A DNA stretch of 64,000 nucleotides from Bacteroidales bacterium (GTDB taxonomy: Bacteria > Bacteroidota > Bacteroidia > Bacteroidales > JAGOPY01). The notes beneath the pieces were generated by a model that was not told the origin of the DNA, did no database searches, and worked only from the letters and a program-made list of their open reading frames with translations. Each line of letters begins with the position of its first letter. Positions within the stretch are counted from its first letter, which is position 1. Positions 1-64,000 of this stretch are shown in pieces. The stretch is taken from the NCBI GenBank assembly GCA_017991835.1, contig JAGOPY010000001.1, positions 335,892 to 399,891 on the forward strand, given 5' to 3'. The position numbers were made by a program, and so were the translations under genes.

Positions 1-2
1 AC

Positions 3-767
3 ATCGCGGAAAAGTTCCCCGATGTGGTAAAAATGATCCTGCCCTATGGCCATGAAGTAGCATCTCATGGCTATTCGCATGAAGTCGACCAGTGTTTCGA
101 TGTCCTGTCGTACCCTGAACAGACGGAACACCTGCGACGCTCGAAAGATATCCTGGAGACTATCTCCGGCCGGGAGATCATCTCGTTCCGGGCGCCGGCG
201 GCCCGGGTGAACAGGGACACTCCCGCAGCCCTGATCGGAACGGGATTTAAGATCGACAGTTCTGTGGCGCCGCAGCGGTTCGATATGTTCCTGTCGTTCG
301 GCGGGATCAAGAAACTGAACTGGCTGACCGCCCCCCGCCTGCCCTATCTCACACAGGAAAATAACCTGTGGAAAAAAGGGCCCGGGCCAGTTCTTGAAAT
401 ACCTATCTCTGCCCTGCTTATGCCATATATTGGCACAACATTACGCATCTTCCCGCACACGACGGCAGGGCTCAGGCGGATCCTCCATGCTGAAAATGCA
501 GTGAACGGTAAACCGGTTGTGTTCCTCACCCATCCCAACGAATTCATCGACGAAGAACTGGTGGAGGTAAAGACATTGCGCAGAAGCTCCAATTTTATCT
601 CCTACCTGCTCGGGGATGTGGTCAGGCGTAAGCTGAAAATGAGGAACCTCGGCTCAAAAGCCTTGCCCCTGTACGAAAAAGAGATCAGGTTCTTTCATTC
701 CCGCGGTTACGAATTTGTGACCTGCCGGGAGTATTATGAATTGCATAACCCATTAAACACAAAATAA
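3..767 (+). CDS. Polysaccharide deacetylase, NodB fold (5' partial)
   Basis: Probably removes acyl groups from a surface polysaccharide or its precursor. The frame is open from the window edge, so the true start lies upstream and about 254 codons are visible. The segment GHEVASHGYSH near the visible start carries the His-x3-His metal pair. FRAPAAR about 40 residues later is the conserved arginine motif, GFKIDSSV resembles DUF3473-type deacetylases, and FLTHPNEF near residue 170 supplies the late histidine. The next gene begins one base after the stop, so this is the head of what is visible of a polysaccharide operon. Family assignment is firm; the substrate is unknown. Confidence 0.85.
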   Translation: MAEKFPDVVKMILPYGHEVASHGYSHEVDQCFDVLSYPEQTEHLRRSKDILETISGREIISFRAPAARVNRDTPAALIGTGFKIDSSVAPQRFDMFLSFGGIKKLNWLTAPRLPYLTQENNLWKKGPGPVLEIPISALLMPYIGTTLRIFPHTTAGLRRILHAENAVNGKPVVFLTHPNEFIDEELVEVKTLRRSSNFISYLLGDVVRRKLKMRNLGSKALPLYEKEIRFFHSRGYEFVTCREYYELHNPLNTK

Positions 768-768
768 G

Positions 769-1290
769 ATGCCTGCTAACGAAGTACTGGAATTTTACGG
801 CCTTCGCGGGCCTTTTGGAAAGCTCAGGTACGGAGTCCGTTTTGTATGGCGGTTCGTCCTGGATAAAGTCGCATTTTTCTGTTTTATCAAGAGCTGGAGA
901 ACCATCATCCATCGCTGGAGAGGAGTAAATATCGGGAAAGGGGTATATATCGGCCATGAGGTGATGTTCGACCGCGTATTCACCGACCAGATCTTTATCG
1001 GCGATCATACTTCCATTGGCGACAGAACCACGATCACAGCCCATGCCAATATCCCGTCAAATACCCGTTTAAAAAAGATATACCCGAGGCAGATCATGCA
1101 GACCAGGATTGGAAATGGCGTCTGGATCATGCCGAATGTGGTCATAGCCCCGGGGGTAACTATCGGCGATGAAGCTGTTGTGGCCACAGGATCGGTCGTA
1201 ACTAAAGATGTGCCCCCCCGCTGCCTGGTTGGCGGGGTGCCGGCAAAAGTGCTGAAAGATTTATCCGGACACGAGGCTTTTTCCGAATGA
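769..1290 (+). CDS. Hexapeptide-repeat (left-handed beta-helix) acyltransferase
   Basis: A 173-residue O- or N-acyltransferase of the LbetaH family (CysE/WbbJ/NodL type), expected to transfer an acetyl group to a sugar. Hexapeptide rungs are visible from about residue 50 (IGKGVYIG, IGDHTSIG) and again from residue 110 (IGNGVWIMPNVVIAPGVTIG). The typical end VTKDVPPRCLVGGVPAKVL follows. ITAHAN near residue 88 carries the likely catalytic histidine. The gene starts one base after the deacetylase stop and its own stop overlaps the next ATG by four bases (ATGA), indicating translational coupling. Confidence 0.88.
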   Translation: MPANEVLEFYGLRGPFGKLRYGVRFVWRFVLDKVAFFCFIKSWRTIIHRWRGVNIGKGVYIGHEVMFDRVFTDQIFIGDHTSIGDRTTITAHANIPSNTRLKKIYPRQIMQTRIGNGVWIMPNVVIAPGVTIGDEAVVATGSVVTKDVPPRCLVGGVPAKVLKDLSGHEAFSE

Positions 1291-2369
1291 AAATTTTAAT
1301 CGACATCGGCCACCCGGGCGATTTCTACGTTTTTAAGAATACATGTCTCCTGTTGCGGGAAAAAGGCCACCGGATCCTTTTTACGGTCCGGGAAGGCGAA
1401 AATGAAACGGTCCACCTCAGGCATTACGGCTTCGATTTTGACAGCATAGGCCGGAAGAAGAGCAGTTTTATCGGGAAATTATCGGGTCTGCTGCTGTTTA
1501 CGGCCAGGATCTGCCTGGTATCGCTGAAATTCAGACCGGACCTGTACATGAGCCACGGGTCAATGTTTGCGGGGTATTCGGCCAGGCTGTTCCGGAAGCC
1601 GCACCTGGCACTGGAAGATACCGGCAACATGGAACAGATCCGGCTCAGCAAACCGGTTAGCGATGTGATCCTGTCGCCTGATGTCCTCCCGCTGGATTTC
1701 GGCCCGAAGCATATCCGTTACAGGGGATATCATGAACTGGCTTACCTGAGGCCTGAATATTTTACAGCAAATAAGGATATTTACGGATTTTTGAAGATAC
1801 CAGATGGTACGCCGTATGCCATTTTACGTTTTGTTTCATGGAGCGCCTCGCACGATATAGGGCAGAAGGGCCTTTCGGCCGAAGATAAAATCACGCTTGT
1901 AAAAATGCTAAGCCGGAAACTCCAGGTTTTTATTTCCTCTGAGCGGAACCTGGATCCGGACCTGGAGCCATACCGGATCAGTATTCCGGTGACGAAAATG
2001 CACGATGCGCTGGCATTTGCCACTATTTACATCGGTGAAGGAGCTACTATGGCGTCTGAGGCCGGTGTTCTCGGAATCCCATCCGTCTATATCAGCTCCA
2101 TCCGGATCAGCTACACCGAAGACCAGCAAAAATACGGGACGGTTTACAATTTTAGCCGGCTCGACGATGCCCTGGAAACTATTAATCTGCTTTTGGATTC
2201 GCCCGAAGCCAGGGAAAAAGTAAAGCATGGCCGAACCCATCTGCTCGTCGACAAAATTGATGTGACGGCTTTTTTTACCTGGTTTATTGAAAATTATCCC
2301 GAAAGTGCCGAAATAATGAAACAAAATCCTGATTTTCAGAATCATTTTATAGGATCGTTTCATTCTTAA
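1287..2369 (+). CDS. DUF354 family protein, glycosyltransferase-like
   Basis: A 360-residue member of the DUF354 group, which looks like GT-B glycosyltransferases and is common in polysaccharide clusters. The N-terminus MKILIDIGHPGDFYVFKN matches the family signature, followed by a Rossmann-type first half. The second half holds YIGEGATMASEAGVLGIPSVY near residues 250-270, a sugar-nucleotide-binding-like loop shared with UDP-GlcNAc epimerase and MurG-type folds. The start overlaps the acyltransferase stop by four bases. The exact reaction cannot be told from sequence; a glycosyl transfer or epimerase-like step in the same surface glycan is inferred. Confidence 0.8.
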   Translation: MKILIDIGHPGDFYVFKNTCLLLREKGHRILFTVREGENETVHLRHYGFDFDSIGRKKSSFIGKLSGLLLFTARICLVSLKFRPDLYMSHGSMFAGYSARLFRKPHLALEDTGNMEQIRLSKPVSDVILSPDVLPLDFGPKHIRYRGYHELAYLRPEYFTANKDIYGFLKIPDGTPYAILRFVSWSASHDIGQKGLSAEDKITLVKMLSRKLQVFISSERNLDPDLEPYRISIPVTKMHDALAFATIYIGEGATMASEAGVLGIPSVYISSIRISYTEDQQKYGTVYNFSRLDDALETINLLLDSPEAREKVKHGRTHLLVDKIDVTAFFTWFIENYPESAEIMKQNPDFQNHFIGSFHS

Positions 2370-2389
2370 ACAGATATTTCAATTACAAA

Positions 2390-3436
2390 GTGAGGGATTT
2401 TACCATTGCGGCCTATCAAAGGCTTCTCGATACACTTGTCTCCGGGAGCCACACCTTCCAGCCCTACGCCGGATTTCTCGAAAATCCCGCTCCGCGCTGC
2501 ATCATCCTCCGCCACGACGTGGAGGCGCGCTACGGGAATGCGCTGGAAATGGCAAAGATCCAGCATGAAAAAGGGATCCGCGGAACCTACTATTTCCGCT
2601 TCCTGCCGGGGCATTTCGATACCGGTATCATCCGCGAGATCGCCGCTATGGGCCACGAGATCGGCTACCATTACGACGATCTCTCCCATTGTAAAGGCAA
2701 CTATGAGAAAGCGATCAGGCGCTTCGAAAAAAACCTGGCCACCCTGCGTGAGATCGCCCCGGTCAAAACCATCTGCATGGAAGGAGCACCGTTGTCGAAG
2801 TGGGACAACCGATGGCTGTGGGGAAAGGGAGTTCAAAGTTCAAAGTTCAAAGTTCAAAGTTCACTTAATACCGCTCACCGTTCACCGTTCACCGCTCACC
2901 GCTCACCGCTCACCGCTCACAGCTCACCGTTCACCGCTCACTACTCCGACTACGGCATCATCGGCGAACCCTATTTCGACACCGACTTCTCGGATGTCTT
3001 TTACCTCACCGACACCGGCCGCAGATGGGACGGGAAAGGCAGTGTGCGGGATAAAGTTGGGCAGTTGGACAGTTGGGCAGTTGGACAATTGGACAATTGG
3101 ACAGTCGGAAGACACAACCCGGAACCCGGAACCTGGAACCCGGAACTGAAATTTCATTGCACTGCTGATATTATCGCCGCAGCCAGCGCCGGCCTGCTGC
3201 CCGACCGGATCATGTTCACGTTCCACCCGCAGCGCTGGACCGACAGGCCTTTTCCCTGGATCAAGGAGCTGGTGATGCAGAATGCGAAGAACGTAGTGAA
3301 GCGGTTGGTCGTTGGCAGGCGGTTGGCAGCCTGTCCCGGGCGAAGCGAGGGATCGAACAATCGAACAATCGAACAATCGAACAATCGAACAATCGAACAA
3401 TTGAACAATCGAACAATTGAACAATTGAACAATTGA
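2390..3436 (+). CDS. Polysaccharide deacetylase-like protein carrying in-frame short-repeat inserts
   Basis: A NodB-fold deacetylase-like protein of 348 residues with a GTG start. The core motifs are intact: ILRHDVEARYG with the catalytic Asp, GHEIGYHYDD with His-x3-His, ICMEGAPLSKWDNRW, GEPYFDTDFSDVFYLTDTGRRWDG, and MFTFHPQRWTD with the late His. Two loops are enlarged by translated tandem repeats. About 40 residues (SSKFKVQSS, TAHRSP units) sit between WLWGK and DYGIIGEP, and about 30 residues (VGQLDNW, NPEPGTW units) sit between SVRDKV and KFHCTAD. The C-terminus is a translated octamer array (NNRTIEQ units). The conserved blocks stay in one frame throughout, so the gene appears functional. 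It follows the DUF354 gene by 20 bases. Confidence 0.82.
   Translation: MRDFTIAAYQRLLDTLVSGSHTFQPYAGFLENPAPRCIILRHDVEARYGNALEMAKIQHEKGIRGTYYFRFLPGHFDTGIIREIAAMGHEIGYHYDDLSHCKGNYEKAIRRFEKNLATLREIAPVKTICMEGAPLSKWDNRWLWGKGVQSSKFKVQSSLNTAHRSPFTAHRSPLTAHSSPFTAHYSDYGIIGEPYFDTDFSDVFYLTDTGRRWDGKGSVRDKVGQLDSWAVGQLDNWTVGRHNPEPGTWNPELKFHCTADIIAAASAGLLPDRIMFTFHPQRWTDRPFPWIKELVMQNAKNVVKRLVVGRRLAACPGRSEGSNNRTIEQSNNRTIEQLNNRTIEQLNN
2831..2942 (+). repeat. Two adjacent heptamer arrays inside the deacetylase gene
   Basis: About 4.5 units of GTTCAAA are followed after a short spacer by about ten units of G(C/T)TCACC. Both have a 7-bp period and both are translated in frame within the deacetylase. The same two unit families recur elsewhere in the window, in both orientations, near 5101, 17090 and 51121. 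Confidence 0.95.
3056..3148 (+). repeat. Octamer array followed by heptamer array inside the deacetylase gene
   Basis: About six units of the 8-mer GTTGG(A/G)CA are followed by about four units of the 7-mer AACC(C/T)GG. They lie between two conserved deacetylase blocks and are translated without a stop. The octamer recurs in the FemAB gene near 5640 and the heptamer near 17420. Confidence 0.95.
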
Positions 3437-3468
3437 ACAATTGAACAATCGAACAGTTGAACAGTGAA
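3352..3468 (+). repeat. Octamer array GAACAATC/GAACAATT
   Basis: About fourteen 8-bp units. They form the last coding part of the deacetylase gene and run on to the start region of the VanZ-like gene, so they lie across the junction between the two genes. Confidence 0.95.
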
Positions 3469-3858
3469 CTATCTGTGTACTCAGTGGTGAAAAAAATACT
3501 AATCGTCTACAGCCTCCTCATCGTCCTGCTGGCCGTTCTCCCGATCAACAAAGGCGAATCGTTCCTGAATAACAATTACATCCTCCATTTTCGCCTCGAT
3601 TACCTGGCCCACTTTGCCATTTTTATACCCTGGATGGTGATCTCCCGGATATTCTGCTGCCGGACCGGACGGCGGACAGCGCTGAAGATCCTCCCCTGGA
3701 TCGGTATCGGCCTGGCCCTGGCGATCCTCACCGAAGGGGTCCAGTACCTGCTGCCCTACCGGGCGTTCAATATCAACGACCTGGCCGCAAACATCCTCGG
3801 CGTCGCCCTCGGATCACTCGCCTTCGCCTTCGGTAAAAACAAACCCGAACCGTTATAA
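3457..3858 (+). CDS. VanZ-like family membrane protein
   Basis: A 133-residue integral membrane protein of the VanZ-like family, often found with surface-glycan genes; its biochemical role is unsettled. Four hydrophobic segments are visible (IVYSLLIVLLAVLP, AHFAIFIPWMVIS, LPWIGIGLALAI, ANILGVALGSLAF). The family-typical LDYLAHF and EGVQYLLPYRAFNINDLAANILG motifs are present. The first ten residues are read from repeat-derived DNA. An in-frame GTG at 3487 followed by KKIL is an equally good or better start. Confidence 0.82.
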   Translation: MNSELSVYSVVKKILIVYSLLIVLLAVLPINKGESFLNNNYILHFRLDYLAHFAIFIPWMVISRIFCCRTGRRTALKILPWIGIGLALAILTEGVQYLLPYRAFNINDLAANILGVALGSLAFAFGKNKPEPL

Positions 3859-3908
3859 TATTTCACCGTTACATTTATTTCGTTACGAATTATTCGTAAT
3901 TTTATATC

Positions 3909-5015
3909 ATGAATCCATTTATCATTAGCGCCTATTATGGGCCGGATTATTTTTGTGACCGGGAAAAGGAAACGGAACGCCTGATCGGGGCGGTTGTCAA
4001 TGGCCGAAATATGGTTGTCAGTTCGCTTAGACGAATGGGAAAAACTGGCTTGATAAAGCATTTTTTGCACCAGCTGCCGGCGGATGAATTTTTTCTTGTT
4101 TATGTTGATATCGACCAGACAGATTCATTGAACGACCTGGTTAAGGTTCTGATTAACAGTCTTATAAAAATAAAGCAACAAAGCTTTTCAGAAAGAATCA
4201 TTGACTTTATTAAACAGTTTCACCCGGTAATTTCGTTTCATCCGGTCACGGGTCTGCCGGAAGTTGAATTTCGCCAGACAGGCGCCAGTCAGCCGGAAAC
4301 AAGCCTGGTAGCTGTCCTGGAGCATTTGGAAAAGCTTGAAAGGCCGGTAGTGGTTGCCGTGGATGAATTTCAGCGAATCAATGCCTATCCCGACAACCGT
4401 ACCGAAGCATTTTTACGCTCTATTATTCAGCATTTGCATAATGTACGGTTTATCTTTTCGGGAAGCAGCCGGAATATCTTGCTTTCCATGTTTGGAGATC
4501 ACAGCCGGCCATTTTATCAAAGCGCTGATTTTCTCTCCCTTGAAAGGCTCGATCCTATAATCTACCAGGAATTTATCTTGCACCATTTTACAGCAACAGG
4601 AAGAACTATCGGTACCGATGATATTGCAGATTGCATTGCCTGGACCGATAACCATACTTTTTACAGCCAGTATTTATTCAACACGATCTGGGGTTCAGGT
4701 TCTTCTGTGATTGATGCGGAGACTATTCGTGAAATTAAGGAAAACATACTTTCATCAAGGGAAAGCATGTACCTGAATTACCGGAACCTGCTTACCGGTA
4801 ATCAATATCAGCTTTTAAAAGCCATCGCTCTCGAAGGTGGGGCAGAACATCCTAACTCAATAGAATTTATCAGGAAATATAATCTGGGAAGTGCGAGCAC
4901 CGTTAATTCTGCATTAAAAACAATGATGGAGAAAGAGATGATCTATTTCGAATCAGGTCGTTATAAGCTTTACGATGTGTTTCAATTTCACTGGTTCAGA
5001 AAAATGACCGGCTGA
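3909..5015 (+). CDS. AAA/STAND-type ATP-binding protein of the archaeal-ATPase group
   Basis: A 368-residue P-loop ATPase resembling the ATPase_2 (archaeal ATPase) family. Near residue 38, SSLRRMGKTGLIKHF is the Walker A loop. VVVAVDEFQRI near residue 150 is Walker B, and FIFSGSSRNILLSMF is a sensor-like segment. The last 90 residues look like a winged-helix domain (LGSASTVNSALKTMMEKEMIY). It is preceded by an AT-rich spacer and is lower in GC than the genes around it. It interrupts a polysaccharide cluster to which it has no obvious functional link, so it may be an insertion of accessory DNA. Role unknown; such proteins are often linked to defence or mobile loci. Confidence 0.78.
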   Translation: MNPFIISAYYGPDYFCDREKETERLIGAVVNGRNMVVSSLRRMGKTGLIKHFLHQLPADEFFLVYVDIDQTDSLNDLVKVLINSLIKIKQQSFSERIIDFIKQFHPVISFHPVTGLPEVEFRQTGASQPETSLVAVLEHLEKLERPVVVAVDEFQRINAYPDNRTEAFLRSIIQHLHNVRFIFSGSSRNILLSMFGDHSRPFYQSADFLSLERLDPIIYQEFILHHFTATGRTIGTDDIADCIAWTDNHTFYSQYLFNTIWGSGSSVIDAETIREIKENILSSRESMYLNYRNLLTGNQYQLLKAIALEGGAEHPNSIEFIRKYNLGSASTVNSALKTMMEKEMIYFESGRYKLYDVFQFHWFRKMTG

Positions 5016-5058
5016 GCGTGGTAAAAAAAATCTTATACTTTTCAGCCACCGCATCAAC

Positions 5059-6192
5059 ATGCTGGCAATCCGCACCGAAGGGTCCCGGTTCATGCTGCAC
5101 TCAACTTTGAACTTTGAACTGATCACCGATCCTGTCACTCTCCGAACCCTCGGCTGGGAAGCCTTTGTCGCCTCCCACCCGGAAGGGACGGTGTTCCAGT
5201 CGCCCGACATGTACGAGCTGTTCAGCCGGACGGCCAACATGAAGCCGGTGGCTGTCGGCGTGCAGGATAAAACCACGGGCAGCCTGGCGGGAATCCTTCT
5301 CGGCGTTGTGATCCGTGAGATGAAAGGGCCGCTGGGCTATTTCTCATCCCGGACAGTTGTTTACGGCGGGCCGCTGGTGGTTACGACGAGACAGGGAGAC
5401 AGGGAAAGGGTGGTGGAATTGTTGCTGGAGGAATTGATACGGCGGGTGAAGAACCGGTCAGTGTTTATCCAGTTCCGGAATTTTGCCGACCTGAAAGAAT
5501 ACCGGAAAGTCTTTTTCAGCTTCGGCTTCCGGCACCGCGACCGGCTGAACCTGCTGGTCGACACCTCCGGCCCGGAGATCGTCAGGAAAAACATGAGCCC
5601 GTCGCGCTGGCGGCAGATCAGGAAGGGGATGGGGCAGCCCGACAGTTGGACAGTTGGACAGTTGGACAGTGGGGGAAACCCTTTTGCCGAGCTCATCTCG
5701 CCTGAGAACCTGGGCCAGGTAAGGGAGTTCTACGATATCCTCCTGGATCTTTACAGGCACAAAGTGAAAAAGCCGTTGCCGGGATGGGATTTCTTTGAGT
5801 CGTTCTACCATCTTTCGGCAGAGGGTAAACTGGGGGTGATCAAACTGGTGAAATACCGGGGCCGGATCATCGGAGGCATCCTCTCACCGGTGACGCCCGG
5901 CAAAACGATTTATGAATGGTATGTCTGCGGGCTCGACCAGCAATACCGGGAAGCCCATCCCAGTGTCCTGGCCACCTGGGCGGCCATCGACCATGCCCTG
6001 CACAACGGGATACCGCAGTTTGATTTTATGGGTGTCGGAATCCCCGAGAGAGAATACGGGGTGCGGGAGTTCAAGATGCGGTTCGGGGGCAAAACGGTCA
6101 ACTACGGCCGGTTTGCACGGATCAACAACAAAACGGTTTATACCATCTCGGAGATAGGGTTCAATATCCTGTCTTTGCTGAAAAAGATCTGA
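5059..6192 (+). CDS. FemAB-like GNAT-fold aminoacyl/acyltransferase
   Basis: A 377-residue protein of the FemAB-related acyltransferase group, some of which work in exopolysaccharide loci. The features are GTVFQSPDMYELF near residue 45, KNMSPSRWRQIRKG near 178, VKYRGRIIGGILSP, and IYEWYVCGLDQQYR followed by DFMGVGIPEREYGVREFKMRFGG. The start is uncertain: Met1, or Met12 at 5092, just before a short GTTCAAA-type array that encodes LNFEL. A 34-bp octamer array is translated in frame as a DSWTVGQLDS insert after RKGMGQP. The gene is in the polysaccharide cluster. Confidence 0.78.
   Translation: MLAIRTEGSRFMLHSTLNFELITDPVTLRTLGWEAFVASHPEGTVFQSPDMYELFSRTANMKPVAVGVQDKTTGSLAGILLGVVIREMKGPLGYFSSRTVVYGGPLVVTTRQGDRERVVELLLEELIRRVKNRSVFIQFRNFADLKEYRKVFFSFGFRHRDRLNLLVDTSGPEIVRKNMSPSRWRQIRKGMGQPDSWTVGQLDSGGNPFAELISPENLGQVREFYDILLDLYRHKVKKPLPGWDFFESFYHLSAEGKLGVIKLVKYRGRIIGGILSPVTPGKTIYEWYVCGLDQQYREAHPSVLATWAAIDHALHNGIPQFDFMGVGIPEREYGVREFKMRFGGKTVNYGRFARINNKTVYTISEIGFNILSLLKKI
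5639..5672 (+). repeat. Octamer array ACAGTTGG inside the FemAB-like gene
   Basis: Four units with an 8-bp period, of the same family as the array at 3056. It encodes a hydrophilic insert between two conserved helical segments and does not break the frame. Confidence 0.92.
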
Positions 6193-6193
6193 G

Positions 6194-6262
6194 GTTGGCT
6201 TAAAACTTGATTTGGTAGTCCGACGGGTGAATCCGTTGGTTGCCAGTGATCGTGCTCCAGCA
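6194..6262. repeat. Degenerate relic of the GTCTCAAAAGT MITE family (tentative)
   Basis: Contains GGCTTAAAACTTGATTTGG, TAGTCCGACGGGTGAATCCG, TTGGTTGCC and GTGCTCCAGCA. These match in order the left end and parts of the core of the MITE at 31668, but with a shortened middle and no right end. The call rests on motif order only. Confidence 0.4.
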
Positions 6263-6338
6263 TATATACCTGATCCAAACTCCGTGTAATCTGTGGTGAA
6301 AAAAAATAACTAATTTTAACCGCCTAACCCCAATCCCG

Positions 6339-7880
6339 ATGATCCGACGCCGGACGATTATTTACCTGCTGATCGATATCCTGATCGTCACCGTTTCATT
6401 CCTGCTGTTCATCTGGATCAAACCGGCATCCAGGGCGGTCTATCTCCCCACCTACTTCCCCCCGTTCCTTTTCTTCCTTTTCCTGTGGCTCGGCGTTTCC
6501 GTCACGATCGATAAATACCGCCTGTACAAAAAGAAGACCCTGCGCGATGTCCTGTTTCCCGTTATCATCGGCGACCTGATCATCCTTTTCGCCGTTGTCC
6601 TGCTGATCGTTTTCTTCCAGCAGTTCAATTATTCCAGGATGATCGTCTTCGGAACCATTGGGTTGTCGTTTCTGCTGGAACTACTGTTTTCCTACATCTA
6701 CTATTACAACCGGAACCTGAGCCGCGATGCCGAGCATTTCGACACCTTCGCACAGGCCCGGATCAAAGCCAAAGCCGGCCTGCTGGAACCCGAAGAGGTG
6801 GAACAGCTTCTCCGCGAGAGGCCCGATGCCCCTTCCCTTCCGCTGAACCGGGAGCTGATCCGGCAGGAAGCGGGCGAGGAGGTCCTGGAATATATCGAAT
6901 TATTTATCGATGCGGAACACCGCCGCACGCTGGTGATATCCACCACCACGCCGTTCAACATTCAGAGCCAGCCGGAGGGGTACTTCGACGCTATCGTGAA
7001 CCTGCACCAGGTAAACGATTTCAAGAGGATCAACAAGTTCTTTGAGGCCGTGAACAGCCGTTTACCGATGTATGGCCTTTACATCAACTGCGCCTATACC
7101 AATGTGATCCGGAAACGGAAGATCATGCGGAAATACCCGCCGGTGATCAACGGGATATTTTATTTCTTTCATTTCATTTTCATGCGGATCTTCCCCAAAC
7201 TGCCGTTTACCAAGAAGATCTATTTCTGGATAACGAATGGCTACAACCGGTCGCTTTCGAAGGCAGAGACTTTCGGACGGTTGTATTCCTGCGGGTTCGA
7301 GCTGATCAACGACCGGCAGATCGGCAATCTGCACTATTTCGTGGCCCGGAAGATACAGGAGCCTTCATTCGACTACCATCCGACCTACGGGATGCTGATC
7401 CGCCTGCGCCGCGTGGGAAAAGAGGGAAAGATCATCTATGTCTACAAAATGCGGACCATGCACCCTTATTCTGAGTATCTGCAGGATTATGTGTATAAGA
7501 CGTCGGACCTGCAGGAGGGGGGGAAATTCCGGAACGATTTCCGTGTAAGCACAACGGGCCGGATCATGCGGAAGCTCTGGATCGACGAGCTGCCGATGCT
7601 GATCAACCTGCTGCGGGGCGACCTGAAGCTGGTCGGGGTGAGGCCGCTGAGCCAGCACTATTTTGAGCTTTACAGCGAAGAACTGCGGGCGAAACGGATC
7701 CGGACCCGCCCGGGACTGATCCCGCCATTCTATGCCGACATGCCGAAGACGCTGGAAGAGATCCAGTCTTCGGAAGACCGTTACCTCGACGCATATTTCC
7801 GGCATCCCTTCCTGACCGACTGGCGCTATTTCTGGAAAGCGTTTTACAATATCGTGGTGCGGAGGGCCAGGAGTAATTGA
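6339..7880 (+). CDS. Polyisoprenyl-phosphate sugar-1-phosphate transferase (initiating sugar transferase)
   Basis: Expected to start glycan assembly by moving a sugar phosphate onto undecaprenyl phosphate at the inner membrane. The 513-residue protein begins with four membrane helices (to about residue 125). A middle domain (about 150-340) resembles a degenerate SAM-methyltransferase fold (DAIVNLHQVNDFKRINKFF). It ends with the bacterial sugar transferase domain: YKMRTM near residue 370, RVSTTGRIMRKLWIDELP, and NLLRGDLKLVGVRPLS. The usual catalytic Asp-Glu pair is present in WIDELP. This is the anchor gene that marks the cluster as a capsule or exopolysaccharide locus. Confidence 0.88.
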   Translation: MIRRRTIIYLLIDILIVTVSFLLFIWIKPASRAVYLPTYFPPFLFFLFLWLGVSVTIDKYRLYKKKTLRDVLFPVIIGDLIILFAVVLLIVFFQQFNYSRMIVFGTIGLSFLLELLFSYIYYYNRNLSRDAEHFDTFAQARIKAKAGLLEPEEVEQLLRERPDAPSLPLNRELIRQEAGEEVLEYIELFIDAEHRRTLVISTTTPFNIQSQPEGYFDAIVNLHQVNDFKRINKFFEAVNSRLPMYGLYINCAYTNVIRKRKIMRKYPPVINGIFYFFHFIFMRIFPKLPFTKKIYFWITNGYNRSLSKAETFGRLYSCGFELINDRQIGNLHYFVARKIQEPSFDYHPTYGMLIRLRRVGKEGKIIYVYKMRTMHPYSEYLQDYVYKTSDLQEGGKFRNDFRVSTTGRIMRKLWIDELPMLINLLRGDLKLVGVRPLSQHYFELYSEELRAKRIRTRPGLIPPFYADMPKTLEEIQSSEDRYLDAYFRHPFLTDWRYFWKAFYNIVVRRARSN

Positions 7881-7896
7881 GTTTTCATGTTGATTA

Positions 7897-8000
7897 TTAA
7901 CCACATAGGCACATAGAACACATAGAGAACACATAGATTTGTATTCATGAAAATTCTTCCTATGTGATTCCTATGTGCCCTATGTGTCTATGTGGTTTAA
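7897..8000. repeat. Long imperfect palindrome built of CACATAGG-like words
   Basis: The left arm AACCACATAGGCACATAG pairs with the right arm CTATGTGTCTATGTGGTT. The arms contain several copies of the word CACATAG and its complement. It resembles in layout the palindromes at 22871 and 33214. It could form a long hairpin downstream of the sugar transferase gene and upstream of the Wzi-like gene. Confidence 0.85.
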
Positions 8001-8010
8001 ATAGAATCCT

Positions 8011-9690
8011 ATGAGTAAAAAAATCTTCATTACTTTAATGTTGATTGCGGGATCACTCCTGTCACAAACCCAGGTCGTTTACGAGCACATTTCCCGACGA
8101 TCGATTTACGATTTCCTGGATGAGCTGGCCAATGCAAAGATCATCGAGGTCAATTCGGCAATTAAGCCCTACAGCCGGACGTTCATCGCGGAGAAGCTGA
8201 AAACCGCTGCCGGAAATACCGGCCAGCTCAGCAAGCGGCAGCAGCAGGAGCTGGAATTTTACCTGAAAGACTACCGCCTGGAGCTGGAAGATAACACTAC
8301 CGGCATGAAGCCGCTGAACCTTTTCCCGAAAAACGACCATGTGGCTACCGCTTTGAATCCCCTGGGGTTCCATTACGCCGACCCGGTTTTTACCGCATCG
8401 GTACGCCCGGTGTGGGGCATCGGTTATTATTCCAATTCAAATGGCGGCAATTACCACCGCTGGGGCGGGATGGAGGCTTTTGCGTATATCGGTGAGAATG
8501 TCGGCGGATACACCAGCCTGAGGGATAATTATGAAGACATTCAGATGACCTCCCCGGCCTATTTTAATCAAAGGCCGGGGTCTCCGACAAAAGACAGTCC
8601 CAAAGGCGGCCTGGAATACAGCGAAGCGCGCGGCGGCCTGATGGCCTCCTGGAAATGGGGCGCAATTGGAATCGTAAAAGACCATAACGAATGGGGGAAC
8701 AACTATTACGGCTCCAACATCCTTTCGGGCCGGACCCCTTCCTTTGCCCAAATTAAACTGCAGCTCACGCCGGTCCGCTGGTTCGATTTCAACTATTTTC
8801 ACGGGTGGCTCGTGTCGGAGGTGGTCGACAGCAGCCGTTCCTACTGGGACGGCGACCGGTACCGCGTGGTCTTCTACCCGAAATATATCGCTGCCAACAT
8901 GTTCACTTTCAGGCCGGTAAGGCACCTGGCCGTCTCTGTGGGCAACTCCATCATCTACAGCGATATGAATGTGCATATCGCCTACCTGGTTCCCTTCCTG
9001 TTCTTCAAATCGGTCGACCATACGCTCAATGCCACCAACAGCGCCGGTTATACAGGCCAGAACTCGCAGCTTTTCGTGGATATCAGCTCCCGCAACATCA
9101 AAAACCTCCACCTGTACTTCAGCGTGTTCGTAGATGAGTTTTCCATCAAACGGGTGACCGATCCCGGCCGGTTCAATTTCCTGTCGTGGAAAGGAGGGTT
9201 CAGGCTGAGCAACTGGCCGGTAAAGAATGTATTTCTCTCATCGGAATACACGTATACATCGCCGGCAACATACCAGCATAACATCTCCACCACTACCTTC
9301 GAATCCAATCAGTACAACCTGGGTCATTACCTGCGCGCCAATTCACAGGATCTGTGGGTGGAAGTGGCCTGCAAGCCTTTGCGCGGCCTCAACGTGAGTG
9401 CGACCTTCAACCGGGCCGTCCATTTCAATGATTACGAGTACCGGACGATCGCTTATATCGATACGGTTCCCGTGATGCAGGACCTATCCTGGCGTAAAAT
9501 GGAAATCGGGCTCACCGGAAGGTATGAGTTCCTGAATAATGCATATGTTTTCGCCGGGATCACATTCTCCAACATCGAAGGATTTGAAGCGGACGGGAAT
9601 ATTCCCGATTTCTACCTTGACAAATACACGCCCGAATTTTTCCAGGGAAAGACGACGACTTTACGTGCCGGGTTTAATATTGGATTCTAA
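8011..9690 (+). CDS. Wzi-like capsule assembly / outer-membrane beta-barrel protein
   Basis: A 559-residue exported protein, with a signal peptide of about 19 residues (KKIFITLMLIAGSLLSQTQ). The mature start YEHISRRSIYDFLDELAN, then IEVNSAIKPYSR, resembles Bacteroidota proteins annotated as Wzi-type capsule assembly proteins. The rest is rich in alternating aromatic and polar strands typical of an outer-membrane barrel, ending in a strand (LRAGFNIGF) with terminal Phe. Position at the end of the polysaccharide cluster fits surface attachment or export of the glycan. A GC-rich palindrome at 8552-8580 is translated in frame (PAYFNQRPG). The Wzi call is from recall, not alignment. Confidence 0.62.
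   Translation: MSKKIFITLMLIAGSLLSQTQVVYEHISRRSIYDFLDELANAKIIEVNSAIKPYSRTFIAEKLKTAAGNTGQLSKRQQQELEFYLKDYRLELEDNTTGMKPLNLFPKNDHVATALNPLGFHYADPVFTASVRPVWGIGYYSNSNGGNYHRWGGMEAFAYIGENVGGYTSLRDNYEDIQMTSPAYFNQRPGSPTKDSPKGGLEYSEARGGLMASWKWGAIGIVKDHNEWGNNYYGSNILSGRTPSFAQIKLQLTPVRWFDFNYFHGWLVSEVVDSSRSYWDGDRYRVVFYPKYIAANMFTFRPVRHLAVSVGNSIIYSDMNVHIAYLVPFLFFKSVDHTLNATNSAGYTGQNSQLFVDISSRNIKNLHLYFSVFVDEFSIKRVTDPGRFNFLSWKGGFRLSNWPVKNVFLSSEYTYTSPATYQHNISTTTFESNQYNLGHYLRANSQDLWVEVACKPLRGLNVSATFNRAVHFNDYEYRTIAYIDTVPVMQDLSWRKMEIGLTGRYEFLNNAYVFAGITFSNIEGFEADGNIPDFYLDKYTPEFFQGKTTTLRAGFNIGF
8552..8580. repeat. GC-rich palindrome inside the Wzi-like gene
   Basis: CCCCGGCCT and AGGCCGGGG form a perfect 9-bp stem around an AT-rich 11-base loop. 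It lies within the coding frame and looks like a small inserted hairpin. Confidence 0.7.
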
Positions 9691-9710
9691 ATTTATTAAT
9701 TTTGTCACTG

Positions 9711-9797
9711 ATTCGTGTTAATTAGTTGAATTCGTGTTAATTTGTGTTCCATAAAAGAACGCGAATGACGCAAATCCTGACGAATGACCACGAATTA
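9711..9797. repeat. Imperfect palindrome with ATTCGTG words
   Basis: The left side has repeated ATTCGTGTTAAT words and the right side has CGAATGAC and CCACGAATT words, giving an imperfect fold-back. It sits between the Wzi-like and dipeptidase genes. The element at 11717 has the same style. Confidence 0.7.
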
Positions 9798-9800
9798 TTT

Positions 9801-9808
9801 TAATTTTG
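9801..9808 (+). promoter_or_regulatory. Bacteroidota -7 box upstream of the C69 dipeptidase
   Basis: TAATTTTG matches TAnnTTTG, 42 bases before the ATG. Inferred from consensus only. Confidence 0.55.
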
Positions 9809-9850
9809 CGCAATTCGACTTATTAAAAACTACTAATTCAATAAATTATA

Positions 9851-11596
9851 ATGAAAAGACTAACCATTGCTTTAGCCTTTATTTTTATGCTCTCTGCAGC
9901 TTATAAGAGCTTCGCCTGCACCAATTTCCTCGTCACGAAAGGCGCGTCGAAAGACGGATCGGTGATGATCACCTATTCGGCTGATTCACATACCCTTTAC
10001 GGGGAGTTATACCATTGGCCGGCAGCGAAATGGCCTGCCGGGACCATGCTGGATGTTTACGAATGGGACACCGGCAAATACCTGGGCAAGATTCCGCAGG
10101 CTGCTGAAACATATAATGTCACTGGCAATATGAACGAGCACCAGGTTTCGATCGGAGAGACCACCTATGGCGGACGGGAAGAATTAGCGACACAGGCCGG
10201 CGCCATCATGGATTACGGCAGCCTGATATACATCGGCCTGCAGCGTGCCCGGACAGCGCGGGAAGCGCTTGTTGTCATCACCGAACTGATGGCCGAGCAC
10301 GGCTATGCCAGCTCCGGCGAATCGTTTTCCGTAGCCGATAAGAACGAAGCCTGGATATTTGAACTGATCGGCAAAGGCGAAGGGCAGAAAGGGGCCGTTT
10401 GGGTAGCCCGCCGCATCCCCGACGGGTATGTCTGCGCCCATGCCAACCATGCCCGGATCACCACATTCCCGCTGGCCGACGGCAAGACCTCGGTCACCTT
10501 CAAGCAGCGCGATAAGCTGATGAACCCGGAAGTGGAATGCTTCTATGCCGACGACATCATTACGTTTGCCCGCGAAAAGGGCTGGTACAAAGGCAAAGAC
10601 AAGGATTTCAATTTTTCTGACGTATATGCCCCGGTCGATTTCGGCGGCGCCCGTTTCTGTGAAGTCCGTGTCTGGTCGTTCTTCAAATCGGTGAACAAAG
10701 ACCTGAAGGGCTATATGGACTATGCCAGCGGCCATATCAAATACGACGAAACCTTGCCCGACGGCACGGTCAACGAAAACAAATTCCCGACCAACCGTAT
10801 GCCGCTCTGGGTAAAACCCGACCACCTGATCGACATTCATGAGCTAATGGACTATATGCGTGACCACCTGGAGGGAACTGAACTCGACATGACGAAAGAC
10901 CTGGGGGCAGGCCCCTGGGGCAGCCCGTACCGCTGGCGTCCGCTCACCTGGACCATCGACAGCGTGACCTACTGCAACGAAAGGGCTACGGCCACCCAGC
11001 AAACCGGTTTCTGGTTCCTGGCCCAGTCGCGTTCCTGGCTTCCCGACCAAATCGGGGGCATCTTCTGGTTCGGTGTGGATGATGCCGCCAGCAGTGTCCT
11101 GATGCCGATGTATGCCTCGATGAAACGCGCCCCGGAAAAGATGGCGGCCGGCTACGGCGCTATGATGGAATTTGTGGACGATGCCGCATTCTGGGTCTTC
11201 AACCAGATCTCCAACCTGGCCTACACCCGCTATTCCTATATCCATCCTGAAATCAGAGAGAAACAGCAGGAAACCGAAAAGAACTTCATCGCCATGATAG
11301 CCGAAGTAGACGAGAAGGCCAAATCGATTTACGAAGCCAACCCGGCAAAAGCCGTTGATTTTCTGACCGATTTCAGCGTGAATGCCGGCAACAATACGGT
11401 TGCAGACTGGAAAAAGTTCTATGGCTACCTGTTCACCCGCTTTATGGATGGCAATATCAAAACCGCAGTCCCTGTGCCCGAGGGTTATATCTACCATGCG
11501 CCAAAGGTCGAGCAGCCCGGTTACCCGGAATGGTACCTCAGGCTTATCGTTGAAACCACCGGCGACAAGCTGAAGGTGATCGGAGGCGGACATTAG
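9851..11596 (+). CDS. C69 family (Ntn-hydrolase) dipeptidase, exported
   Basis: A 581-residue peptidase of the PepD/U34-C69 family, N-terminal nucleophile hydrolases that cleave dipeptides. A signal peptide (about residues 1-22, LTIALAFIFMLSAAYKSFA) ends directly before Cys23 in CTNFLVTKGAS. Cys23 would therefore become the catalytic N-terminal residue after signal cleavage. Other family segments are YSADSHTLYGELYHWP, NEHQVSIGETTYGG, GLQRARTAREAL and YVCAHANHARI. The mature enzyme is expected in the periplasm or at the cell surface. It has its own promoter-like -7 box and is followed by a repeat array, so it is probably monocistronic. Confidence 0.9.
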   Translation: MKRLTIALAFIFMLSAAYKSFACTNFLVTKGASKDGSVMITYSADSHTLYGELYHWPAAKWPAGTMLDVYEWDTGKYLGKIPQAAETYNVTGNMNEHQVSIGETTYGGREELATQAGAIMDYGSLIYIGLQRARTAREALVVITELMAEHGYASSGESFSVADKNEAWIFELIGKGEGQKGAVWVARRIPDGYVCAHANHARITTFPLADGKTSVTFKQRDKLMNPEVECFYADDIITFAREKGWYKGKDKDFNFSDVYAPVDFGGARFCEVRVWSFFKSVNKDLKGYMDYASGHIKYDETLPDGTVNENKFPTNRMPLWVKPDHLIDIHELMDYMRDHLEGTELDMTKDLGAGPWGSPYRWRPLTWTIDSVTYCNERATATQQTGFWFLAQSRSWLPDQIGGIFWFGVDDAASSVLMPMYASMKRAPEKMAAGYGAMMEFVDDAAFWVFNQISNLAYTRYSYIHPEIREKQQETEKNFIAMIAEVDEKAKSIYEANPAKAVDFLTDFSVNAGNNTVADWKKFYGYLFTRFMDGNIKTAVPVPEGYIYHAPKVEQPGYPEWYLRLIVETTGDKLKVIGGGH

Positions 11597-11677
11597 GATT
11601 GGACGATTTGGAGATTTGGAGATTTGGAGATTTGGGGATTTGGGGATTTGGGGATTTGGGGATTTGGGGATTGGACG
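11597..11677 (+). repeat. Octamer array GATTTGGG
   Basis: About nine 8-bp units, changing from GATTTGGA to GATTTGGG along the array. It begins right after the dipeptidase stop codon. Noncoding. Confidence 0.95.
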
Positions 11678-11716
11678 GTATGATTTTATAAATTATTAAT
11701 CGGTGTTGATCCGTCG

Positions 11717-11770
11717 AATCCGTGTAAATTCGTGTTCTATTCGGAGCAATTGAATTTACACGGATTTTTT
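11717..11770 (+). terminator. Terminator-like perfect palindrome
   Basis: AATCCGTGTAAATTC and GAATTTACACGGATT form a perfect 15-bp stem around a 20-base loop, followed by a run of Ts. It could end transcription of the dipeptidase gene. It also belongs in style to the palindrome family with ATTCGTG/ATCCGTG words. Confidence 0.6.
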
Positions 11771-11800
11771 CATTTAAAGTCTTTTTGACATCACATTAAA

Positions 11801-12967
11801 ATGCATTACCATTTTGATACAATCATCGAACGTGCTGGAACAAGTTCCGTGAAATACGACTTGCGAAAAGCCCTTTTCGGCAGAGACGATGTGATACCGA
11901 TGTGGGTGGCTGACATGGATTTTGCCGTTCCGCACTTTGTTGAGGAAGCGGTTTTAAACCGCGCCAGGCATCCCATTTATGGTTATACGGCCATTCCTGA
12001 AAGCTACACGGAGGCGGTGGCCGGCTGGCAACAGAGCCGCCATAACTGGGAAATCGATAACAACTGGCTGTTTTTCAGCCCCGGTGTTGTCGCCGGCCTG
12101 AATATGATCGTGCAGGCCTTTACCCGGCCCGGTGATGCCGTAATCGTTCAGCCCCCGGTTTATTTTCCCTTCTTTTCGTGTGTTGAAAACAATGGCAGGA
12201 GGCTCGTTTTAAATCAGCTTAAAGAACAAAACGGCGACTATACCATCGACTTTGAAGATCTGGAACAGAAGATGAAGGCCGGGGCCAGGATGATGATCCT
12301 GTGCAGCCCGCATAACCCGGTAAGCCGCAGCTGGAGCAGGGAAGAACTGGAACGGCTGGGTGAAAAATGCCTTGAATACGGGATTCTGATGGTTAGTGAC
12401 GAAATTCATGGCGACCTGGTATTCGGGCCTCACCGCCATATTCCCATGGCTTCCCTCTCGCCTGAGATAGCGGATAACACCATCACCTGCATTGCTCCGA
12501 GCAAAACCTTCAACCTGGCCGGATTATTCACCTCTTCCATCATCATCCCGAATGAAAAACTAAGGGAAACATTTAAAAAACACCAGGAGACCCTTCACCT
12601 CAGCCCGAACCTGTTCGGGCTTGTTGCGGCGGAAGCAGCTTACCGGGAAGGGGGTTCGTGGCTGGATGAGCTGATGCAATATCTGAAAGATAATATCAGC
12701 ATCGTTTCCGGTTACCTTTCCCGGAATCTCCCTGACATCACCTTCAGTAAGGCAGAAGCCACCTATATGCTCTGGCTCGATTTCCGCAAAACCGGCATAC
12801 CGCCGGCTGAAATGAAATCCCGCCTGGTGGAGAAGGCGGGGCTGGGACTTGTAGAAGGACCGGTATTCGGACAGGGCGGGAATGGATTTCAGCGTATGAA
12901 TATTGCCTGTCCGCGCACTGTTCTGATCGGGGCATTAGAAAGATTACCCCTGGCACTCAATCCCTGA
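11801..12967 (+). CDS. patB: MalY/PatB family PLP-dependent aminotransferase (cystathionine beta-lyase)
   Basis: A fold-type I PLP enzyme of 388 residues. MalY/PatB proteins cleave carbon-sulfur bonds, for example in cystathionine. The hallmark MWVADMDF lies near residue 35, HPIYGYT near 58, FSPGVV near 92, SPHNPVSRSW near 168, SDEIHGDLVF near 203, and the PLP-binding lysine is Lys235 in APSKTFNLAG. Length and motif order are standard. It stands alone between a terminator-like hairpin and an independent promoter. Confidence 0.88.
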   Translation: MHYHFDTIIERAGTSSVKYDLRKALFGRDDVIPMWVADMDFAVPHFVEEAVLNRARHPIYGYTAIPESYTEAVAGWQQSRHNWEIDNNWLFFSPGVVAGLNMIVQAFTRPGDAVIVQPPVYFPFFSCVENNGRRLVLNQLKEQNGDYTIDFEDLEQKMKAGARMMILCSPHNPVSRSWSREELERLGEKCLEYGILMVSDEIHGDLVFGPHRHIPMASLSPEIADNTITCIAPSKTFNLAGLFTSSIIIPNEKLRETFKKHQETLHLSPNLFGLVAAEAAYREGGSWLDELMQYLKDNISIVSGYLSRNLPDITFSKAEATYMLWLDFRKTGIPPAEMKSRLVEKAGLGLVEGPVFGQGGNGFQRMNIACPRTVLIGALERLPLALNP

Positions 12968-12982
12968 CGGCAATTTTATTCT

Positions 12983-12990
12983 TATTTTTG
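12983..12990 (+). promoter_or_regulatory. Bacteroidota -7 box before the coiled-coil protein
   Basis: TATTTTTG matches TAnnTTTG, 17 bases before the ATG at 13008. Confidence 0.55.
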
Positions 12991-13007
12991 TGTTAAATAA
13001 TTGATTT

Positions 13008-13934
13008 ATGGAAACCAATCCAAATACAAACATTTCCGGTGGCCGGTCAAATCGTACCTTAATCACGATCCTTGTGATTTCTGCGATCGTGGTCATTGGG
13101 CTGATAATCATTTTATTACAAACCAGAAGCAACCTGAAAGGCCTGCTGACAGAAAAAGAGCAGCAGCGGCAGGAACTTACGCGGGAACTGGATTCCCTCC
13201 TGGTTGAACACAATAAGGTCAAAACGGAATACGGGCGCCTTTCCGATTCGCTTGTTTCCAAAGACAGCGTGATCCAGGCCAATGCGGAGGAGATAAAACG
13301 GTTGCTGAACACGGAATGGGAATACTACAAAGTCAGGAAAAAGCTGGCCCAACTGCAGACTGTGGCACAGGGATATGTACTGCAGATGGATTCGCTTTAC
13401 CGGGTCAACGCCAGCCTGACAGAGGAAAACACCGCGATCAAGAAAGATTTGAAAGATTTGCGCAAGGAAAAGGAGCAGATTGAAAGCGACCGCAAAGTGC
13501 TGACAGGCAAGGTGGAAATGGCCGCCGTCCTGAAAGCTTTCAATATGGACGCCGTCGGCCTGAGACTGCGCAGCGGCGGGGAGAAAGAGGTGACCACCGA
13601 CAAAGCCCAGCGAATAGACCAGGTAAGGATCTGTTTCAACATTGCGGAAAATAAAATCGCCACTCCCGGCTCAAAAGAGATCTATATCCGCATTGCCCGT
13701 CCCGACCAGGAGATCCTGACTAAAAGTCAAATTGACGATTATTCTTTTGAGTACCAGGGCGAAAGATTGCAGTACTCTGTCATGGAGACCATTGAATACG
13801 AAAATGAGGAGCAGGAGGTATGCGTTTACTGGAAGAAAGAATACTCAAGCCAGGAGATGCAGGCGGGTCTTTACCATGTCGACATTTTCTGTGAAAATGC
13901 CGTTATCGGTCATACAACATTTACTCTGAGATAA
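13008..13934 (+). CDS. Membrane-anchored coiled-coil protein of unknown function
   Basis: A 308-residue protein with a short polar N-terminus and one membrane helix (TLITILVISAIVVIGLIIILL, about residues 20-40). A long heptad-rich coiled coil follows to about residue 180 (LLTEKEQQRQELTRELDSL, LKDLRKEKEQIESDRKVL). The C-terminal globular part has RICFNIAENKIATPGSKEIYIRI and a beta-rich end. I recall similar proteins in Bacteroidota that are annotated only as hypothetical or wrongly as chromosome partitioning proteins. The bulk would face the periplasm if the helix is a signal anchor. Function unknown. Confidence 0.75.
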   Translation: METNPNTNISGGRSNRTLITILVISAIVVIGLIIILLQTRSNLKGLLTEKEQQRQELTRELDSLLVEHNKVKTEYGRLSDSLVSKDSVIQANAEEIKRLLNTEWEYYKVRKKLAQLQTVAQGYVLQMDSLYRVNASLTEENTAIKKDLKDLRKEKEQIESDRKVLTGKVEMAAVLKAFNMDAVGLRLRSGGEKEVTTDKAQRIDQVRICFNIAENKIATPGSKEIYIRIARPDQEILTKSQIDDYSFEYQGERLQYSVMETIEYENEEQEVCVYWKKEYSSQEMQAGLYHVDIFCENAVIGHTTFTLR

Positions 13935-13938
13935 AGGA

Positions 13939-14538
13939 TTAACCAGAATTTTCGGTTTTAATCCGCTTCGCGAATCTGGGTCTGAATTTCTCCGCCCACC
14001 AGACCCAGAGCAGGAAAATCACTACATAAAAGAATGGCCTGAAAATATTGTCGTGGGCAAAATCCCAGTACTCTGGTAAAGTAATGGTCACAACGGCGAG
14101 GCCGCTTATCCTGAACAGGTTGGTGAGGTGGACAATGACAAGCCCCATCGGGATAAACCAGGCTTTATGCTTCCAGGGCCCGGGAAAGATAATCATCAGC
14201 AGCAAAAACTGCAGCATCGGTTTCAGTCCCGAACAGCTTTCGTTTATGGCAATGAAACCGGTGTTCTCAAAGTAGAAGAACCGGTTCTCCCCTTCTGTGA
14301 AAGGGATATTCAGGATATTGCCGATAATCACCGAGCTCTGGTTATAAACCACACTTGACATGAAATCATGAGCCCGGTGCATCAGCGGATTGACCGGCCA
14401 GTAATCGAGAATATTGACCCAGAAGCGGTAAGTAAAGTGAACGGCAAGGGTGATGATGATAAAGATTATCACATCCTTCAATACATATAGCTTATATTTT
14501 TTTATACTTTTGTTAAGCCCTTCGTATAACTTTTTCAT
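13939..14538 (-). CDS. Exosortase/archaeosortase family protein
   Basis: A 199-residue integral membrane protein with the exosortase catalytic triad layout: Cys102 in INESCSGLKPM, Arg143 in HLTNLFRISG, and His162 in DFAHDNIFRPFFY. Exosortases are transpeptidase-like membrane enzymes that process proteins with C-terminal sorting signals, often tied to exopolysaccharide. At least five hydrophobic segments are visible. It is short for the family, like the compact Bacteroidota subfamilies. It diverges from the next gene with 75 bases between the starts. No protein with an obvious PEP-CTERM-like tail was seen in the window. Confidence 0.85.
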   Translation of the reverse strand: MKKLYEGLNKSIKKYKLYVLKDVIIFIIITLAVHFTYRFWVNILDYWPVNPLMHRAHDFMSSVVYNQSSVIIGNILNIPFTEGENRFFYFENTGFIAINESCSGLKPMLQFLLLMIIFPGPWKHKAWFIPMGLVIVHLTNLFRISGLAVVTITLPEYWDFAHDNIFRPFFYVVIFLLWVWWAEKFRPRFAKRIKTENSG

Positions 14539-14613
14539 CCTTTGCCAGTATCATGAGGAAGTATGCGGCTAAGGTAAGATTTTTTACAGCCTTTGTTTAT
14601 TAATCCGGAGAAA

Positions 14614-15945
14614 ATGTCCAATCACGGCCACCATCACAGAAGTCACCGCAGGCGCAGCGCCCTGGGCAGGTTTATTGACAGGCTGACAGGCCGGCGGCGG
14701 CGCAGTTCATTTCACCGTTCGGAATTCCCGGGAATCCATCTTCCCGGCGAAAAAGAAGAGGGAACCAGGAAATACCGGATCCCGGAAGAGAGAAGTGCTC
14801 CGGATACATCACCTGAAATTACCGGAACCGGCGCCAATGAAACAGCCGGGCAGTCAGCGTCAACCGGATCGTCTTCCCGCCGAAGGCGTAAGGAAAGCTT
14901 CTTTAAGCTCTACCTGAAAAAAAGGGCGCTGAGAAAAGAAGAGCAGTACAAAGAGAAAATGAGAAGGGCCCACCGGCGGAGATCAGAGAAAGAATACCGG
15001 AAACTGAACCAGGGCCCCGGATTAGGCAAAAAACTGCTTGACCTGGCCAGGGACGAAGAAGAGGCAGCAAAAAAGATACCCCTGCTGTCGAACCGGAGCC
15101 GCTTTTTCAGGAACATGACCATCGTGGTGAATTCGATGATGATCTTCATGATCACCTACGTACTGACCTACCTGTTCTACTGGCTGAGCTGTATGCTGGT
15201 GGCTTCCTGGTACGGGCTGGATTCCATCCTCTATTTCTACGATCTGAGATTCAATGATCACTCGCCGTTGTGGAGCCGGTTCAATATCCTGCTCATAACG
15301 GGTATTCCCCCGTTTCTGTGCCTGGTAGCTGGCGCTTTCCTGTACAAAGCCGTTTTCAAGATCAAAAGATTTGCCGGATTACAGAAACTTTTCATCCTCT
15401 GGTCGGCTTTCCATCTCCTGAACCATTTCTTCGGCGCTTTCCCGTCGGGTGTCGTAACCGACGAAGGGCTGGGCTATGTGGCCGCCTGGATGTACATGAA
15501 CACCGCCGTGAAGTTCCTCTTCTCCCTGTTGTTTTTATTCGGATTGGGGCTGATCGGTTATTATTCCGCCAAACCGATCCTGGAAACATCCGACAGCCTG
15601 GGCCGGATCAAAGCGGAGAGAAAAACATCGTTTATGTTCTACCAGATGGGATTGCCGTGGCTCATCGGAACATTTTTGTTGCTTTTGCTCAGAATCCCCA
15701 AAAACTTCGATTACCCGTATGAAACCCTGATGTTCTTTACCATGGCGTTCCTGGTGGTTCCCCCTTTCTTCAACGAAAAGGTCAAACCGGAACTCAACCT
15801 GCTGAAAACCAAGAAAAAACGGCAGATAAACATCGGATACCTGGCCATGGTACTGGTACTGCTGGCTTTCCTGAGGATCATGCTGGGCATCGGGCTGCAT
15901 TTTATCATCGAAATTTCCATTTCGATCTCACCGGCATCGGTCTAA
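14614..15945 (+). CDS. Multi-spanning membrane protein with His/Arg-rich N-terminus
   Basis: Not recognised. I prefer the ATG that gives MSNHGHHHRSHRRRS over an upstream TTG. About the first 170 residues are polar and very basic (RRRRSS, SSRRRRKE, KKRALRKEEQYKEKMRR). Six or more membrane helices follow (MIFMITYVLTYLFYWLSCML, LLITGIPPFLCLVAGAFL, FLFSLLFLFGLGLIGYY, LIGTFLLLLLRI, MVLVLLAFLRIML). It is transcribed divergently from the exosortase-family gene and abuts the RNase H gene tail to tail with no gap. A link to the exosortase is only positional. Confidence 0.72.
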   Translation: MSNHGHHHRSHRRRSALGRFIDRLTGRRRRSSFHRSEFPGIHLPGEKEEGTRKYRIPEERSAPDTSPEITGTGANETAGQSASTGSSSRRRRKESFFKLYLKKRALRKEEQYKEKMRRAHRRRSEKEYRKLNQGPGLGKKLLDLARDEEEAAKKIPLLSNRSRFFRNMTIVVNSMMIFMITYVLTYLFYWLSCMLVASWYGLDSILYFYDLRFNDHSPLWSRFNILLITGIPPFLCLVAGAFLYKAVFKIKRFAGLQKLFILWSAFHLLNHFFGAFPSGVVTDEGLGYVAAWMYMNTAVKFLFSLLFLFGLGLIGYYSAKPILETSDSLGRIKAERKTSFMFYQMGLPWLIGTFLLLLLRIPKNFDYPYETLMFFTMAFLVVPPFFNEKVKPELNLLKTKKKRQINIGYLAMVLVLLAFLRIMLGIGLHFIIEISISISPASV

Positions 15946-16566
15946 TTATTTGCGTCCGAAATCGGCCGGTATTTCCCCCCATATTGCCGTTTCCCATTTC
16001 AGGATCGTGTTCGGGTATTCGTTTGCATTCAGCCAGGCCAGCGCCCGGTCAACGAGCTCGAACAACGGTTCCGTTTTGGTGTTGCGGGGGAGTTTTGTCT
16101 TTACGGCCCGGTCTTTTACCCATTTGATGGCTGTCCGGGAATCGGTGTAAACAGGGATGTCTTTCCCTTCCTTTTTGAGATAGGCCAGTCCATGGACAAT
16201 TCCCAGGAACTCCCCGATGTTGTTTGTCCCGAGCGGAAATGGACCCTTGTGGAAAATCTGTTTCCCCGACCGGGTAATTACGCCGCGGTATTCCATCACC
16301 CCCGGGTTCCCGCTGCAGGCGGCATCAACGGCGATGCTGTCCCAAACAGGGTTGGAAACCCCTGCTTTGGGTACAGGGTTGGAAACCCTTTTTCCGGCCG
16401 GCTTTACCCAGCCCGCTGAAAATGCCCTTTCTGCCTCTTGCTTTCCCGGAAACGACTTGTACCGGGCCCCCTCAACACCCTTTACCTGGGCTTCGCACTC
16501 TTTCCACGTGTCGTATATTCCCGCCTTTTTTCCCTTCCAGACCACATAAAATTTTTTTTCAGCCAT
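15946..16566 (-). CDS. rnhA: Ribonuclease H with N-terminal viroplasmin domain
   Basis: Cleaves the RNA strand of RNA-DNA hybrids. The N-terminus (KKFYVVWKGKKAGIYDTW, then YKSFPGKQEAERAF) is the Caulimovirus-viroplasmin/RNase H1 hybrid-binding domain. The catalytic domain starts near residue 75 with VDAACSGNPG (Asp), then NNIGEFLG (Glu), YTDSRTA (Asp), and a terminal Asp in PADFGRK. The linker (RVSNPVPKAGVSNPVWD) is encoded by a duplicated GGGTTGGAAACCC palindrome, so it looks like an in-frame repeat insertion. Length of 206 residues is normal for the two-domain form. Confidence 0.9.
   Translation of the reverse strand: MAEKKFYVVWKGKKAGIYDTWKECEAQVKGVEGARYKSFPGKQEAERAFSAGWVKPAGKRVSNPVPKAGVSNPVWDSIAVDAACSGNPGVMEYRGVITRSGKQIFHKGPFPLGTNNIGEFLGIVHGLAYLKKEGKDIPVYTDSRTAIKWVKDRAVKTKLPRNTKTEPLFELVDRALAWLNANEYPNTILKWETAIWGEIPADFGRK
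16345..16392. repeat. Duplicated GGGTTGGAAACCC palindrome in the RNase H linker
   Basis: Two copies of ACAGGGTTGGAAACCC about 33 bases apart, each partly self-complementary. They encode the repeated SNPV residues in the domain linker. Confidence 0.75.
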
Positions 16567-16606
16567 CCCCGATTGTTTAACAGGCTAAAATAATCATCAT
16601 TTCCGT

Positions 16607-16614
16607 TATTTTTG
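16607..16614 (+). promoter_or_regulatory. Bacteroidota -7 box before gldH
   Basis: TATTTTTG matches TAnnTTTG. It lies so close to the first ATG that the leader would be only a few bases, which favours the second ATG, three bases on. Confidence 0.5.
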
Positions 16615-16625
16615 TTAAAAGGATA

Positions 16626-17102
16626 ATGATGAATAAATATACGCTGTTATTATTGCTTTGCATAGCCCTCCTCACCTCCTGCGGCCCCCGGAAAATCTAT
16701 GAAAAGCATTACGATATCCCCAGGATCACCTGGAGCCGTTTCGATGTCAGGACTTTCGATGTGGAGATTAAGGATATCAGCGCTTCCTATGATTTCTATA
16801 TCGCCATCCGTCATCATACCGAAATCCCGTTTAAAAATATCGAGACAAAACTGACGATCTACACCCCCTCCGGGGAGATGCGGATGAACGAGCAAAAGAT
16901 CGTCCTCCGTGATAATGAAGGTAAACTCCTGGGAAGCGGCATGGGCGACCTGTGGGATATAAAGCACCTGGCAAGGAAAGGGCTCAAATTCACCGAGAAG
17001 GGAACCTGCCGCGTCGAAATATCCAGCACCATGTCGAAAGCCGATCTGCCCGGCATCATCCAGGTGGGGCTGATCGTGGAGAAAGGGAACAGTGAACGGT
17101 GA
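16626..17102 (+). CDS. gldH: GldH-like gliding/T9SS-associated lipoprotein
   Basis: A 158-residue lipoprotein. The signal peptide ends in LLTSCGPRK, with a lipobox Cys at residue 20. The mature part matches the GldH pattern: a beta-sandwich with FYIAIRHHTEIPFKNIETKL, an internal GLKFTEKGTCRVEI segment, and the closing LPGIIQVGLIVEK. GldH is needed for gliding and T9SS function in Flavobacterium and is kept in non-gliding relatives. The start may be the second of two adjacent ATGs. The last codons (GNSER) run into the heptamer array downstream, so the 3' end has been set by repeat DNA. Confidence 0.8.
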   Translation: MMNKYTLLLLLCIALLTSCGPRKIYEKHYDIPRITWSRFDVRTFDVEIKDISASYDFYIAIRHHTEIPFKNIETKLTIYTPSGEMRMNEQKIVLRDNEGKLLGSGMGDLWDIKHLARKGLKFTEKGTCRVEISSTMSKADLPGIIQVGLIVEKGNSER

Positions 17103-17450
17103 ACAGTGAATAGTGAACAGTGAACGGTGAACGGTGAACGGTGAACGGTGAATAGTGAACAGTGAACGGTGAACGGTGAACGGTGAACGGTGAACAGTGA
17201 ATAGTGAACAGTGAACGGTGAACGGTGAACGGTGAACGGTGAACAGTGAACAGTAAATAGTGAACGGTGAACGGTGAACGGTGAACGGTGAACAGTGAAC
17301 AGTGAACAGTGAACGGTGAACGGTGAACGGTGAACAGTGAATAGTGAACAGTGAACGGTGAACGGTGAACGGTGAACGGTGAACGGTGAACAGTGAATAG
17401 TGAATTAGGAATACTGATGTAAAACCTGAAACCTGGAACCTGGAACCTGG
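17090..17450 (+). repeat. Long heptamer array GTGAACG/GTGAACA/GTGAATA, then AACCTGG units
   Basis: About 44 units with a 7-bp period fill most of the 350-base gap between gldH and ribF. Three unit variants are ordered into a higher-order pattern: blocks of about four GTGAACG, then GTGAACA, GTGAATA, GTGAACA, repeating roughly every seven units (49 bp). A second, shorter array of AACCTGG units begins near 17420 and reaches the ribF stop codon. No gene, promoter or spacer-like unique sequence lies within it. Confidence 0.97.
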
Positions 17451-17452
17451 AA

Positions 17453-18379
17453 TTATCTGAGTATTTCCAGCACTTTCGCCCGGTCGGCTACAAGCTGGTC
17501 TCTCAGGGCCGTAAGGTTTTCAAACTTGACCTCATCTCTAATCCTTTCGATAAAATAAATGATGATCCGGTCGCCGTAGATCTCTTCATCAAAATCAAAA
17601 ATATTCACCTCAATGGTCAGGCTACCCACGTCGATTGTCGGGCGATACCCGATATTTCCCATCCCTTTGTAAGTCTTGCCGTGATGATCGACCAGGCAGG
17701 CATACACACCAACGGCCGAAATAAGCTTATACTCGTCTTCCTGTTCGATATTCGCGGTCGGAAAGCCGATGGTGCGCCCAATCCGGTTGCCGTAAACCAC
17801 TTTTCCTGATATAGAGTAATTGTATCCCAGCAGGGAATTGGCCAGCCGGATATTTCCCTCGTTTAAAGCATTCCTGATCTTGGTGGAACTGACCGGTATC
17901 CCGTCGATGATCATGGCCGGCACCTCGCTGACCTCAAACCCGTGAATTTTTCCAAGACCCTTCAGCTCATTGTACCCTCCCAGCCGGTCTTTTCCGAAAT
18001 GATGGTCATAACCGACGATCAGCTGGTGAATTTTAATCTTATCGACAAGGTAGCGGCGCACAAATTCGCCCGATGAGAGATTGGAAAACTCTCTGGTAAA
18101 AGGGATGATGATCAGATGATCGATCCGGCTCCGGCTGATGATCTCGTATTTGCGTTCCTGGGTATTGATAAAGCGGAGGTTCTTGCTGTCGGGATGGATC
18201 ACCAGGCGGGGATGCGGATAAAAGGTAACTACCACAGTTTCTCCTCCGCACCGGAGTGCCTCATTGCGCATGGCATCAAAAATGGCCTGATGCCCGCGAT
18301 GGACTCCGTCAAAGGTCCCCACCGTCACAACCGGGTTGGGTACCGGCTGAAAAAGATCGATGCTGTGGTATATCTTCAA
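17453..18379 (-). CDS. ribF: Bifunctional riboflavin kinase / FAD synthetase
   Basis: Makes FMN from riboflavin and FAD from FMN. The 308-residue protein has an N-terminal adenylyltransferase domain with VTVGTFDGVHRGHQAI near residue 20. VGYDHHFGKDRLGG lies near 117 and SSTKIRNALNEGNI near 165. The C-terminal riboflavin kinase domain has VVYGNRIGRTIGFPTANI near residue 195 and NIGYRPTI. Size and order are standard. It lies 32 bases downstream of asd on the same strand, separated by short GACTACTTTA repeats. Confidence 0.95.
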   Translation of the reverse strand: MKIYHSIDLFQPVPNPVVTVGTFDGVHRGHQAIFDAMRNEALRCGGETVVVTFYPHPRLVIHPDSKNLRFINTQERKYEIISRSRIDHLIIIPFTREFSNLSSGEFVRRYLVDKIKIHQLIVGYDHHFGKDRLGGYNELKGLGKIHGFEVSEVPAMIIDGIPVSSTKIRNALNEGNIRLANSLLGYNYSISGKVVYGNRIGRTIGFPTANIEQEDEYKLISAVGVYACLVDHHGKTYKGMGNIGYRPTIDVGSLTIEVNIFDFDEEIYGDRIIIYFIERIRDEVKFENLTALRDQLVADRAKVLEILR

Positions 18380-18411
18380 AGCTTTATGACAACTTTACGA
18401 CTACTTTACGA

Positions 18412-19413
18412 CTACTTATCAAGTCCAACCAGTTTATTTTCGAGCAAATACTCTGCTATTTGCACCGCATTGGTCGCCGCCCCTTTTCGCAGGTTATCCG
18501 ATACAATCCACATATTCAGCCCGTTAGCAATTGTAAGATCGCGCCTTATCCTCCCCACAAATACTTCGTCTTTTCCCCTTGCCGTAATGGGCATCGGGTA
18601 TTCCGCTTTCGCGGGATGGTCGATTACGGCAATCCCTTTCTCATTCGCCAGTATCCTCAGCACTTCTTCCGTTTCAAATGGCTGTTCGAATTCCACGTTG
18701 ACCGATTCGGAGTGCCCGCCGTAAACCGGGACCCTGACAACTGTCGCGGTCACTTTGATCGAATCGTCGCCGATAATTTTCCGGGTCTCGAAATCGAGCT
18801 TGACCTCCTCGGTCGTGTAGCCGTTATCGGTAAAATCGCCGCCGTGGGGGATCACGTTCAGGTCGATCGTATGCGGGTAGAATTTCGGCCCGACGATCCC
18901 TTTCCGTTCATTCTCGAGCTGCAGGTAGCCTTTTGCGCCGCTTCCCGTCACCGACTGGTAGGTGGAAACCACTACTCTTCTGATCGTAAACCGCCGGTGC
19001 AGCGGGGCCAGGACCATCACCATCTGTATCGTGGAACAGTTTGGGTTGGAGATGATCTTGTGCGATGAATTGAGGATGTGAGCATTGATTTCGGGGACTA
19101 TGAGCGGGATCTCCGAATCCTGGCGCCAGGCCGAGGAGTTGTCGATCACCGTGGTACCGGCAGCGGCAAACAGCGGCGCCCAAAGGCGTGAAGCGGCCGC
19201 CCCGGCAGAGAAAAGCGCGATATCGGCTCTTTTTTCGACCGCTTCCTGCATACCGATCACCGGGTGCTCCTTGCCCCGGAATGAAACTATTTTTCCAACG
19301 GAACGCTCCGAAGCGACCGGGTAAAATTCGATATGGCCAGGGCCCGATTCACCGAGGACTTTTACCATTTCACTGCCGACAAGGCCGGTGGCGCCGACCA
19401 CACAAATTTTCAT
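18412..19413 (-). CDS. asd: Aspartate-semialdehyde dehydrogenase
   Basis: Reduces aspartyl phosphate to the semialdehyde for lysine, threonine, methionine and diaminopimelate synthesis. The start is the ATG giving MKICVVGATGLVGSEM, the NADP-binding loop. The frame is open for 62 more codons upstream, but that part is not conserved in type and would overlap a promoter-like site. The catalytic Cys126 is in SNPNCSTIQ, and the substrate and His motifs appear as SVTGSGAKG and VPVYGGHSESV. The length of 333 residues is normal. Confidence 0.95.
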   Translation of the reverse strand: MKICVVGATGLVGSEMVKVLGESGPGHIEFYPVASERSVGKIVSFRGKEHPVIGMQEAVEKRADIALFSAGAAASRLWAPLFAAAGTTVIDNSSAWRQDSEIPLIVPEINAHILNSSHKIISNPNCSTIQMVMVLAPLHRRFTIRRVVVSTYQSVTGSGAKGYLQLENERKGIVGPKFYPHTIDLNVIPHGGDFTDNGYTTEEVKLDFETRKIIGDDSIKVTATVVRVPVYGGHSESVNVEFEQPFETEEVLRILANEKGIAVIDHPAKAEYPMPITARGKDEVFVGRIRRDLTIANGLNMWIVSDNLRKGAATNAVQIAEYLLENKLVGLDK

Positions 19414-19433
19414 ACGGGGTTGTTTGAACGGTG

Positions 19434-19441
19434 CAAAAATA
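19434..19441 (-). promoter_or_regulatory. Bacteroidota -7 box for asd
   Basis: CAAAAATA on the + strand reads TATTTTTG on the coding strand, 20 bases before the chosen asd ATG. It supports that start over the longer frame. Confidence 0.55.
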
Positions 19442-19513
19442 GTGAATTTCCAAAAAAATTTGGAGGTGACCGGGTATAAATAGGCCAAAAATCGGATTAA
19501 CAGAGAAAAGACT

Positions 19514-22126
19514 ATGAAGAAACACCTCCTTTTCTTTGTTATGATCCCCGTCTGCCTTGCAGCGCAGGTGCGCGACGATTTCTCCGACGGTGATTTCACG
19601 ACCGGTCCGGCCTGGCAGGGCGACCTGGTGCATTTTACGCTGAGCTATTCATCGGCGGTACCGGAAAACCAGCGGCCGGCGCTGCAGTTGAATGCCCCTG
19701 CGGCCGGCATTTCGTCTCTCCGGCTGGCCGAGCCTTTCTCCGGTGACCTGGAATGGCAGTTCTGGATCAAAATGAGCTTCAATACCAGCAGCAGCAATTT
19801 TGCACGGATCTACCTCATGACAGATTCCCCCGATCCGCAGCAACCCCTGAACGGTTATTTCATCCAGGCCGGCGGAACCAGCGACAGCGTGAGCTTCTGG
19901 CGCCAGGATTCCGCTGTTTTTACAGAACTGTTGAGGCTTGGCCTGGCATATACCGGCAATTCGACCAATACGTTACGGTTGCGCATCACCCGGGATTCGG
20001 AAGGTAACTGGAAATTCTTCTGCAACACCGCCGGGGGAATGTCGCTGCAACCGGCCGGGGAGTGCGCCGATACCGTTTTCCCGGAAGGAAATTATTATTC
20101 CATCTATTGCCAGTACACTTCCTCCAATATTACGAAATTCTATTTCGACGACATCTATGCCGGCCCGTTGATCATCGACTCTATTCCGCCTGTATTGCTA
20201 AAAGCAAAGGCGCTAAACCCTTCCATCGTCCTCCTGGAGTTCAGCGAACCGCTGGATGCGACTGCGGCCGGAAATCCGTTGAACTACCTTTTCGATGAGG
20301 GGATTGGCCATCCGGCGGAAGCGCTGTGCCTGGCCGATCCATCGCAGGTGCTGCTGAAACTCGCCAACATCCTGGCCAGCGGAACCGCCTGTTCGCTGAC
20401 TATCACCGGAATCCGCGATATTGCCGGGAATGAGGCGCCGCTGGTCATTGTTCCGGTTTTGTACTATGAAATACAGCCTTACGATATCATCATCACCGAG
20501 ATCATGGCCGATCCCTCCCCGCCCCTCGACCTGCCGGAGTTTGAATACCTTGAGTTGCACAACCGGAGCGGCTTTGCCATTGACCTCGAAGGCCTTTCAC
20601 TGGGGATATCCTCATCGGTTCATGACCTGCCATCCGTTATGCTGAATCCGGGCCATTTCGTCATTCTCTGCAGCGACGACGCTTACGGCATCCTTCACTA
20701 CCTTGCCCCGGCCATCGCGATCCCTTCGTTCAACCTCCCGAACTCCGGGGCGGAGCTGCATCTCAGGGATTCTGCCGGCTTAACGGTCTGTTATCTCCAA
20801 TACGACCTTTCGTGGTATGGCGATGATGCGAAAGATGACGGCGGATGGGCGCTGGAGATGGTCGACACAGGCAATCCCTGCGCCGGCCGGGAAAACTGGA
20901 CCGCCTCGTACGCAATGGAGGGAGGTACGCCCGGAAAGCCCAATTCTGCTTACGCCACCGAACCCCTTCCCCGCACGGTCCTTTCCTGCTGCCTGCTCAG
21001 CGATACGCTGTTGTCCGTGATTTTCAGCGAATCGCTCGACAGCCTTTCAGCCACCGATCCGGACTTTTATGAGGTCACGCCTTACACCGGCGCTCCTGTT
21101 TCGGTGTCGTTCTCCTCTCCGGATCATACCACCGCCCTCCTTGCTTTTGATGTGCCATTTATTTCCCGGCAGTCGTTTACCCTGTCGGTGAAACCGGGAA
21201 TGGCCAATTGTACCGGTATCCTTTCGGAAGAGTTTACGGAAAAGGCTTTTGCGCTGCCGGAATTGTCGGAACCCGGCGAAATCGTCATCAATGAGGTGCT
21301 GTTCAATCCGAAAGACGACGGCGTCGATTATGTCGAACTTTATAACCGGTCGGAAAAGGCTATCAACCTGGAGAACTGGCTGCTGGCTTCCATCAGCACA
21401 GATCCGGCCGGGATTGCCGATACGCAGGCATTGACGATCATTGCCGGCTGCCGGGTGATGCTCCCGGGAGAGTACCTCGCGCTCTGCTCCGATCCCGGAA
21501 TGGTTCAGAACCAGTATGAAACACCAGCCCCGGAAGCATTGATGGAAATGAGCTCTTTCCCTTCCTTCAATAATGATGAAGGATATGTTCTTCTAATGGA
21601 TGATAACGATCAAAAGATCGACGGGATGAGGTATTCGGAAGAGATGCATTTCCTGATGCTGTTGTCGTACGATGGGGTTTCGCTGGAGCGGATCAGCCCG
21701 GAGCGCTCCGCTGACGACGCCACCAACTGGCACTCCGCCGCGGAAACATCGGGGTTCGGCACCCCGGGCTATCGCAATTCGCAATACCTCGCGGCCGTTC
21801 CGGAAGAAACAAGCGCCATTTCGGTGGAGCCCATGGTCTTTTCCCCTGATGGCGACGGCAAAGACGACAACCTGGGCATTTTTTTCGACTTTACTTCTCC
21901 CGGTAAACTCCTGACGATCATTATTTTTAATGCAAACGGGTACTTTGCCCGGAAGCTGGCCGACAATGAGCTGCCCGGATCATCTGCCTTTTACTCCTGG
22001 GATGGAACACTCGATGACCGGACGCCGGCGCCCGACGGGATTTACGTGATCCTTGCGGAAGTCCTGGGAATGGACGGGAAGATGAACCGGTACAAAAAAG
22101 CGTGTGTGCTGGTTCGCGGACGGTGA
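19514..22126 (+). CDS. Secreted lamin-tail-domain protein with FlgD-like C-terminal domain
   Basis: An 870-residue exported protein, with a signal peptide at about residues 1-18 (KKHLLFFVMIPVCLAAQ). A jelly-roll-like N-terminal region is followed by Ig-like SbsA-type segments (SIPPVLLKAKALNPSIVLLEFSEPL). Two lamin-tail domains follow (IIITEIMADPSPPLDLPEFEYLELHN and EIVINEVLFNPKDDGVDYVELYN, written here in outline). The C-terminal 85 residues match FlgD-Ig-like domains: MVFSPDGDGKDDNL, IIIFNANGYFARKL, WDGTLDDRTPAPDGIYVI. Such proteins are probably exported to the cell surface in Bacteroidota. Its binding target is unknown. It is divergent from asd and convergent with comF, one base apart. Confidence 0.8.
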   Translation: MKKHLLFFVMIPVCLAAQVRDDFSDGDFTTGPAWQGDLVHFTLSYSSAVPENQRPALQLNAPAAGISSLRLAEPFSGDLEWQFWIKMSFNTSSSNFARIYLMTDSPDPQQPLNGYFIQAGGTSDSVSFWRQDSAVFTELLRLGLAYTGNSTNTLRLRITRDSEGNWKFFCNTAGGMSLQPAGECADTVFPEGNYYSIYCQYTSSNITKFYFDDIYAGPLIIDSIPPVLLKAKALNPSIVLLEFSEPLDATAAGNPLNYLFDEGIGHPAEALCLADPSQVLLKLANILASGTACSLTITGIRDIAGNEAPLVIVPVLYYEIQPYDIIITEIMADPSPPLDLPEFEYLELHNRSGFAIDLEGLSLGISSSVHDLPSVMLNPGHFVILCSDDAYGILHYLAPAIAIPSFNLPNSGAELHLRDSAGLTVCYLQYDLSWYGDDAKDDGGWALEMVDTGNPCAGRENWTASYAMEGGTPGKPNSAYATEPLPRTVLSCCLLSDTLLSVIFSESLDSLSATDPDFYEVTPYTGAPVSVSFSSPDHTTALLAFDVPFISRQSFTLSVKPGMANCTGILSEEFTEKAFALPELSEPGEIVINEVLFNPKDDGVDYVELYNRSEKAINLENWLLASISTDPAGIADTQALTIIAGCRVMLPGEYLALCSDPGMVQNQYETPAPEALMEMSSFPSFNNDEGYVLLMDDNDQKIDGMRYSEEMHFLMLLSYDGVSLERISPERSADDATNWHSAAETSGFGTPGYRNSQYLAAVPEETSAISVEPMVFSPDGDGKDDNLGIFFDFTSPGKLLTIIIFNANGYFARKLADNELPGSSAFYSWDGTLDDRTPAPDGIYVILAEVLGMDGKMNRYKKACVLVRGR

Positions 22127-22831
22127 TCAATAGCTGGCAAAGGCAATCGTGACCACGCTGACCTTAACGCCCGGCACGTCGAGCAAAGCCCGTGCGCAGG
22201 CTTCGAGGGTGGCGCCGGTGGTCAGCACGTCGTCCACAAGCAAAACATGCTGGTAGCGAAGCTTTTCCGGGTTTCTGACGGCAAAGATGTTCTCTACGTT
22301 CTCCCAGCGGTCGTAGCGCGATTTGCGGGTCTGCGTCTTTGTGTTGACCCTGCGGTACAGGGCTCTCGTCTCAAGCCGGCCCGTCATCACCGATGCCAGC
22401 CCTTCGGCAAATGCTTCGCTCTGGTTGTATCCTCTTTTCCGCTTTTTGGCCGGATGCAGCGGAACCGGGATGATCAGGCCGGCATCGCGGAAAGGAGCGG
22501 CGAATTTCAGGTCGAGGCCGTACCACTGGCCAAGCCTGACGCCAATCTCTTCTTTCCCTTTATATTTCAGCAGATGCAACAAATGCTGCACCGTGCTCCC
22601 CTTCTGGAAATAGAGATACGACGCCACCCCCTCCAGGTTCACCCGCCCCCAGAACACTTTGTTCAGCGGATTATCGGGATCGTTGTGAAAATAGGTTTTG
22701 GGAAGGTGAAAATGGCAGATGGAGCAGATGGCATCTTCGCCTCTCAGCAAATGTTCGCCACAGGCCAGGCACAGCTTCGGGAAAAACAACCCGGACAGGT
22801 CATTGGCAAGGGCAAGTATTTGTTTTATCAT
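22127..22831 (-). CDS. comF: ComF family amidophosphoribosyltransferase-like protein
   Basis: A 234-residue ComF/GntX-type protein linked to DNA uptake or use of extracellular DNA. A four-Cys zinc site at the N-terminus (CLACGEHL, then CSICHFHLP) is followed by the ComF core: LKYKGKEEIG near residue 90, IPVPLHPAKKRKRGYNQSE near 135, and the PRPP loop VLLVDDVLTTGATL near 195. Length is normal. Confidence 0.92.
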   Translation of the reverse strand: MIKQILALANDLSGLFFPKLCLACGEHLLRGEDAICSICHFHLPKTYFHNDPDNPLNKVFWGRVNLEGVASYLYFQKGSTVQHLLHLLKYKGKEEIGVRLGQWYGLDLKFAAPFRDAGLIIPVPLHPAKKRKRGYNQSEAFAEGLASVMTGRLETRALYRRVNTKTQTRKSRYDRWENVENIFAVRNPEKLRYQHVLLVDDVLTTGATLEACARALLDVPGVKVSVVTIAFASY

Positions 22832-22870
22832 TTTATTGGATTTTTTGAAGATTTATGCAACGTCGTTTTT

Positions 22871-23001
22871 TAACCACAAAGGCGCACGAAGTACCCCACA
22901 AAGGCGCACGAAGGGTACCATAGAGGCGCACAATATATCTGTTTAGATAATCAGAACCTTTGTGTGCCTTCGTGAAATCCTTTGTGCGCCTTAGTGGTTA
23001 T
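22871..23001. repeat. Long imperfect palindrome with CAAAGGCGCACGAAG words
   Basis: It begins AACCACAAAGGCGCACGAAG and ends CTTTGTGCGCCTTAGTGGTT, with further copies of the word in each arm. The same family occurs at 33214, and a related design at 7897. It occupies most of the gap between comF and the ABC ATPase. Confidence 0.9.
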
Positions 23002-23053
23002 TATAATTAATCCGGTTTTTCAGCAAAAAATACCCGCCTCCCCCGAAAAATAT

Positions 23054-23061
23054 TACCTTTG
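23054..23061 (+). promoter_or_regulatory. Bacteroidota -7 box for the ABC ATPase / rnr unit
   Basis: TACCTTTG matches TAnnTTTG, 19 bases before the ATG at 23081. It also argues against the longer open frame that begins upstream. Confidence 0.6.
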
Positions 23062-23080
23062 GCTTGATCCAGAGCGGAAT

Positions 23081-24679
23081 ATGAAGAACGAAATCCTCGA
23101 AGCGGAGAACCTGTCGGTGACTTTCCGGAATGGAAACGAAACGGTTAATGCTGTCGGACAGGTCAGTTTTACTCTCCGGAAAGGAAAAACCCTCGGGATC
23201 GTCGGCGAGTCGGGATCGGGGAAATCGGTCACGGCGCTGGCCGTGATGAACCTGCTGCCGCCCAATGCCTTGCTCACCGGAAACCTTTTCCTGACGAACC
23301 ACGACGGGGCACGGACCGGTCTTACCGCGCTGAGCCGCCGCCAGTGGCAACAGATCCGTGGAAACCGGATCTCCATGATCTTCCAGGAACCGATGACCAG
23401 CCTCAACCCGGTGATGCGGTGCGGCAAACAGGTAACGGAAGCTATCCTGGCCCACCAGCCGGTAACGCGGAAACAGGCGCGGGAGAAGACACTCGATCTG
23501 TTCCGCGAGGTGTTGCTTGCCGATCCCGAAGGCGCTTTCACCGCATATCCCCATGAACTTTCCGGCGGCCAGAGGCAGCGGATCATGATCGCCATGGCCC
23601 TGTCGTCCGGTCCCGATATTCTCATCGCCGACGAGCCGACCACCGCCCTCGACGTGACCGTTCAGCAAAGCGTCATCCTCCTGCTGAAATCGCTGCAGCA
23701 GAAGTACAACCTCGCCATTCTGTTCATCACCCACGATTTAAACCTGGTGAAAAGCATTGCCGGCGAACTGCTGGTCATGCACAAAGGCCGGGTCGTTGAA
23801 ACAGGGAGTGTGGAGGAAATTTTCGGCCGTCCGAAGCATCCGTATACGGTTGAATTACTGAATTCCGGGACGTTGCAGAAAGAGGCCCCGGTACAGGTCC
23901 GTGAAACCCGTGTTCCGGTGCTGCAAGCCAGGGGTGTTACTGCCGTATTCCGGGGAAAGCGCAAAAGGAAAGATGTGAAGGCCGTCGACAATGTGAGCCT
24001 GGAGGTTTACGCCGGCGAAGCGCTGGGCCTGGTCGGCGAATCGGGATGCGGCAAGACCACGCTGGGGCGGACCCTGCTGAAGCTGACCGAACCCGACCGC
24101 GGCACCATCCTTTTCGGGGACCAGGAGCTGAATAAACTCAGGAAAGGAACGCTGAAGCGGTTCCGCAAAGAGGTCCAGATCATATTCCAGGATCCGTATT
24201 CTTCCCTGAACCCGAAAATGACCGTCGGCGCGGCCCTGACAGAGCCCATGACCGTTCACGGGATCGGGAAAACACAGAGGGAAAGGAGAGAAAAAGCGGT
24301 CAATCTGCTGCAAAAAGCCGGGCTCGACGAATCGTTCCTCTCCCGCTACCCGCATGAGCTCTCCGGCGGCCAGAGGCAGCGGGTGTGCATCGCCCGGGCC
24401 CTCTCGGTCGAACCCAGGCTGATCGTTTGCGACGAGTCGGTCTCTGCGCTCGACGTCACAATCCGGGCACAGGTGCTGAAGCTGCTCAAATCGCTGAAGG
24501 AAGAGCTCGGTCTCACGCTGATATTTATCTCGCACGACCTGTCGGTGGTCCGCTATATCTCCGACCGCATCGCCGTGATGAAAGACGGCAGAATCATCGA
24601 ACTGAACCATTCTGAAGAAATCTGGCGGAATCCCCGGTCACAATTCACAAAAGACCTGATTTCCGCCATCCCAAAATGA
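23081..24679 (+). CDS. ABC transporter ATP-binding protein with two ATPase domains (oligopeptide/dipeptide type)
   Basis: A fused DppD-DppF/YejF-like protein that energises uptake of peptides or nickel-type substrates from the cytoplasmic face. The 532 residues hold two complete cassettes: Walker A GESGSGKS near residue 46 with signature LSGGQRQR near 165, then GESGCGKT near 320 with LSGGQRQR near 430. Both have Walker B Asp-Glu or Asp-Glu-Ser (IADEPTTALD, VCDESVSALD). The ATG preceding KNEILEAENLSVTF is chosen because it follows a -7 box. No permease or binding-protein gene is adjacent, so partners are elsewhere. rnr follows after eight bases. Confidence 0.93.
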   Translation: MKNEILEAENLSVTFRNGNETVNAVGQVSFTLRKGKTLGIVGESGSGKSVTALAVMNLLPPNALLTGNLFLTNHDGARTGLTALSRRQWQQIRGNRISMIFQEPMTSLNPVMRCGKQVTEAILAHQPVTRKQAREKTLDLFREVLLADPEGAFTAYPHELSGGQRQRIMIAMALSSGPDILIADEPTTALDVTVQQSVILLLKSLQQKYNLAILFITHDLNLVKSIAGELLVMHKGRVVETGSVEEIFGRPKHPYTVELLNSGTLQKEAPVQVRETRVPVLQARGVTAVFRGKRKRKDVKAVDNVSLEVYAGEALGLVGESGCGKTTLGRTLLKLTEPDRGTILFGDQELNKLRKGTLKRFRKEVQIIFQDPYSSLNPKMTVGAALTEPMTVHGIGKTQRERREKAVNLLQKAGLDESFLSRYPHELSGGQRQRVCIARALSVEPRLIVCDESVSALDVTIRAQVLKLLKSLKEELGLTLIFISHDLSVVRYISDRIAVMKDGRIIELNHSEEIWRNPRSQFTKDLISAIPK

Positions 24680-24687
24680 AATAAAAA

Positions 24688-26901
24688 ATGAAAAACGCAA
24701 AACGCAAAACGAATAAAGGGGCCCGTCCCCGCGGTAAAAACGCATTTGCCGACAGTGTGGTGAATGTTTTCGCAAAAGCCCCGTCGCGGGCGCTGAACCA
24801 CAAGCAGGTAGCCGCAGCCCTCGGCCTGAAAGACAGGGCCAGCAAAGACCTGGTGAACATCATCCTCGTAGAGCTGATCGAAGACGGCACACTCGACGAG
24901 ATCAGGCGCGGGAAATTCAAGCTGAGCGCCGCTTTCGTCAAAGAGAGTCCGGCGCTGAAAAAGTATATCACCGGGAAAGTCGACATGAAAGGGACCGGCA
25001 AAGCCTATATTATCAACGACGAGGGGGGCGAAGATATCTACATCGCGCCCAACAACACCTCGCGGGCACTGAACGGCGACCGGGTGAAGGTACTGCTGTT
25101 TCCGCAGCGGAAAGACCGTAAACCCGAAGGGCAGGTCATCGAGATCATCGAGCGGGCCAAGGAGCAGTATGTCGGCATCATCGATGTGTCGAAGCATTTT
25201 GCTTACCTGGTAGCCGACAATACCTCGATGCCGGTTGATATCCTTATCCCGAAAGAGGGGATCAACAACGCCGTTTCGGGGCAGAAAGTCATCGTGAAGA
25301 TCACCGACTGGCCCGAGCATTCGAAAAATCCCGTCGGAACCGTCGTGCAGGTGCTGGGAACGCCCGGCGACAACGACGTGGAGATGAAATCGATCCTGGC
25401 CGAATTCGATTTCCCGTGGGTCTTCCCGGAGAAGGTGGAACAGGAGGCGGCGAAGATCGAAAGGGGGATTACGGAGGATGAGGTGAAGAAGAGAAGGGAT
25501 TTCCGCGACGTTTTCACCATCACGATCGATCCGCCCGACGCCAAGGACTTCGACGATGCGCTGTCGCTGAAAAAGCTGCCCAACGGCAACTTCGAGGTGG
25601 GCGTTCATATCGCCGACGTCTCCTTCTATGTGAAAGAGGGCGGGCTGATAGATAAAGAGGCGTTTGACCGGGGCACTTCCGTTTACCTGGTCGACCGGAC
25701 GATCCCGATGCTGCCTGAGAAGCTCTCCAATGACCTCTGTTCGCTCGTAGCCCACACCGACAAGCTTTGCTATGCCGCCGTATTTGAACTCAACGACGGG
25801 GCTGAAATTCAGCAGCAGTGGATCGGCCGCACCGTGATCAACTCAAACCGTCGTTTCAATTATGAAGAAGTCCAGCAGATCATCGAAACGGAGCAGGGAG
25901 AGTTTTCGGACGATATCCTGGTTCTTCACCGGCTGGCGACAAAGCTGCGCGAGGAACGGTTCCGCAAAGGTTCGATCAATTTCGAGAGCAATGAAGTGAA
26001 GTTTGTCCTGGATGAAAAAGGAAAACCGCTGGGTGTTTATATCAAAGAGCAAAAGGAATCGAACCGGCTGATCGAGGATTTCATGCTGCTGGCCAACCAG
26101 AAAGTGGCGGAGCTGATCGGCAAAGCCAAAGCGGGTCAGAAGGCCAAAACCTTCGTTTACCGCATCCACGACACGCCCAGCCAGGAAAAGCTGGCCACAT
26201 TCTCGCAGTTTCTCTCCAAGCTGGGCTACAAGCTGAATATCGAGAACCGTAAAGGGCTGGCTTCATCGTTCAACAACCTCTTCAAGCAGATTGAGGGGAA
26301 AGGCGAGCAGACCATGATCGAGACCATTGCGATCCGGACAATGGCCAAGGCGGTGTATTCCACGGTGAACATCGGCCACTACGGGCTCGGGTTCAAATTC
26401 TACACCCATTTCACCTCCCCGATCCGCCGCTATCCCGACCTGATGGTTCACCGCTTGCTGGATCATTACCTGCAGAAAGGAGGTTCGGTCGGGCAGGAGG
26501 AGTACGAGAAGAAATGCGAACATTCGTCGGAGATGGAGCGGATGGCGGTGGAGGCGGAGCGGGCGTCGGTGAAGTACAAGCAAGCCGAGTACATGCTCGA
26601 CAAGATCGGCGAGGAGTTTTTCGGGCTGATCTCGGGCGTGAGCAAATGGGGCATTTACGTGGAGTTGCTGGAAAGCAAATGCGAGGGTATGGTGCGGCTG
26701 CGCGACCTGGCCGACGACTACTACTTCCTGGATGAGGAGAACTACCAGGTGATCGGCCAGCGTACCGGATTCCGGTACAAGCTGGGCGACAAGGTGAAGA
26801 TCAGGGTGAAGAAGATCGATTTATCGCGGAAAGAGATGGATTTCCAGATTGTGAACGATGCGCCGGTTAAGGTGCAATATCCGGGGAGGAGAAGGAAATA
26901 A
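24688..26901 (+). CDS. rnr: Ribonuclease R
   Basis: A processive 3'-5' exoribonuclease that degrades structured RNA. The 737-residue protein has a basic N-terminus, then a winged-helix domain (HKQVAAALGLKDRASKDLV, about residues 30-90) and cold-shock-like domains. The RNB catalytic domain starts near residue 280 with TIDPPDAKDFDDALSL, which contains the metal-binding aspartates. YTHFTSPIRRYPDLMVHRLL lies near 575, and a C-terminal S1 domain near 640-725 (FFGLISGVSKWGIYVEL). Length is normal. It is probably co-transcribed with the ABC ATPase and convergent with the next gene. Confidence 0.96.
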   Translation: MKNAKRKTNKGARPRGKNAFADSVVNVFAKAPSRALNHKQVAAALGLKDRASKDLVNIILVELIEDGTLDEIRRGKFKLSAAFVKESPALKKYITGKVDMKGTGKAYIINDEGGEDIYIAPNNTSRALNGDRVKVLLFPQRKDRKPEGQVIEIIERAKEQYVGIIDVSKHFAYLVADNTSMPVDILIPKEGINNAVSGQKVIVKITDWPEHSKNPVGTVVQVLGTPGDNDVEMKSILAEFDFPWVFPEKVEQEAAKIERGITEDEVKKRRDFRDVFTITIDPPDAKDFDDALSLKKLPNGNFEVGVHIADVSFYVKEGGLIDKEAFDRGTSVYLVDRTIPMLPEKLSNDLCSLVAHTDKLCYAAVFELNDGAEIQQQWIGRTVINSNRRFNYEEVQQIIETEQGEFSDDILVLHRLATKLREERFRKGSINFESNEVKFVLDEKGKPLGVYIKEQKESNRLIEDFMLLANQKVAELIGKAKAGQKAKTFVYRIHDTPSQEKLATFSQFLSKLGYKLNIENRKGLASSFNNLFKQIEGKGEQTMIETIAIRTMAKAVYSTVNIGHYGLGFKFYTHFTSPIRRYPDLMVHRLLDHYLQKGGSVGQEEYEKKCEHSSEMERMAVEAERASVKYKQAEYMLDKIGEEFFGLISGVSKWGIYVELLESKCEGMVRLRDLADDYYFLDEENYQVIGQRTGFRYKLGDKVKIRVKKIDLSRKEMDFQIVNDAPVKVQYPGRRRK

Positions 26902-26926
26902 TTTGAAGTGCCGAATCGTGTAATGA

Positions 26927-28519
26927 TCAACGACTCACCACGAAATTCCCTCCTTTTACCCGCCGCCCGTCCTGCAGAATTGAGATAAAGTAAATGCCAG
27001 GAGGCAGGCCGGAAACGTCGAGCTTCCAGCCCAACCAGCCCCCTCCCCGACCCTCCCCCATAGCGGGGGAGGGAGTATTCGGAGCCAAAACTTCCCGCCC
27101 GAAAATATCGTAAATCATCAATGTCCAATCCCCTCGTAAATCGACAATCGACAATCGACAATCGACAATCCCTGACGCCGGGTTCGGCCAGATATCCAAA
27201 TTGCTTTTATCGACATCATATAGTCTTACATTCTTATCGTCATCTTTGATCCCCACCGTCGTATCGCACCCCTCAAAATCACATCCTATGCTATCAAGTT
27301 TGATTACCCAGGCATCCCGGTTGCCAGTATCGGGTAACATTGGAAACACATCGCCACAAGCAATCAAACTATGGTCTGTTGTTTCGATAACATCTCTTAT
27401 CCAATTTCTGCTTTCCGGTCCGGTTAAATAGTTGTATTCACGGTACCAAAGACTATCTCCATTCTCGTTAACTTTAAGTATCCAACCCGAGTAATGTGGA
27501 AAGTCCACCGGACAATATCCCCATGCTATTATTTCACCATCTTCAAGTACTCTTATATTTATTAAATCGTTGTAATGCTTACTGATACCATATTTCTTAT
27601 CCCAGAGAACTTCGCCGTCATTATCCAGTTTTGCAATATTAATCCTGTTTAGTGCTTCATTTCCCGCCATTATATCTCCATAGGTTGAGCCCATAATAAT
27701 ATTGCCATCGCCTGATCGGGCAAGGAATGCTGCATCATCTAAAAGTGGTCCGCCCATAAATTGGACCCATTCCTGGTTGCCTGCACTATCGGTCTTAATG
27801 ATAACCGGATTTCCTGTTTCCGGTTGACCGATGGTATACATAAATCCGCCAAGCGCAAACCCACCATCCGTAGTTTGAATGACGGAATAACCTGTACATA
27901 ATGTGTAAGATCCGTAATGGAATAGTTTATGCCATAATTTATTTCCGGCGCTATCCGTTCTCATTAAGAGCATATAACTTCCATTCATGTATCCGCCGAA
28001 AATCAAATCATTATTTGAACAAATGTCCATCTGGTTGAATAGCATCGAGGTGTCCGGAATACTATCGAGGTTCAGGTCATATTCTTTGGTCCAAAGTGTA
28101 TCAAATGACAGGTTAAGTTTCATCAGTAGTCCTACATCATAGTTTTCTGGTTGCCAATAATTTATTGATCCGGCTAAGTAGAATTCATTGTTATTTTTCA
28201 CTTGCAAATAGCCACCTGGCCAGCCAAGATAATAATCGACTATTGTATTCCCATAGCATTTATATAGTAAAGGATTTCCTTCGTTGTCGATTTTCATAAT
28301 AGGAATCTGACGTCGCCAATAAATAGTAGTATCAACCGTAAACCCAAATAATGCGTATCCATCAGACAGTTGCAGGATTCCTGTCGTTCCACTCCAGGCC
28401 TCTTCGCCGTAATCCTGACAAAGATTGTATCTTTTGTTAAAATAATCGGGTTGGCAAATAGAACCCTCAGGATAACTTATCAGAATGATAAAAATCAGGC
28501 AACTTTTTAAAAGTCTCAT
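26927..28519 (-). CDS. T9SS cargo protein with propeller-like repeats and C-terminal sorting domain
   Basis: A 530-residue secreted protein, signal peptide about residues 1-22 (LLKSCLIFIILISYPEGSICQ). The body consists of degenerate repeats of the type GGF..GG...(V/I)IKTDSAGNQEWVQFMGG, typical of Bacteroidota surface proteins that resemble beta-propellers. The last 90 residues are a T9SS C-terminal domain (NLDIWPNPASGIVD, LMIYDIFGREVL, LPPGIYFISI). Two repeat inserts are translated inside it: an AATCGAC heptamer array (DCRLSIVD) and a GC-rich hairpin (NTPSPAMGEGRGGG). It is a paralogue of the genes at 35491 and 57905. A remnant of another T9SS C-terminus lies directly upstream. Confidence 0.82.
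   Translation of the reverse strand: MRLLKSCLIFIILISYPEGSICQPDYFNKRYNLCQDYGEEAWSGTTGILQLSDGYALFGFTVDTTIYWRRQIPIMKIDNEGNPLLYKCYGNTIVDYYLGWPGGYLQVKNNNEFYLAGSINYWQPENYDVGLLMKLNLSFDTLWTKEYDLNLDSIPDTSMLFNQMDICSNNDLIFGGYMNGSYMLLMRTDSAGNKLWHKLFHYGSYTLCTGYSVIQTTDGGFALGGFMYTIGQPETGNPVIIKTDSAGNQEWVQFMGGPLLDDAAFLARSGDGNIIMGSTYGDIMAGNEALNRINIAKLDNDGEVLWDKKYGISKHYNDLINIRVLEDGEIIAWGYCPVDFPHYSGWILKVNENGDSLWYREYNYLTGPESRNWIRDVIETTDHSLIACGDVFPMLPDTGNRDAWVIKLDSIGCDFEGCDTTVGIKDDDKNVRLYDVDKSNLDIWPNPASGIVDCRLSIVDLRGDWTLMIYDIFGREVLAPNTPSPAMGEGRGGGWLGWKLDVSGLPPGIYFISILQDGRRVKGGNFVVSR
27051..27073. repeat. GC-rich hairpin inside a T9SS C-terminal domain
   Basis: CCCTCCCCC and GGGGGAGGG form a perfect 9-bp stem with a five-base loop, translated as part of PSPAMGEGRG. 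An identical hairpin occurs at 35615. Confidence 0.88.
27138..27168 (-). repeat. Heptamer array AATCGAC inside a T9SS C-terminal domain
   Basis: About four 7-bp units, translated in frame. The matching array is at 35702 in the paralogue. Confidence 0.9.
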
Positions 28520-28521
28520 GG

Positions 28522-28650
28522 CTATTCGTGATTGATAATAAGCTTCTGGACGTCGATGTGCCCCTCACTATCCAGGTACCGGATGAAATACATTCCAAAC
28601 AGTTTCTGTTGCCGGATTATGAACATTTCTTTTATTGAAGTATGAATAAA
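28522..28650 (-). pseudogene. Remnant of a T9SS C-terminal domain (end of a lost upstream gene)
   Basis: Read on the minus strand, about 41 codons are open and end in KLFGMYFIRYLDSEG, then HIDVQKLIINHE and a stop two bases before the next gene's ATG. GMYFIRYLDSEG plus a final hydrophobic KLII strand is the pattern of the last strands of a T9SS sorting domain. In-frame stops lie just upstream of it. There is no start, signal peptide or catalytic part, so it is a leftover 3' end. In the two intact modules the same position is held by the protease gene's end. Confidence 0.7.
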
Positions 28651-28872
28651 TCATTAAAAACGTCAGCCGGCTGATTACGTAATAAAGATAGATTATCCTG
28701 TTAGGGAAAGCAAGGGATTTCCAACATTTTCACTGCAACAATATTGGATCACCTGCGGTGAAGGTTCCAAATTACAAATTACAAATTACAAGTACAACCT
28801 TATTACTACCATATGACGCTCGCGCCAGCGAGCCAATGACGCGAACGAAGTGAGCCAATGACCAGTGACCCC
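28651..28872. other. Noncoding stretch with duplicated leader-like sequence
   Basis: No gene seen. From about 28700 it shares ordered blocks with the region upstream of the protease gene at 41.9 kb: a GGAAA(A)GCAAG segment, then GGATCACCTGCGGTGAAGG, TTCCA, and CAACCTTATTACTACC. It includes a short AAATTAC heptamer array (28768-28790). It ends with two units of the 22-bp TGACGCGAAC...GTGAGC repeat. Confidence 0.75.
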
Positions 28873-29049
28873 TCAGTCTTTCTCCTTCGTCAGCAAACTG
28901 ACAACCAGCCCCACCAGCGGCGAAAACATAAAACTCAGGAAAAACGACCATTCTTCCCCGATGCGCCGCTTCTTGCCGACTTTCTCGGCAACGACCAGGG
29001 CCAGGATGTACCAGGCGGTGAACAGGATGCTGAACCAGATTGCATTCAT
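28873..29049 (-). CDS. Small 58-residue membrane protein
   Basis: A short gene starting MNAIWFSILFTAWYILALV, with a first membrane helix. A basic loop follows (EKVGKKRRIGEEW), then a second helix (FFLSFMFSPLVGLVVSLL), and it ends TKEKD. The ATG is 12 bases after the stop of the PepSY-type gene on the same strand, and the codon use resembles its neighbours. A two-helix hairpin with a charged loop is the only visible structure. Probably the last gene of a three-gene unit with the OB-like and PepSY-type genes. Function unknown. Confidence 0.7.
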   Translation of the reverse strand: MNAIWFSILFTAWYILALVVAEKVGKKRRIGEEWSFFLSFMFSPLVGLVVSLLTKEKD

Positions 29050-29061
29050 GGCCGTCAGGAT

Positions 29062-29628
29062 TTAGTAGAAAAAGATGATGAGAAAAATGACCGGTACCAC
29101 GATGCCGAGCACCGTCAGCCAGGCTCCCCGGCCCGTAATGCCCTTGGCTCCCCGCACCAGGAACAGCCCCGTGATCGCCAGGATGATCAGCGCGCCGGCA
29201 AAGACGTCGGAGATCCATGTCCAGCTCTCCTGCGGGTTGTAATGCAGGTAATTCATCTCCCGGAAAAAGGGCCGGCGCGTGACTTTCTCCAGCAGCCCGT
29301 TGCCGGTTTCGGTGTTGATTACCACCGACCCGCCTTTCAGAAACACCTTGAGCTGGTCGCTCTGCGGGAAATAATGATTCTTGTAGCTCCGCCGCTCCCC
29401 GATCTCATCCATCAGGCTGCGGACCTCTTCCTTCGATATCCCTTTCTGTATCCTCGACGGATTATCGAGCGTGATCTCCTTCCGGACAATGATGTAATTG
29501 GAATTCCATTCCGAAATGTGGTTCAGGGCAATCCCCGAAATAGAATAAACAAGGGTCAGTCCGAAAAACAAATACCCGAAATCACGGTGGACAACCCTGA
29601 ACCATTTCCTCCACTGAAACTGCATCAT
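29062..29628 (-). CDS. PepSY-associated membrane helix protein
   Basis: A 188-residue inner-membrane protein of the PepSY_TM type. The features are KWFRVVHRDFGYLFFGLTLVYSISGIAL at the N-terminus (helix with His), a periplasmic loop of about 80 residues containing one PepSY-like segment, NYLHYNPQESWTWISDVFAGALIILAITG with a second helix, and a last helix LTVLGIVVPVIFLIIFF. Such proteins often accompany metal or heme handling. It starts one base after the preceding OB-like gene's stop. Confidence 0.8.
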   Translation of the reverse strand: MMQFQWRKWFRVVHRDFGYLFFGLTLVYSISGIALNHISEWNSNYIIVRKEITLDNPSRIQKGISKEEVRSLMDEIGERRSYKNHYFPQSDQLKVFLKGGSVVINTETGNGLLEKVTRRPFFREMNYLHYNPQESWTWISDVFAGALIILAITGLFLVRGAKGITGRGAWLTVLGIVVPVIFLIIFFY

Positions 29629-29629
29629 C

Positions 29630-30079
29630 TTATTCTTCCACTATGCGGAACGAGTTGCACGAAATCGCATACTGGGGCTTGTGGTAGTAATTTTTATGAT
29701 CGGTATCCTCGGTCGCCTTTTCCGCATCCGGAACAACCTCTTCTTCGATCGGTTCGATAACGCCATTCACCACGACAACGCTGCCTTCCACCTCCGGCTC
29801 GAATACGCTGACCTTATCGCTGGCATTGATCTTTACCCTCATCTCCGGGTCTTCCCCGATGATGAACATCTTCTTTCCGCCATGCCTGCAAACATGGATG
29901 ACCATCCCCTTGATCTCGACCAGGCCGCCGATGTTTTCAGAAGCATAATCCTGGAACTTCTCCGGGGTTATGACTACAGCGCTGCCCTCGTCTGCCTTCG
30001 CTTTGACATCCTGGGCAAAAATCGCATCTGTTGTAAAAAACAATACGGCTAATACAGCTAAAAATGTGAATTTTTTCAT
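29630..30079 (-). CDS. Exported OB-fold-like small protein
   Basis: A 149-residue protein with a signal peptide (KFTFLAVLAVLFFTTDAIFAQ). It has a compact beta-rich body: GGLVEIKGMVIHVCRHGGKKMFIIGEDPEMRVKI reads like an OB-fold nucleic-acid or ligand-binding barrel. CRHGGKK offers a possible metal or redox Cys-His pair. A second Cys lies near the end (ISCNSF). It leads a tight unit with the PepSY-type and small membrane proteins. Function unknown; a periplasmic metal or cofactor role is only suggested by its partner. Confidence 0.7.
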   Translation of the reverse strand: MKKFTFLAVLAVLFFTTDAIFAQDVKAKADEGSAVVITPEKFQDYASENIGGLVEIKGMVIHVCRHGGKKMFIIGEDPEMRVKINASDKVSVFEPEVEGSVVVVNGVIEPIEEEVVPDAEKATEDTDHKNYYHKPQYAISCNSFRIVEE

Positions 30080-30107
30080 ATGTTCTTTCTTTTATTGGTT
30101 TTGCGTG

Positions 30108-30115
30108 CAAATTTA
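30108..30115 (-). promoter_or_regulatory. Bacteroidota -7 box for the OB-fold/PepSY unit
   Basis: CAAATTTA on the + strand reads TAAATTTG on the coding strand, 28 bases before the ATG. Confidence 0.55.
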
Positions 30116-30124
30116 ACAAAAGTT

Positions 30125-31846
30125 TTAATTCTCATCCGGGCGGGTGCCTGCCACCTGGATCCCGTCGTACCGCACCTCGGCGCCATCACTGTACGACACG
30201 ACGATGAACGGCGTCCCGTCGGGATTGTAGGTGATCCAATCGCCCTCCTTCCGGCCGTTCACATACTCCCCTTCTTCCTTCTTCATCCCGTTTTCCCAGT
30301 AATAAATATGCTTTCCGTGAGGATTATCCTCAATGTAACGGCCCTCAAAACGTAAGGTTCCCTGCTTGCCGTCGGGCGACAGGTCGCGGTAGCGCCACAT
30401 GCCGTTGCGCATCCCGTCGGTATAGCTTCCCTCCGTCTCGTTGTCGCCGACTTTGTAGTACCAGTCGCCGTCTTCCCGGCCTTCAATGTACTTTCCCCGG
30501 GTGATGATGTTTCCCGATTCGTCGTACTCCTTCATATCGCCATCCGCCAGCCCGTTGAAATAGGTCTCTTCCCGCAGAAGCTGCCCGCCGGCGTAGTACC
30601 ACCGCCACTCCCCTTCCGGTTTGCCTTTGAAATAGCTTCCCTCCTGCTCTGTCTGTCCGTTCGGATGGTAAAACACCCACGGACCCTCTTTCAGGTCTTT
30701 GTTGTATTTTCCCTGCGCCCTGAGCTTGCCGTCGTCGTAATATTCCTTCCAGAAACCGTCGCGCTCCCCCTTCTCCGTCACAACACCCTCGCCGATCATG
30801 ATGCCGTTGCGGAAAATGTACGACTTCTCCACCGTGCCGTCTTCGGCATATTCCCGCCGGATCCCCTCCGGCTTGCCCTCTTTGTTGTAAGTCGCAGCAA
30901 CCTTGATCTTACCATCGGGGTAGTAATCTTTCCGGACCTCCAGTTTCACCAGCTCCGCCACATTCTCCTGCTTCACCCCGTCGGCAAATTTCGACGTGGT
31001 CAGCAGGTTGCCGTTGCGGTCATACTCCTTGAAATAGCCGTTCTCCATGCCGTGCTTGTAGCTCCCCTCCATCCGCAACGTCCCGTCGTCGTAAAAGTAT
31101 TTCCACGGACCGTGTTTCCTGCCGGTGTTGTCGTAACGGTTGATGATCTCCCGGCCGGTGATGAAACCGCTTTTGTACGTGATGATCGTGATGACCCTGC
31201 CATCGGTATCAAACTCCTTCGACATTCCCTCTTCCAGCCCTTCCCTGAAATTTACCTCCTTTTTCAGCTTCCCGTCGGGGTATAAATATCTCGTCAGACC
31301 GTTCTTAATATCATTTTTGAACATCTCTTCGATGATCTCGTCTTCCCGCCAGGTTTTCCGGATACCCTCTTTTTTTCCCTTCAGATAATTGATTTCCAGG
31401 GCTGTTTTTCCATTTTCATCATAGAATTTCCAGGCGCTGTCGAGTTCAAAATCTTTCCTGTTCCCTTCCGAAACCAGTTTCCCCGCTTCATTATACGTTT
31501 TCCAGTAACCGTCCGGCTTCCCGCTGCGCATCGTCCCTTCACTCGATTTATTCCCGTTCGGATAGTAAAAAACCTGGTAGCCGTCAGAAAGGGTCTTTGC
31601 CTCTTCCTGCGCATATCCTGAAATGCTAAAGCCAATGAATATCCATAACAAAATTCCGGGAAGAGGTTGTCTTAAAAGTCTAAATATTTGCTCTTTTTGG
31701 GTAGTCCGACGACTGAAGCCGTCGGTTCCAACCTTCATAAAATCATAGGAACCAACGGCTTTAGTCGTTGGAGCACTATCTATTGTCAGACCATCATTTG
31801 AAATATCAGACTTTTGAGACACCTTCACTACCTTAAACCACTTCAT
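30125..31846 (-). CDS. MORN/YwqK-type repeat protein with a MITE in its 5' coding part
   Basis: A 573-residue protein made of about twenty MORN-like repeats (YxxGxxxGxWxxY(D/N)xxGxL), with stretches such as YYPNGNKSSEGTMRSGKPDGYW. This is the family often labelled YwqK antitoxin, though that name is not informative. The start ATG overlaps the nadA stop (ATGA). Codons 10 to 60 are read through a 154-bp MITE (KVSQKSDISN to RLLRQ). The hydrophobic signal LPGILLWIFIGFSISGYAQ resumes after it. If MKWFKVV was the original start, the element has split the signal peptide region. Met37 inside the element may now serve. Exported, role unknown. Confidence 0.8.
   Translation of the reverse strand: MKWFKVVKVSQKSDISNDGLTIDSAPTTKAVGSYDFMKVGTDGFSRRTTQKEQIFRLLRQPLPGILLWIFIGFSISGYAQEEAKTLSDGYQVFYYPNGNKSSEGTMRSGKPDGYWKTYNEAGKLVSEGNRKDFELDSAWKFYDENGKTALEINYLKGKKEGIRKTWREDEIIEEMFKNDIKNGLTRYLYPDGKLKKEVNFREGLEEGMSKEFDTDGRVITIITYKSGFITGREIINRYDNTGRKHGPWKYFYDDGTLRMEGSYKHGMENGYFKEYDRNGNLLTTSKFADGVKQENVAELVKLEVRKDYYPDGKIKVAATYNKEGKPEGIRREYAEDGTVEKSYIFRNGIMIGEGVVTEKGERDGFWKEYYDDGKLRAQGKYNKDLKEGPWVFYHPNGQTEQEGSYFKGKPEGEWRWYYAGGQLLREETYFNGLADGDMKEYDESGNIITRGKYIEGREDGDWYYKVGDNETEGSYTDGMRNGMWRYRDLSPDGKQGTLRFEGRYIEDNPHGKHIYYWENGMKKEEGEYVNGRKEGDWITYNPDGTPFIVVSYSDGAEVRYDGIQVAGTRPDEN
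31668..31821 (-). mobile_element. MITE copy A, 154 bp, inserted in the MORN gene
   Basis: The terminal inverted repeats are TGTCTTAAAAGTC on one side and TGTCTCAAAAGTC on the other. The core holds two near-palindromes, CCAACGGCTTTAGTCGTTGG and CCGACGACTGAAGCCGTCGG. It is reversed relative to the copy at 63284 and almost the same length. No transposase is inside it. No clear target duplication was found. Confidence 0.88.
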
Positions 31847-32808
31847 ATCAATCTGGCTTTTTTCGAGATTTCGAGCATTCTCTCTATCGGTAACCGCGCC
31901 TTTTCCATCAAAACCGGATCCATTACGATCTCCGGACGTTCATTTTTCAGGCACAGGTAGAGTTTCTGCATCGTGTTCAGCTTCATGTAAGGACAATCGT
32001 TGCACGAGCAGGTTTCGTCGGACGGAACGATGATGAATTCCTTTTCCGGCGACGATTTCCTCATCTGGAAAAGAATTCCCGTTTCCGTGGCGACAATATA
32101 TTTCCTCGCATCATCGTTGATCGTAAAATTCAGCAATGCTGTTGTAGATCCAACAAAATCGGCGATTTCAAGAATCGGGGCCTTGCATTCGGGATGGGCG
32201 ATCAGTTTGGCGTCGGGGTTCTGTATTTTTAGTTTGATGATGGCTTCTGTCTGCAGGATGTCATGGACTTCGCAGGTACCGTCCCATAAAACCATGTTTC
32301 TTCCCGTAATGCGGTTGATATAACCGCCCAGGTTCTTATCCGGAGCAAAAATGATCTTCTGGTCCTTCGGAAATGATTCGACGATCTGAACGGCATTTCC
32401 CGAAGTACAGATGATATCCGATACCGATTTTACCGCAGCGCTGCAATTTATATAGGAAATTACAATATGTCCGGGGTGTTGTTTGATGAATTCGGTAAAT
32501 GGTTCGTAAGGACAATTGTCGGCTAGCGAACAGCCCGCTTCCATATCCGGAATCAGCACTTTTGTACCCGGGTTGAGAATTTTAGCCGTTTCCGCCATAA
32601 AGTGCACCCCGGCAAAAACAATGATATCCGCATCCGATTTGGCGGCCTCTTGTGCCAGGCCCAGGCTGTCGCCCACATAATCGGCAATATCCTGGATTTC
32701 ATCTACCTGGTAATAGTGGGCCAGGAGGATGGCGTTCTTTTCTTTCCGTAACCGGATAAATTCCTTTTTAAAATTGATCTTTGTATTCTGACTGACTGGT
32801 TCCGCCAT
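31843..32808 (-). CDS. nadA: Quinolinate synthase
   Basis: Condenses iminoaspartate with dihydroxyacetone phosphate to quinolinate for NAD synthesis, using a 4Fe-4S cluster. The 321-residue protein starts with a conserved region FIRLRKEKNAILLAHYYQVDEIQDIADYVGDS. The cluster cysteines are visible in DMEAGCSLAD, WDGTCEVHD and SDETCSCNDCPYM. Other family segments are VVFAGVHFMAE-like IIVFAGVHFMAET and AHPECKAPI. No nadB or nadC is nearby. The stop overlaps the next gene's start. Confidence 0.95.
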   Translation of the reverse strand: MAEPVSQNTKINFKKEFIRLRKEKNAILLAHYYQVDEIQDIADYVGDSLGLAQEAAKSDADIIVFAGVHFMAETAKILNPGTKVLIPDMEAGCSLADNCPYEPFTEFIKQHPGHIVISYINCSAAVKSVSDIICTSGNAVQIVESFPKDQKIIFAPDKNLGGYINRITGRNMVLWDGTCEVHDILQTEAIIKLKIQNPDAKLIAHPECKAPILEIADFVGSTTALLNFTINDDARKYIVATETGILFQMRKSSPEKEFIIVPSDETCSCNDCPYMKLNTMQKLYLCLKNERPEIVMDPVLMEKARLPIERMLEISKKARLI

Positions 32809-33213
32809 CTTTTATCAATTCCTTATTAATATTAAAGTTTAAAGAAATTTATTCTTTTTATTATGCCTGTTGATAATGATGAAAACTTATCCTTCAAAAA
32901 TTTGACAAACCGAGTTATTCAATTTTGTTAACAGGTATTTTCTGCAAATTTCTTTATTATTATTTGATTTTCGGAAAATTAAGAATTATTAACAACCTGT
33001 CGATAACCCGGGGTGTTAAAAAATTCAGGGTTATGAACAGGTTGAGGATGTTTATAAAGAGGGTGAATTTTCTTCATATCTCATCATAAAAACCGGATAA
33101 AATCGATTTTAACGCGAATTTTTTATTTGTTAACAAAACCGGTGCCATTTATACAGGGTTATTAACAGCTTTTAACAGGTCAATGTTAGTTTCTGTTTAT
33201 GTCTTAAAAATGT

Positions 33214-33324
33214 TTAACCGCAAAGGCGCACGAAGGGCCTTCACAAAGGCACACCAAGTCATTGATTAGCAGGATAAAACCTTTGTGTTCCTTAGTGTAA
33301 TCCTTTGTGCGCTTTTATGGTTAA
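33214..33324. repeat. Long imperfect palindrome with CAAAGGCGCACGAAG words
   Basis: It begins TTAACCGCAAAGGCGCACGAAG and ends CCTTTGTGCGCTTTTATGGTTAA in outline, the same family as the element at 22871. Extra half-copies lie in both arms. Confidence 0.9.
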
Positions 33325-33375
33325 ATAAAAGACCTTTAATACAACCTGAAGAGAATTTTTATGGTGAATAAAGGT

Positions 33376-33383
33376 TAACTTTG
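33376..33383 (+). promoter_or_regulatory. Bacteroidota -7 box for rpiB
   Basis: TAACTTTG matches TAnnTTTG, 20 bases before the GTG start. Confidence 0.6.
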
Positions 33384-33403
33384 CTTAAAACAATCAGTTA
33401 ATA

Positions 33404-33853
33404 GTGAAAGAAAAAACGAGTATAATCCCGATTGCCTGCGATCATGGCGGATATGAACTGAAAGAGTTCATAAAGATGAACTTATTGAAAGATGGATATG
33501 GCATAAAAGATTTTGGCACCGATGGTCCGGAGAGTGTCGATTATCCCGATTTTATCCATCCGCTGGCGAAAGGGGTCAATGATGGCGTTTATCCCCTTGG
33601 TATCATCATCTGCGGGAGCGGGAACGGCGCCCAGATGGTGGCCAACAAATACCCGAACGTCAGGGCGGCGCTGTGCTGGAATGAAGAGATTGCCCGCCTG
33701 GCGCGGCTTCACAACAACGCCAATATCCTTTCCCTTCCCGGACGGTTCGTTTCTAAAGAAGAAGGATGGAATATGGTGAAGGTTTTCCTGGAAACATCTT
33801 TCGAAGGCGGCAGACATCAGAAGAGAGTGGAAAAAATTAATTTTAAATTCTGA
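33404..33853 (+). CDS. rpiB: Ribose-5-phosphate isomerase B
   Basis: Interconverts ribose 5-phosphate and ribulose 5-phosphate. The 149-residue protein has a GTG start placed just after a -7 box. IPIACDHGGYELKEFI is the substrate-binding N-terminus. GIIICGSGNGAQMVANKYPNVRAALCW is the signature; the usual catalytic Cys is the one in ICGSGNG. HNNANILSLPGRFVS follows. Normal length. lutB follows after 30 bases and may be co-transcribed. Confidence 0.94.
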   Translation: MKEKTSIIPIACDHGGYELKEFIKMNLLKDGYGIKDFGTDGPESVDYPDFIHPLAKGVNDGVYPLGIIICGSGNGAQMVANKYPNVRAALCWNEEIARLARLHNNANILSLPGRFVSKEEGWNMVKVFLETSFEGGRHQKRVEKINFKF

Positions 33854-33883
33854 ATTTGAATTTTTAATTGAACTGTTGTTGTC

Positions 33884-35275
33884 ATGGAATTGCAGAAAAA
33901 GTTTCTGAAAGACGCGGAAAAAGTTGCTTTCGATCCGGAGCACCGGCGGAAGCTCAATCATAACATCTCGAAATACCAGGTCAATGTAGAAAAAGGGAAG
34001 AAACAGTTCAATGATCTGGAGCTGGCGCGGAAGAAAGCCGCCAATACCCGGCACAAGATCCTCAACGATCTCGACAAGTACCTGATCGAATTCGAGAGCA
34101 ATTTTGAAAAGAACGGGGGAAAGGTGATCTGGGCCTCTACGGCAAAAGATGCCGTTAAGGAGATCATGGCCATCATGAAGAATACAAAGGCTGTTTCGGT
34201 GGTCAAATCGAAGTCAATGATGACCGAGGAGCTGGAGTTGAACGAGATACTGGAAAAGAAGAAGATCGAAGCCATTGAGACCGACCTGGGCGAATTCATC
34301 GTGCAACTGGCCGGCGAAAAGCCGTATCACATCCTGACCCCGGCGATGCACAAATCGAAGGAGGATGTGGCGAAGCTGTACCACGAAAAGTTCGGTATGC
34401 CGCTTGATTCAACGCCGGCAGCCATTGCCGCCTACACCCGGAATTACCTGAGGGAGAAATTTCTCAGCGCCGGCGTAGGCATTACGGGGGCCAACTTTCT
34501 GTTGTCGGACCTGGGCGCCGTGTGCCTCACCGAGAACGAGGGCAACGGCCTGATGTCGATGTCGTTTCCGAAGGTGCACATCGTCATTGCCGGCATTGAG
34601 AAGATTTTGCCTTCGATCAGCGATCTGCAGTTGTTCTGGCCGCTGCTGGCCACCATGGGGACAGGGCAGAAGGTCACAGCCTACAACAGCATTGTGTTTG
34701 GTCCTCGGCACGAAGACGAGGCCGACGGGCCTGCGGAGATGTACGTGGTGTTGCTGGATAACCGGCGCACCGAGGTGCTGAAGCAGGAGAAGGTACGGAG
34801 AGCGCTGTCGTGCATCCGCTGCGGCGCCTGCCTCAACGCTTGTCCTGTCTATAAAAACATAGGCGGCTATACCTATTCGTCGGTCTACACCGGCCCGATC
34901 GGCTCGGTGATCACGCCCTGGATGGAAGACATGGGCGAATACCGGCATCTCAGTTATGCCTCGTCGCTATGCGGCAACTGCACCGACGTGTGCCCGGTGC
35001 ACATCCCTCTTCATGAGTTGCTGCTGGTGAACCGGGAAAAAAGCGTGGAGATGGGCTATGCAAAAGGCGGTGAGAAATTCGTGATGAATAACATGAAACG
35101 TGTGTTGCTGAGCCGCAAGATGATGAATATGCGCGGCGGGTTCAAGAACATGTTGTTCCGCCGGTTTTTCGCCTCCGCCTGGGGTCCGCGCCGCGAACTT
35201 CCCCGGCTCGAAGCCAAGACCTTCAACAAGCTCTGGCGCGAGAAACAGGAACGGTTGGAGAAGGAAGAGAGTTAG
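33884..35275 (+). CDS. lutB: LutB-type iron-sulfur protein
   Basis: A 463-residue protein of the lactate-utilisation LutB family, which pairs with LutA and LutC to oxidise L-lactate. The first 300 residues form the LUD domain (GITGANFLLSDLGAVCLTENEGN near residue 200). Two 4Fe-4S motifs follow: CIRCGACLNACPVYKNIGG near 310 and CGNCTDVCPVHIPLHELL near 365. The C-terminus ends in a basic helix. No lutA or lutC lies in the window next to it, which is unusual because they are commonly adjacent. Confidence 0.9.
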   Translation: MELQKKFLKDAEKVAFDPEHRRKLNHNISKYQVNVEKGKKQFNDLELARKKAANTRHKILNDLDKYLIEFESNFEKNGGKVIWASTAKDAVKEIMAIMKNTKAVSVVKSKSMMTEELELNEILEKKKIEAIETDLGEFIVQLAGEKPYHILTPAMHKSKEDVAKLYHEKFGMPLDSTPAAIAAYTRNYLREKFLSAGVGITGANFLLSDLGAVCLTENEGNGLMSMSFPKVHIVIAGIEKILPSISDLQLFWPLLATMGTGQKVTAYNSIVFGPRHEDEADGPAEMYVVLLDNRRTEVLKQEKVRRALSCIRCGACLNACPVYKNIGGYTYSSVYTGPIGSVITPWMEDMGEYRHLSYASSLCGNCTDVCPVHIPLHELLLVNREKSVEMGYAKGGEKFVMNNMKRVLLSRKMMNMRGGFKNMLFRRFFASAWGPRRELPRLEAKTFNKLWREKQERLEKEES

Positions 35276-35424
35276 GGGAAAGGGAGACAGGGAGACTTGG
35301 GAAACTTTATCTCTGCAATTTCAATAATCGACCAATATAAATGCAGGGAAAATCGAAAACCGGCCTTGGTTTTACGTTTTAAAGATAACTATCAGAGAAG
35401 CCTGAAGGGCTTGAACATGAATAA

Positions 35425-35485
35425 CCCCCGATGAAATCGGGGGGCACGCAGACCAGAAAAACCTCACCCAACCCCGAAGGGGTTG
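35425..35485. terminator. Two tandem hairpins between convergent genes
   Basis: CCCCCGAT-GAA-ATCGGGGG (35425-35443) and CAACCCC-GAA-GGGGTTG (35469-35485) are perfect short-loop stems. They lie between the convergent lutB and T9SS genes, so a bidirectional terminator role is possible. They could equally be dispersed repeats. Confidence 0.5.
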
Positions 35486-35490
35486 AACAA

Positions 35491-37107
35491 TTACCTGCTC
35501 ACCACAAACTTCCCTCCCGCAACCCGCTTTCCGTCCACCAGCACCGATACAAAGTAGACTCCCGGAGGCAATGCGGAGACATCCAGCCGCCAGCCCTGCC
35601 AGCCCCCACCCCGACCCTCCCCCATAGCGGGGGAGGGAGTATACGGTGCCAAAACTTCCCGCCCGAAAATATCGTAAATCATCAATGTCCAATCCCCTCG
35701 CAAATCGACAATCGGCAATCGACAATCGACAATCCCCGACGCCGGGTTCGGCCAGATATCCAAATTGCTTTTATCGACATCATATAGTCTTCCAGTCTTA
35801 TCGTCATCTTTGATCCCCACCGTCGTATCGCATCCGGCACTGTCGCACCCGATGCTGTCAAGCTTTATTACCCACGTATCGGTGCTGCCGGTATCGGGTG
35901 GGTAAGGATCGACATACCCGCAGGCGATAAGGCCGTTGTCGCTGGTGGGGATGACATCGTAAAGGTAGTTTCTGCTTTCCTGACCAGTAAGATTAAAGTA
36001 TTCACGATACCAAAGGCTGTCTCCATTTGCATCAGTTTTTAAGATCCACCCTACCCATTCAGGTTCTGGATTATCCTTTCTTAACGTACCTACGGCGATA
36101 ATACTGTTATCGTTTAAAATTCTGATATTTAGAAGATAATTAGCCGGTCGACTTGCACCATATTTCTCATTCCAGATAATATTTCCGTCATTATCAATTT
36201 TGATAATATTAATCTTTGAAAACGCAACATATGGTGAATCCATACTATCGGCATAATTAGTACCAATAACAATCATGGAGTCTTTGCTCATACAAACCAT
36301 TGCTTTATTATCCATAAAATCGCCACCCAGGTTCTTGATCCATTCCTCATTGCCAAGTGAATCTGTTTTTATTATTACAGGATCGTGCAAATAGCTATTG
36401 CCGGGAGCATACCTGATACAGCCTAATATAAATCCTTCATCTGAAGTTTGAGAGACACTATAAGCCTCAGTGTAAAAACCAGTTTCATAAGATTTCTGCC
36501 AGATCATAATGCCTGAGCTATCAGTTTCGACTAAATAGGCATGTGTCGGCAATCCGTAAGGTTTCCACGAACCGGAAATGATTATTTTTCCTTGGTTGAT
36601 TTTTTGAAGAGCAGTAAATAAGTACGAAGTATCATATGGTACTGATTTTTCACCATACCGTCTCATCCATATCGTATCCAATTCTTCATTGAGAAGCATT
36701 ATTACACTTTCATCAAGTGATCCATTTACTGAGGGTGTTCTTAACTTGGCAACTGCATAATACATTTCATTATTATTAATTATGCACCCTGAATTTGTAA
36801 AAAAATAATCAACCGAATCTTTACCAAAAGTTTTAATGGATTGAATTATTCCAGTTTGATCCAATTCGGAAAGTTTTAATTCCCACCAATATATATTTTC
36901 GCTTATTACCAATGAAGAACTTGCAATAACAAAACCATCGTCAGATGCAATTATTGAATAGCAATCATCTTTAAGTCCCTGTTCATTGATATCATACCTA
37001 TTATTAAAGTACAGATAACTTTGTGAGATGACAGAATTGAAGGTTATTAACCAGAATGTCAGTGCTAGAACTATTAATGAAGAATGTTTGTTAAGGATCA
37101 AAGTCAT
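35491..37107 (-). CDS. T9SS cargo protein with propeller-like repeats and C-terminal sorting domain
   Basis: A 538-residue paralogue of the gene at 26927. The signal peptide is LIVLALTFWLITFNSVISQ. Repeats of the type GGDFMDN...IIKTDSLGNEEWIKNLGG follow, then the T9SS domain (NLDIWPNPASGIVD, LMIYDIFGREVL, LPPGVYFVSVLVDGKRV). The 3' 250 bases are nearly identical in DNA to those of the 26927 gene, including both inserted repeats, while the bodies differ more and are AT-richer. It lies 28 bases downstream of the protease gene on the same strand, a likely operon. Confidence 0.82.
   Translation of the reverse strand: MTLILNKHSSLIVLALTFWLITFNSVISQSYLYFNNRYDINEQGLKDDCYSIIASDDGFVIASSSLVISENIYWWELKLSELDQTGIIQSIKTFGKDSVDYFFTNSGCIINNNEMYYAVAKLRTPSVNGSLDESVIMLLNEELDTIWMRRYGEKSVPYDTSYLFTALQKINQGKIIISGSWKPYGLPTHAYLVETDSSGIMIWQKSYETGFYTEAYSVSQTSDEGFILGCIRYAPGNSYLHDPVIIKTDSLGNEEWIKNLGGDFMDNKAMVCMSKDSMIVIGTNYADSMDSPYVAFSKINIIKIDNDGNIIWNEKYGASRPANYLLNIRILNDNSIIAVGTLRKDNPEPEWVGWILKTDANGDSLWYREYFNLTGQESRNYLYDVIPTSDNGLIACGYVDPYPPDTGSTDTWVIKLDSIGCDSAGCDTTVGIKDDDKTGRLYDVDKSNLDIWPNPASGIVDCRLPIVDLRGDWTLMIYDIFGREVLAPYTPSPAMGEGRGGGWQGWRLDVSALPPGVYFVSVLVDGKRVAGGKFVVSR
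35615..35637. repeat. GC-rich hairpin inside a T9SS C-terminal domain (second copy)
   Basis: CCCTCCCCC and GGGGGAGGG stem with an ATAGC loop, identical to 27051 and translated in frame. Confidence 0.88.
35702..35734 (-). repeat. Heptamer array AATCGAC inside a T9SS C-terminal domain (second copy)
   Basis: About four 7-bp units, one with a G variant, translated as DCRLPIVD. Confidence 0.9.
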
Positions 37108-37135
37108 ATTAATTGGATTACAATAGACAGCTTAA

Positions 37136-40100
37136 TCATTTTATAATCAAGAGTTTCTTTGTTTCTATAATGTTATTGTTGAGGTTCATTTGGCACAAGA
37201 TAGTTCCTGAAGAAAAGCTGTTTAAAGGAATAACCAGATAATCATTCTGACTTTGAACCGGATAGAATTTTAGAATGATGCCTTTGTTATCGATTATATT
37301 AATCAATGCATCTTTTGGCTGTTCTTTAAGCCTGATTTCAATTATAACAATATTTTTAGCTGGATTTGGATATATTTTCATAGAGTTCTCTGACTGAAGA
37401 CTTTTTTCCGGCCAGAACCTTACTTTTTCCGATTTCAATCCGGGTTGCGGTAAAATTATTGGTTCTGAATAATCAAGAGAATCAGTGAGGATGAGGATAT
37501 TTCTGGCTTGTGCTTTTAAAATGCCGGTTGAATTGTCAACAATGTAATGAAGTGCTGTTTTTTGTGCAGAATCCAGCTTTAAGATCAACGAACCGGAAGT
37601 ATCCGGATTAGAGAGAACATCAAAATAATCTTCATAAAGAGAATGCTCATTTTCCCGGGCATCATTCAAATCATGATTTAAAGGAATTTCATCCAAAGTA
37701 TTGATAACATTTAACGAATCTCCCTTTGCGAAATATTCGAACGCTTTCCTGTATTCATCAGAAAGTTCGGGCTGAAAGTTCAAGATAGAGATGATGCTGT
37801 CTAGTTGCGATTCACAGAGCGTATCGGCTTTAAATGACCGTATAATATTGCTTTTCGACAAATCTTTAGCAAAAAGATAAGCAGCGTGCCTGGATTCAAG
37901 CGATTCTTTGGCCCCGGTGATAAAACGCCCCTGGCCGATATCGGCCATTTGATCATCCGTTAAGGGATTGCTGCGTTCATCGACCGTGTTCATTACTTTA
38001 TCGGACTTTGCGGATTGCGGATTGGCAACCAGGACATCGGTGATCATCCCTGGCAATAAAACATCTTCTTTTTCCACAGCCTTGATCATTGTAGTGTCCG
38101 ATAAGTAAGGAGACCCGGTCATTAGATCAGAATATAATGCATAGCCCTCTTCCGGCCAACTGAACTGTATATCCGAAAGAAGCCCTTCTGTATCGCCACC
38201 ATCAGTAAGCAGAGTAAGCAATGCCTCTGTAGAATCCGCTTTTTCACCGGCAAGCATCATATTTGATCTTTCTAAAAGTATTCCTGAACCTCCACCACTA
38301 AAACTGGAAGGACAACTTTCATCAGGTATGAACTTTTGATTATAATGATCCTGTTGCGGATCAACAAGAGGAGGTTCAACAGTATGTCTTCTTGGTATAA
38401 TATAGTAACCATTTGTATCAGAATGAAAATAATAGGTTATACTTTCACAATCATTATAAAAGTTACCTTCAGGTTCAGGGTTAAATTCAGATTCAATTAA
38501 TGAAAATCTATTGCCAGCAGGAGGGGCAAAAGTAGGATCATAAAAACCTTGATCTTTAGCAATGCCTGTCATACCCTCATTCTCATGTGTCACCGCTATG
38601 TCATAGACATCATCCATAAAATTATTACAAACCAGCTGTAACCCGTGATTTCCTTCTTCATCTCTATTAACTTCCTGTGCAATAATTCCATTGTACAATC
38701 CATCAAATATATTATTATAAATAATATTGTTCTCTATTCCGGAATTGTTAACTGTAAGCCCAGTGCTTACCAGGTCTTCTTTTTCCTGATCGTTAAGAAA
38801 TGTGTAGAAATTGTTTTCTTCCACATCATACTGTGTACAGTTATCTAAGTATAGACCGCAATATTCGGCATCATAAAAAGGGACATATTGGGCTTTCCTG
38901 ACTTCAAAGATATTCTGGGTAATAGCAGGGTAGCTATACGCGCTGAGGTAAATACCCCTCTTATTATTAATAAATTCCGAATTTCTGATCCATACTAATT
39001 CTGCACTGGTAATGGCACCGGCATGAATGCCATATTCGAGGTTCTCAAAATGGCAGGGGATATATGCCGGGCAGGGAACCTGGTACACCGGGCAATAATG
39101 ATCTACGGTAAAATCGGCTGCAGTGGCATATATACCAACTCCGGCATCATCAACAGCTAAGGTTTCATTTATAAACAAACTGGCCACTATCTTTACTCCT
39201 TTTACTTCAGTCATCGAAATGAAACACTGGGGTGTAAAACCAAGATCGTATAAATTCTGTGTTGTCCTAAATTCCGAGCTTCTAATCCGGCTGAAATTGT
39301 CAACTTCTTGTCCGGTGGCCGGATTTATATTATGGTATGGCCAGAACTTAACAGCAACTTGATTATCTTTAAATTCGGCCCCTACTATATCAAAGATGCC
39401 CCCTGTATACATCGGGACGCCTTCATACCAGCAGAGATTTTCAATACCACACTTTGCATGCTCAATGATACCGCCACTTCGAACACGCACAATTCCCTGA
39501 GCGTTTTCCAGCTGTGGTTTTGTCCTGTCGCCCCAAACATCAATCCCTTTCCACAGACTTCCGCAACTTGAAGTCAACCGTCCGCCATCTAGTATCAATT
39601 CACCCCCGGGAGCAATATATATGTTTGAGTTATTGCCAAGGGCTATTTCACCGGTTACATAAAGCTTCGCACCACTTTTTACTAAATAATTGTCCGGTTT
39701 AAGCGCAAAGGACGACCAATAAATATTGCCTGTCAACTCCTGGATTACATTACTTGTCTGGCAATCATTATAGACCAGGATAAATTCAAAATCCGGGATT
39801 TCATCGTTTTCATCAAGATAGATTCTTACTTTCGTCAATTCGCCCTGCTGTGTCCCTGTAAAAGTAACCTGAAAATCGTTTGCGGTTCCCATACATACTT
39901 TTGCTTCAGGAAGATCTTCTTCCGATATAGAGTAGTTTTCAGAACCCCCGGGTATATCAATCAATTCAACTTTTCCCTTTTCCTCGACAGGATAAAGATT
40001 TAGTTGTGCATCGCCGGTATTCTGGATATAAATACGAAATTTATCGTTTTCATTTAAATCGTTTGAAGAAAAGGAAATAAAAGAATTAGGTTCAATATAA

Positions 40101-41578
40101 ATATCATCTAATGATTTCTTATAATATACCTTGATTACCGGAAATATCGGAGTGCCAAAGTAATTTTCATCCACTGGACCAATCCTATCGTTATCATCAT
40201 TACTGTCTTCATTTTGATTATCACATGAAAAATTACATTTTTCACTATCAAAATCTCCAATCCCCCAATTGTAATAACCATCATTGTCGTTGTCATAACA
40301 ATGCCTTTCATAATGGATAAATGGATTATTGTTTTCTATATATATGGGGGGTTCTATATAGGTAAATTGTTTTATTGCGTAAAAATATTGAGGGTTGCTA
40401 TGATGGATAAAATTAAAATATCCGCCATTTGCAGATCCGGGTCCATAGCTATTTTTACATACCCAATATAAACTTCCTATATATTCAGGAAAATCGTCAA
40501 CATAAATTGGAATTCCGATTTCAGTATGAAATACATCACCAGCCTGCAATATTCCATATCCGACAAGGACCACATCATGATTTGGGCCACTCCCTGGCAT
40601 ATCAAGTGTAATTTTTAATGGCCCTTTTGAGTTTAGGATTTCTTTTATGTATTCAATCGGTGGTGGTCCGGATAGGCCATCATTTTCGTAATTTAAGTAG
40701 GTCAAGCGGTACGTAAATTCAAGATTTTTATTGCAGTCTTCTTTTCCATCCTGCCAGGGAGCTGAACTTTCGTCAATAATACCTTCATCTTCTTCGGATT
40801 CGTCATCTACTGCTAGTCCAAATACAGGACCTGAAATACCACCATCGCAAGAATTTATATATGAACTGCAATTAAGTGCATACTGCTCCGATAGGTCCAG
40901 ATCATAATGATGGTTAAAATATAGATTTGTCATTGCTTCCATAACCCCAATGGTGCTGAATATATAACAACAACCCTCACATTGATTTTGACATGTTGGT
41001 GGAATTAAAGGATCCTGATCTTTTACTTTGGTCATCCAACCATTTCCATGCTCATGAAATGTTCCATTACAATCCTGAGTTTCATCAAAGTCATTATCAA
41101 AATAAAAAGTATTTATTTTATGGGCATTATGTTTTTTTCTCCAGTCGAAATTTGGCACCAAAGGAGAAGTATTTCTTTCACATGGAATTAATGGATAAGG
41201 ATTAAAAATTCCTCCGATGTAGTAGTCAAATCCATATAATTTATATTTGTTACCATAAATGTTCTTCTTTTCCGAATATGTCTTTTTACTTATTATCGTG
41301 GATCCAGCAATCCATGGCATCCGGGTCAGAATAATATACGCATTAATTTTATTGACCTTAAGGGAATCTTGTAATAGTGCATTGCATAGCATCAAACTAT
41401 CAATTCCTTCATAGGAAGTTTCTATAATATAAATTTCATTGAAATTAATTTGTGCTTGACTTAATTGTATTTGAATCCGAAGCGGTAATATTCCATTCAA
41501 ATAGCACGTCTCATCACATTCCTCTTCAATTTCAAATATTGTATCCTCAACGATCATCGGATACGCTTCATATACCAA
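37136..41578 (-). CDS. Papain-like (C1A) cysteine protease with beta-helix and T9SS C-terminal domain; main part of a frameshifted gene
   Basis: A 1480-residue reading frame without its own signal peptide; that lies in the overlapping frame upstream. A C1A-type protease domain spans about residues 145-400: NQCEGCCYIFS with nucleophile Cys204, LDLSEQYALNC, NHDVVLVGYG with His334 and VCKNSYGPGSANGGYF with Asn376. The oxyanion Gln is displaced by one position. A calcium-binding DNDNDGYYNWGIGDFD segment near residue 430 is followed by a long right-handed beta-helix-like region. The C-terminus is a T9SS-type domain (MKIYPNPAKNIVIIEI). AT-rich compared with neighbours. A paralogue of the gene at 53677. 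Expected cell-surface or secreted protease if the frameshift is not real. Confidence 0.78.
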   Translation of the reverse strand: MVYEAYPMIVEDTIFEIEEECDETCYLNGILPLRIQIQLSQAQINFNEIYIIETSYEGIDSLMLCNALLQDSLKVNKINAYIILTRMPWIAGSTIISKKTYSEKKNIYGNKYKLYGFDYYIGGIFNPYPLIPCERNTSPLVPNFDWRKKHNAHKINTFYFDNDFDETQDCNGTFHEHGNGWMTKVKDQDPLIPPTCQNQCEGCCYIFSTIGVMEAMTNLYFNHHYDLDLSEQYALNCSSYINSCDGGISGPVFGLAVDDESEEDEGIIDESSAPWQDGKEDCNKNLEFTYRLTYLNYENDGLSGPPPIEYIKEILNSKGPLKITLDMPGSGPNHDVVLVGYGILQAGDVFHTEIGIPIYVDDFPEYIGSLYWVCKNSYGPGSANGGYFNFIHHSNPQYFYAIKQFTYIEPPIYIENNNPFIHYERHCYDNDNDGYYNWGIGDFDSEKCNFSCDNQNEDSNDDNDRIGPVDENYFGTPIFPVIKVYYKKSLDDIYIEPNSFISFSSNDLNENDKFRIYIQNTGDAQLNLYPVEEKGKVELIDIPGGSENYSISEEDLPEAKVCMGTANDFQVTFTGTQQGELTKVRIYLDENDEIPDFEFILVYNDCQTSNVIQELTGNIYWSSFALKPDNYLVKSGAKLYVTGEIALGNNSNIYIAPGGELILDGGRLTSSCGSLWKGIDVWGDRTKPQLENAQGIVRVRSGGIIEHAKCGIENLCWYEGVPMYTGGIFDIVGAEFKDNQVAVKFWPYHNINPATGQEVDNFSRIRSSEFRTTQNLYDLGFTPQCFISMTEVKGVKIVASLFINETLAVDDAGVGIYATAADFTVDHYCPVYQVPCPAYIPCHFENLEYGIHAGAITSAELVWIRNSEFINNKRGIYLSAYSYPAITQNIFEVRKAQYVPFYDAEYCGLYLDNCTQYDVEENNFYTFLNDQEKEDLVSTGLTVNNSGIENNIIYNNIFDGLYNGIIAQEVNRDEEGNHGLQLVCNNFMDDVYDIAVTHENEGMTGIAKDQGFYDPTFAPPAGNRFSLIESEFNPEPEGNFYNDCESITYYFHSDTNGYYIIPRRHTVEPPLVDPQQDHYNQKFIPDESCPSSFSGGGSGILLERSNMMLAGEKADSTEALLTLLTDGGDTEGLLSDIQFSWPEEGYALYSDLMTGSPYLSDTTMIKAVEKEDVLLPGMITDVLVANPQSAKSDKVMNTVDERSNPLTDDQMADIGQGRFITGAKESLESRHAAYLFAKDLSKSNIIRSFKADTLCESQLDSIISILNFQPELSDEYRKAFEYFAKGDSLNVINTLDEIPLNHDLNDARENEHSLYEDYFDVLSNPDTSGSLILKLDSAQKTALHYIVDNSTGILKAQARNILILTDSLDYSEPIILPQPGLKSEKVRFWPEKSLQSENSMKIYPNPAKNIVIIEIRLKEQPKDALINIIDNKGIILKFYPVQSQNDYLVIPLNSFSSGTILCQMNLNNNIIETKKLLIIK

Positions 41579-41831
41579 TCCACTCGTTTCCGTATATGTC
41601 AGTCAGAATGACCCTTACCAGGCTGGTGTCGCTGAATAATTGGACCGTTCCGGAGATGGATAGGCCATAAATGGTATCACCCGTTTCGAATGGGAAGATC
41701 TCGCTATCAGTCGTAAAAGTGCTGTCGATTTGAACGGATTGCGCTTTAACAGTCATGCAAAACATACAACTAAGCGCCAGAAGCATTAATGTCAGAATTC
41801 CGTAGGGGGGGGCAAATGTTATCATAATCAA
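41568..41831 (-). pseudogene. Signal peptide and N-terminal part of the frameshifted protease gene
   Basis: An 87-codon frame with a signal peptide (ILTLMLLALSCMFCMTVKAQS). Its mature part, STFTTDSEIFPFETGDTIYGL, SISGTVQLFSDTSLVRVI, aligns with the N-terminus of the paralogue at 53677 (QTFTADTSFNPFPSQEITYSL). It stops in the WIGI region, exactly where the other frame begins with VYEAYPMIVEDTIFE, the continuation seen in the paralogue (VVEAYPLIISDTIFE). A net one-base insertion near 41570-41590 explains both frames. Confidence 0.75.
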
Positions 41832-42009
41832 TGGAATAAAGGTTAATAATGCAGAGTGATGAATTAACGGAATAAAGATATGTTATTCCGGAGGGAAAAG
41901 CAAGCGGTTTGAAATATAATCTGTTTCAATATCGGATCACCTGCGGTGAAGGTTCCAGATTCCAAATAACAACCTTATTACTACCAAATGACTACTTTAT
42001 GACTACTTT
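41832..42009. other. Upstream region of the protease gene, partly shared with 28.7 kb
   Basis: No gene. GGATCACCTGCGGTGAAGG followed by TTCCA (41934-41957) and CAACCTTATTACTACC match the region at 28746. Short 11-bp GACTACTTTAT repeats follow, also seen just downstream of asd near 18390. Confidence 0.7.
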
Positions 42010-42119
42010 ATGACGCTCGCGCAGCGAGCTTTTGACGCGAACAAAGTGAGCCAATGACGCGAACGTAGTGAGCTTATGACGCGAACGTAGTGAGCTTATG
42101 ACGCGAACGCAGTGAGCTT
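42010..42119 (-). repeat. 22-bp tandem repeat
   Basis: Five units of the type ATGACGCGAACGTAGTGAGC plus TT. The first unit contains the small palindrome GCTCGCGCAGCGAGC. The array ends at the stop codon of the TlpA-like gene. Two more units lie at 28813-28860. Confidence 0.92.
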
Positions 42120-43232
42120 TTACTCCTCCGGCCAGATCTCCGCGAGCCTGGCCCGCAGGTCGTCGCCACGCAGGTTCTTTGCAATGATCACGCCGTTGCT
42201 GTCGAGCAATACGTTCGACGGGATGGAGCGGATGCCGTAAAGCTTGCCCGCCGCGTTCTCCCAGCCTTTCAGATCCGAAACGTGCCCCCAGGTCAATCCG
42301 TCGTCTTTAATGGCCTGCAGCCAGCGGTCGCGCTTCGTATCGAAAGAGACACCGAAAATATCAAACCCTCTCTCATGGTATTCGCCGTAAAGCTTCACCA
42401 GGTTCGGGTTCTCCTCGCGGCACGGAGCACACCACGACGCCCAGAAATCAACCAGAAGGTAGCCTTTCCCCACCTGGTCGGATAATGCAACCGCCGTACC
42501 CGCCGAATCGGGCATAGAGAACGGCACATATGGCTTCCCGATGGCCACCCGCTTCAGCGTGGCCAGGTAATCCTCCGCAAAACCGGTGTACACCGAATGC
42601 GACAGCGCCGTGTCGAACCCGCCCAGGGCCGTCTCCAGCTCTTCCAGCTCATAAGCGTAAGAATTCCGGTAAATAATGTACGGGCTGATGAATGAGGATT
42701 TGTTCTGTAATACATAATCCTTCGAGAATTGCGTCCGCTCGTTATCGAGAACTGTGATCAGCGAATCGAAATATTTCACCTTCTCCGTCTCACCCGCCTC
42801 CTGGGCCATGTTGTAGAGCTGGTAATTGTCCCTGATCTTTTTGCTGAACAGATCCAGCTTATCCAGGTACGCATCGTACTCCGTCTGCGTCTTCGATCCG
42901 GTGATCTTCGTCTTGTCGATATCTTTCGTGATGATGTTTACGATGATCGGCGCAGGCTCGATGAAAAACGGCACCGACGACCGGGTCGACGGGATGTTCA
43001 GATAATAAACCTCGGGGTAACCGACCGTCCCTTCAAACCGGAACGTGCCCTTATCGGTGAGCTGAACGGAATCGACCGTCACCATCGGGCCTTCAACCCT
43101 CTTCTGCAGCAAAACGTAACCGGATACCGTGGTATCGACAGTACCGTCGATGACAAAGGCATTTTTGACTTCCGGCTTGCAGGAGGCCAGGAGAGCAACA
43201 ATCGAAATGAGGATTACAGAGTTTCTAAACAT
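42120..43232 (-). CDS. TlpA-like thioredoxin-fold lipoprotein with N-terminal DUF4369-type domain
   Basis: A 370-residue protein. The ATG giving MFRNSVILISIVALLASCKPE is preferred over an upstream TTG, because it puts a lipobox Cys after a proper hydrophobic core. The first part (about 25-130) resembles DUF4369 (FVIDGTVDTTVSGYVLLQ). A helical middle follows. The thioredoxin domain near residue 240 has LLVDFWASWCAPCREENPNLVKLY with a Cys-x2-Cys redox pair, and GFDIFGVSFDTKRDRW. It is expected to be a periplasmic membrane-anchored disulfide reductase. Downstream of mreD but separated from it by a MITE. Confidence 0.88.
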   Translation of the reverse strand: MFRNSVILISIVALLASCKPEVKNAFVIDGTVDTTVSGYVLLQKRVEGPMVTVDSVQLTDKGTFRFEGTVGYPEVYYLNIPSTRSSVPFFIEPAPIIVNIITKDIDKTKITGSKTQTEYDAYLDKLDLFSKKIRDNYQLYNMAQEAGETEKVKYFDSLITVLDNERTQFSKDYVLQNKSSFISPYIIYRNSYAYELEELETALGGFDTALSHSVYTGFAEDYLATLKRVAIGKPYVPFSMPDSAGTAVALSDQVGKGYLLVDFWASWCAPCREENPNLVKLYGEYHERGFDIFGVSFDTKRDRWLQAIKDDGLTWGHVSDLKGWENAAGKLYGIRSIPSNVLLDSNGVIIAKNLRGDDLRARLAEIWPEE

Positions 43233-43266
43233 AAAAGAAATATTAAATTTATTATACAATTTTTAT

Positions 43267-43365
43267 TGCTCCAACGACTAAAGCCGTTGGTTCCGGAATT
43301 GATTGAACCGACGGCTTCAGTCGTCGGACTACCTAAAAAAAGTGAATATATGGACTTTTGAGACA
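43267..43365 (+). mobile_element. MITE copy B, truncated at its left end
   Basis: It retains CCAACGACTAAAGCCGTTGG, CCGACGGCTTCAGTCGTCGG and the right end GACTTTTGAGACA. The left terminal repeat is missing. Same orientation as copy C. Confidence 0.82.
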
Positions 43366-43455
43366 TCCTTACAACAAACCTAAAAAGCAACCATTCAACT
43401 TTTAATACAGCTTCACGAAATTCGTTCCAACAATAACAAAACTAAGAACAATCTC

Positions 43456-43971
43456 TTACTCTACCTTCCGGGAGTAAAACAAATATTGCAGCATCATGAT
43501 GATCAGAGTGCTCAATGCCGTGTTTATCAACACCTTGACAAAGGTACGCAAAAATTCGTCCAGCCTGAAAACCTCCAGGTAAAAGATCATCAGGTGGTGC
43601 AGGAAAACCAGGATCACCGTGTAGGCCAGGAACCACGCCGCCCCCGAGTCACGTACATTCGGATACTGCCACGGCTCCACATCGTCTTTTTTCCCTACCA
43701 GCCGGATCACCCCGGGCCTGAGAAAGGCAAGGGTAACCGACGCCAGCGCGTGCATCCCCGGCGTGTGCATGAAAAAATCGATCGTCAGGCCCATCAGGAA
43801 AGCCAGGAGCAGCAACTGAAATCCCTTGATGTCGTAAGGGAGCATGAGGATGAACAGAACGTACACCATCGGGTTGACGTACCCGCTGACCATCACCTTG
43901 TTGAAGATGAAGACCTGCGCCAGCGCCAGCACAACGAAACGGGCGATATTTCCGATCAGCTTCCTATTCAT
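43456..43971 (-). CDS. mreD: Rod shape-determining protein MreD
   Basis: A 171-residue inner-membrane protein with five or six hydrophobic segments (IARFVVLALAQVFIF, MVYVLFILMLPYDI, LLLLAFLMGLTIDFFMHTPGMHA). It is the partner of MreB and MreC in the elongation machinery. It overlaps mreC by eight bases. In many Bacteroidota a PBP2 gene and rodA follow, but here a MITE and an unrelated lipoprotein gene do. Confidence 0.88.
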   Translation of the reverse strand: MNRKLIGNIARFVVLALAQVFIFNKVMVSGYVNPMVYVLFILMLPYDIKGFQLLLLAFLMGLTIDFFMHTPGMHALASVTLAFLRPGVIRLVGKKDDVEPWQYPNVRDSGAAWFLAYTVILVFLHHLMIFYLEVFRLDEFLRTFVKVLINTALSTLIIMMLQYLFYSRKVE

Positions 43972-44785
43972 TCGGCGTCTTGGTTTGCAGGCGGTTCAGC
44001 TCTCCCCGCGTCGGATTGTCGACCACGTAAACATAACTGATCTTGTTGTAATCGACGGTAAACCTGACTTTTCCCTTCTTGAACATATTCTCCATCTCGT
44101 CGTCGACATATTCCACCGTTCCGATCATCAGCCCTTCGGGGAAAATCCGCGAATTGCCGCTGGTCAGGATCGTGTCGCCGGGCAGCAGGCTCACGTGTGT
44201 CGGAATGTGCGAAATGTCGCCTAGCCGGTAGTTTACGCCGTCCCAGGAGACATTCACAAGCTGGTCGTTCTTTTTGATCCTTCCGCTGATCCGGGAATCT
44301 TTGTGGAGGACCGAGATACCCGAGCTGTAGTGCTCCGACACATCGATGATGATCCCCACAACGCCGTTGCCGGCAATCACCCCCATGTCTTTTTTGATCC
44401 CGCTGGTGTAGCCTTTGTCGATCATGAAAAAGTTGTTGCGGTATTGGGTGGAGTTGCTGATGATACGGGCGCTGATATATTTTTCGGTCAGGTCGTTTTC
44501 CAGCCGCACCAGCGAATCGGGGATGATCCGCGTTTTCAGGTTCAGCAGGGCCCGGAGCCGGGCATTCTCTTTCGCCAGCTCGTCGTTCGATCTTTTCAGG
44601 TCGATGAAGCTGGTCATATTTTCATAGTAGGTGTTGAACTTTCCGGTGATGCCATTGGTGACGCCGACGACCTTCGAACGCTGGTAATAGTTGTTGTTGT
44701 AAAGGAGCGTGAAGGAGATGACCAGGAAGATCAGGTAAAAAAATAAGAACTGGTACCTGGAAATGAATGCCAGCAGGTTTCGCAT
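43964..44785 (-). CDS. mreC: Rod shape-determining protein MreC
   Basis: A 273-residue protein: one N-terminal membrane helix (YQFLFFYLIFLVISFTLLYN), a short coiled coil (FIDLKRSNDELAKENARLRALL), then the periplasmic beta domains. IDKGYTSGIKKDMGVIAGNGVVGIIIDV lies near residue 135, and LLPGDTILTSGNSRIFPEGLMIGTV near 205. Links cytoplasmic MreB to cell-wall synthases. It starts one base after mreB. Confidence 0.94.
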   Translation of the reverse strand: MRNLLAFISRYQFLFFYLIFLVISFTLLYNNNYYQRSKVVGVTNGITGKFNTYYENMTSFIDLKRSNDELAKENARLRALLNLKTRIIPDSLVRLENDLTEKYISARIISNSTQYRNNFFMIDKGYTSGIKKDMGVIAGNGVVGIIIDVSEHYSSGISVLHKDSRISGRIKKNDQLVNVSWDGVNYRLGDISHIPTHVSLLPGDTILTSGNSRIFPEGLMIGTVEYVDDEMENMFKKGKVRFTVDYNKISYVYVVDNPTRGELNRLQTKTPNE

Positions 44786-44786
44786 C

Positions 44787-45809
44787 TTACTTTATGAGGA
44801 ATGTGAATTTGTCGAAGTTCTTCAACGCGATGCCTGTTCCCCTGGCTACGGCCCGCAGCGGATCTTCCGCCATATGGACCGGCAGCTTGGTTTTGAGGTG
44901 GAGGCGCTTGTCGAGCCCGCGGAGCAGCGAACCGCCGCCGGCGAGATAGATGCCTGTCCTGTAAATGTCGGCCGAAAGTTCCGGCGGGGTCATCTCAAGG
45001 GCGTTGAGTACCGCCGCTTCGATCTTGGAGATCGATTTGTCGAGCGAGTGGGCGATCTCGGCGTAGTTCACCGTGATCTCCTTCGGGATGCCGGTCAGCA
45101 TGTCGCGGCCGTGCACCGGGAAATCGTCGGGAGGATTGTCGATATCGGTCAGCGCGGCGCCGACTTCGATCTTGATCCGCTCGGCCGTCCGCTCCCCGAT
45201 GTTGATGTTGTGCTGTTTGCGCATGTACTCTTCGATATCGGCGTTGAAGTCGTCGCCGGCGATGCGGATCGACTTGTTGTTCACGATCCCGCCGAGGGCG
45301 ATGACCGCGATCTCGCTGGTACCGCCGCCAATGTCGATGATCATGTTGCCGGTGGGCTCCAGCACATCGATCCCGATCCCGATCGCCGCCGCCATGGGCT
45401 CGTGGATCAGCCTGACCTCCTTGGCCCCCGCCTGCTCGGCGGAGTCTTTAACGGCCCGTTCCTCCACTTCGGTGATCCCCGATGGGATGCAGATGACCAT
45501 CTTCAGCGCCGGAGGGAAAACATTGTTCTTGAAGCCGATCATCTTGATCATTTCCCGGATCATGATCTCGGCCGCCTTGAAGTCGGCGATCACGCCGTCG
45601 CGTAACGGCCTGATCGTCCGGATGTTCTCGTGCGTCTTGCCATGCATCATCATGGCTTTTTTCCCGACAGCGATCACTTTGCCGGTATTCCGCTCAAGGG
45701 CAACGATCGAGGGCTCGTCAACGACGACCTTATCGTTGTAAATGATGATGGTATTGGCAGTACCGAGGTCAATGGCGATTTCTTTGGTGAGAAATGAAAA
45801 GAGTCCCAT
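44787..45809 (-). CDS. mreB: Actin-like cell-shape protein MreB
   Basis: A 340-residue actin-fold ATPase that guides lateral cell-wall growth. AIDLGTANTIIYN-like IAIDLGTANTIIIYND is the phosphate-1 loop near residue 12. LRDGVIADFKAAE lies near 70, MIIDIGGGTSEIAVIALGG (phosphate 2) near 155, and YLAGGGSLLRGLDK (adenosine loop) near 290. Normal length. First gene of mreBCD and 31 bases downstream of purH, on the same strand. Confidence 0.97.
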   Translation of the reverse strand: MGLFSFLTKEIAIDLGTANTIIIYNDKVVVDEPSIVALERNTGKVIAVGKKAMMMHGKTHENIRTIRPLRDGVIADFKAAEIMIREMIKMIGFKNNVFPPALKMVICIPSGITEVEERAVKDSAEQAGAKEVRLIHEPMAAAIGIGIDVLEPTGNMIIDIGGGTSEIAVIALGGIVNNKSIRIAGDDFNADIEEYMRKQHNINIGERTAERIKIEVGAALTDIDNPPDDFPVHGRDMLTGIPKEITVNYAEIAHSLDKSISKIEAAVLNALEMTPPELSADIYRTGIYLAGGGSLLRGLDKRLHLKTKLPVHMAEDPLRAVARGTGIALKNFDKFTFLIK

Positions 45810-45840
45810 TCGTTCTATCTGTTATGCGCTGTAAATACTC

Positions 45841-47322
45841 CTAATGTTTAAAATGCCGCGTACCCGTGAAAACCATGGCCATCCCGTGGTTGCGGCAAAA
45901 ATCGACCGAATCCTGGTCTCTGACCGAACCGCCGGGCTGGATCACGGCTGTGATCCCGGCTTTGTGTGCGATCTCCACCGAGTCGGCAAAGGGAAAAAAC
46001 GCGTCCGAGGCCAGAACGGCGCCCTGCAGATCGAAGCCGAATTCCCCCGCTTTGGCAATGGCCTGTTTCAGCGCATCGACCCGCGAGGTCTGCCCGACCC
46101 CGCTGCCGATCAGTTGCCGGTCTTTGGCCAGCACGATGGCATTGGAGCGGGTGTGCTTTACGATCTTGTTGGCGAAGAGCAGATCGTCGGTCTCTCTCTC
46201 CGTCGGCACCCTCTCGGTGACCGGCCGGAGATCATCCCGCGTTTCCGTTTTAAGGTCTTTATCCTGCTCAATGATCCCGTTCAGCAGCGAACGGAACTGG
46301 CGCTCAGGAAAATCGTAACTTCCCTGGCGCAAAATTATTCTATTTTTCTTGCTTTGAAGCTTTTCCAGCGCACTTTTTTTGTACGAAGGCGCCAGGATGA
46401 CCTCGAAAAACAGCTTGTCGATCTCTTCGGCTGTGGCTTCATCCACCTCCCTGTTAGTGATAAGCACGCCGCCATAAGCCGATAAGGGGTCGCCGGCCAG
46501 CGCCTTCCGCCAGGCGTCGGCCAGGACAGGCCGGCTGGCGCATCCGCAGGCATTGTTGTGCTTGAGGATGGCAAACGTCGGCTCGTCGAACTCTTTGATC
46601 AGGGCAATGGCGGCATCGATGTCGCCCAGGTTGTTGTACGAGAGCTCTTTCCCGTGCAACTGGGTGAAAACCCGGCCGGGATCACCGTGGAAAGTCCCCT
46701 GCTGGTGCGGATTTTCGCCGTAACGCAACTTCACCGGGGGCTGGAAATGGCCCAGGATGGCCATATCGTACGATGATGTCACACCGAAAGCCATGCCGGC
46801 AAAGCGCCGCCGCTCCTCCAGGGTCGTGACGCCATCCTGGTCTTTCAGGATCTTAAGAAGGTCGGGATACTGGTTTACGGAGGAGATGATGAGAACGTCC
46901 TCGTAATTTTTTGCGGCCGCCCGGATCAGCGAAATGCCCCCGATATCGATCTTTTCGATGATCTCGTCCTCGTCGGTCGTCCGGGCCACCGTCTCCCGGA
47001 AGGGATACAGGTCGACCACCACCAGGTCGATCGGTGGAATGTTGTAATTCTTCGCCTGTTTCACATCTTCCTCATTTTCACGGCGATGCAGGATACCGCC
47101 GAAAACTTTCGGGTGGAGCGTTTTTACCCTCCCTCCGAAGATAGAAGGGTAAGCGGTGAGCGATTCTACCGTAATGGCCGGAATACCCAGCCCGGTAATG
47201 AAATCATAGGTTCCGCCGGTGGAGTAAATCGTAACGCCGTTGCGGCGCAGCTCATGCAGGATATCCTCGAGGCCGGTCTTGTAATATACTGAAATCAGGG
47301 CGCTTCTGATTTTCTTTTCCAT
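45841..47322 (-). CDS. purH: Bifunctional AICAR transformylase / IMP cyclohydrolase
   Basis: Catalyses the last two steps of IMP synthesis. The 493-residue protein has the MGS-like cyclohydrolase domain at the N-terminus (IYSTGGTYDFITGLGIP, RVKTLHPKVFGGIL). The AICARFT domain follows, with LRYGENPHQQGTFHG near residue 200, AILKHNNACGCA near 255, DPLSAYGGV near 280, and SDAFFPFADSVEIAHKAGITAVIQPGGS near the end. Length slightly short of 500-530 but complete. A -7 box lies upstream and the gene likely leads the mre operon. Confidence 0.96.
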   Translation of the reverse strand: MEKKIRSALISVYYKTGLEDILHELRRNGVTIYSTGGTYDFITGLGIPAITVESLTAYPSIFGGRVKTLHPKVFGGILHRRENEEDVKQAKNYNIPPIDLVVVDLYPFRETVARTTDEDEIIEKIDIGGISLIRAAAKNYEDVLIISSVNQYPDLLKILKDQDGVTTLEERRRFAGMAFGVTSSYDMAILGHFQPPVKLRYGENPHQQGTFHGDPGRVFTQLHGKELSYNNLGDIDAAIALIKEFDEPTFAILKHNNACGCASRPVLADAWRKALAGDPLSAYGGVLITNREVDEATAEEIDKLFFEVILAPSYKKSALEKLQSKKNRIILRQGSYDFPERQFRSLLNGIIEQDKDLKTETRDDLRPVTERVPTERETDDLLFANKIVKHTRSNAIVLAKDRQLIGSGVGQTSRVDALKQAIAKAGEFGFDLQGAVLASDAFFPFADSVEIAHKAGITAVIQPGGSVRDQDSVDFCRNHGMAMVFTGTRHFKH

Positions 47323-47359
47323 ATTGATAACGAATAAATATGCTTTAAGGTTGAAACTT

Positions 47360-47367
47360 CAAATATA
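47360..47367 (-). promoter_or_regulatory. Bacteroidota promoter for purH-mreBCD
   Basis: CAAATATA on the + strand reads TATATTTG on the coding strand, 38 bases before purH. A TTG lies about 19 bases further upstream, in the expected -33 position. Confidence 0.6.
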
Positions 47368-47423
47368 AGGCTTAATCTCATCTCAATTATATTATTTTTA
47401 CCATCTCAAAAGGGACGAAAAAG

Positions 47424-48674
47424 ATGAAAATCTTTCTTAAACTTCTGATGGAAAGCTACTTGTTCGCCGTTACGGAGATCATCCGGAACAAGGTCAGAAC
47501 ATTGCTTTCGTTATTGGGAATCACTATTGGTATATTTTCCATCATCTCCGTATTCACGATTTTCGATTCGATGGAATCATCCATCCGCTCAAGTATCAAC
47601 TCACTCGGTAACGATGTGTTGTTTGTCCAGAAATGGCCCTGGGCAATGGGGGGCGATTACCCGTGGTGGAAGTATATCAGCCGGCCCGAAGCGTCGCTTA
47701 CCGATCTGAAAGAGATCCAGCGCCGCAGCCAGGCCAGCGAGACCAGCTCATATCTTTCCGGATTATCGGAAACGATCAAATACCGCGAGAAATCCATCCA
47801 GAATGCCAATGTGATCATGGTGGCGGAGAATTACGACCGGGTGATGACTGTCGACATCACCGAAGGACGGTTTATCTCCCCGCTTGAATTTTCCAGCGGA
47901 AGGCCGGTTGTGGTTATCGGCAGCGATATCGCTGAAAATTTCCTGTCGTCGACAACGGCATCCGCTTTAGGGAAAAAGATCAGGATTTTCGGGATGAACG
48001 TCGAAGTGATCGGCGTAATGAAGAAACAGGGAAACAACATGTTTGGCAATTCCTCCGACGACCAGTTGATCGTGCCGGTGAATTTCGCCCGGAATCATGT
48101 GGATATGCGGTATGCCCAGGGTGCGATCATTGTCAAGGCCAGAACGGGCGTATCGCTCGACCAGTTGAGGGACGAGCTGCAGGGGATCATGCGGGCAGTG
48201 AGAAAGCTCAAGCCGAAGGCAGAAGATAATTTCGCAATCAACCAGACCGATGTGATCTCGAAAGGGTTCGACCAGTTATTCGGCGTGATCGGCGTGGTCG
48301 GTTGGATCATCGGGGGATTTTCGCTGCTGGTGGGTGGGTTCGGTATCGCCAATATCATGTTTGTATCGGTTAAAGAACGGACGCGAATCATCGGAATACA
48401 AAAATCAATGGGGGCAAAGAACTATTTCATCCTGCTGCAATTCCTGTTCGAAGCGGTTTTTCTGTCGCTTCTTGGCGGATTGCTCGGCCTTCTGATCGTT
48501 TTCCTGCTGACATTCGTCATCTCCAGGTCGTTCGATATGGAGCTGGTGCTCACCATCGGAAATATCATTCTTGGCATCACCGTTTCCGCTTTGATCGGAT
48601 TTGTTTCGGGGCTGGTACCGGCCTGGAATGCTTCCCGGCTCGATCCGGTCGAAGCCATGCGATCCACATTCTGA
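47424..48674 (+). CDS. ABC transporter permease, MacB/FtsX type
   Basis: A 416-residue membrane protein of the MacB-like permease family, which uses ATP hydrolysis by a partner to move periplasmic or membrane substrates. An N-terminal helix (LLSLLGITIGIFSIISVFTIF) is followed by a periplasmic MacB_PCD domain (about 55-260, with SLGNDVLFVQKWP and VIGSDIAENFL). Three C-terminal helices carry the FtsX signature GGFGIANIMFVSVKERTRIIGIQKSMGA, and the typical end PAWNASRLDPVEAMR. No ATPase gene is adjacent. Confidence 0.92.
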   Translation: MKIFLKLLMESYLFAVTEIIRNKVRTLLSLLGITIGIFSIISVFTIFDSMESSIRSSINSLGNDVLFVQKWPWAMGGDYPWWKYISRPEASLTDLKEIQRRSQASETSSYLSGLSETIKYREKSIQNANVIMVAENYDRVMTVDITEGRFISPLEFSSGRPVVVIGSDIAENFLSSTTASALGKKIRIFGMNVEVIGVMKKQGNNMFGNSSDDQLIVPVNFARNHVDMRYAQGAIIVKARTGVSLDQLRDELQGIMRAVRKLKPKAEDNFAINQTDVISKGFDQLFGVIGVVGWIIGGFSLLVGGFGIANIMFVSVKERTRIIGIQKSMGAKNYFILLQFLFEAVFLSLLGGLLGLLIVFLLTFVISRSFDMELVLTIGNIILGITVSALIGFVSGLVPAWNASRLDPVEAMRSTF

Positions 48675-48781
48675 GAGGCTTTCAGAACGGAGGAAAAATA
48701 TTTCTCCGGCCGACCGGGTATTTTTCGCCCAAAAAGCTGATTAATCAGCAGATAAATGATTAATTTTAGCCAGTTAAAATT

Positions 48782-50536
48782 ATGGAAAAACGCTGGGTAT
48801 TAAAACCGCAGGGAAACAAAGATCTGGTCAGGCATCTGAGCAAGGTTTTGAATATTAATGAAAACCTGGCGAACCTGCTGGCGCAGAGGGGTGTGGCCAG
48901 TTACGACGGGGCGAAGGCATACTTCCGCCCGCAACTGGAACATTTGCACGATCCTTTCCTGATGAAAGACATGCATAAAGCCGTGGAAAGGATTGAAAAA
49001 GCCCTGAAAAAAGGCGAGAAGATCCTGGTTTACGGGGATTATGATGTGGATGGCACCACCGCGGTGGCGCTGGTCTATACATTCCTGAAAAAGCTTCACG
49101 AGAAAGTCGACTTCTATGTGCCCGACCGGTACAGTGAAGGATATGGCATTTCATTCAAGGGGATCGATTTTGCCGCCGAAAACGGCTTCAGTCTTATCAT
49201 TGCGCTCGACTGCGGTATCAAAGCCGTGGAAAAGGTAGCCTATGCCACCGGCAAGAAAGTCGATTTCATCATTTGCGACCATCACCGGCCGGGAGACTCC
49301 CTGCCCGAAGCCATTGCGATCCTTGACCCCAAGCGCGACGACTGTACCTATCCTTACAAGGAGCTGGCCGGGTGCGGCATCGGGTTCAAGCTTATCCAGG
49401 CCTTTGCCTGGAAGAACAATATTGCATTCTCATCCCTGGAAGAGTACCTCGACCTGGTGGTGGTGAGCATCGCCTCCGACATTGTGCCGATTACCGGCGA
49501 GAACCGGGTGCTGGCCTATTACGGACTGAAACGGATCAACTCCAGGCCCCGGGCCGGGCTCGAAGCCATCCTCAACGTCAGCAACAAATACAGCAAAACC
49601 AATGGCGAAGGCCCCGACCGGCAATACATCCGCGAACTGACCATCAACGACCTGGTGTTCATCGTCGGACCGAGGATCAACGCCGCCGGCAGGATCAAAA
49701 GCGCCCGCACCTCGGTCGAACTGCTCATCACGAAAGATCCGGCAGAGGCCTTCGAACTGGGCAACCAGATCAACAAGCAGAACAGCGACCGCAAGACCCT
49801 GGATACGCAGGCCACGCACCATGCCCTCGAAATCATCCATTCCGACCCGAAGTTCCTGAAAAGGAGGAGTACGGTCCTGTACCACCCCGAATGGCACAAA
49901 GGGGTGATCGGGATTGTGGCGTCGCGCCTGATTGAAGCGTATTACCGGCCGACGATCGTGCTGACGCACTCCGAGGGAATGATCACCGGCTCGGCCCGTT
50001 CGATCAAAGGATTCGACATCTACGACGCCGTCGATTCCTGCGGCGATCTCCTGGAGCACTTCGGAGGCCATATGTACGCCGCCGGCCTGTCGCTCCTGCC
50101 CGAAAATTTCGACAAATTCAAGGAACGCTTCGAAGAATATGTGAGTACCCACCTGACCGAAGAGCTGGCTGTACCGGAAATAGAGATCGACTCGAAGCTG
50201 AACCTGCAGGATGTCCAGCGGAAGTTCTACGATATTCTCAGGCAGTTTGCCCCGTTCGGCCCCGGCAACATGTCGCCCGTATTCCAGACCGACAATGTAA
50301 TCGACGCCGGCAAAGCCAAGATCGTCGGCAACAACCACCTTAAGCTGGAGGTCTTTCAGCGCGATGTCCGCAGCGAACCTATCTCAGCTATCGCTTTCGG
50401 ACAGGGCGAAGAGAACTTCGAACACATCCGCGACGGCAACCCGTTCGACATCTGCTACCACATCGAAGAGAACGAATGGAACGGCCGCAAATCCTTCCAG
50501 CTCAACATCAAAGACATCAAATGGTCGGCGGGGTAG
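48782..50536 (+). CDS. recJ: Single-stranded-DNA-specific exonuclease RecJ
   Basis: A 5'-3' single-strand DNA exonuclease of recombination and mismatch repair. The 584-residue protein carries the DHH motifs: VYGDYDVDGTTAVAL near residue 82, LDCGIKAV, and IICDHHRPGD near 163. VGPRINAAGRIKSA lies near 298, and the DHHA1 part includes GVIGIVASRLIEAYYRPTIVL and FGGHMYAAG near 430. A C-terminal OB-like domain ends the protein. Length is normal. Confidence 0.95.
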   Translation: MEKRWVLKPQGNKDLVRHLSKVLNINENLANLLAQRGVASYDGAKAYFRPQLEHLHDPFLMKDMHKAVERIEKALKKGEKILVYGDYDVDGTTAVALVYTFLKKLHEKVDFYVPDRYSEGYGISFKGIDFAAENGFSLIIALDCGIKAVEKVAYATGKKVDFIICDHHRPGDSLPEAIAILDPKRDDCTYPYKELAGCGIGFKLIQAFAWKNNIAFSSLEEYLDLVVVSIASDIVPITGENRVLAYYGLKRINSRPRAGLEAILNVSNKYSKTNGEGPDRQYIRELTINDLVFIVGPRINAAGRIKSARTSVELLITKDPAEAFELGNQINKQNSDRKTLDTQATHHALEIIHSDPKFLKRRSTVLYHPEWHKGVIGIVASRLIEAYYRPTIVLTHSEGMITGSARSIKGFDIYDAVDSCGDLLEHFGGHMYAAGLSLLPENFDKFKERFEEYVSTHLTEELAVPEIEIDSKLNLQDVQRKFYDILRQFAPFGPGNMSPVFQTDNVIDAGKAKIVGNNHLKLEVFQRDVRSEPISAIAFGQGEENFEHIRDGNPFDICYHIEENEWNGRKSFQLNIKDIKWSAG

Positions 50537-50537
50537 G

Positions 50538-51062
50538 TTACTTTATCGCTTTCACCTTCGTCGACAAATAAATCAAAAACACCCCGGCCACGACAGCCAG
50601 AACCCCGATCACCTTTGACAACGTCCCGTCGGTGCCCATCTGGCTGTAAAACAACAGCAAACCAAAAACCAGCGTGATCACGCCGTTGATGCTGAACAGG
50701 TAATGGTTCGTTACTTTTTTTCGCATCCTAACCGAAAGGATGATCTGCAGCAAACCCATTAACGCGGCCCAGATGCCGATCAGGGTCATGAACAGGTCGA
50801 GCGACTTGCCGGGATTGATCGCGATCAGCAGCCCGATCAGGAATGCAAAAATTGACATGACCATGTTCAGCACGTAGCTCTTGTTGGCTTTCTTATTCCG
50901 GTATGAAAAATAAAAAAGGACAAACCCGCAGGCCAGGATAAATATCCCGAAATACCGGACATATTTCAGCATCATATCCTGCGATACCATCAGGACAAAT
51001 ACACCGAACAAAATGGCTATCAACCCGTTGATCAGAAAAACAAACCAGTTGGACGTTTTCAT
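50538..51062 (-). CDS. DUF308/HdeD-like membrane protein
   Basis: A 174-residue protein of six short membrane helices in hairpin pairs (FLINGLIAILFGVFVLMV, YFGIFILACGFVLFYFS, MVMSIFAFLIGLLIAINP, LIGIWAALMGLLQIILS, INGVITLVFGLLLFY, VIGVLAVVAGVFLIYLS). This is the DUF308/HdeD architecture, sometimes tied to acid resistance. The stop faces recJ's stop one base away. The upstream gap to the LysE-type gene is filled by two heptamer arrays. Confidence 0.8.
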   Translation of the reverse strand: MKTSNWFVFLINGLIAILFGVFVLMVSQDMMLKYVRYFGIFILACGFVLFYFSYRNKKANKSYVLNMVMSIFAFLIGLLIAINPGKSLDLFMTLIGIWAALMGLLQIILSVRMRKKVTNHYLFSINGVITLVFGLLLFYSQMGTDGTLSKVIGVLAVVAGVFLIYLSTKVKAIK

Positions 51063-51064
51063 AT

Positions 51065-51163
51065 GATATTCGATTTACGATATTCGATTTTCGATATAAA
51101 CTAATTCCCCCCTATTACTTGCTCACTGTTCACCGCTCACCGCTCACTGTTCACCGCTCACTG
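51065..51163. repeat. Two heptamer arrays between membrane-protein genes
   Basis: GATATTC/GATTTTC units (51065-51097) and G(C/T)TCACC/GTTCACT-type units (51121-51163), both with a 7-bp period. The second belongs to the family at 2871 and 17090. Confidence 0.92.
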
Positions 51164-51796
51164 TCCCCCCATCACCAGGTAGGTCTTCACAAAAAGGTAA
51201 ATCCCGAACAGCACCAGCCCGACCCCGGCTATCCTGTTGATCCACACAATATTATGCGTTTGAAGGTATTTCTTGACTTTGTAGGCGGAGAAAATTTTCA
51301 GCACGTCGAAAAGCAGGACCGTGCCCAGTGCCGACGCGAAAAAGGAGACCAGCATCAGCATGTCGGCTTTGTAATTGGCTGTAAATCCGACAACAATACC
51401 CATCCAGAATATCCAGATGAAGGGGTTGGTGAAATTGATAAAGAACCCTTTCAGGATGTAGGTGGTGAAGAACGGTTCCTGCTTTTTATACTCCGGATCG
51501 CTGGTGTCGACATTGATCAGCACCGGCCGCCGGTAGGTAACGATCCCGAAGATGATGAGGACAATGCCGCCCACCAGGCCGAGAATGGTTTTATTGCTTT
51601 CAAAGATTTGCACGGCTCCCAGGAAACCAAGTGCGACCAGGACCGCATCACTGAGGAAAACCCCGAACGCCAGCAAAACCGCGGCCCAGAATCCCCGCAG
51701 GATGCTCGTCTGGATCTCGGCCACCAGGGCCGGGCCAAATCCGAAGAAAATAGATAGGGTGAGCCCGAGAAGTATGCCCTCTATGATAGTCTGCAT
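51158..51796 (-). CDS. LysE family translocator
   Basis: A 212-residue six-helix membrane protein of the LysE/RhtB exporter superfamily, which exports amino acids or similar small molecules. The N-terminus GILLGLTLSIFFGFGPALVAEIQTSILRGF and the FFINFTNPFIWIFWMGIV motif are characteristic. It starts four bases after the GH3-family stop, so they are probably co-transcribed. The last codons read into the heptamer array. Confidence 0.88.
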   Translation of the reverse strand: MQTIIEGILLGLTLSIFFGFGPALVAEIQTSILRGFWAAVLLAFGVFLSDAVLVALGFLGAVQIFESNKTILGLVGGIVLIIFGIVTYRRPVLINVDTSDPEYKKQEPFFTTYILKGFFINFTNPFIWIFWMGIVVGFTANYKADMLMLVSFFASALGTVLLFDVLKIFSAYKVKKYLQTHNIVWINRIAGVGLVLFGIYLFVKTYLVMGGQ

Positions 51797-51800
51797 CGGT

Positions 51801-53339
51801 TTATTTGAAATTATACTCTTTCAGATACTGTTCCCATGCTGCCGGCTGGTCTTTCTTTAATACCCGCGGGAATTTGTTCGCTCCTCCCTCTTTACCGTGA
51901 ATCTTCATCCACGTGGAGAAGGCCGCCGAAGGAAGTACTTCGACGAAAACGTCTTTTATAGCGGCAATCCGTTCCACACGGTAGTCGTCGTTGAGGATTT
52001 TCAGCGCCTCGTCGATCTTTTCCCGGGCTACCGCTGCATTCAGCGGATCGTCGGTGCCCAGGTACCATTTGTGCGCCCACATCGTGTCGTGCTTGATGCC
52101 CGCAACGGTGAACTCCCTGATCTCCACGTTCATCTCGTCGCAGAGCATTTTAACGGCCCGGCTCATGTTTTCCACCGAAAGGTGCTCGCCGGTGATGCTC
52201 AGGAAATGCTTCGTACGGCCTGTGATCACGATCTCCGAGTGCATGATGGAGGTAAACTTGATGGTGTCGCCGATCAGGTAGCGCCAGGCGCCGGCGCAGG
52301 TCGACAACAGCAAGGCATACTCCTTTCCCTCTTCCACCTGGTCGATCGTCAAGGCTACCGGCTTCTCGACCATGTTGCCTTCATCGTCGAAATTCTTGTC
52401 GTCGAACGGGACAAACTCGAAAAACAGGCCATTGTCGAGGACAAGCTGGAGCGCTTTCACTTTGATGTTTTTCTGGTAGGCGATATATCCTTCCGACGCC
52501 AGGTACGATTCATGGAAGATCATCGGTTTGCCGAACAGCTTTTCGAACGATTTGGTATAAGGCTCTATCGAAACGCCGCTGTGGACATAGATGGCCAGGT
52601 TCGGCCAGATATCGTGGATGGTTTTCAGGTTGTAATGGGTGATGATCTTTTCGAGGATGATCTGGATCCAGGCCGGTACCCCTACGATCACCCCGATATC
52701 CCAGGTGATAGCCGATTTGACGATCTCATCCAGCTTTGTTGCCCAGTCGCGCTCCCGGGAGATCCTCTTTCCGGGTTTGTAGAAATGCTGGAACCAGAAC
52801 GGGATGGTACTGGCCGAGATGCCCGACAGGTCGCCTTCGTAATAGGTCCCGTTGAAGTTCAGGTGGGTACTCCCGCCGATCATCAGCATCCCTTTTTCGT
52901 AGAAATGGTCGGGGAGATGGTAGGAAAGCGACGAAACGAGCTGCCGGATGCTGACTTTCCGGATCGCCCGGATCATTTCGGAAGTGACGGGAATATGCTT
53001 GCTGGAGGCTTCCGAAGTGCCTGATGTGAGAGCGAAATATTTCACCCGCCCGGGCCAGCTCACGAAGCCTTCGCCGTTGAGCGCCCTGTACCACCATTTG
53101 CGGAACATCGTGTTGTAGGTGAATGTCGGCACCTTCGACTGGAAGGCCTTGATGGGATCGGGCTTTTTCAGGATGTCGGAAAAACCGTAGTATTCTCCGA
53201 AAGCAGTGAACTGGGCGCGCCGGAGGAGTTTTTTGAGAACCCTGTTCTGCGCCGTGTACGGATCGAGTCTGGGTTTGGCTATATCCGGCAGTCGGCCAAG
53301 TTCATAGGCCCGTTTGACAAGTTGTCCAATTATCGGCAT
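51801..53339 (-). CDS. GH3-family acyl-acid-amide synthetase-like protein
   Basis: A 512-residue member of the GH3 family (plant auxin-conjugating enzymes and bacterial homologues), adenylate-forming enzymes that may join an amino acid to an acid. FALTSGTSEASSKHIPVT near residue 80 is the ATP-binding loop. IFHESYLASEGYIAYQ lies near 270, and LLSTCAGAWRYLIGDTIKFTS near 345. The ATG giving MPIIGQLVKRAYELGR is chosen. A longer TTG start would lie inside the -7 box. The bacterial substrate is unknown. Confidence 0.9.
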   Translation of the reverse strand: MPIIGQLVKRAYELGRLPDIAKPRLDPYTAQNRVLKKLLRRAQFTAFGEYYGFSDILKKPDPIKAFQSKVPTFTYNTMFRKWWYRALNGEGFVSWPGRVKYFALTSGTSEASSKHIPVTSEMIRAIRKVSIRQLVSSLSYHLPDHFYEKGMLMIGGSTHLNFNGTYYEGDLSGISASTIPFWFQHFYKPGKRISRERDWATKLDEIVKSAITWDIGVIVGVPAWIQIILEKIITHYNLKTIHDIWPNLAIYVHSGVSIEPYTKSFEKLFGKPMIFHESYLASEGYIAYQKNIKVKALQLVLDNGLFFEFVPFDDKNFDDEGNMVEKPVALTIDQVEEGKEYALLLSTCAGAWRYLIGDTIKFTSIMHSEIVITGRTKHFLSITGEHLSVENMSRAVKMLCDEMNVEIREFTVAGIKHDTMWAHKWYLGTDDPLNAAVAREKIDEALKILNDDYRVERIAAIKDVFVEVLPSAAFSTWMKIHGKEGGANKFPRVLKKDQPAAWEQYLKEYNFK

Positions 53340-53363
53340 CTGGTGAATTTCAATATGGTCAGA

Positions 53364-53371
53364 CAAAAGTA
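53364..53371 (-). promoter_or_regulatory. Bacteroidota -7 box for the GH3-lysE unit
   Basis: CAAAAGTA on the + strand reads TACTTTTG on the coding strand, 24 bases before the chosen ATG. It decides against the upstream TTG. Confidence 0.6.
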
Positions 53372-53380
53372 AGAAATTTC

Positions 53381-53470
53381 AAACACCCTTGAGGTATCCG
53401 ATTTCGAGCACCCCAAGGGTGTTTCACAAAGATATCCCTGAAAACCACTATTTTTTTATCTAGTGGTTTT
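53381..53470. promoter_or_regulatory. Two perfect inverted repeats in a divergent intergenic region
   Basis: AAACACCCTTG pairs with CAAGGGTGTTT (53381-53424, 22-base loop), and AAAACCACTA pairs with TAGTGGTTTT (53441-53470, 10-base loop). They lie between the GH3 and protease gene starts. They could be leader hairpins or regulator sites. The rest of the gap to 53635 is AT-rich, without further structure seen. Confidence 0.5.
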
Positions 53471-53635
53471 CTGCTATGGTTATGAATATTTTATATCTTA
53501 TTATTGGCCATGCGTTTAATTGGAGAGGGATTATGGTCATTCTTGAAAGCATCCAAAAATCAAATCAAAATCTATCCTTTTATACTTTAAATCTTGTCAA
53601 TCAAACTTAAGTTAAAATTAACCAAAAAAAGAGCT

Positions 53636-53689
53636 ATGAGAAAAATCCTTATTTTTACGGTGCTTGTCTTCTCTCAGTGGTTGAGATGA
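53636..53689 (+). pseudogene. Out-of-frame signal-peptide start of the second protease gene
   Basis: ATG with MRKILIFTVLVF, then a stop after 17 codons. In the downstream gene's frame the same DNA reads FYGACLLSVVEMKNVNA. Adding one T to the five-T run at 53652-53656 would join them into MRKILIFYGACLLSVVEMK, a good signal peptide ending in an Ala. Confidence 0.65.
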
Positions 53690-56600
53690 AGAATGTAAAT
53701 GCTGAGGAGATCAGTGTGAATCAAACTTTTACAGCTGATACCAGTTTCAACCCATTTCCTTCCCAGGAAATAACCTATTCCCTGAAAATATCAGGGTATA
53801 TTGAATTGTTTTCACCTGCCAGCCTTGCTCGGGTAATCGTAAGTACAGATAAAGGTGACTTTTTGGTAGTAGAGGCTTACCCTTTAATCATATCGGATAC
53901 GATCTTTGAATTCACAACCTATGGTGATGAAACTGTTTATCTTGACGGATTGACGCCCTATGAAATCAGGGTGGAGGTTCTGGATGCAAGTATTTATATT
54001 CAGAATCTCTTTTTCGATAAAGAAGAAGTGGAAGATGCTGCAACAAAGCAATACCAGGAAAAAAAGATAGCAGATCACAGGAAAGTTGATTTGATCAATT
54101 TTAACATTTCCGAATGGGGAATGGACTGGATTGCCGGGAATACAGCACTGGTTGATTTATACTACAAGGATAAGAAAGAGCTTTATGGAGAAAAGTATAA
54201 TTTACTGGGATATGATTATTATATAGGAGGAGTTTATCAAATAATCGGTAAGGAATATCAGCCTGTTACTGATTTTTCTCTCGTCAATCATTGGGATTGG
54301 CGTGAACGGCATGGGGCTAATAATCCCAATTCTCCTTACTTTGACGAGGATTATGATAACTTAACCGGCTGGCTTACTATACCTAAAAATCAAGGTTTTT
54401 GCGGAGCATGCGGCATATTTGGAACCTTAAGTGCCTTAGAGGGGGTTATTAACCTGTATTACAACCAACATCTTGATTTGGATTTATCAGAACAACACCT
54501 GCTATCATGTGTACCTCAAGCCACCTGTTCAGGTGTCAATATCGGATTAGTTATGGAATACCTTGAAGATTATGGAGTAGTGGATGAAACATGCTCGCCT
54601 TACCTGGCTAATGATCAAGGGGACTGTGAAGACCCTATTATTGTATGCACCGAGCCGGATATCTTGGCAAAAATTAACTCCTCAACCCACTTACAGGGTA
54701 GCTTAACCTCTGATTGGGAAGATATTTTTTTGGAAATGATCCTAAACGGCCCCATTGGATTGACAATTACTAACGGAACTCATCATGTTGCATTAGTTGG
54801 TTGGACCTATAATGGGGAAAGTGAAGAATTATTTATCATATATAAAGATAGTCAAGGTTATGAGGATTTCGGTGATCATGGATTTATGATCGAGCAAGTA
54901 GATGGTAATTACCTTGAAGCATATATTCAGGAGGGACCATATTTTGAGGAAATTCCGGTACAACCCACAGTACAGGTATGGGATAAAGATGATGATGGAT
55001 ATTGCTGGTGGGGAATCGGGCCAAAACCCATTGGCTGTGATACTTGCCTGAGCCAGCGCGATTGCGACGATTCCAATCCGTCAAAAGGGCCTTATAATAC
55101 CGATTATTCCTGTTATTGCGATGACAACTTTGCAAGTTATGATACGTTGAGAATTACAACAACTACAACATGGCCCGGAATCGTCAAACTCGAAAGTCCG
55201 CTTTCGATTGAAAATGGTGGCCAGCTGACTATTACAGGTACGGTTTATGCTCCATCTGTAGAACAGATCATTATTAAGCGGGGCGGCAAGTTAATTATCG
55301 ACGGAGGGAAAATTACCAAATCCTGCGATAATCTCTGGAAAGGAATTCAGGTTTGGGGTGACAGTACACTTTCCCAATACCCGTATTCCAATCAGGGATA
55401 TTTGAGTATCATTAACAGTGGTTGCATTGAATATGCCCATACGGCCGTTTACGTGGGTAAAAAAGTATCGGACACGCCATATTATACCCATTCGGGGGGT
55501 ATTGTCATCTGTGATGATGCCATGTTTTTAAATAATGAAATAGATGTTGAATTTCTTCCGTTTATCAACGATCATTTTTATTATGGAAATGAAATGCCCA
55601 ATTTTAGCGGATTCCGGAAAACTATTTTTAAAACCTACGATCCCGAATTCGTATTGCCAAAACCTCTTGCACATGTTATTCTTGATGGAGTCAACGGCGT
55701 CGATTTTTACGGTTGTTCATTTGAAACGGAAGAACTAACCTATTACCCTTTAGCCGCAGACGACAGAGGTATTGGGATCCTGGTTTACGATTCTCCTCTG
55801 ATAGTTACGGGTATTTGCACCAGCAATACAATTCCTTGCACCGCATACGATTCTTGTTATTTTATCAATTTACGTTACGGTATTAAAGCATTCGGGTCCG
55901 GTGGAAGTGATTTCCTTTCTATCTCAGGGGCGTCATTTAACACAAATGTGGCTGGTATCTATCTTTCAGGGTATCACGAGTCTGAAATCATAGCTTCATA
56001 TTTTCATTCGGATATTGCAGCAGGAAATGTCGAAGAATTGGAGGATAAATTTTTCGGAGGGATTTACCTGGATGAATCAACAGGGTACCATATCGAAGGG
56101 AATCACTTCGATGGGCCGTATTACTACGTTGGAGGTCATGGCAACGGTATTTCACGAATAGGCATTTATGTCGATAACTCCGGTGAGGCGGACAATGAAA
56201 TATATAACAATTTATTCACCGGGCTTGATGGCGGCATTGTTGCCGAAGGAGTAAATAAAGGGGGTGAGGAATTCCGGACCGGATTATGCCTTAAATGCAA
56301 TGACTTTTTACATTGTATAAATGATATCATGGTTTTCCCGGATCCGCTCTATCCACGGGAAAGGAACATGGGTATTAAAACCGACCAGGGATCAAATTCA
56401 ACGTTAAGTACTGCCCTTGCAGGTAATACTTTTACCTCTGAAATACAAGATTACCAGGGAGAGGATGGAGAAGGAAACCAGAGGTATTATTGGAGTTATT
56501 ACAATGATGCGGAATATATTAATTATTACCACCATGCTGAGAATCTGAATTTTGTTACATATCCTTCTGAAGATAATTATACTGATGAATCCATTAGTTT

Positions 56601-57828
56601 AATCAATAAAGGAACTTTGTATAACAAAAATGAAGCCTGCCCATCAAGTTTGAATAATAATAATAATCATTTGAAAAGCATGGTAGATTCAAGAGCCGAA
56701 ATAGCCATTGCAAATCTTCAGCTTGACACTTTATTAGTTGAATATTATAACTTGGTTGATGGGGGGAATACTGAATCCATGAATTTTGAGATAGTTACCA
56801 GTATGCCGGATGAAGCGCTGGAATTGCGGCAGGAACTGCTTGCAAGTTCTCCATACTTATCGGATACGGTGATGAAAAATGCCATCTTGAAGGAAAATGT
56901 CTTACCCAATGCCATGATAAGGGATGTTTTAACTGCAAATCCTCAATCAGCGAAATCGTTTGACCTGATTGGAACCGTTGAAAACCGTTTTGACCCGATG
57001 CCGAGTTACATGATGGCGGAAATAATGCAGGGACAACAACAACTTGGAGCCAAGGAAGCCATGGAATCGGAGATCAGTTATTGGGAACAGTACCGGGCCA
57101 GGGCCGTCAGGCAATTGATACGGGAATACCTTACCGATTCTACCATTGTCGACCGGAGTGACAGTCTCATCCAGTTATTTGAAAATGAACCGGACCTTGA
57201 ATCAAAATATCGCCTGGCATTCACCTATTGGGAAGCAAGCCAGGAAGAGCAAGCCCTTTCGACATTGAACAGCATCACTTCCTTATTTATGTTATCATCC
57301 CGGCAACAGCAGGCACATGAAGCTTATATGGACTTCTTTGCCATCCTGGAAATTATGAAAGACAGCAGCCTGCATGCCAGCCAGCTTGATTCGGTAACTG
57401 TTCAGGAATTGATCACCATAATGGATGAAAATCTGCCGGGTGTCAGCTCCTGCGCCAGGGGATTGCTGGTGAAAGGCAGGCATATTCATTTCACGGAAAC
57501 CGTTGTATTCCCAACAGAAGTTAAGTCTTATCCTGATTACCAGAATTATAAACAGCCTGAATTTTCAGAGAAGGAAAGATTGCACTTATTTCCAAATCCC
57601 GCCGGGGACTACGTGGTGGCCTATTTCAATACAATCGAACTTGGAGGACAGGGAAGAATTATTATCAGTGACCTCCAGGGCAGAAAAATTGAAAATATCA
57701 GGTTGAATTCGGAGCAGAACCAGCAGGTAATCGACTTATCAACTAATCCAAATGGAATCTATTTGATCAATTTATATGTAAATGATAAATTGATGGCTTC
57801 GGAAAAGCTTTCAAAGGGTTCGAAATAA
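53677..57828 (+). CDS. Papain-like (C1A) protease-domain protein with MopE-like motif, beta-helix and T9SS C-terminal domain
   Basis: A 1383-residue paralogue of the protease at 37136. The N-terminal beta domain (VNQTFTADTSFNPFPSQEIT) is followed by a C1A domain at about 205-410: NQGFCGACGIFG with Cys245, LDLSEQHLLSC, and THHVALVGW with His369. YKDSQGYEDFGDHGF follows, where the usual active-site Asn is Asp391. Next come a calcium/MopE-like segment (DKDDDGYCWWG, RDCDDSNPSKGPYN), a beta-helix-like region (about 490-970), helical repeats, and a T9SS-type end (LHLFPNPAGDYVVAYF, NPNGIYLINLYV). The start lacks a signal peptide in this frame; one lies just upstream out of frame. The propeller gene follows 76 bases later. 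Confidence 0.78.
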   Translation: MVEMKNVNAEEISVNQTFTADTSFNPFPSQEITYSLKISGYIELFSPASLARVIVSTDKGDFLVVEAYPLIISDTIFEFTTYGDETVYLDGLTPYEIRVEVLDASIYIQNLFFDKEEVEDAATKQYQEKKIADHRKVDLINFNISEWGMDWIAGNTALVDLYYKDKKELYGEKYNLLGYDYYIGGVYQIIGKEYQPVTDFSLVNHWDWRERHGANNPNSPYFDEDYDNLTGWLTIPKNQGFCGACGIFGTLSALEGVINLYYNQHLDLDLSEQHLLSCVPQATCSGVNIGLVMEYLEDYGVVDETCSPYLANDQGDCEDPIIVCTEPDILAKINSSTHLQGSLTSDWEDIFLEMILNGPIGLTITNGTHHVALVGWTYNGESEELFIIYKDSQGYEDFGDHGFMIEQVDGNYLEAYIQEGPYFEEIPVQPTVQVWDKDDDGYCWWGIGPKPIGCDTCLSQRDCDDSNPSKGPYNTDYSCYCDDNFASYDTLRITTTTTWPGIVKLESPLSIENGGQLTITGTVYAPSVEQIIIKRGGKLIIDGGKITKSCDNLWKGIQVWGDSTLSQYPYSNQGYLSIINSGCIEYAHTAVYVGKKVSDTPYYTHSGGIVICDDAMFLNNEIDVEFLPFINDHFYYGNEMPNFSGFRKTIFKTYDPEFVLPKPLAHVILDGVNGVDFYGCSFETEELTYYPLAADDRGIGILVYDSPLIVTGICTSNTIPCTAYDSCYFINLRYGIKAFGSGGSDFLSISGASFNTNVAGIYLSGYHESEIIASYFHSDIAAGNVEELEDKFFGGIYLDESTGYHIEGNHFDGPYYYVGGHGNGISRIGIYVDNSGEADNEIYNNLFTGLDGGIVAEGVNKGGEEFRTGLCLKCNDFLHCINDIMVFPDPLYPRERNMGIKTDQGSNSTLSTALAGNTFTSEIQDYQGEDGEGNQRYYWSYYNDAEYINYYHHAENLNFVTYPSEDNYTDESISLINKGTLYNKNEACPSSLNNNNNHLKSMVDSRAEIAIANLQLDTLLVEYYNLVDGGNTESMNFEIVTSMPDEALELRQELLASSPYLSDTVMKNAILKENVLPNAMIRDVLTANPQSAKSFDLIGTVENRFDPMPSYMMAEIMQGQQQLGAKEAMESEISYWEQYRARAVRQLIREYLTDSTIVDRSDSLIQLFENEPDLESKYRLAFTYWEASQEEQALSTLNSITSLFMLSSRQQQAHEAYMDFFAILEIMKDSSLHASQLDSVTVQELITIMDENLPGVSSCARGLLVKGRHIHFTETVVFPTEVKSYPDYQNYKQPEFSEKERLHLFPNPAGDYVVAYFNTIELGGQGRIIISDLQGRKIENIRLNSEQNQQVIDLSTNPNGIYLINLYVNDKLMASEKLSKGSK

Positions 57829-57839
57829 ATAATAAATCT

Positions 57840-57876
57840 AAGGATTAGCTGGTGATGACCTCACCAGTTAATCCTT
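57840..57876 (+). terminator. Strong hairpin between the protease and propeller genes
   Basis: AAGGATTAGCTGGTGA pairs with TCACCAGTTAATCCTT with one mismatch, around a five-base loop. No long T-run follows. It may attenuate rather than end transcription into the next gene, or stabilise the upstream mRNA. Confidence 0.6.
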
Positions 57877-57904
57877 CTCCTATATATCGGCTAAAAAAAA
57901 ACTG

Positions 57905-59455
57905 ATGAATACTAACAAATCACTGATCAAAAACATACTAATCGCATTGGTATTGGCAATTCCTTTTACTAACTATGCACAGATCTGGCCGCAAATTTAT
58001 GGTGACAATTTACGCGCTTATGGTAAAGACATTATTGAAAGTTATGATAAAGGATACACTATTTGCGGAAGCATTTTAAAAGATGCAAGCCATTTTAAAT
58101 ATGGTTGGTTGATAAAAACAGACATCAATGGCAATGAACTTTGGAATAAAAAATTTGGTGATGGGAGTGTTGAAAATTCATTTTATGACTTTGATAAAAC
58201 CAATGATAATGGATTCATATTAAGCGGGTCGACGGCTCAATACGATATTGAAATTGACCCTCTGTTTGTAAAACTTAATTCTTGTGGTGAAATTGAGTGG
58301 TGTAACATCTTTTTAAGTCCAGGTTTTAATACTGGCAGTGGGGTAATTGGCTTACCCAACGGTGAGTTTCTGGGTATGTTGCAGTATTATGGCGGGGATT
58401 ATGCCCATAAACGAATTAGCCTGGTTAAAATGGATTCAAGCGGTGATCCTATTTGGATAAAGCATCTTGCGCAAGAAGATTCCACAATAGTTAATGAAGA
58501 GGGATATAATCTCTATCTTACCCTTGATAATAATTATTTAGTTACCGGGAGGTGTTTCTGTCCGTCAAAAAAACCTTTTTTTATAAAGACCGATACCTCG
58601 GGTGAACAATTATGGGATATTCGATGGCCGGTAGGTTATGGGGGATGGGCTGGCCAGTCAGTTTTCGCATCTAACGGAATGATTTACAATGGTTCAAATT
58701 TACAGTTTATAGGCAAACCCAGAATTCCTTATTTGTTAAAATTTCATAATGATGGAGATATTATAAATCAATACGCCCTTCTGGCAGATACAATTGAAAA
58801 TGGAGGCGCTGAATCATTATTATTGGTTGATGATACAATAATGTATGTGGGTATAACCTGGACGGACGATCCAACTTATGAAGAATTATATAGTGATATT
58901 CTTAAAATCGATACTTTAGGCAATCTGATAATGCAAAGGCGACTTGTGGATGATGGATATGCACCGTCAAGCATTATCCAATCCGGTGATAATAAAATTC
59001 TTACTTTGGGGACTTATTATGTTGACGGCAACTGGGATATTTACCTCTGGAAAATGAATATCGACCTGGAAGATGATACGCTTTACACCCAGCCGCTCAC
59101 GTACGATAGCTTATGCCCGTACGAAATCCAGTCGGATACGGTGGAACTGGATTGCGGTTTGTACGTGAATATCGACGAAATCCCCACCAAAGAAGAATAC
59201 GAATCGACAATAAAAATTTCGCCGAATCCGGCCAGGGAATGGATTGTGCTTAGTTTTCCGGACATCAGCCTGTCGAAAAATACAGACATCATTATCTATA
59301 ATCTTTTCGGCCAGGAAGTCATGAAAAAAAGTGTTTCTCCACAAAACCGGATGGTATCTGTGAATATTTCAAGTTTATCTTCTGGTATTTACCTGGCAAC
59401 TTGCAGTGATACAAAGAAAAGGACTTTGAAGGGGAAGTTTGTAATAGGAAAATGA
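57905..59455 (+). CDS. T9SS cargo protein with propeller-like repeats and C-terminal sorting domain
   Basis: A 516-residue paralogue of the genes at 26927 and 35491. The signal peptide is NILIALVLAIPFTNYAQ. Repeats of the form GYTICGSILKDAS...GWLIKTDINGNELWNKKFG run to about residue 400. The T9SS domain (STIKISPNPAREWIVLSF, IIIYNLFGQEVMKK, SSLSSGIYLATC, KGKFVIGK) closes the protein. Unlike the other two copies, its C-terminal domain carries no heptamer or GC-hairpin insert. AT-rich body. Second gene of the module after the protease. Confidence 0.83.
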   Translation: MNTNKSLIKNILIALVLAIPFTNYAQIWPQIYGDNLRAYGKDIIESYDKGYTICGSILKDASHFKYGWLIKTDINGNELWNKKFGDGSVENSFYDFDKTNDNGFILSGSTAQYDIEIDPLFVKLNSCGEIEWCNIFLSPGFNTGSGVIGLPNGEFLGMLQYYGGDYAHKRISLVKMDSSGDPIWIKHLAQEDSTIVNEEGYNLYLTLDNNYLVTGRCFCPSKKPFFIKTDTSGEQLWDIRWPVGYGGWAGQSVFASNGMIYNGSNLQFIGKPRIPYLLKFHNDGDIINQYALLADTIENGGAESLLLVDDTIMYVGITWTDDPTYEELYSDILKIDTLGNLIMQRRLVDDGYAPSSIIQSGDNKILTLGTYYVDGNWDIYLWKMNIDLEDDTLYTQPLTYDSLCPYEIQSDTVELDCGLYVNIDEIPTKEEYESTIKISPNPAREWIVLSFPDISLSKNTDIIIYNLFGQEVMKKSVSPQNRMVSVNISSLSSGIYLATCSDTKKRTLKGKFVIGK

Positions 59456-59478
59456 AGTGAAACCCCTACAGGCAAGGA

Positions 59479-60603
59479 CTAAACAAACACCCCCGCCGCG
59501 ATCCCGTCGGCAAACAGCTTCCCTTCTTCCGTAAGGAAATACTTCGTCCCTTCCCGGTAAAGATGATTTTTTTTGATAAATAGATGCGATTTTTTTATGA
59601 AATGATTTTCAAACTGCTCACCGAAAACATTCCGGATATGAACGGTGTCGCAGCCCCATGCCGTCCGCAGCGAGGTCATCACATATTCGTTGTAGCGCTG
59701 GTCGGTGGAAAGCACTTCTTTTTCCTCCACAGATGACTGATATTCATCCAGTTTGATGTATTGACTGATGTTGGAAACGTTCCACTGCCGCGAATGGCCG
59801 TTGAACGAATGGGCGGAAGGGCCCAGGCCGAGGTAGTGCCCGCCCAGCCAGTAAAGGCTGTTGTGCTTCGAGTAATACCCTTCCCTGGCAAAATTCGATA
59901 TCTCGTAATGGATGAAATCATTGGCTTTTGCCTGTTCCAGCAGCATTTTGAAATGCCTGACAGACAGCTCCTCATCGACCGGCGCGTATTTTCCTTTTTC
60001 GATAAGCAGGGCCAGCGGCGTTTTCTGTTCCACCGTGAGGGCATAGGCCGAAAGGTGCGGAATATCGAGTGAGAAGAAGGTTTCGAGGTTCTTTGCCCAT
60101 TTCTCCTCCGTCAACCCGGGAATGCCGTAGATCAGGTCGATGGTCAGGTTATCGAAACCCGCACGCCGGGCTGCCTCGATGGCCCGGTGCGCCTGGCCGG
60201 CGTCGTGCACCCGGTTCAGGTAGCGCAGATCATCATCGAAAAACGACTGGATCCCGATGCTCAACCGGTTGATACCGGCCTTTCTCCACTCTTCCAGCGA
60301 TGTTTCGTTAATATCATCAGGATTCGCCTCCAGTGTAATTTCCACCCCATGTTCAATGTTAAAATGCAATGCCAAATGCGCAATGCACAATGCTAAATGC
60401 GCAATGGACCAAAGGGACGGCGTTCCTCCCCCGAAATAGACCGTGTTCACCGGTTCACCCTGCAGGTAGTCCTTCCGGAGCTCCATCTCTTTTAATAGTG
60501 CCCGGGTAAACTCGTCACGCCATTTTACCGAAGCGACGGAGAAGAAATTGCAGTAGTGGCATTTCTGTTTGCAAAAAGGTATATGGATATAGATTCCAGC
60601 CAT
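59479..60603 (-). CDS. hemW: Radical SAM heme chaperone HemW
   Basis: A 374-residue HemN-like radical SAM protein, thought to handle heme rather than act as coproporphyrinogen oxidase. GIYIHIPFCKQKCHYCNFFSV holds the Cys-x3-Cys-x2-Cys cluster site. NTVYFGGGTPSLW lies near residue 56, EITLEANPDDI near 90, RLSIGIQSFFDDDLRYLNRVHDA near 115, and DLIYGIPGLTEEKW near 160. A repeat-encoded insert (SIAHLALCIAHLALHFN) sits between GGGTPSLW and EITLEAN, where relatives have only a short loop. The C-terminal HemN domain is present. Confidence 0.92.
   Translation of the reverse strand: MAGIYIHIPFCKQKCHYCNFFSVASVKWRDEFTRALLKEMELRKDYLQGEPVNTVYFGGGTPSLWSIAHLALCIAHLALHFNIEHGVEITLEANPDDINETSLEEWRKAGINRLSIGIQSFFDDDLRYLNRVHDAGQAHRAIEAARRAGFDNLTIDLIYGIPGLTEEKWAKNLETFFSLDIPHLSAYALTVEQKTPLALLIEKGKYAPVDEELSVRHFKMLLEQAKANDFIHYEISNFAREGYYSKHNSLYWLGGHYLGLGPSAHSFNGHSRQWNVSNISQYIKLDEYQSSVEEKEVLSTDQRYNEYVMTSLRTAWGCDTVHIRNVFGEQFENHFIKKSHLFIKKNHLYREGTKYFLTEEGKLFADGIAAGVFV
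60363..60406 (-). repeat. Heptamer array GCGCAAT inside hemW
   Basis: Six 7-bp units of the type GC(G/A/C)(C/A)AAT and GC(C/T)AAAT. It is translated as the AHLALCIAHLAL insert without a frame break. Confidence 0.9.
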
Positions 60604-60614
60604 TTGAAAGCGAA

Positions 60615-60702
60615 TTATCCGCGTACATCCGCCTCATCCGCGGTATCCGCGTGCTGTTGATAGAACGCGGATGACACGGATCCTGGCGGATAAACACGGA
60701 TT
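60615..60702. repeat. Imperfect palindrome with ATCCGCG words
   Basis: The left arm has repeated ATCCGCG words, and the right arm has CGCGGATGACACGGAT and ACACGGAT words. It lies in the divergent gap between hemW and the DUF362 gene. Same design as the elements at 9711 and 11717. Confidence 0.8.
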
Positions 60703-60762
60703 TTTATTTCAGCAATAATGACAAATATATGTACTTTAGCATACAAAAATATCAAGTCAACC

Positions 60763-61701
60763 ATGAAAAGACGTGATTTCATACGCAAAAGCGCTGCCGC
60801 AGCAGCATTCACCGGCGCCGCCATCTCCCTTCCCTTCGGCTCCAAACTCTTCAGCTCCCCCTCCCACCCTTACAACCCTTCCAACCCCTCCCCTTTCGAT
60901 CTCGTCGCCATCAAAGGCGGTGAAGTGGAAGCCATGTTCGACCAGGCCATCGCTGCGATGGGCGGCATGCAGGCGTTTGTTAAAAAGGGTCAGAAAGTTG
61001 TCGTTAAACCGAATATCGGCTGGGATGTGTCGCCCGAAAGAGCGGGCAATACCAATCCGGCCCTGGTGAAAAGGATCGTACGGCATTGCCTCGAAGCCGG
61101 CGCCAGAGAGGTCTATGTTTTCGATAACACCTGCGATAAATGGGACCGCTGCTATGCCACCAGTGGCATTGAACAGGCCGTGAAAGATGCCGGCGGCAAA
61201 CTGGCCCCCGGGAACACAGAAAACTACTACCAGGAAGTGCAGATTCCAAATGGCAAAAAACTGAAATCAACCAAAGTTCATGAACTTATCCTCGACTCCG
61301 ATGTCTTTATCAATGTGCCCGTCCTGAAAAGCCATGGTTCGGCCCGGCTGACCATCTCTATGAAAAACCTGATGGGAGTGGTGTGGGACCGCGGCTGGTG
61401 GCACCGGAACGACCTGAACCAGTGCATTGCCGATTATGCGACATATCTAAAGAAACCGACCCTCAATATTATCGACGCCTACCGCGTTATGATGAAGAAC
61501 GGTCCGCGCGGCGTCTCCGAAGCCGACGTCAGCCTGATGAAATCGCTGATCATCTCGCCCGATATGGTGGCAGCCGATGCTGCAGCAACCAAAATGTTCG
61601 GCATCTCCCCCGACGACGTTCCCTACATCGGGATCGCCGATTCCATGGGCATCGGGTCTATGGCGCTCGATAAGCTGAACGTCCACCGCATTATCCTCTG
61701 A
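60763..61701 (+). CDS. Tat-exported DUF362 protein
   Basis: A 312-residue DUF362-domain protein. The ATG giving MKRRDFIRKSAAAAAFTG is chosen because it begins a twin-arginine signal peptide. An upstream in-frame ATG would add 15 unrelated residues. DUF362 segments are VVVKPNIGWDVSPERAGNTNP near residue 85, EVYVFDNTCDKW, FINVPVLKSHGSARLTISMKNLMG near 190, and AADAAATKMFGI. It lacks its own ferredoxin motif. Two bases separate it from the polyferredoxin gene, so the two probably form one exported redox system. Function unknown. Confidence 0.87.
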   Translation: MKRRDFIRKSAAAAAFTGAAISLPFGSKLFSSPSHPYNPSNPSPFDLVAIKGGEVEAMFDQAIAAMGGMQAFVKKGQKVVVKPNIGWDVSPERAGNTNPALVKRIVRHCLEAGAREVYVFDNTCDKWDRCYATSGIEQAVKDAGGKLAPGNTENYYQEVQIPNGKKLKSTKVHELILDSDVFINVPVLKSHGSARLTISMKNLMGVVWDRGWWHRNDLNQCIADYATYLKKPTLNIIDAYRVMMKNGPRGVSEADVSLMKSLIISPDMVAADAAATKMFGISPDDVPYIGIADSMGIGSMALDKLNVHRIIL

Positions 61702-61703
61702 TC

Positions 61704-63272
61704 ATGCACAAAGGCCGGCTGAAACGACTCCGTGTCATCCTGTCGCTCCTGTTTTTTGCGGTCCTCGCCCTCCTGTTCCTCGATTTTACCGGGAGAATTT
61801 ACGGCAAGGCGTCTCACCTGTTTTTACACCTGCAATTCGTCCCTTCACTGGTGCAGTTTGCCGGTACCCTCTCTCTGGCCGCACTTGGATTCGCCTTTAT
61901 CATCATCCTGACGCTTCTTTTCGGAAGGATTTACTGCTCCTCCTTTTGCCCGCTCGGCACCTTGCAGGATATCGTTATCTATCTTTCAAAAAAAATCAAA
62001 CGAAAAAGAAGAATCTTCAAATTTAAGAAACCTTCATACCGGCTTCATTACGGTATCCTGGCCCTGGTCCTGCTTTCGCTTCTCACGGGAAGCATCCTGC
62101 TGGTCAACCTGCTCGATCCCTACAGCGCTTTCGGTAAAATCTTCGCCAACCTTTTCCGGCCCCTGGTCGTTGCTGTCAATAATTTGATATCCATTGGCTT
62201 ATCTTATGCCGATATCTATTCTGTTCCGAGAATCAAATGGGTGCCGGTGAACATCGCAGCCCTGTTCCTCTCGCTGGCCTGGCTGATCCTTGTGGTCTAT
62301 CTTTCGGTAAGAAGAGGAAGGATCTATTGCAATACCGTTTGCCCGGTCGGGGCGCTGCTGGGCTTGTTTGCAAGATTTTCGCTTTTCAGGATCGTGCTCG
62401 ATAAGACCAAATGCAACAGTTGCGGCAAGTGTTCGGCGGTATGCAAGGCGGAATGTATCAACCCGAAAGACCAGTCGGTCGATTTCAGCCGGTGTGTGGG
62501 GTGCATGAACTGCCTCTCCCCCTGTCCGGATAAAGGGTTGAAAATCAGACCTTTCTGGGTTAAAGACACCGTGCAGGTGTTTGAATTTGATGCAGGAAAG
62601 CGTGATTTCTTTAAAAAATCGGGATTGGTCGTCGTTGGCGTTTTTGCCGGGAGCAAAGTATTTTCTGAAGAAAAGGAAAAAGAGGTCATAAAGGCCACCG
62701 TTCCTGTTGTCAGGCAGTTTCCCGTTACCCCTCCCGGAGCAGAGAGCCAGGAGCGGTTCAACAAGCTCTGTACAGCCTGTCATCTCTGTGTTTCAGCCTG
62801 CCCGACGCATGTCCTTCAGCCCACCTATTTCCTTTACGGGATGACCGGGTTCCTCCAGCCCAGGATGGACTATATAACCAGCTTCTGCAATTTTGATTGT
62901 GTTTTATGCGGTGAAGTCTGCCCCACCGGCGCCATACTGAATATCACCACGGAGGAGAAAAAGCGGATACAGCTGGGCAAATCCTATTTTATAAAGGAGA
63001 ACTGCGTGGTCTACACGCATAACACCGCCTGCGGAGCCTGCTCGGAGCACTGCCCGACCAAAGCCGTCCAGATGGTTCCCTACAAAGACAAACTCACCAT
63101 CCCCGAAGTCAACAACACCATTTGCGTTGGATGCGGCGCCTGTGAATACGCCTGCCCCACCGATCCCAAATCGATCTATGTCGACGGTAATCCCATCCAC
63201 CTGGTCGCCGAAAAACCACCGGAGATCAGGATCGAGGAGAAGATCGATTATAAGGAGGAATTCCCGTTTTAA
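61704..63272 (+). CDS. Membrane polyferredoxin with NapH-like N-terminus
   Basis: A 522-residue inner-membrane iron-sulfur protein. The first 230 residues contain about five helices and two NapH/NosR-type motifs, CSSFCPLGTLQD and CNTVCPVGALLG. Six 4Fe-4S motifs follow: CNSCGKCSAVC, CVGCMNCLSPCP, CTACHLCVSACP, CVLCGEVCP, CGACSEHCP and CVGCGACEYACP. The chain could therefore carry electrons between the membrane quinone pool and a periplasmic or cytoplasmic partner. The Tat-exported DUF362 protein encoded two bases upstream is the obvious partner. The sidedness of the clusters cannot be read from sequence. Confidence 0.9.
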   Translation: MHKGRLKRLRVILSLLFFAVLALLFLDFTGRIYGKASHLFLHLQFVPSLVQFAGTLSLAALGFAFIIILTLLFGRIYCSSFCPLGTLQDIVIYLSKKIKRKRRIFKFKKPSYRLHYGILALVLLSLLTGSILLVNLLDPYSAFGKIFANLFRPLVVAVNNLISIGLSYADIYSVPRIKWVPVNIAALFLSLAWLILVVYLSVRRGRIYCNTVCPVGALLGLFARFSLFRIVLDKTKCNSCGKCSAVCKAECINPKDQSVDFSRCVGCMNCLSPCPDKGLKIRPFWVKDTVQVFEFDAGKRDFFKKSGLVVVGVFAGSKVFSEEKEKEVIKATVPVVRQFPVTPPGAESQERFNKLCTACHLCVSACPTHVLQPTYFLYGMTGFLQPRMDYITSFCNFDCVLCGEVCPTGAILNITTEEKKRIQLGKSYFIKENCVVYTHNTACGACSEHCPTKAVQMVPYKDKLTIPEVNNTICVGCGACEYACPTDPKSIYVDGNPIHLVAEKPPEIRIEEKIDYKEEFPF

Positions 63273-63283
63273 AGGAAAGTGGC

Positions 63284-63436
63284 TGTCTCAAAAGTCTGAT
63301 ATTATACTATAATGGCCTGAGATCAGTTCGTGCTCCAACGACTAAAGCCGTTGGTTCCTATGATTTTACGAGGTGGAACCGACGGCTTCAGTCGTCGGAC
63401 TACCAATTAAAAGCGAATATTTGTACTTTTGAGACG
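63284..63436 (+). mobile_element. MITE copy C, 153 bp
   Basis: The left end is TGTCTCAAAAGTCTGATATT and the right end is AATATTTGTACTTTTGAGAC, nearly inverted copies. The core has CCAACGACTAAAGCCGTTGG and CCGACGGCTTCAGTCGTCGG. Intergenic, between convergent genes. The sequence is nearly the same as copy A read on the other strand. Confidence 0.9.
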
Positions 63437-63443
63437 GTCCCTT

Positions 63444-64000
63444 TTACTTCTTTAAAACCACCCGAATCGTCGTGCCCTTATCCACCACCGACGACTTCAC
63501 GAAGATCTTTCCTTTATGATAATCGGAAATGATCCTTTTGGAAAGGGAAAGCCCGAGGCCCCAGCCCCTTTTTTTGCTGGTAAAACCGGGTTTGAAAATA
63601 GCCTTGAACTGCGATTTGTTCATCCCTTTTCCAGTATCTTCAAAATCGATATTGACATGGCGGTTAACCTCCTCGATGTAAATATTGATGTTGCCGGCGT
63701 TGTTCATCGCGTCCACCGCGTTTTTGCAGATATTTTCAACGACCCATTCGAAAAGCTGCCGGTTGAGCGGGACAATGACTTGCCGGTCGGGTTCCATGCT
63801 GATATGGAACCGTACCCTGTTCGAGATTCGGGGCTCCAGGTAAGCCACCGATTCGTACAGGACATCCACCAGGTTCTGTTCTTCCAGCCTGGCCGGCGAA
63901 CCGATCTTGGAGAAACGGTCGGTGATATCTTCGAGCCGTTTGACATCTTTCTCGATCTCCGACAGCTCCTCCGATTTTTCCCCCTTCATCTTCAACAACT
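63444..64000 (-). CDS. Sensor histidine kinase, C-terminal part (5' partial)
   Basis: The frame is open to the window edge, so the sensor and His-box regions lie outside. About 185 residues are visible. A helical DHp segment (SEELSEIEKDVKRLEDITDRFSKIGS) comes first, then a HATPase_c domain with the N box WVVENICKNAVDAMNNAG near residue 90 and G1 DTGKGMN. The G2 region is KKRGWGLGLSLSKRIISDYHKG, and the protein ends in TTIRVVLKK. Expected to phosphorylate a response regulator encoded outside the window. Confidence 0.88.
   Translation of the reverse strand, partial: LLKMKGEKSEELSEIEKDVKRLEDITDRFSKIGSPARLEEQNLVDVLYESVAYLEPRISNRVRFHISMEPDRQVIVPLNRQLFEWVVENICKNAVDAMNNAGNINIYIEEVNRHVNIDFEDTGKGMNKSQFKAIFKPGFTSKKRGWGLGLSLSKRIISDYHKGKIFVKSSVVDKGTTIRVVLKK

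Follow-up and report, generated by a model that had tools for sequence, protein, structure and literature searches.

Tandem arrays with 7- and 8-nt units lie in frame within loops of a putative CE4-like deacetylase and other enzymes of a Bacteroidales bacterium

A deacetylase-like gene with five arrays in one open frame

Tandem repeats whose unit length is not divisible by three are expected to be purged from gene interiors. In the locus described here, five arrays with 7- or 8-nt units occupy a single open frame of a putative polysaccharide deacetylase gene. The gene lies in a 64-kb stretch (the window) of the 437-kb contig C1 of a Bacteroidales genome. The five arrays, reported in an earlier note on this DNA, were confirmed by TRF and ORF analysis, and are located as follows (window coordinates, unless a contig is named):

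2390–3436, forward strand: CE4-type polysaccharide deacetylase-like gene (ORF, homologues, CE4 fold)
2830–2863, forward strand: GTTCAAA array, 4.9 copies, 100 % match (TRF); first part of the loop B insert
2870–2941, forward strand: G(C/T)TCACC array, 10.3 copies (TRF); second part of the loop B insert
3055–3109, forward strand: GTTGGACA array, 6.9 copies (TRF); first part of the loop C insert
3116–3146, forward strand: AACCCGG array, 4.4 copies (TRF); second part of the loop C insert
3352–3463, forward strand: GAACAATC array, 14 copies (TRF); C-terminal tail, continuing into the spacer before a VanZ-like gene

The frame is open from 2333 to 3433, with a GTG start at 2390 and a TGA stop at 3434–3436, and encodes 348 aa with the inserts included, compared to ~250–265 aa in homologues. 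It passes through the first four arrays and terminates within the fifth; the GAACAATC array therefore forms the C-terminal tail, as the last ~30 residues, and, continuing past the stop, also contributes to the intergenic spacer that follows. Directly before this array, CCTGTCCCGGGCGAAGCGAGGGA (3334–3356) is a near-palindrome resembling a dispersed repeat, and is translated within the tail. The four internal arrays span 34, 72, 55 and 31 bp, mostly not multiples of three, and the frame between them is restored by short spacers. In an alignment of 35 sequences, the conserved blocks flanking the arrays keep every invariant residue, in agreement with the earlier claim that frame is preserved across them.

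Each of the two internal sites does hold a pair of unit families side by side, as had been described, but the families are not all unrelated, as a GAAC/GTTC core common to GTTCAAA, G(C/T)TCACC, AACCCGG and GAACAATC can be seen directly in the sequence. At a TRF score of at least 50, the window contains 12 arrays of period 7 or 8, five of them in the 638-bp region in focus, whereas 50 dinucleotide shuffles of the whole window produced none; a chance origin of the window arrays is therefore excluded.

No family was assigned to the window protein from Pfam or NCBIfam, and its identity as a deacetylase therefore rests on fold comparison. Array-free relatives matched Polysacc_deac_1 (PF01522) at 14.5–14.8 bits, below the cut-off of 23.1, and the window protein gave no match. 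An AlphaFold2 (AF2) model built from 35 homologues had a core with pLDDT values of 85–99, and values below 50 at residues 148–180 (the loop B insert), 223–248 (the loop C insert) and 318–332, which correspond to the array sites. The E-values obtained with Foldseek alone were weak (3e-3) because of the disordered inserts, and the fold was settled with VIA-align, which matched the model to PplD (Z 12.6, 175 aligned residues, rmsd 3.5) and IcaB (Z 12.0); nearly all of the best 46 rows were CE4-type deacetylases. The modelled protein has the CE4 (NodB) fold, and we classify it as CE4-like by fold only. The neighbouring genes, identified by searches and by reading their translations, encode another deacetylase, a hexapeptide transferase, a VanZ-like protein, a FemAB-like protein and a sugar transferase, which suggests a cell-surface glycan cluster.

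Arrays in the same loops of homologues and in other enzymes

A deacetylase match was found in 23 of 99 genomes of related taxa, and a scan of named genomes yielded 80 loci, from throughout Bacteroidota and from a few other groups. We aligned 95 homologues to a model made from array-free relatives. Inserts are concentrated in three loops, designated A (following position 104), B (143–147) and C (186–194), of which the window deacetylase uses B and C, together with the C-terminus. The earlier note had proposed a homologue alignment as a check, and both loops proved short in most of the 95 sequences; a paralogue at C1:334949, ~3 kb upstream, is likewise without inserts. Counting those of 8 aa or more, there were 48 internal inserts, spread over 33 of the 95 homologues. 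Twenty of these were strongly periodic, with a lag of 7 in 16 and of 8 in four, and none of the 20 had a lag of 6, 9 or 12; of 746 control stretches from the deacetylase genes, 23 were equally periodic, and arrays overlap some of these 23. The missing multiples of three are what selection on frame alone should favour, and their absence suggests that unit length is set by the process that makes the arrays, with frame filtered afterwards.

The units in loops A, B or C differ between lineages, and include the following (locus in brackets), and more:

CAAGACA (L059)
TTTCAGG (L104)
GGGATTA (L065, L113)
CCCTATA (L084)
ACGAAGAG (L017)
CGTCCCT (L096)
TCATCGC-like (L007)

Homologues with unrelated sequence in the same loops had been named in advance as evidence against loop insertion. 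Such homologues exist in part, as about 15 hold other heptamer or octamer arrays at the loops used by the window deacetylase; the phenomenon is thus recurrent, and is not removed. In the L007 gene (genome G074; L007:1960–2050), the heptamer-like array in loop B precedes an approximate inverse complement of itself (GTGAGAGATGAG...CTCATCACTCATC), and a third array lies beyond the stop codon; among the genes compared, L007 alone has such an inverted pair in the loop. A broken deacetylase in genome G039 was considered as a case of a frame-breaking array and rejected, as ordinary mutations had broken this copy and its loops are without an array.

The deacetylase is not the single special gene that the earlier note took it for. 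Arrays are also carried by wecB, leuS, hemW and a FemAB-like gene on C1, including these features:

5641–5670, forward strand: GACAGTTG array, 3.8 copies; in frame within the FemAB/GNAT-like gene at 5059–6192 (QPDSWTVGQLDSGG)
60366–60406, reverse strand: GCAATGC array in hemW (59482–60630, reverse strand); no net length change
G000:C1:321104–322447 (L052:1104–2447): wecB, whose five arrays share one frame (TIGR00236, above cut-off)

With units AAATCGA, CAGTTGGA, TCCAATCG, CAGTCGG and GAACCTGAAACCCG, wecB equals the deacetylase gene in its number of arrays. The AF2 model of WecB is disordered at two array sites, and AACAACA-type repeats occupy one of the array loops in the WecB of the distant genome G015, which is 81 % identical over the N-terminal part. 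In HemW the array reads SIAHLALCIAHLAL where relatives have a normal segment of helix length, and the length of the protein is unchanged; arrays can therefore replace sequence, and not just add to it. Plain insertion leaves this replacement unexplained, and the HemW array appears to fit templated overwriting better.

The leuS product (TIGR00396, 898 bits) is single-copy in the genome, other matches being far weaker and looking like related synthetases. Its array loop is 27 aa long, compared to 37 aa in the congeneric genome G001 and 5–11 aa in most of the other relatives, where it has no arrays. In both congeners the loop starts with a GCAGTC heptamer array, as GGCAGTC here and AGCAGTC in G001, while the second array differs, AACCCGG here versus AACTCAG in G001. 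This difference is mirrored genome-wide: three tandem copies of GAACCYG match 75 times here and twice in G001, and three copies of GAACTCA match 65 times in G001 and not at all here. The orthologous loop of an essential enzyme thus bears each species' own dialect. Three tandem copies of GTTCAAA are nearly confined to the genus, with 77 matches here, 20 in the congener and 10 in total in four of 97 other genomes; other genomes have GAACNNN sets of their own.

As a separate observation, the LeuRS array loop in L165, L166, L167 and L168 (genomes G004, G032, G021 and G054, respectively, all of the same order) contains an in-frame DUF559 (restriction-endonuclease-like) domain of 143–169 aa, confirmed for L165 and L166. 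Three of the four domains have inverted-repeat-like flanks (CCCTCTCC...GGAGAGGG), and the domain looks like an in-frame selfish endonuclease.

Distribution of arrays across contig C1

C1 was taken in stretches, with genes called in this analysis from ORFs and codon usage. The contig contains 93 arrays of period 7, 8 or 14, mostly intergenic. At a TRF score of at least 50 the periods were 7 (33 arrays), 8 (22), 14 (12), 9 (one) and 12 (one), so that the 8-nt share is large. Genes are avoided: the midpoint falls within a called gene for 24 of 72 array clusters, compared to 61.4 expected (p 2.5e-23). Seventeen unit families each occur at two or more independent loci, and 65 pairs of loci share an identical unit, compared to 2.1 when units were shuffled.

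Clusters were scored for the frame test without regard to frame. All seven with same-strand coding sequence on both flanks are in frame and openly read, although seven is few for such a test. Two frame-changing clusters were examined as possible frame breakers and rejected, as both separate different genes. None of the 16 in-gene arrays contains a stop in the orientation of the gene, and three are closed in the opposite orientation. Intergenic arrays showed no clear preference for the orientation of neighbouring genes (20 ++, 13 --, 10 +- and 5 -+, versus 71, 46, 18 and 23), with convergent gaps somewhat over-represented.

One further array of the window lies between genes:

17087–17397, forward strand: GAACGGT array, 44 copies; intergenic; gives the stop of the preceding ORF (16581–17099)

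This series of 44 GAACGGT/GAACAGT copies has a 49-bp higher-order period and begins within the last codons of the preceding ORF. Another repeat type, of 11/22-bp arrays (ATGACTACTTT, TTATGACGCGAACGTAGTGAGC), is found at 41962–42119, and occurs elsewhere on C1 too (ACCTTATGACC).

Origin of the arrays and relation to known repeats

These results lead us to propose that dispersed STRR-like arrays probably colonize permissive loops again and again, and that selection keeps only those that are frame-neutral and stop-free. The genome would hold dispersed tandem arrays with 7- or 8-nt units, which would arise at, or be copied to, many sites, lengthen and shorten there, and be replaced by the current dialect of the species. 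Units would be seeded or copied from locus to locus by slippage growth together with some conversion or template-switch process. Arrays that harm would be removed by selection, so that survival would be mostly between genes, and in-gene survivors would be those in permissive loops or tails, with no stop in gene orientation and a net length divisible by three. The earlier suggestion that the loops tolerate insertion while frame is kept gains from the short loops of most homologues, the disordered inserts on an ordered core and the seven of seven in-frame clusters. The deacetylase would be a heavily colonized example whose core, judged from its sequence, has all conserved residues. We infer that purifying selection acts as the filter, that the inserts are near-neutral and that units are copied between loci.

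Alternatively, the deacetylase gene could be a phase-variation locus, in which gain or loss of one unit toggles a surface-polysaccharide deacetylase, as with the contingency SSR loci of, for example, Haemophilus influenzae (PMC2651432). The likeness is a frame-shifting tandem unit within a gene that likely modifies surface glycans: units of 7 and 8 nt shift the frame, and the VanZ, FemAB-like, sugar transferase and second deacetylase neighbours suggest a surface-glycan cluster. Some change in unit copy number is likely, and in the GTTCAAA array, perfect over 4.9 copies, it would silence the deacetylase. In contrast to contingency loci, however, the arrays are tandem in mid-gene loops, mostly imperfect (87–94 % match) and net frame-neutral, they are found genome-wide and mostly between genes, and the C-terminal array would be unable to turn the enzyme on and off. 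In-frame arrays are also found in WecB, HemW and the essential LeuRS, where off-switching should be lethal, and because LeuRS is among the carriers we regard phase variation as improbable as a general explanation. The same carrier bears on whether the deacetylase is a decaying, unconstrained pseudogene that gathers arrays. Five arrays in one gene, a paralogue nearby and the broken copy in G039 would fit decay, though the loops of that copy are without arrays; the window gene retains all invariant residues with neither stop nor frameshift, and an essential enzyme carries arrays too, which makes decay an improbable account.

Misjoining of repeats into genes by the assembler would be a further source of such loci, as the genome comes from a MAG-type assembly in 26 contigs (76 % complete), repeats are a cause of breaks in assemblies, and the contig of the congener's deacetylase ends within the gene. 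Yet the frame is intact in every case, copies bear distinct point differences, and arrays in the same loops are found in independent assemblies (LeuRS in G001, WecB in G015 and the deacetylases of about 15 named MAGs); because these assemblies agree, an artefact is very improbable. Another alternative is local slippage, in which every array grew from sequence on site with no copying between loci. For correction by mismatch repair, loops of 7–8 nt are large, which counts in favour of slippage, and sequence-specific slippage could also put one unit at several loci, which counts against our preferred reading. A polymerase-slippage origin has already been proposed for heptamers (PMC4692102, PMC4679880). 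Local growth predicts site-specific units, however, whereas identical units at non-homologous loci are far above the shuffled expectation (65 versus 2.1 pairs) and the dialects of congeners differ genome-wide, LeuRS included. We therefore consider slippage alone unlikely, though a serious possibility. Tentatively, the arrays may even represent a distinct dispersing micro-repeat, in which a genome-intrinsic process writes 7- or 8-nt units of the current dialect into many loci, overwriting coding sequence (HemW), supplanting older arrays in place (LeuRS) and continually rewriting the loop peptides of essential enzymes in a species-specific manner.

On our preferred reading, that dispersed arrays colonize permissive loops and are filtered by selection, the case would combine two known things, as heptamer arrays that behave like Rickettsia palindromic elements (RPEs). 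STRR-like heptamers of Bacteroidetes have already been reported; TAACTGA heptamers occur in Beggiatoaceae, cyanobacteria and a few Bacteroidetes, in which nearly all sets are intergenic and one is located towards the end of a putative purC (PMC4679880). The arrays described here resemble cyanobacterial STRRs and TAACTGA heptamers in having tandem 7-nt units, one unit being dispersed at many loci, mainly intergenic and lineage-restricted, and in that contigs often break there. They differ in having units of both 7 and 8 nt, several dialects and in-frame positions within loops of conserved enzymes, and their host belongs to the Bacteroidales and is not a filamentous heterocystous cyanobacterium. 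RPEs insert into protein-coding genes without breaking the frame (Ogata et al. 2000 via PMC2635572; PMC10969869). They share with our arrays the nature of dispersed, translated repeats in frame at tolerated positions of unrelated metabolic genes, here seen in the seven coding-flanked clusters and in LeuRS, WecB and the deacetylase when compared with homologues. Unlike RPEs, which are palindromic elements of ~100–150 bp in defined families with a consensus, the arrays here are direct tandem repeats of 7- or 8-nt units that vary in length and conform to no fixed consensus element. The heptamer SSRs with unit GGGNATC described in Xanthomonas and Nostoc (PMC4692102) are similarly genome-wide, over-represented in non-coding DNA and variable among close relatives; they are, in contrast, G-rich and quadruplex-forming with four units preferred, and recurrent colonization of enzyme loops is not described in the available part of that source.

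The earlier view that such insertion is undescribed in Bacteroidota holds in so far as we found no description of in-frame heptamer arrays in enzyme loops in Bacteroidales or Bacteroidota in the open-access literature searched; it is narrowed by the known STRR-like heptamers (PMC4679880) and by in-frame insertion of RPEs (PMC10969869). Here, arrays of a kind expected to be purged from genes have entered the same loops time and again in several enzymes, a single-copy aminoacyl-tRNA synthetase among them, and two species of one genus differ in them. They amount to a natural experiment in loop insertion into conserved proteins, and mark permissive sites. A caution also follows for predicted proteins, in which low-complexity stretches such as VGQLDSWTVGQLD, KSKIENRKSKIEN or NPEPGTRNPEPGT can derive from the translation of DNA repeats and need not be domains. 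How heptamers spread in bacterial genomes, and why the unit is 7 or 8 nt, becomes a testable question.
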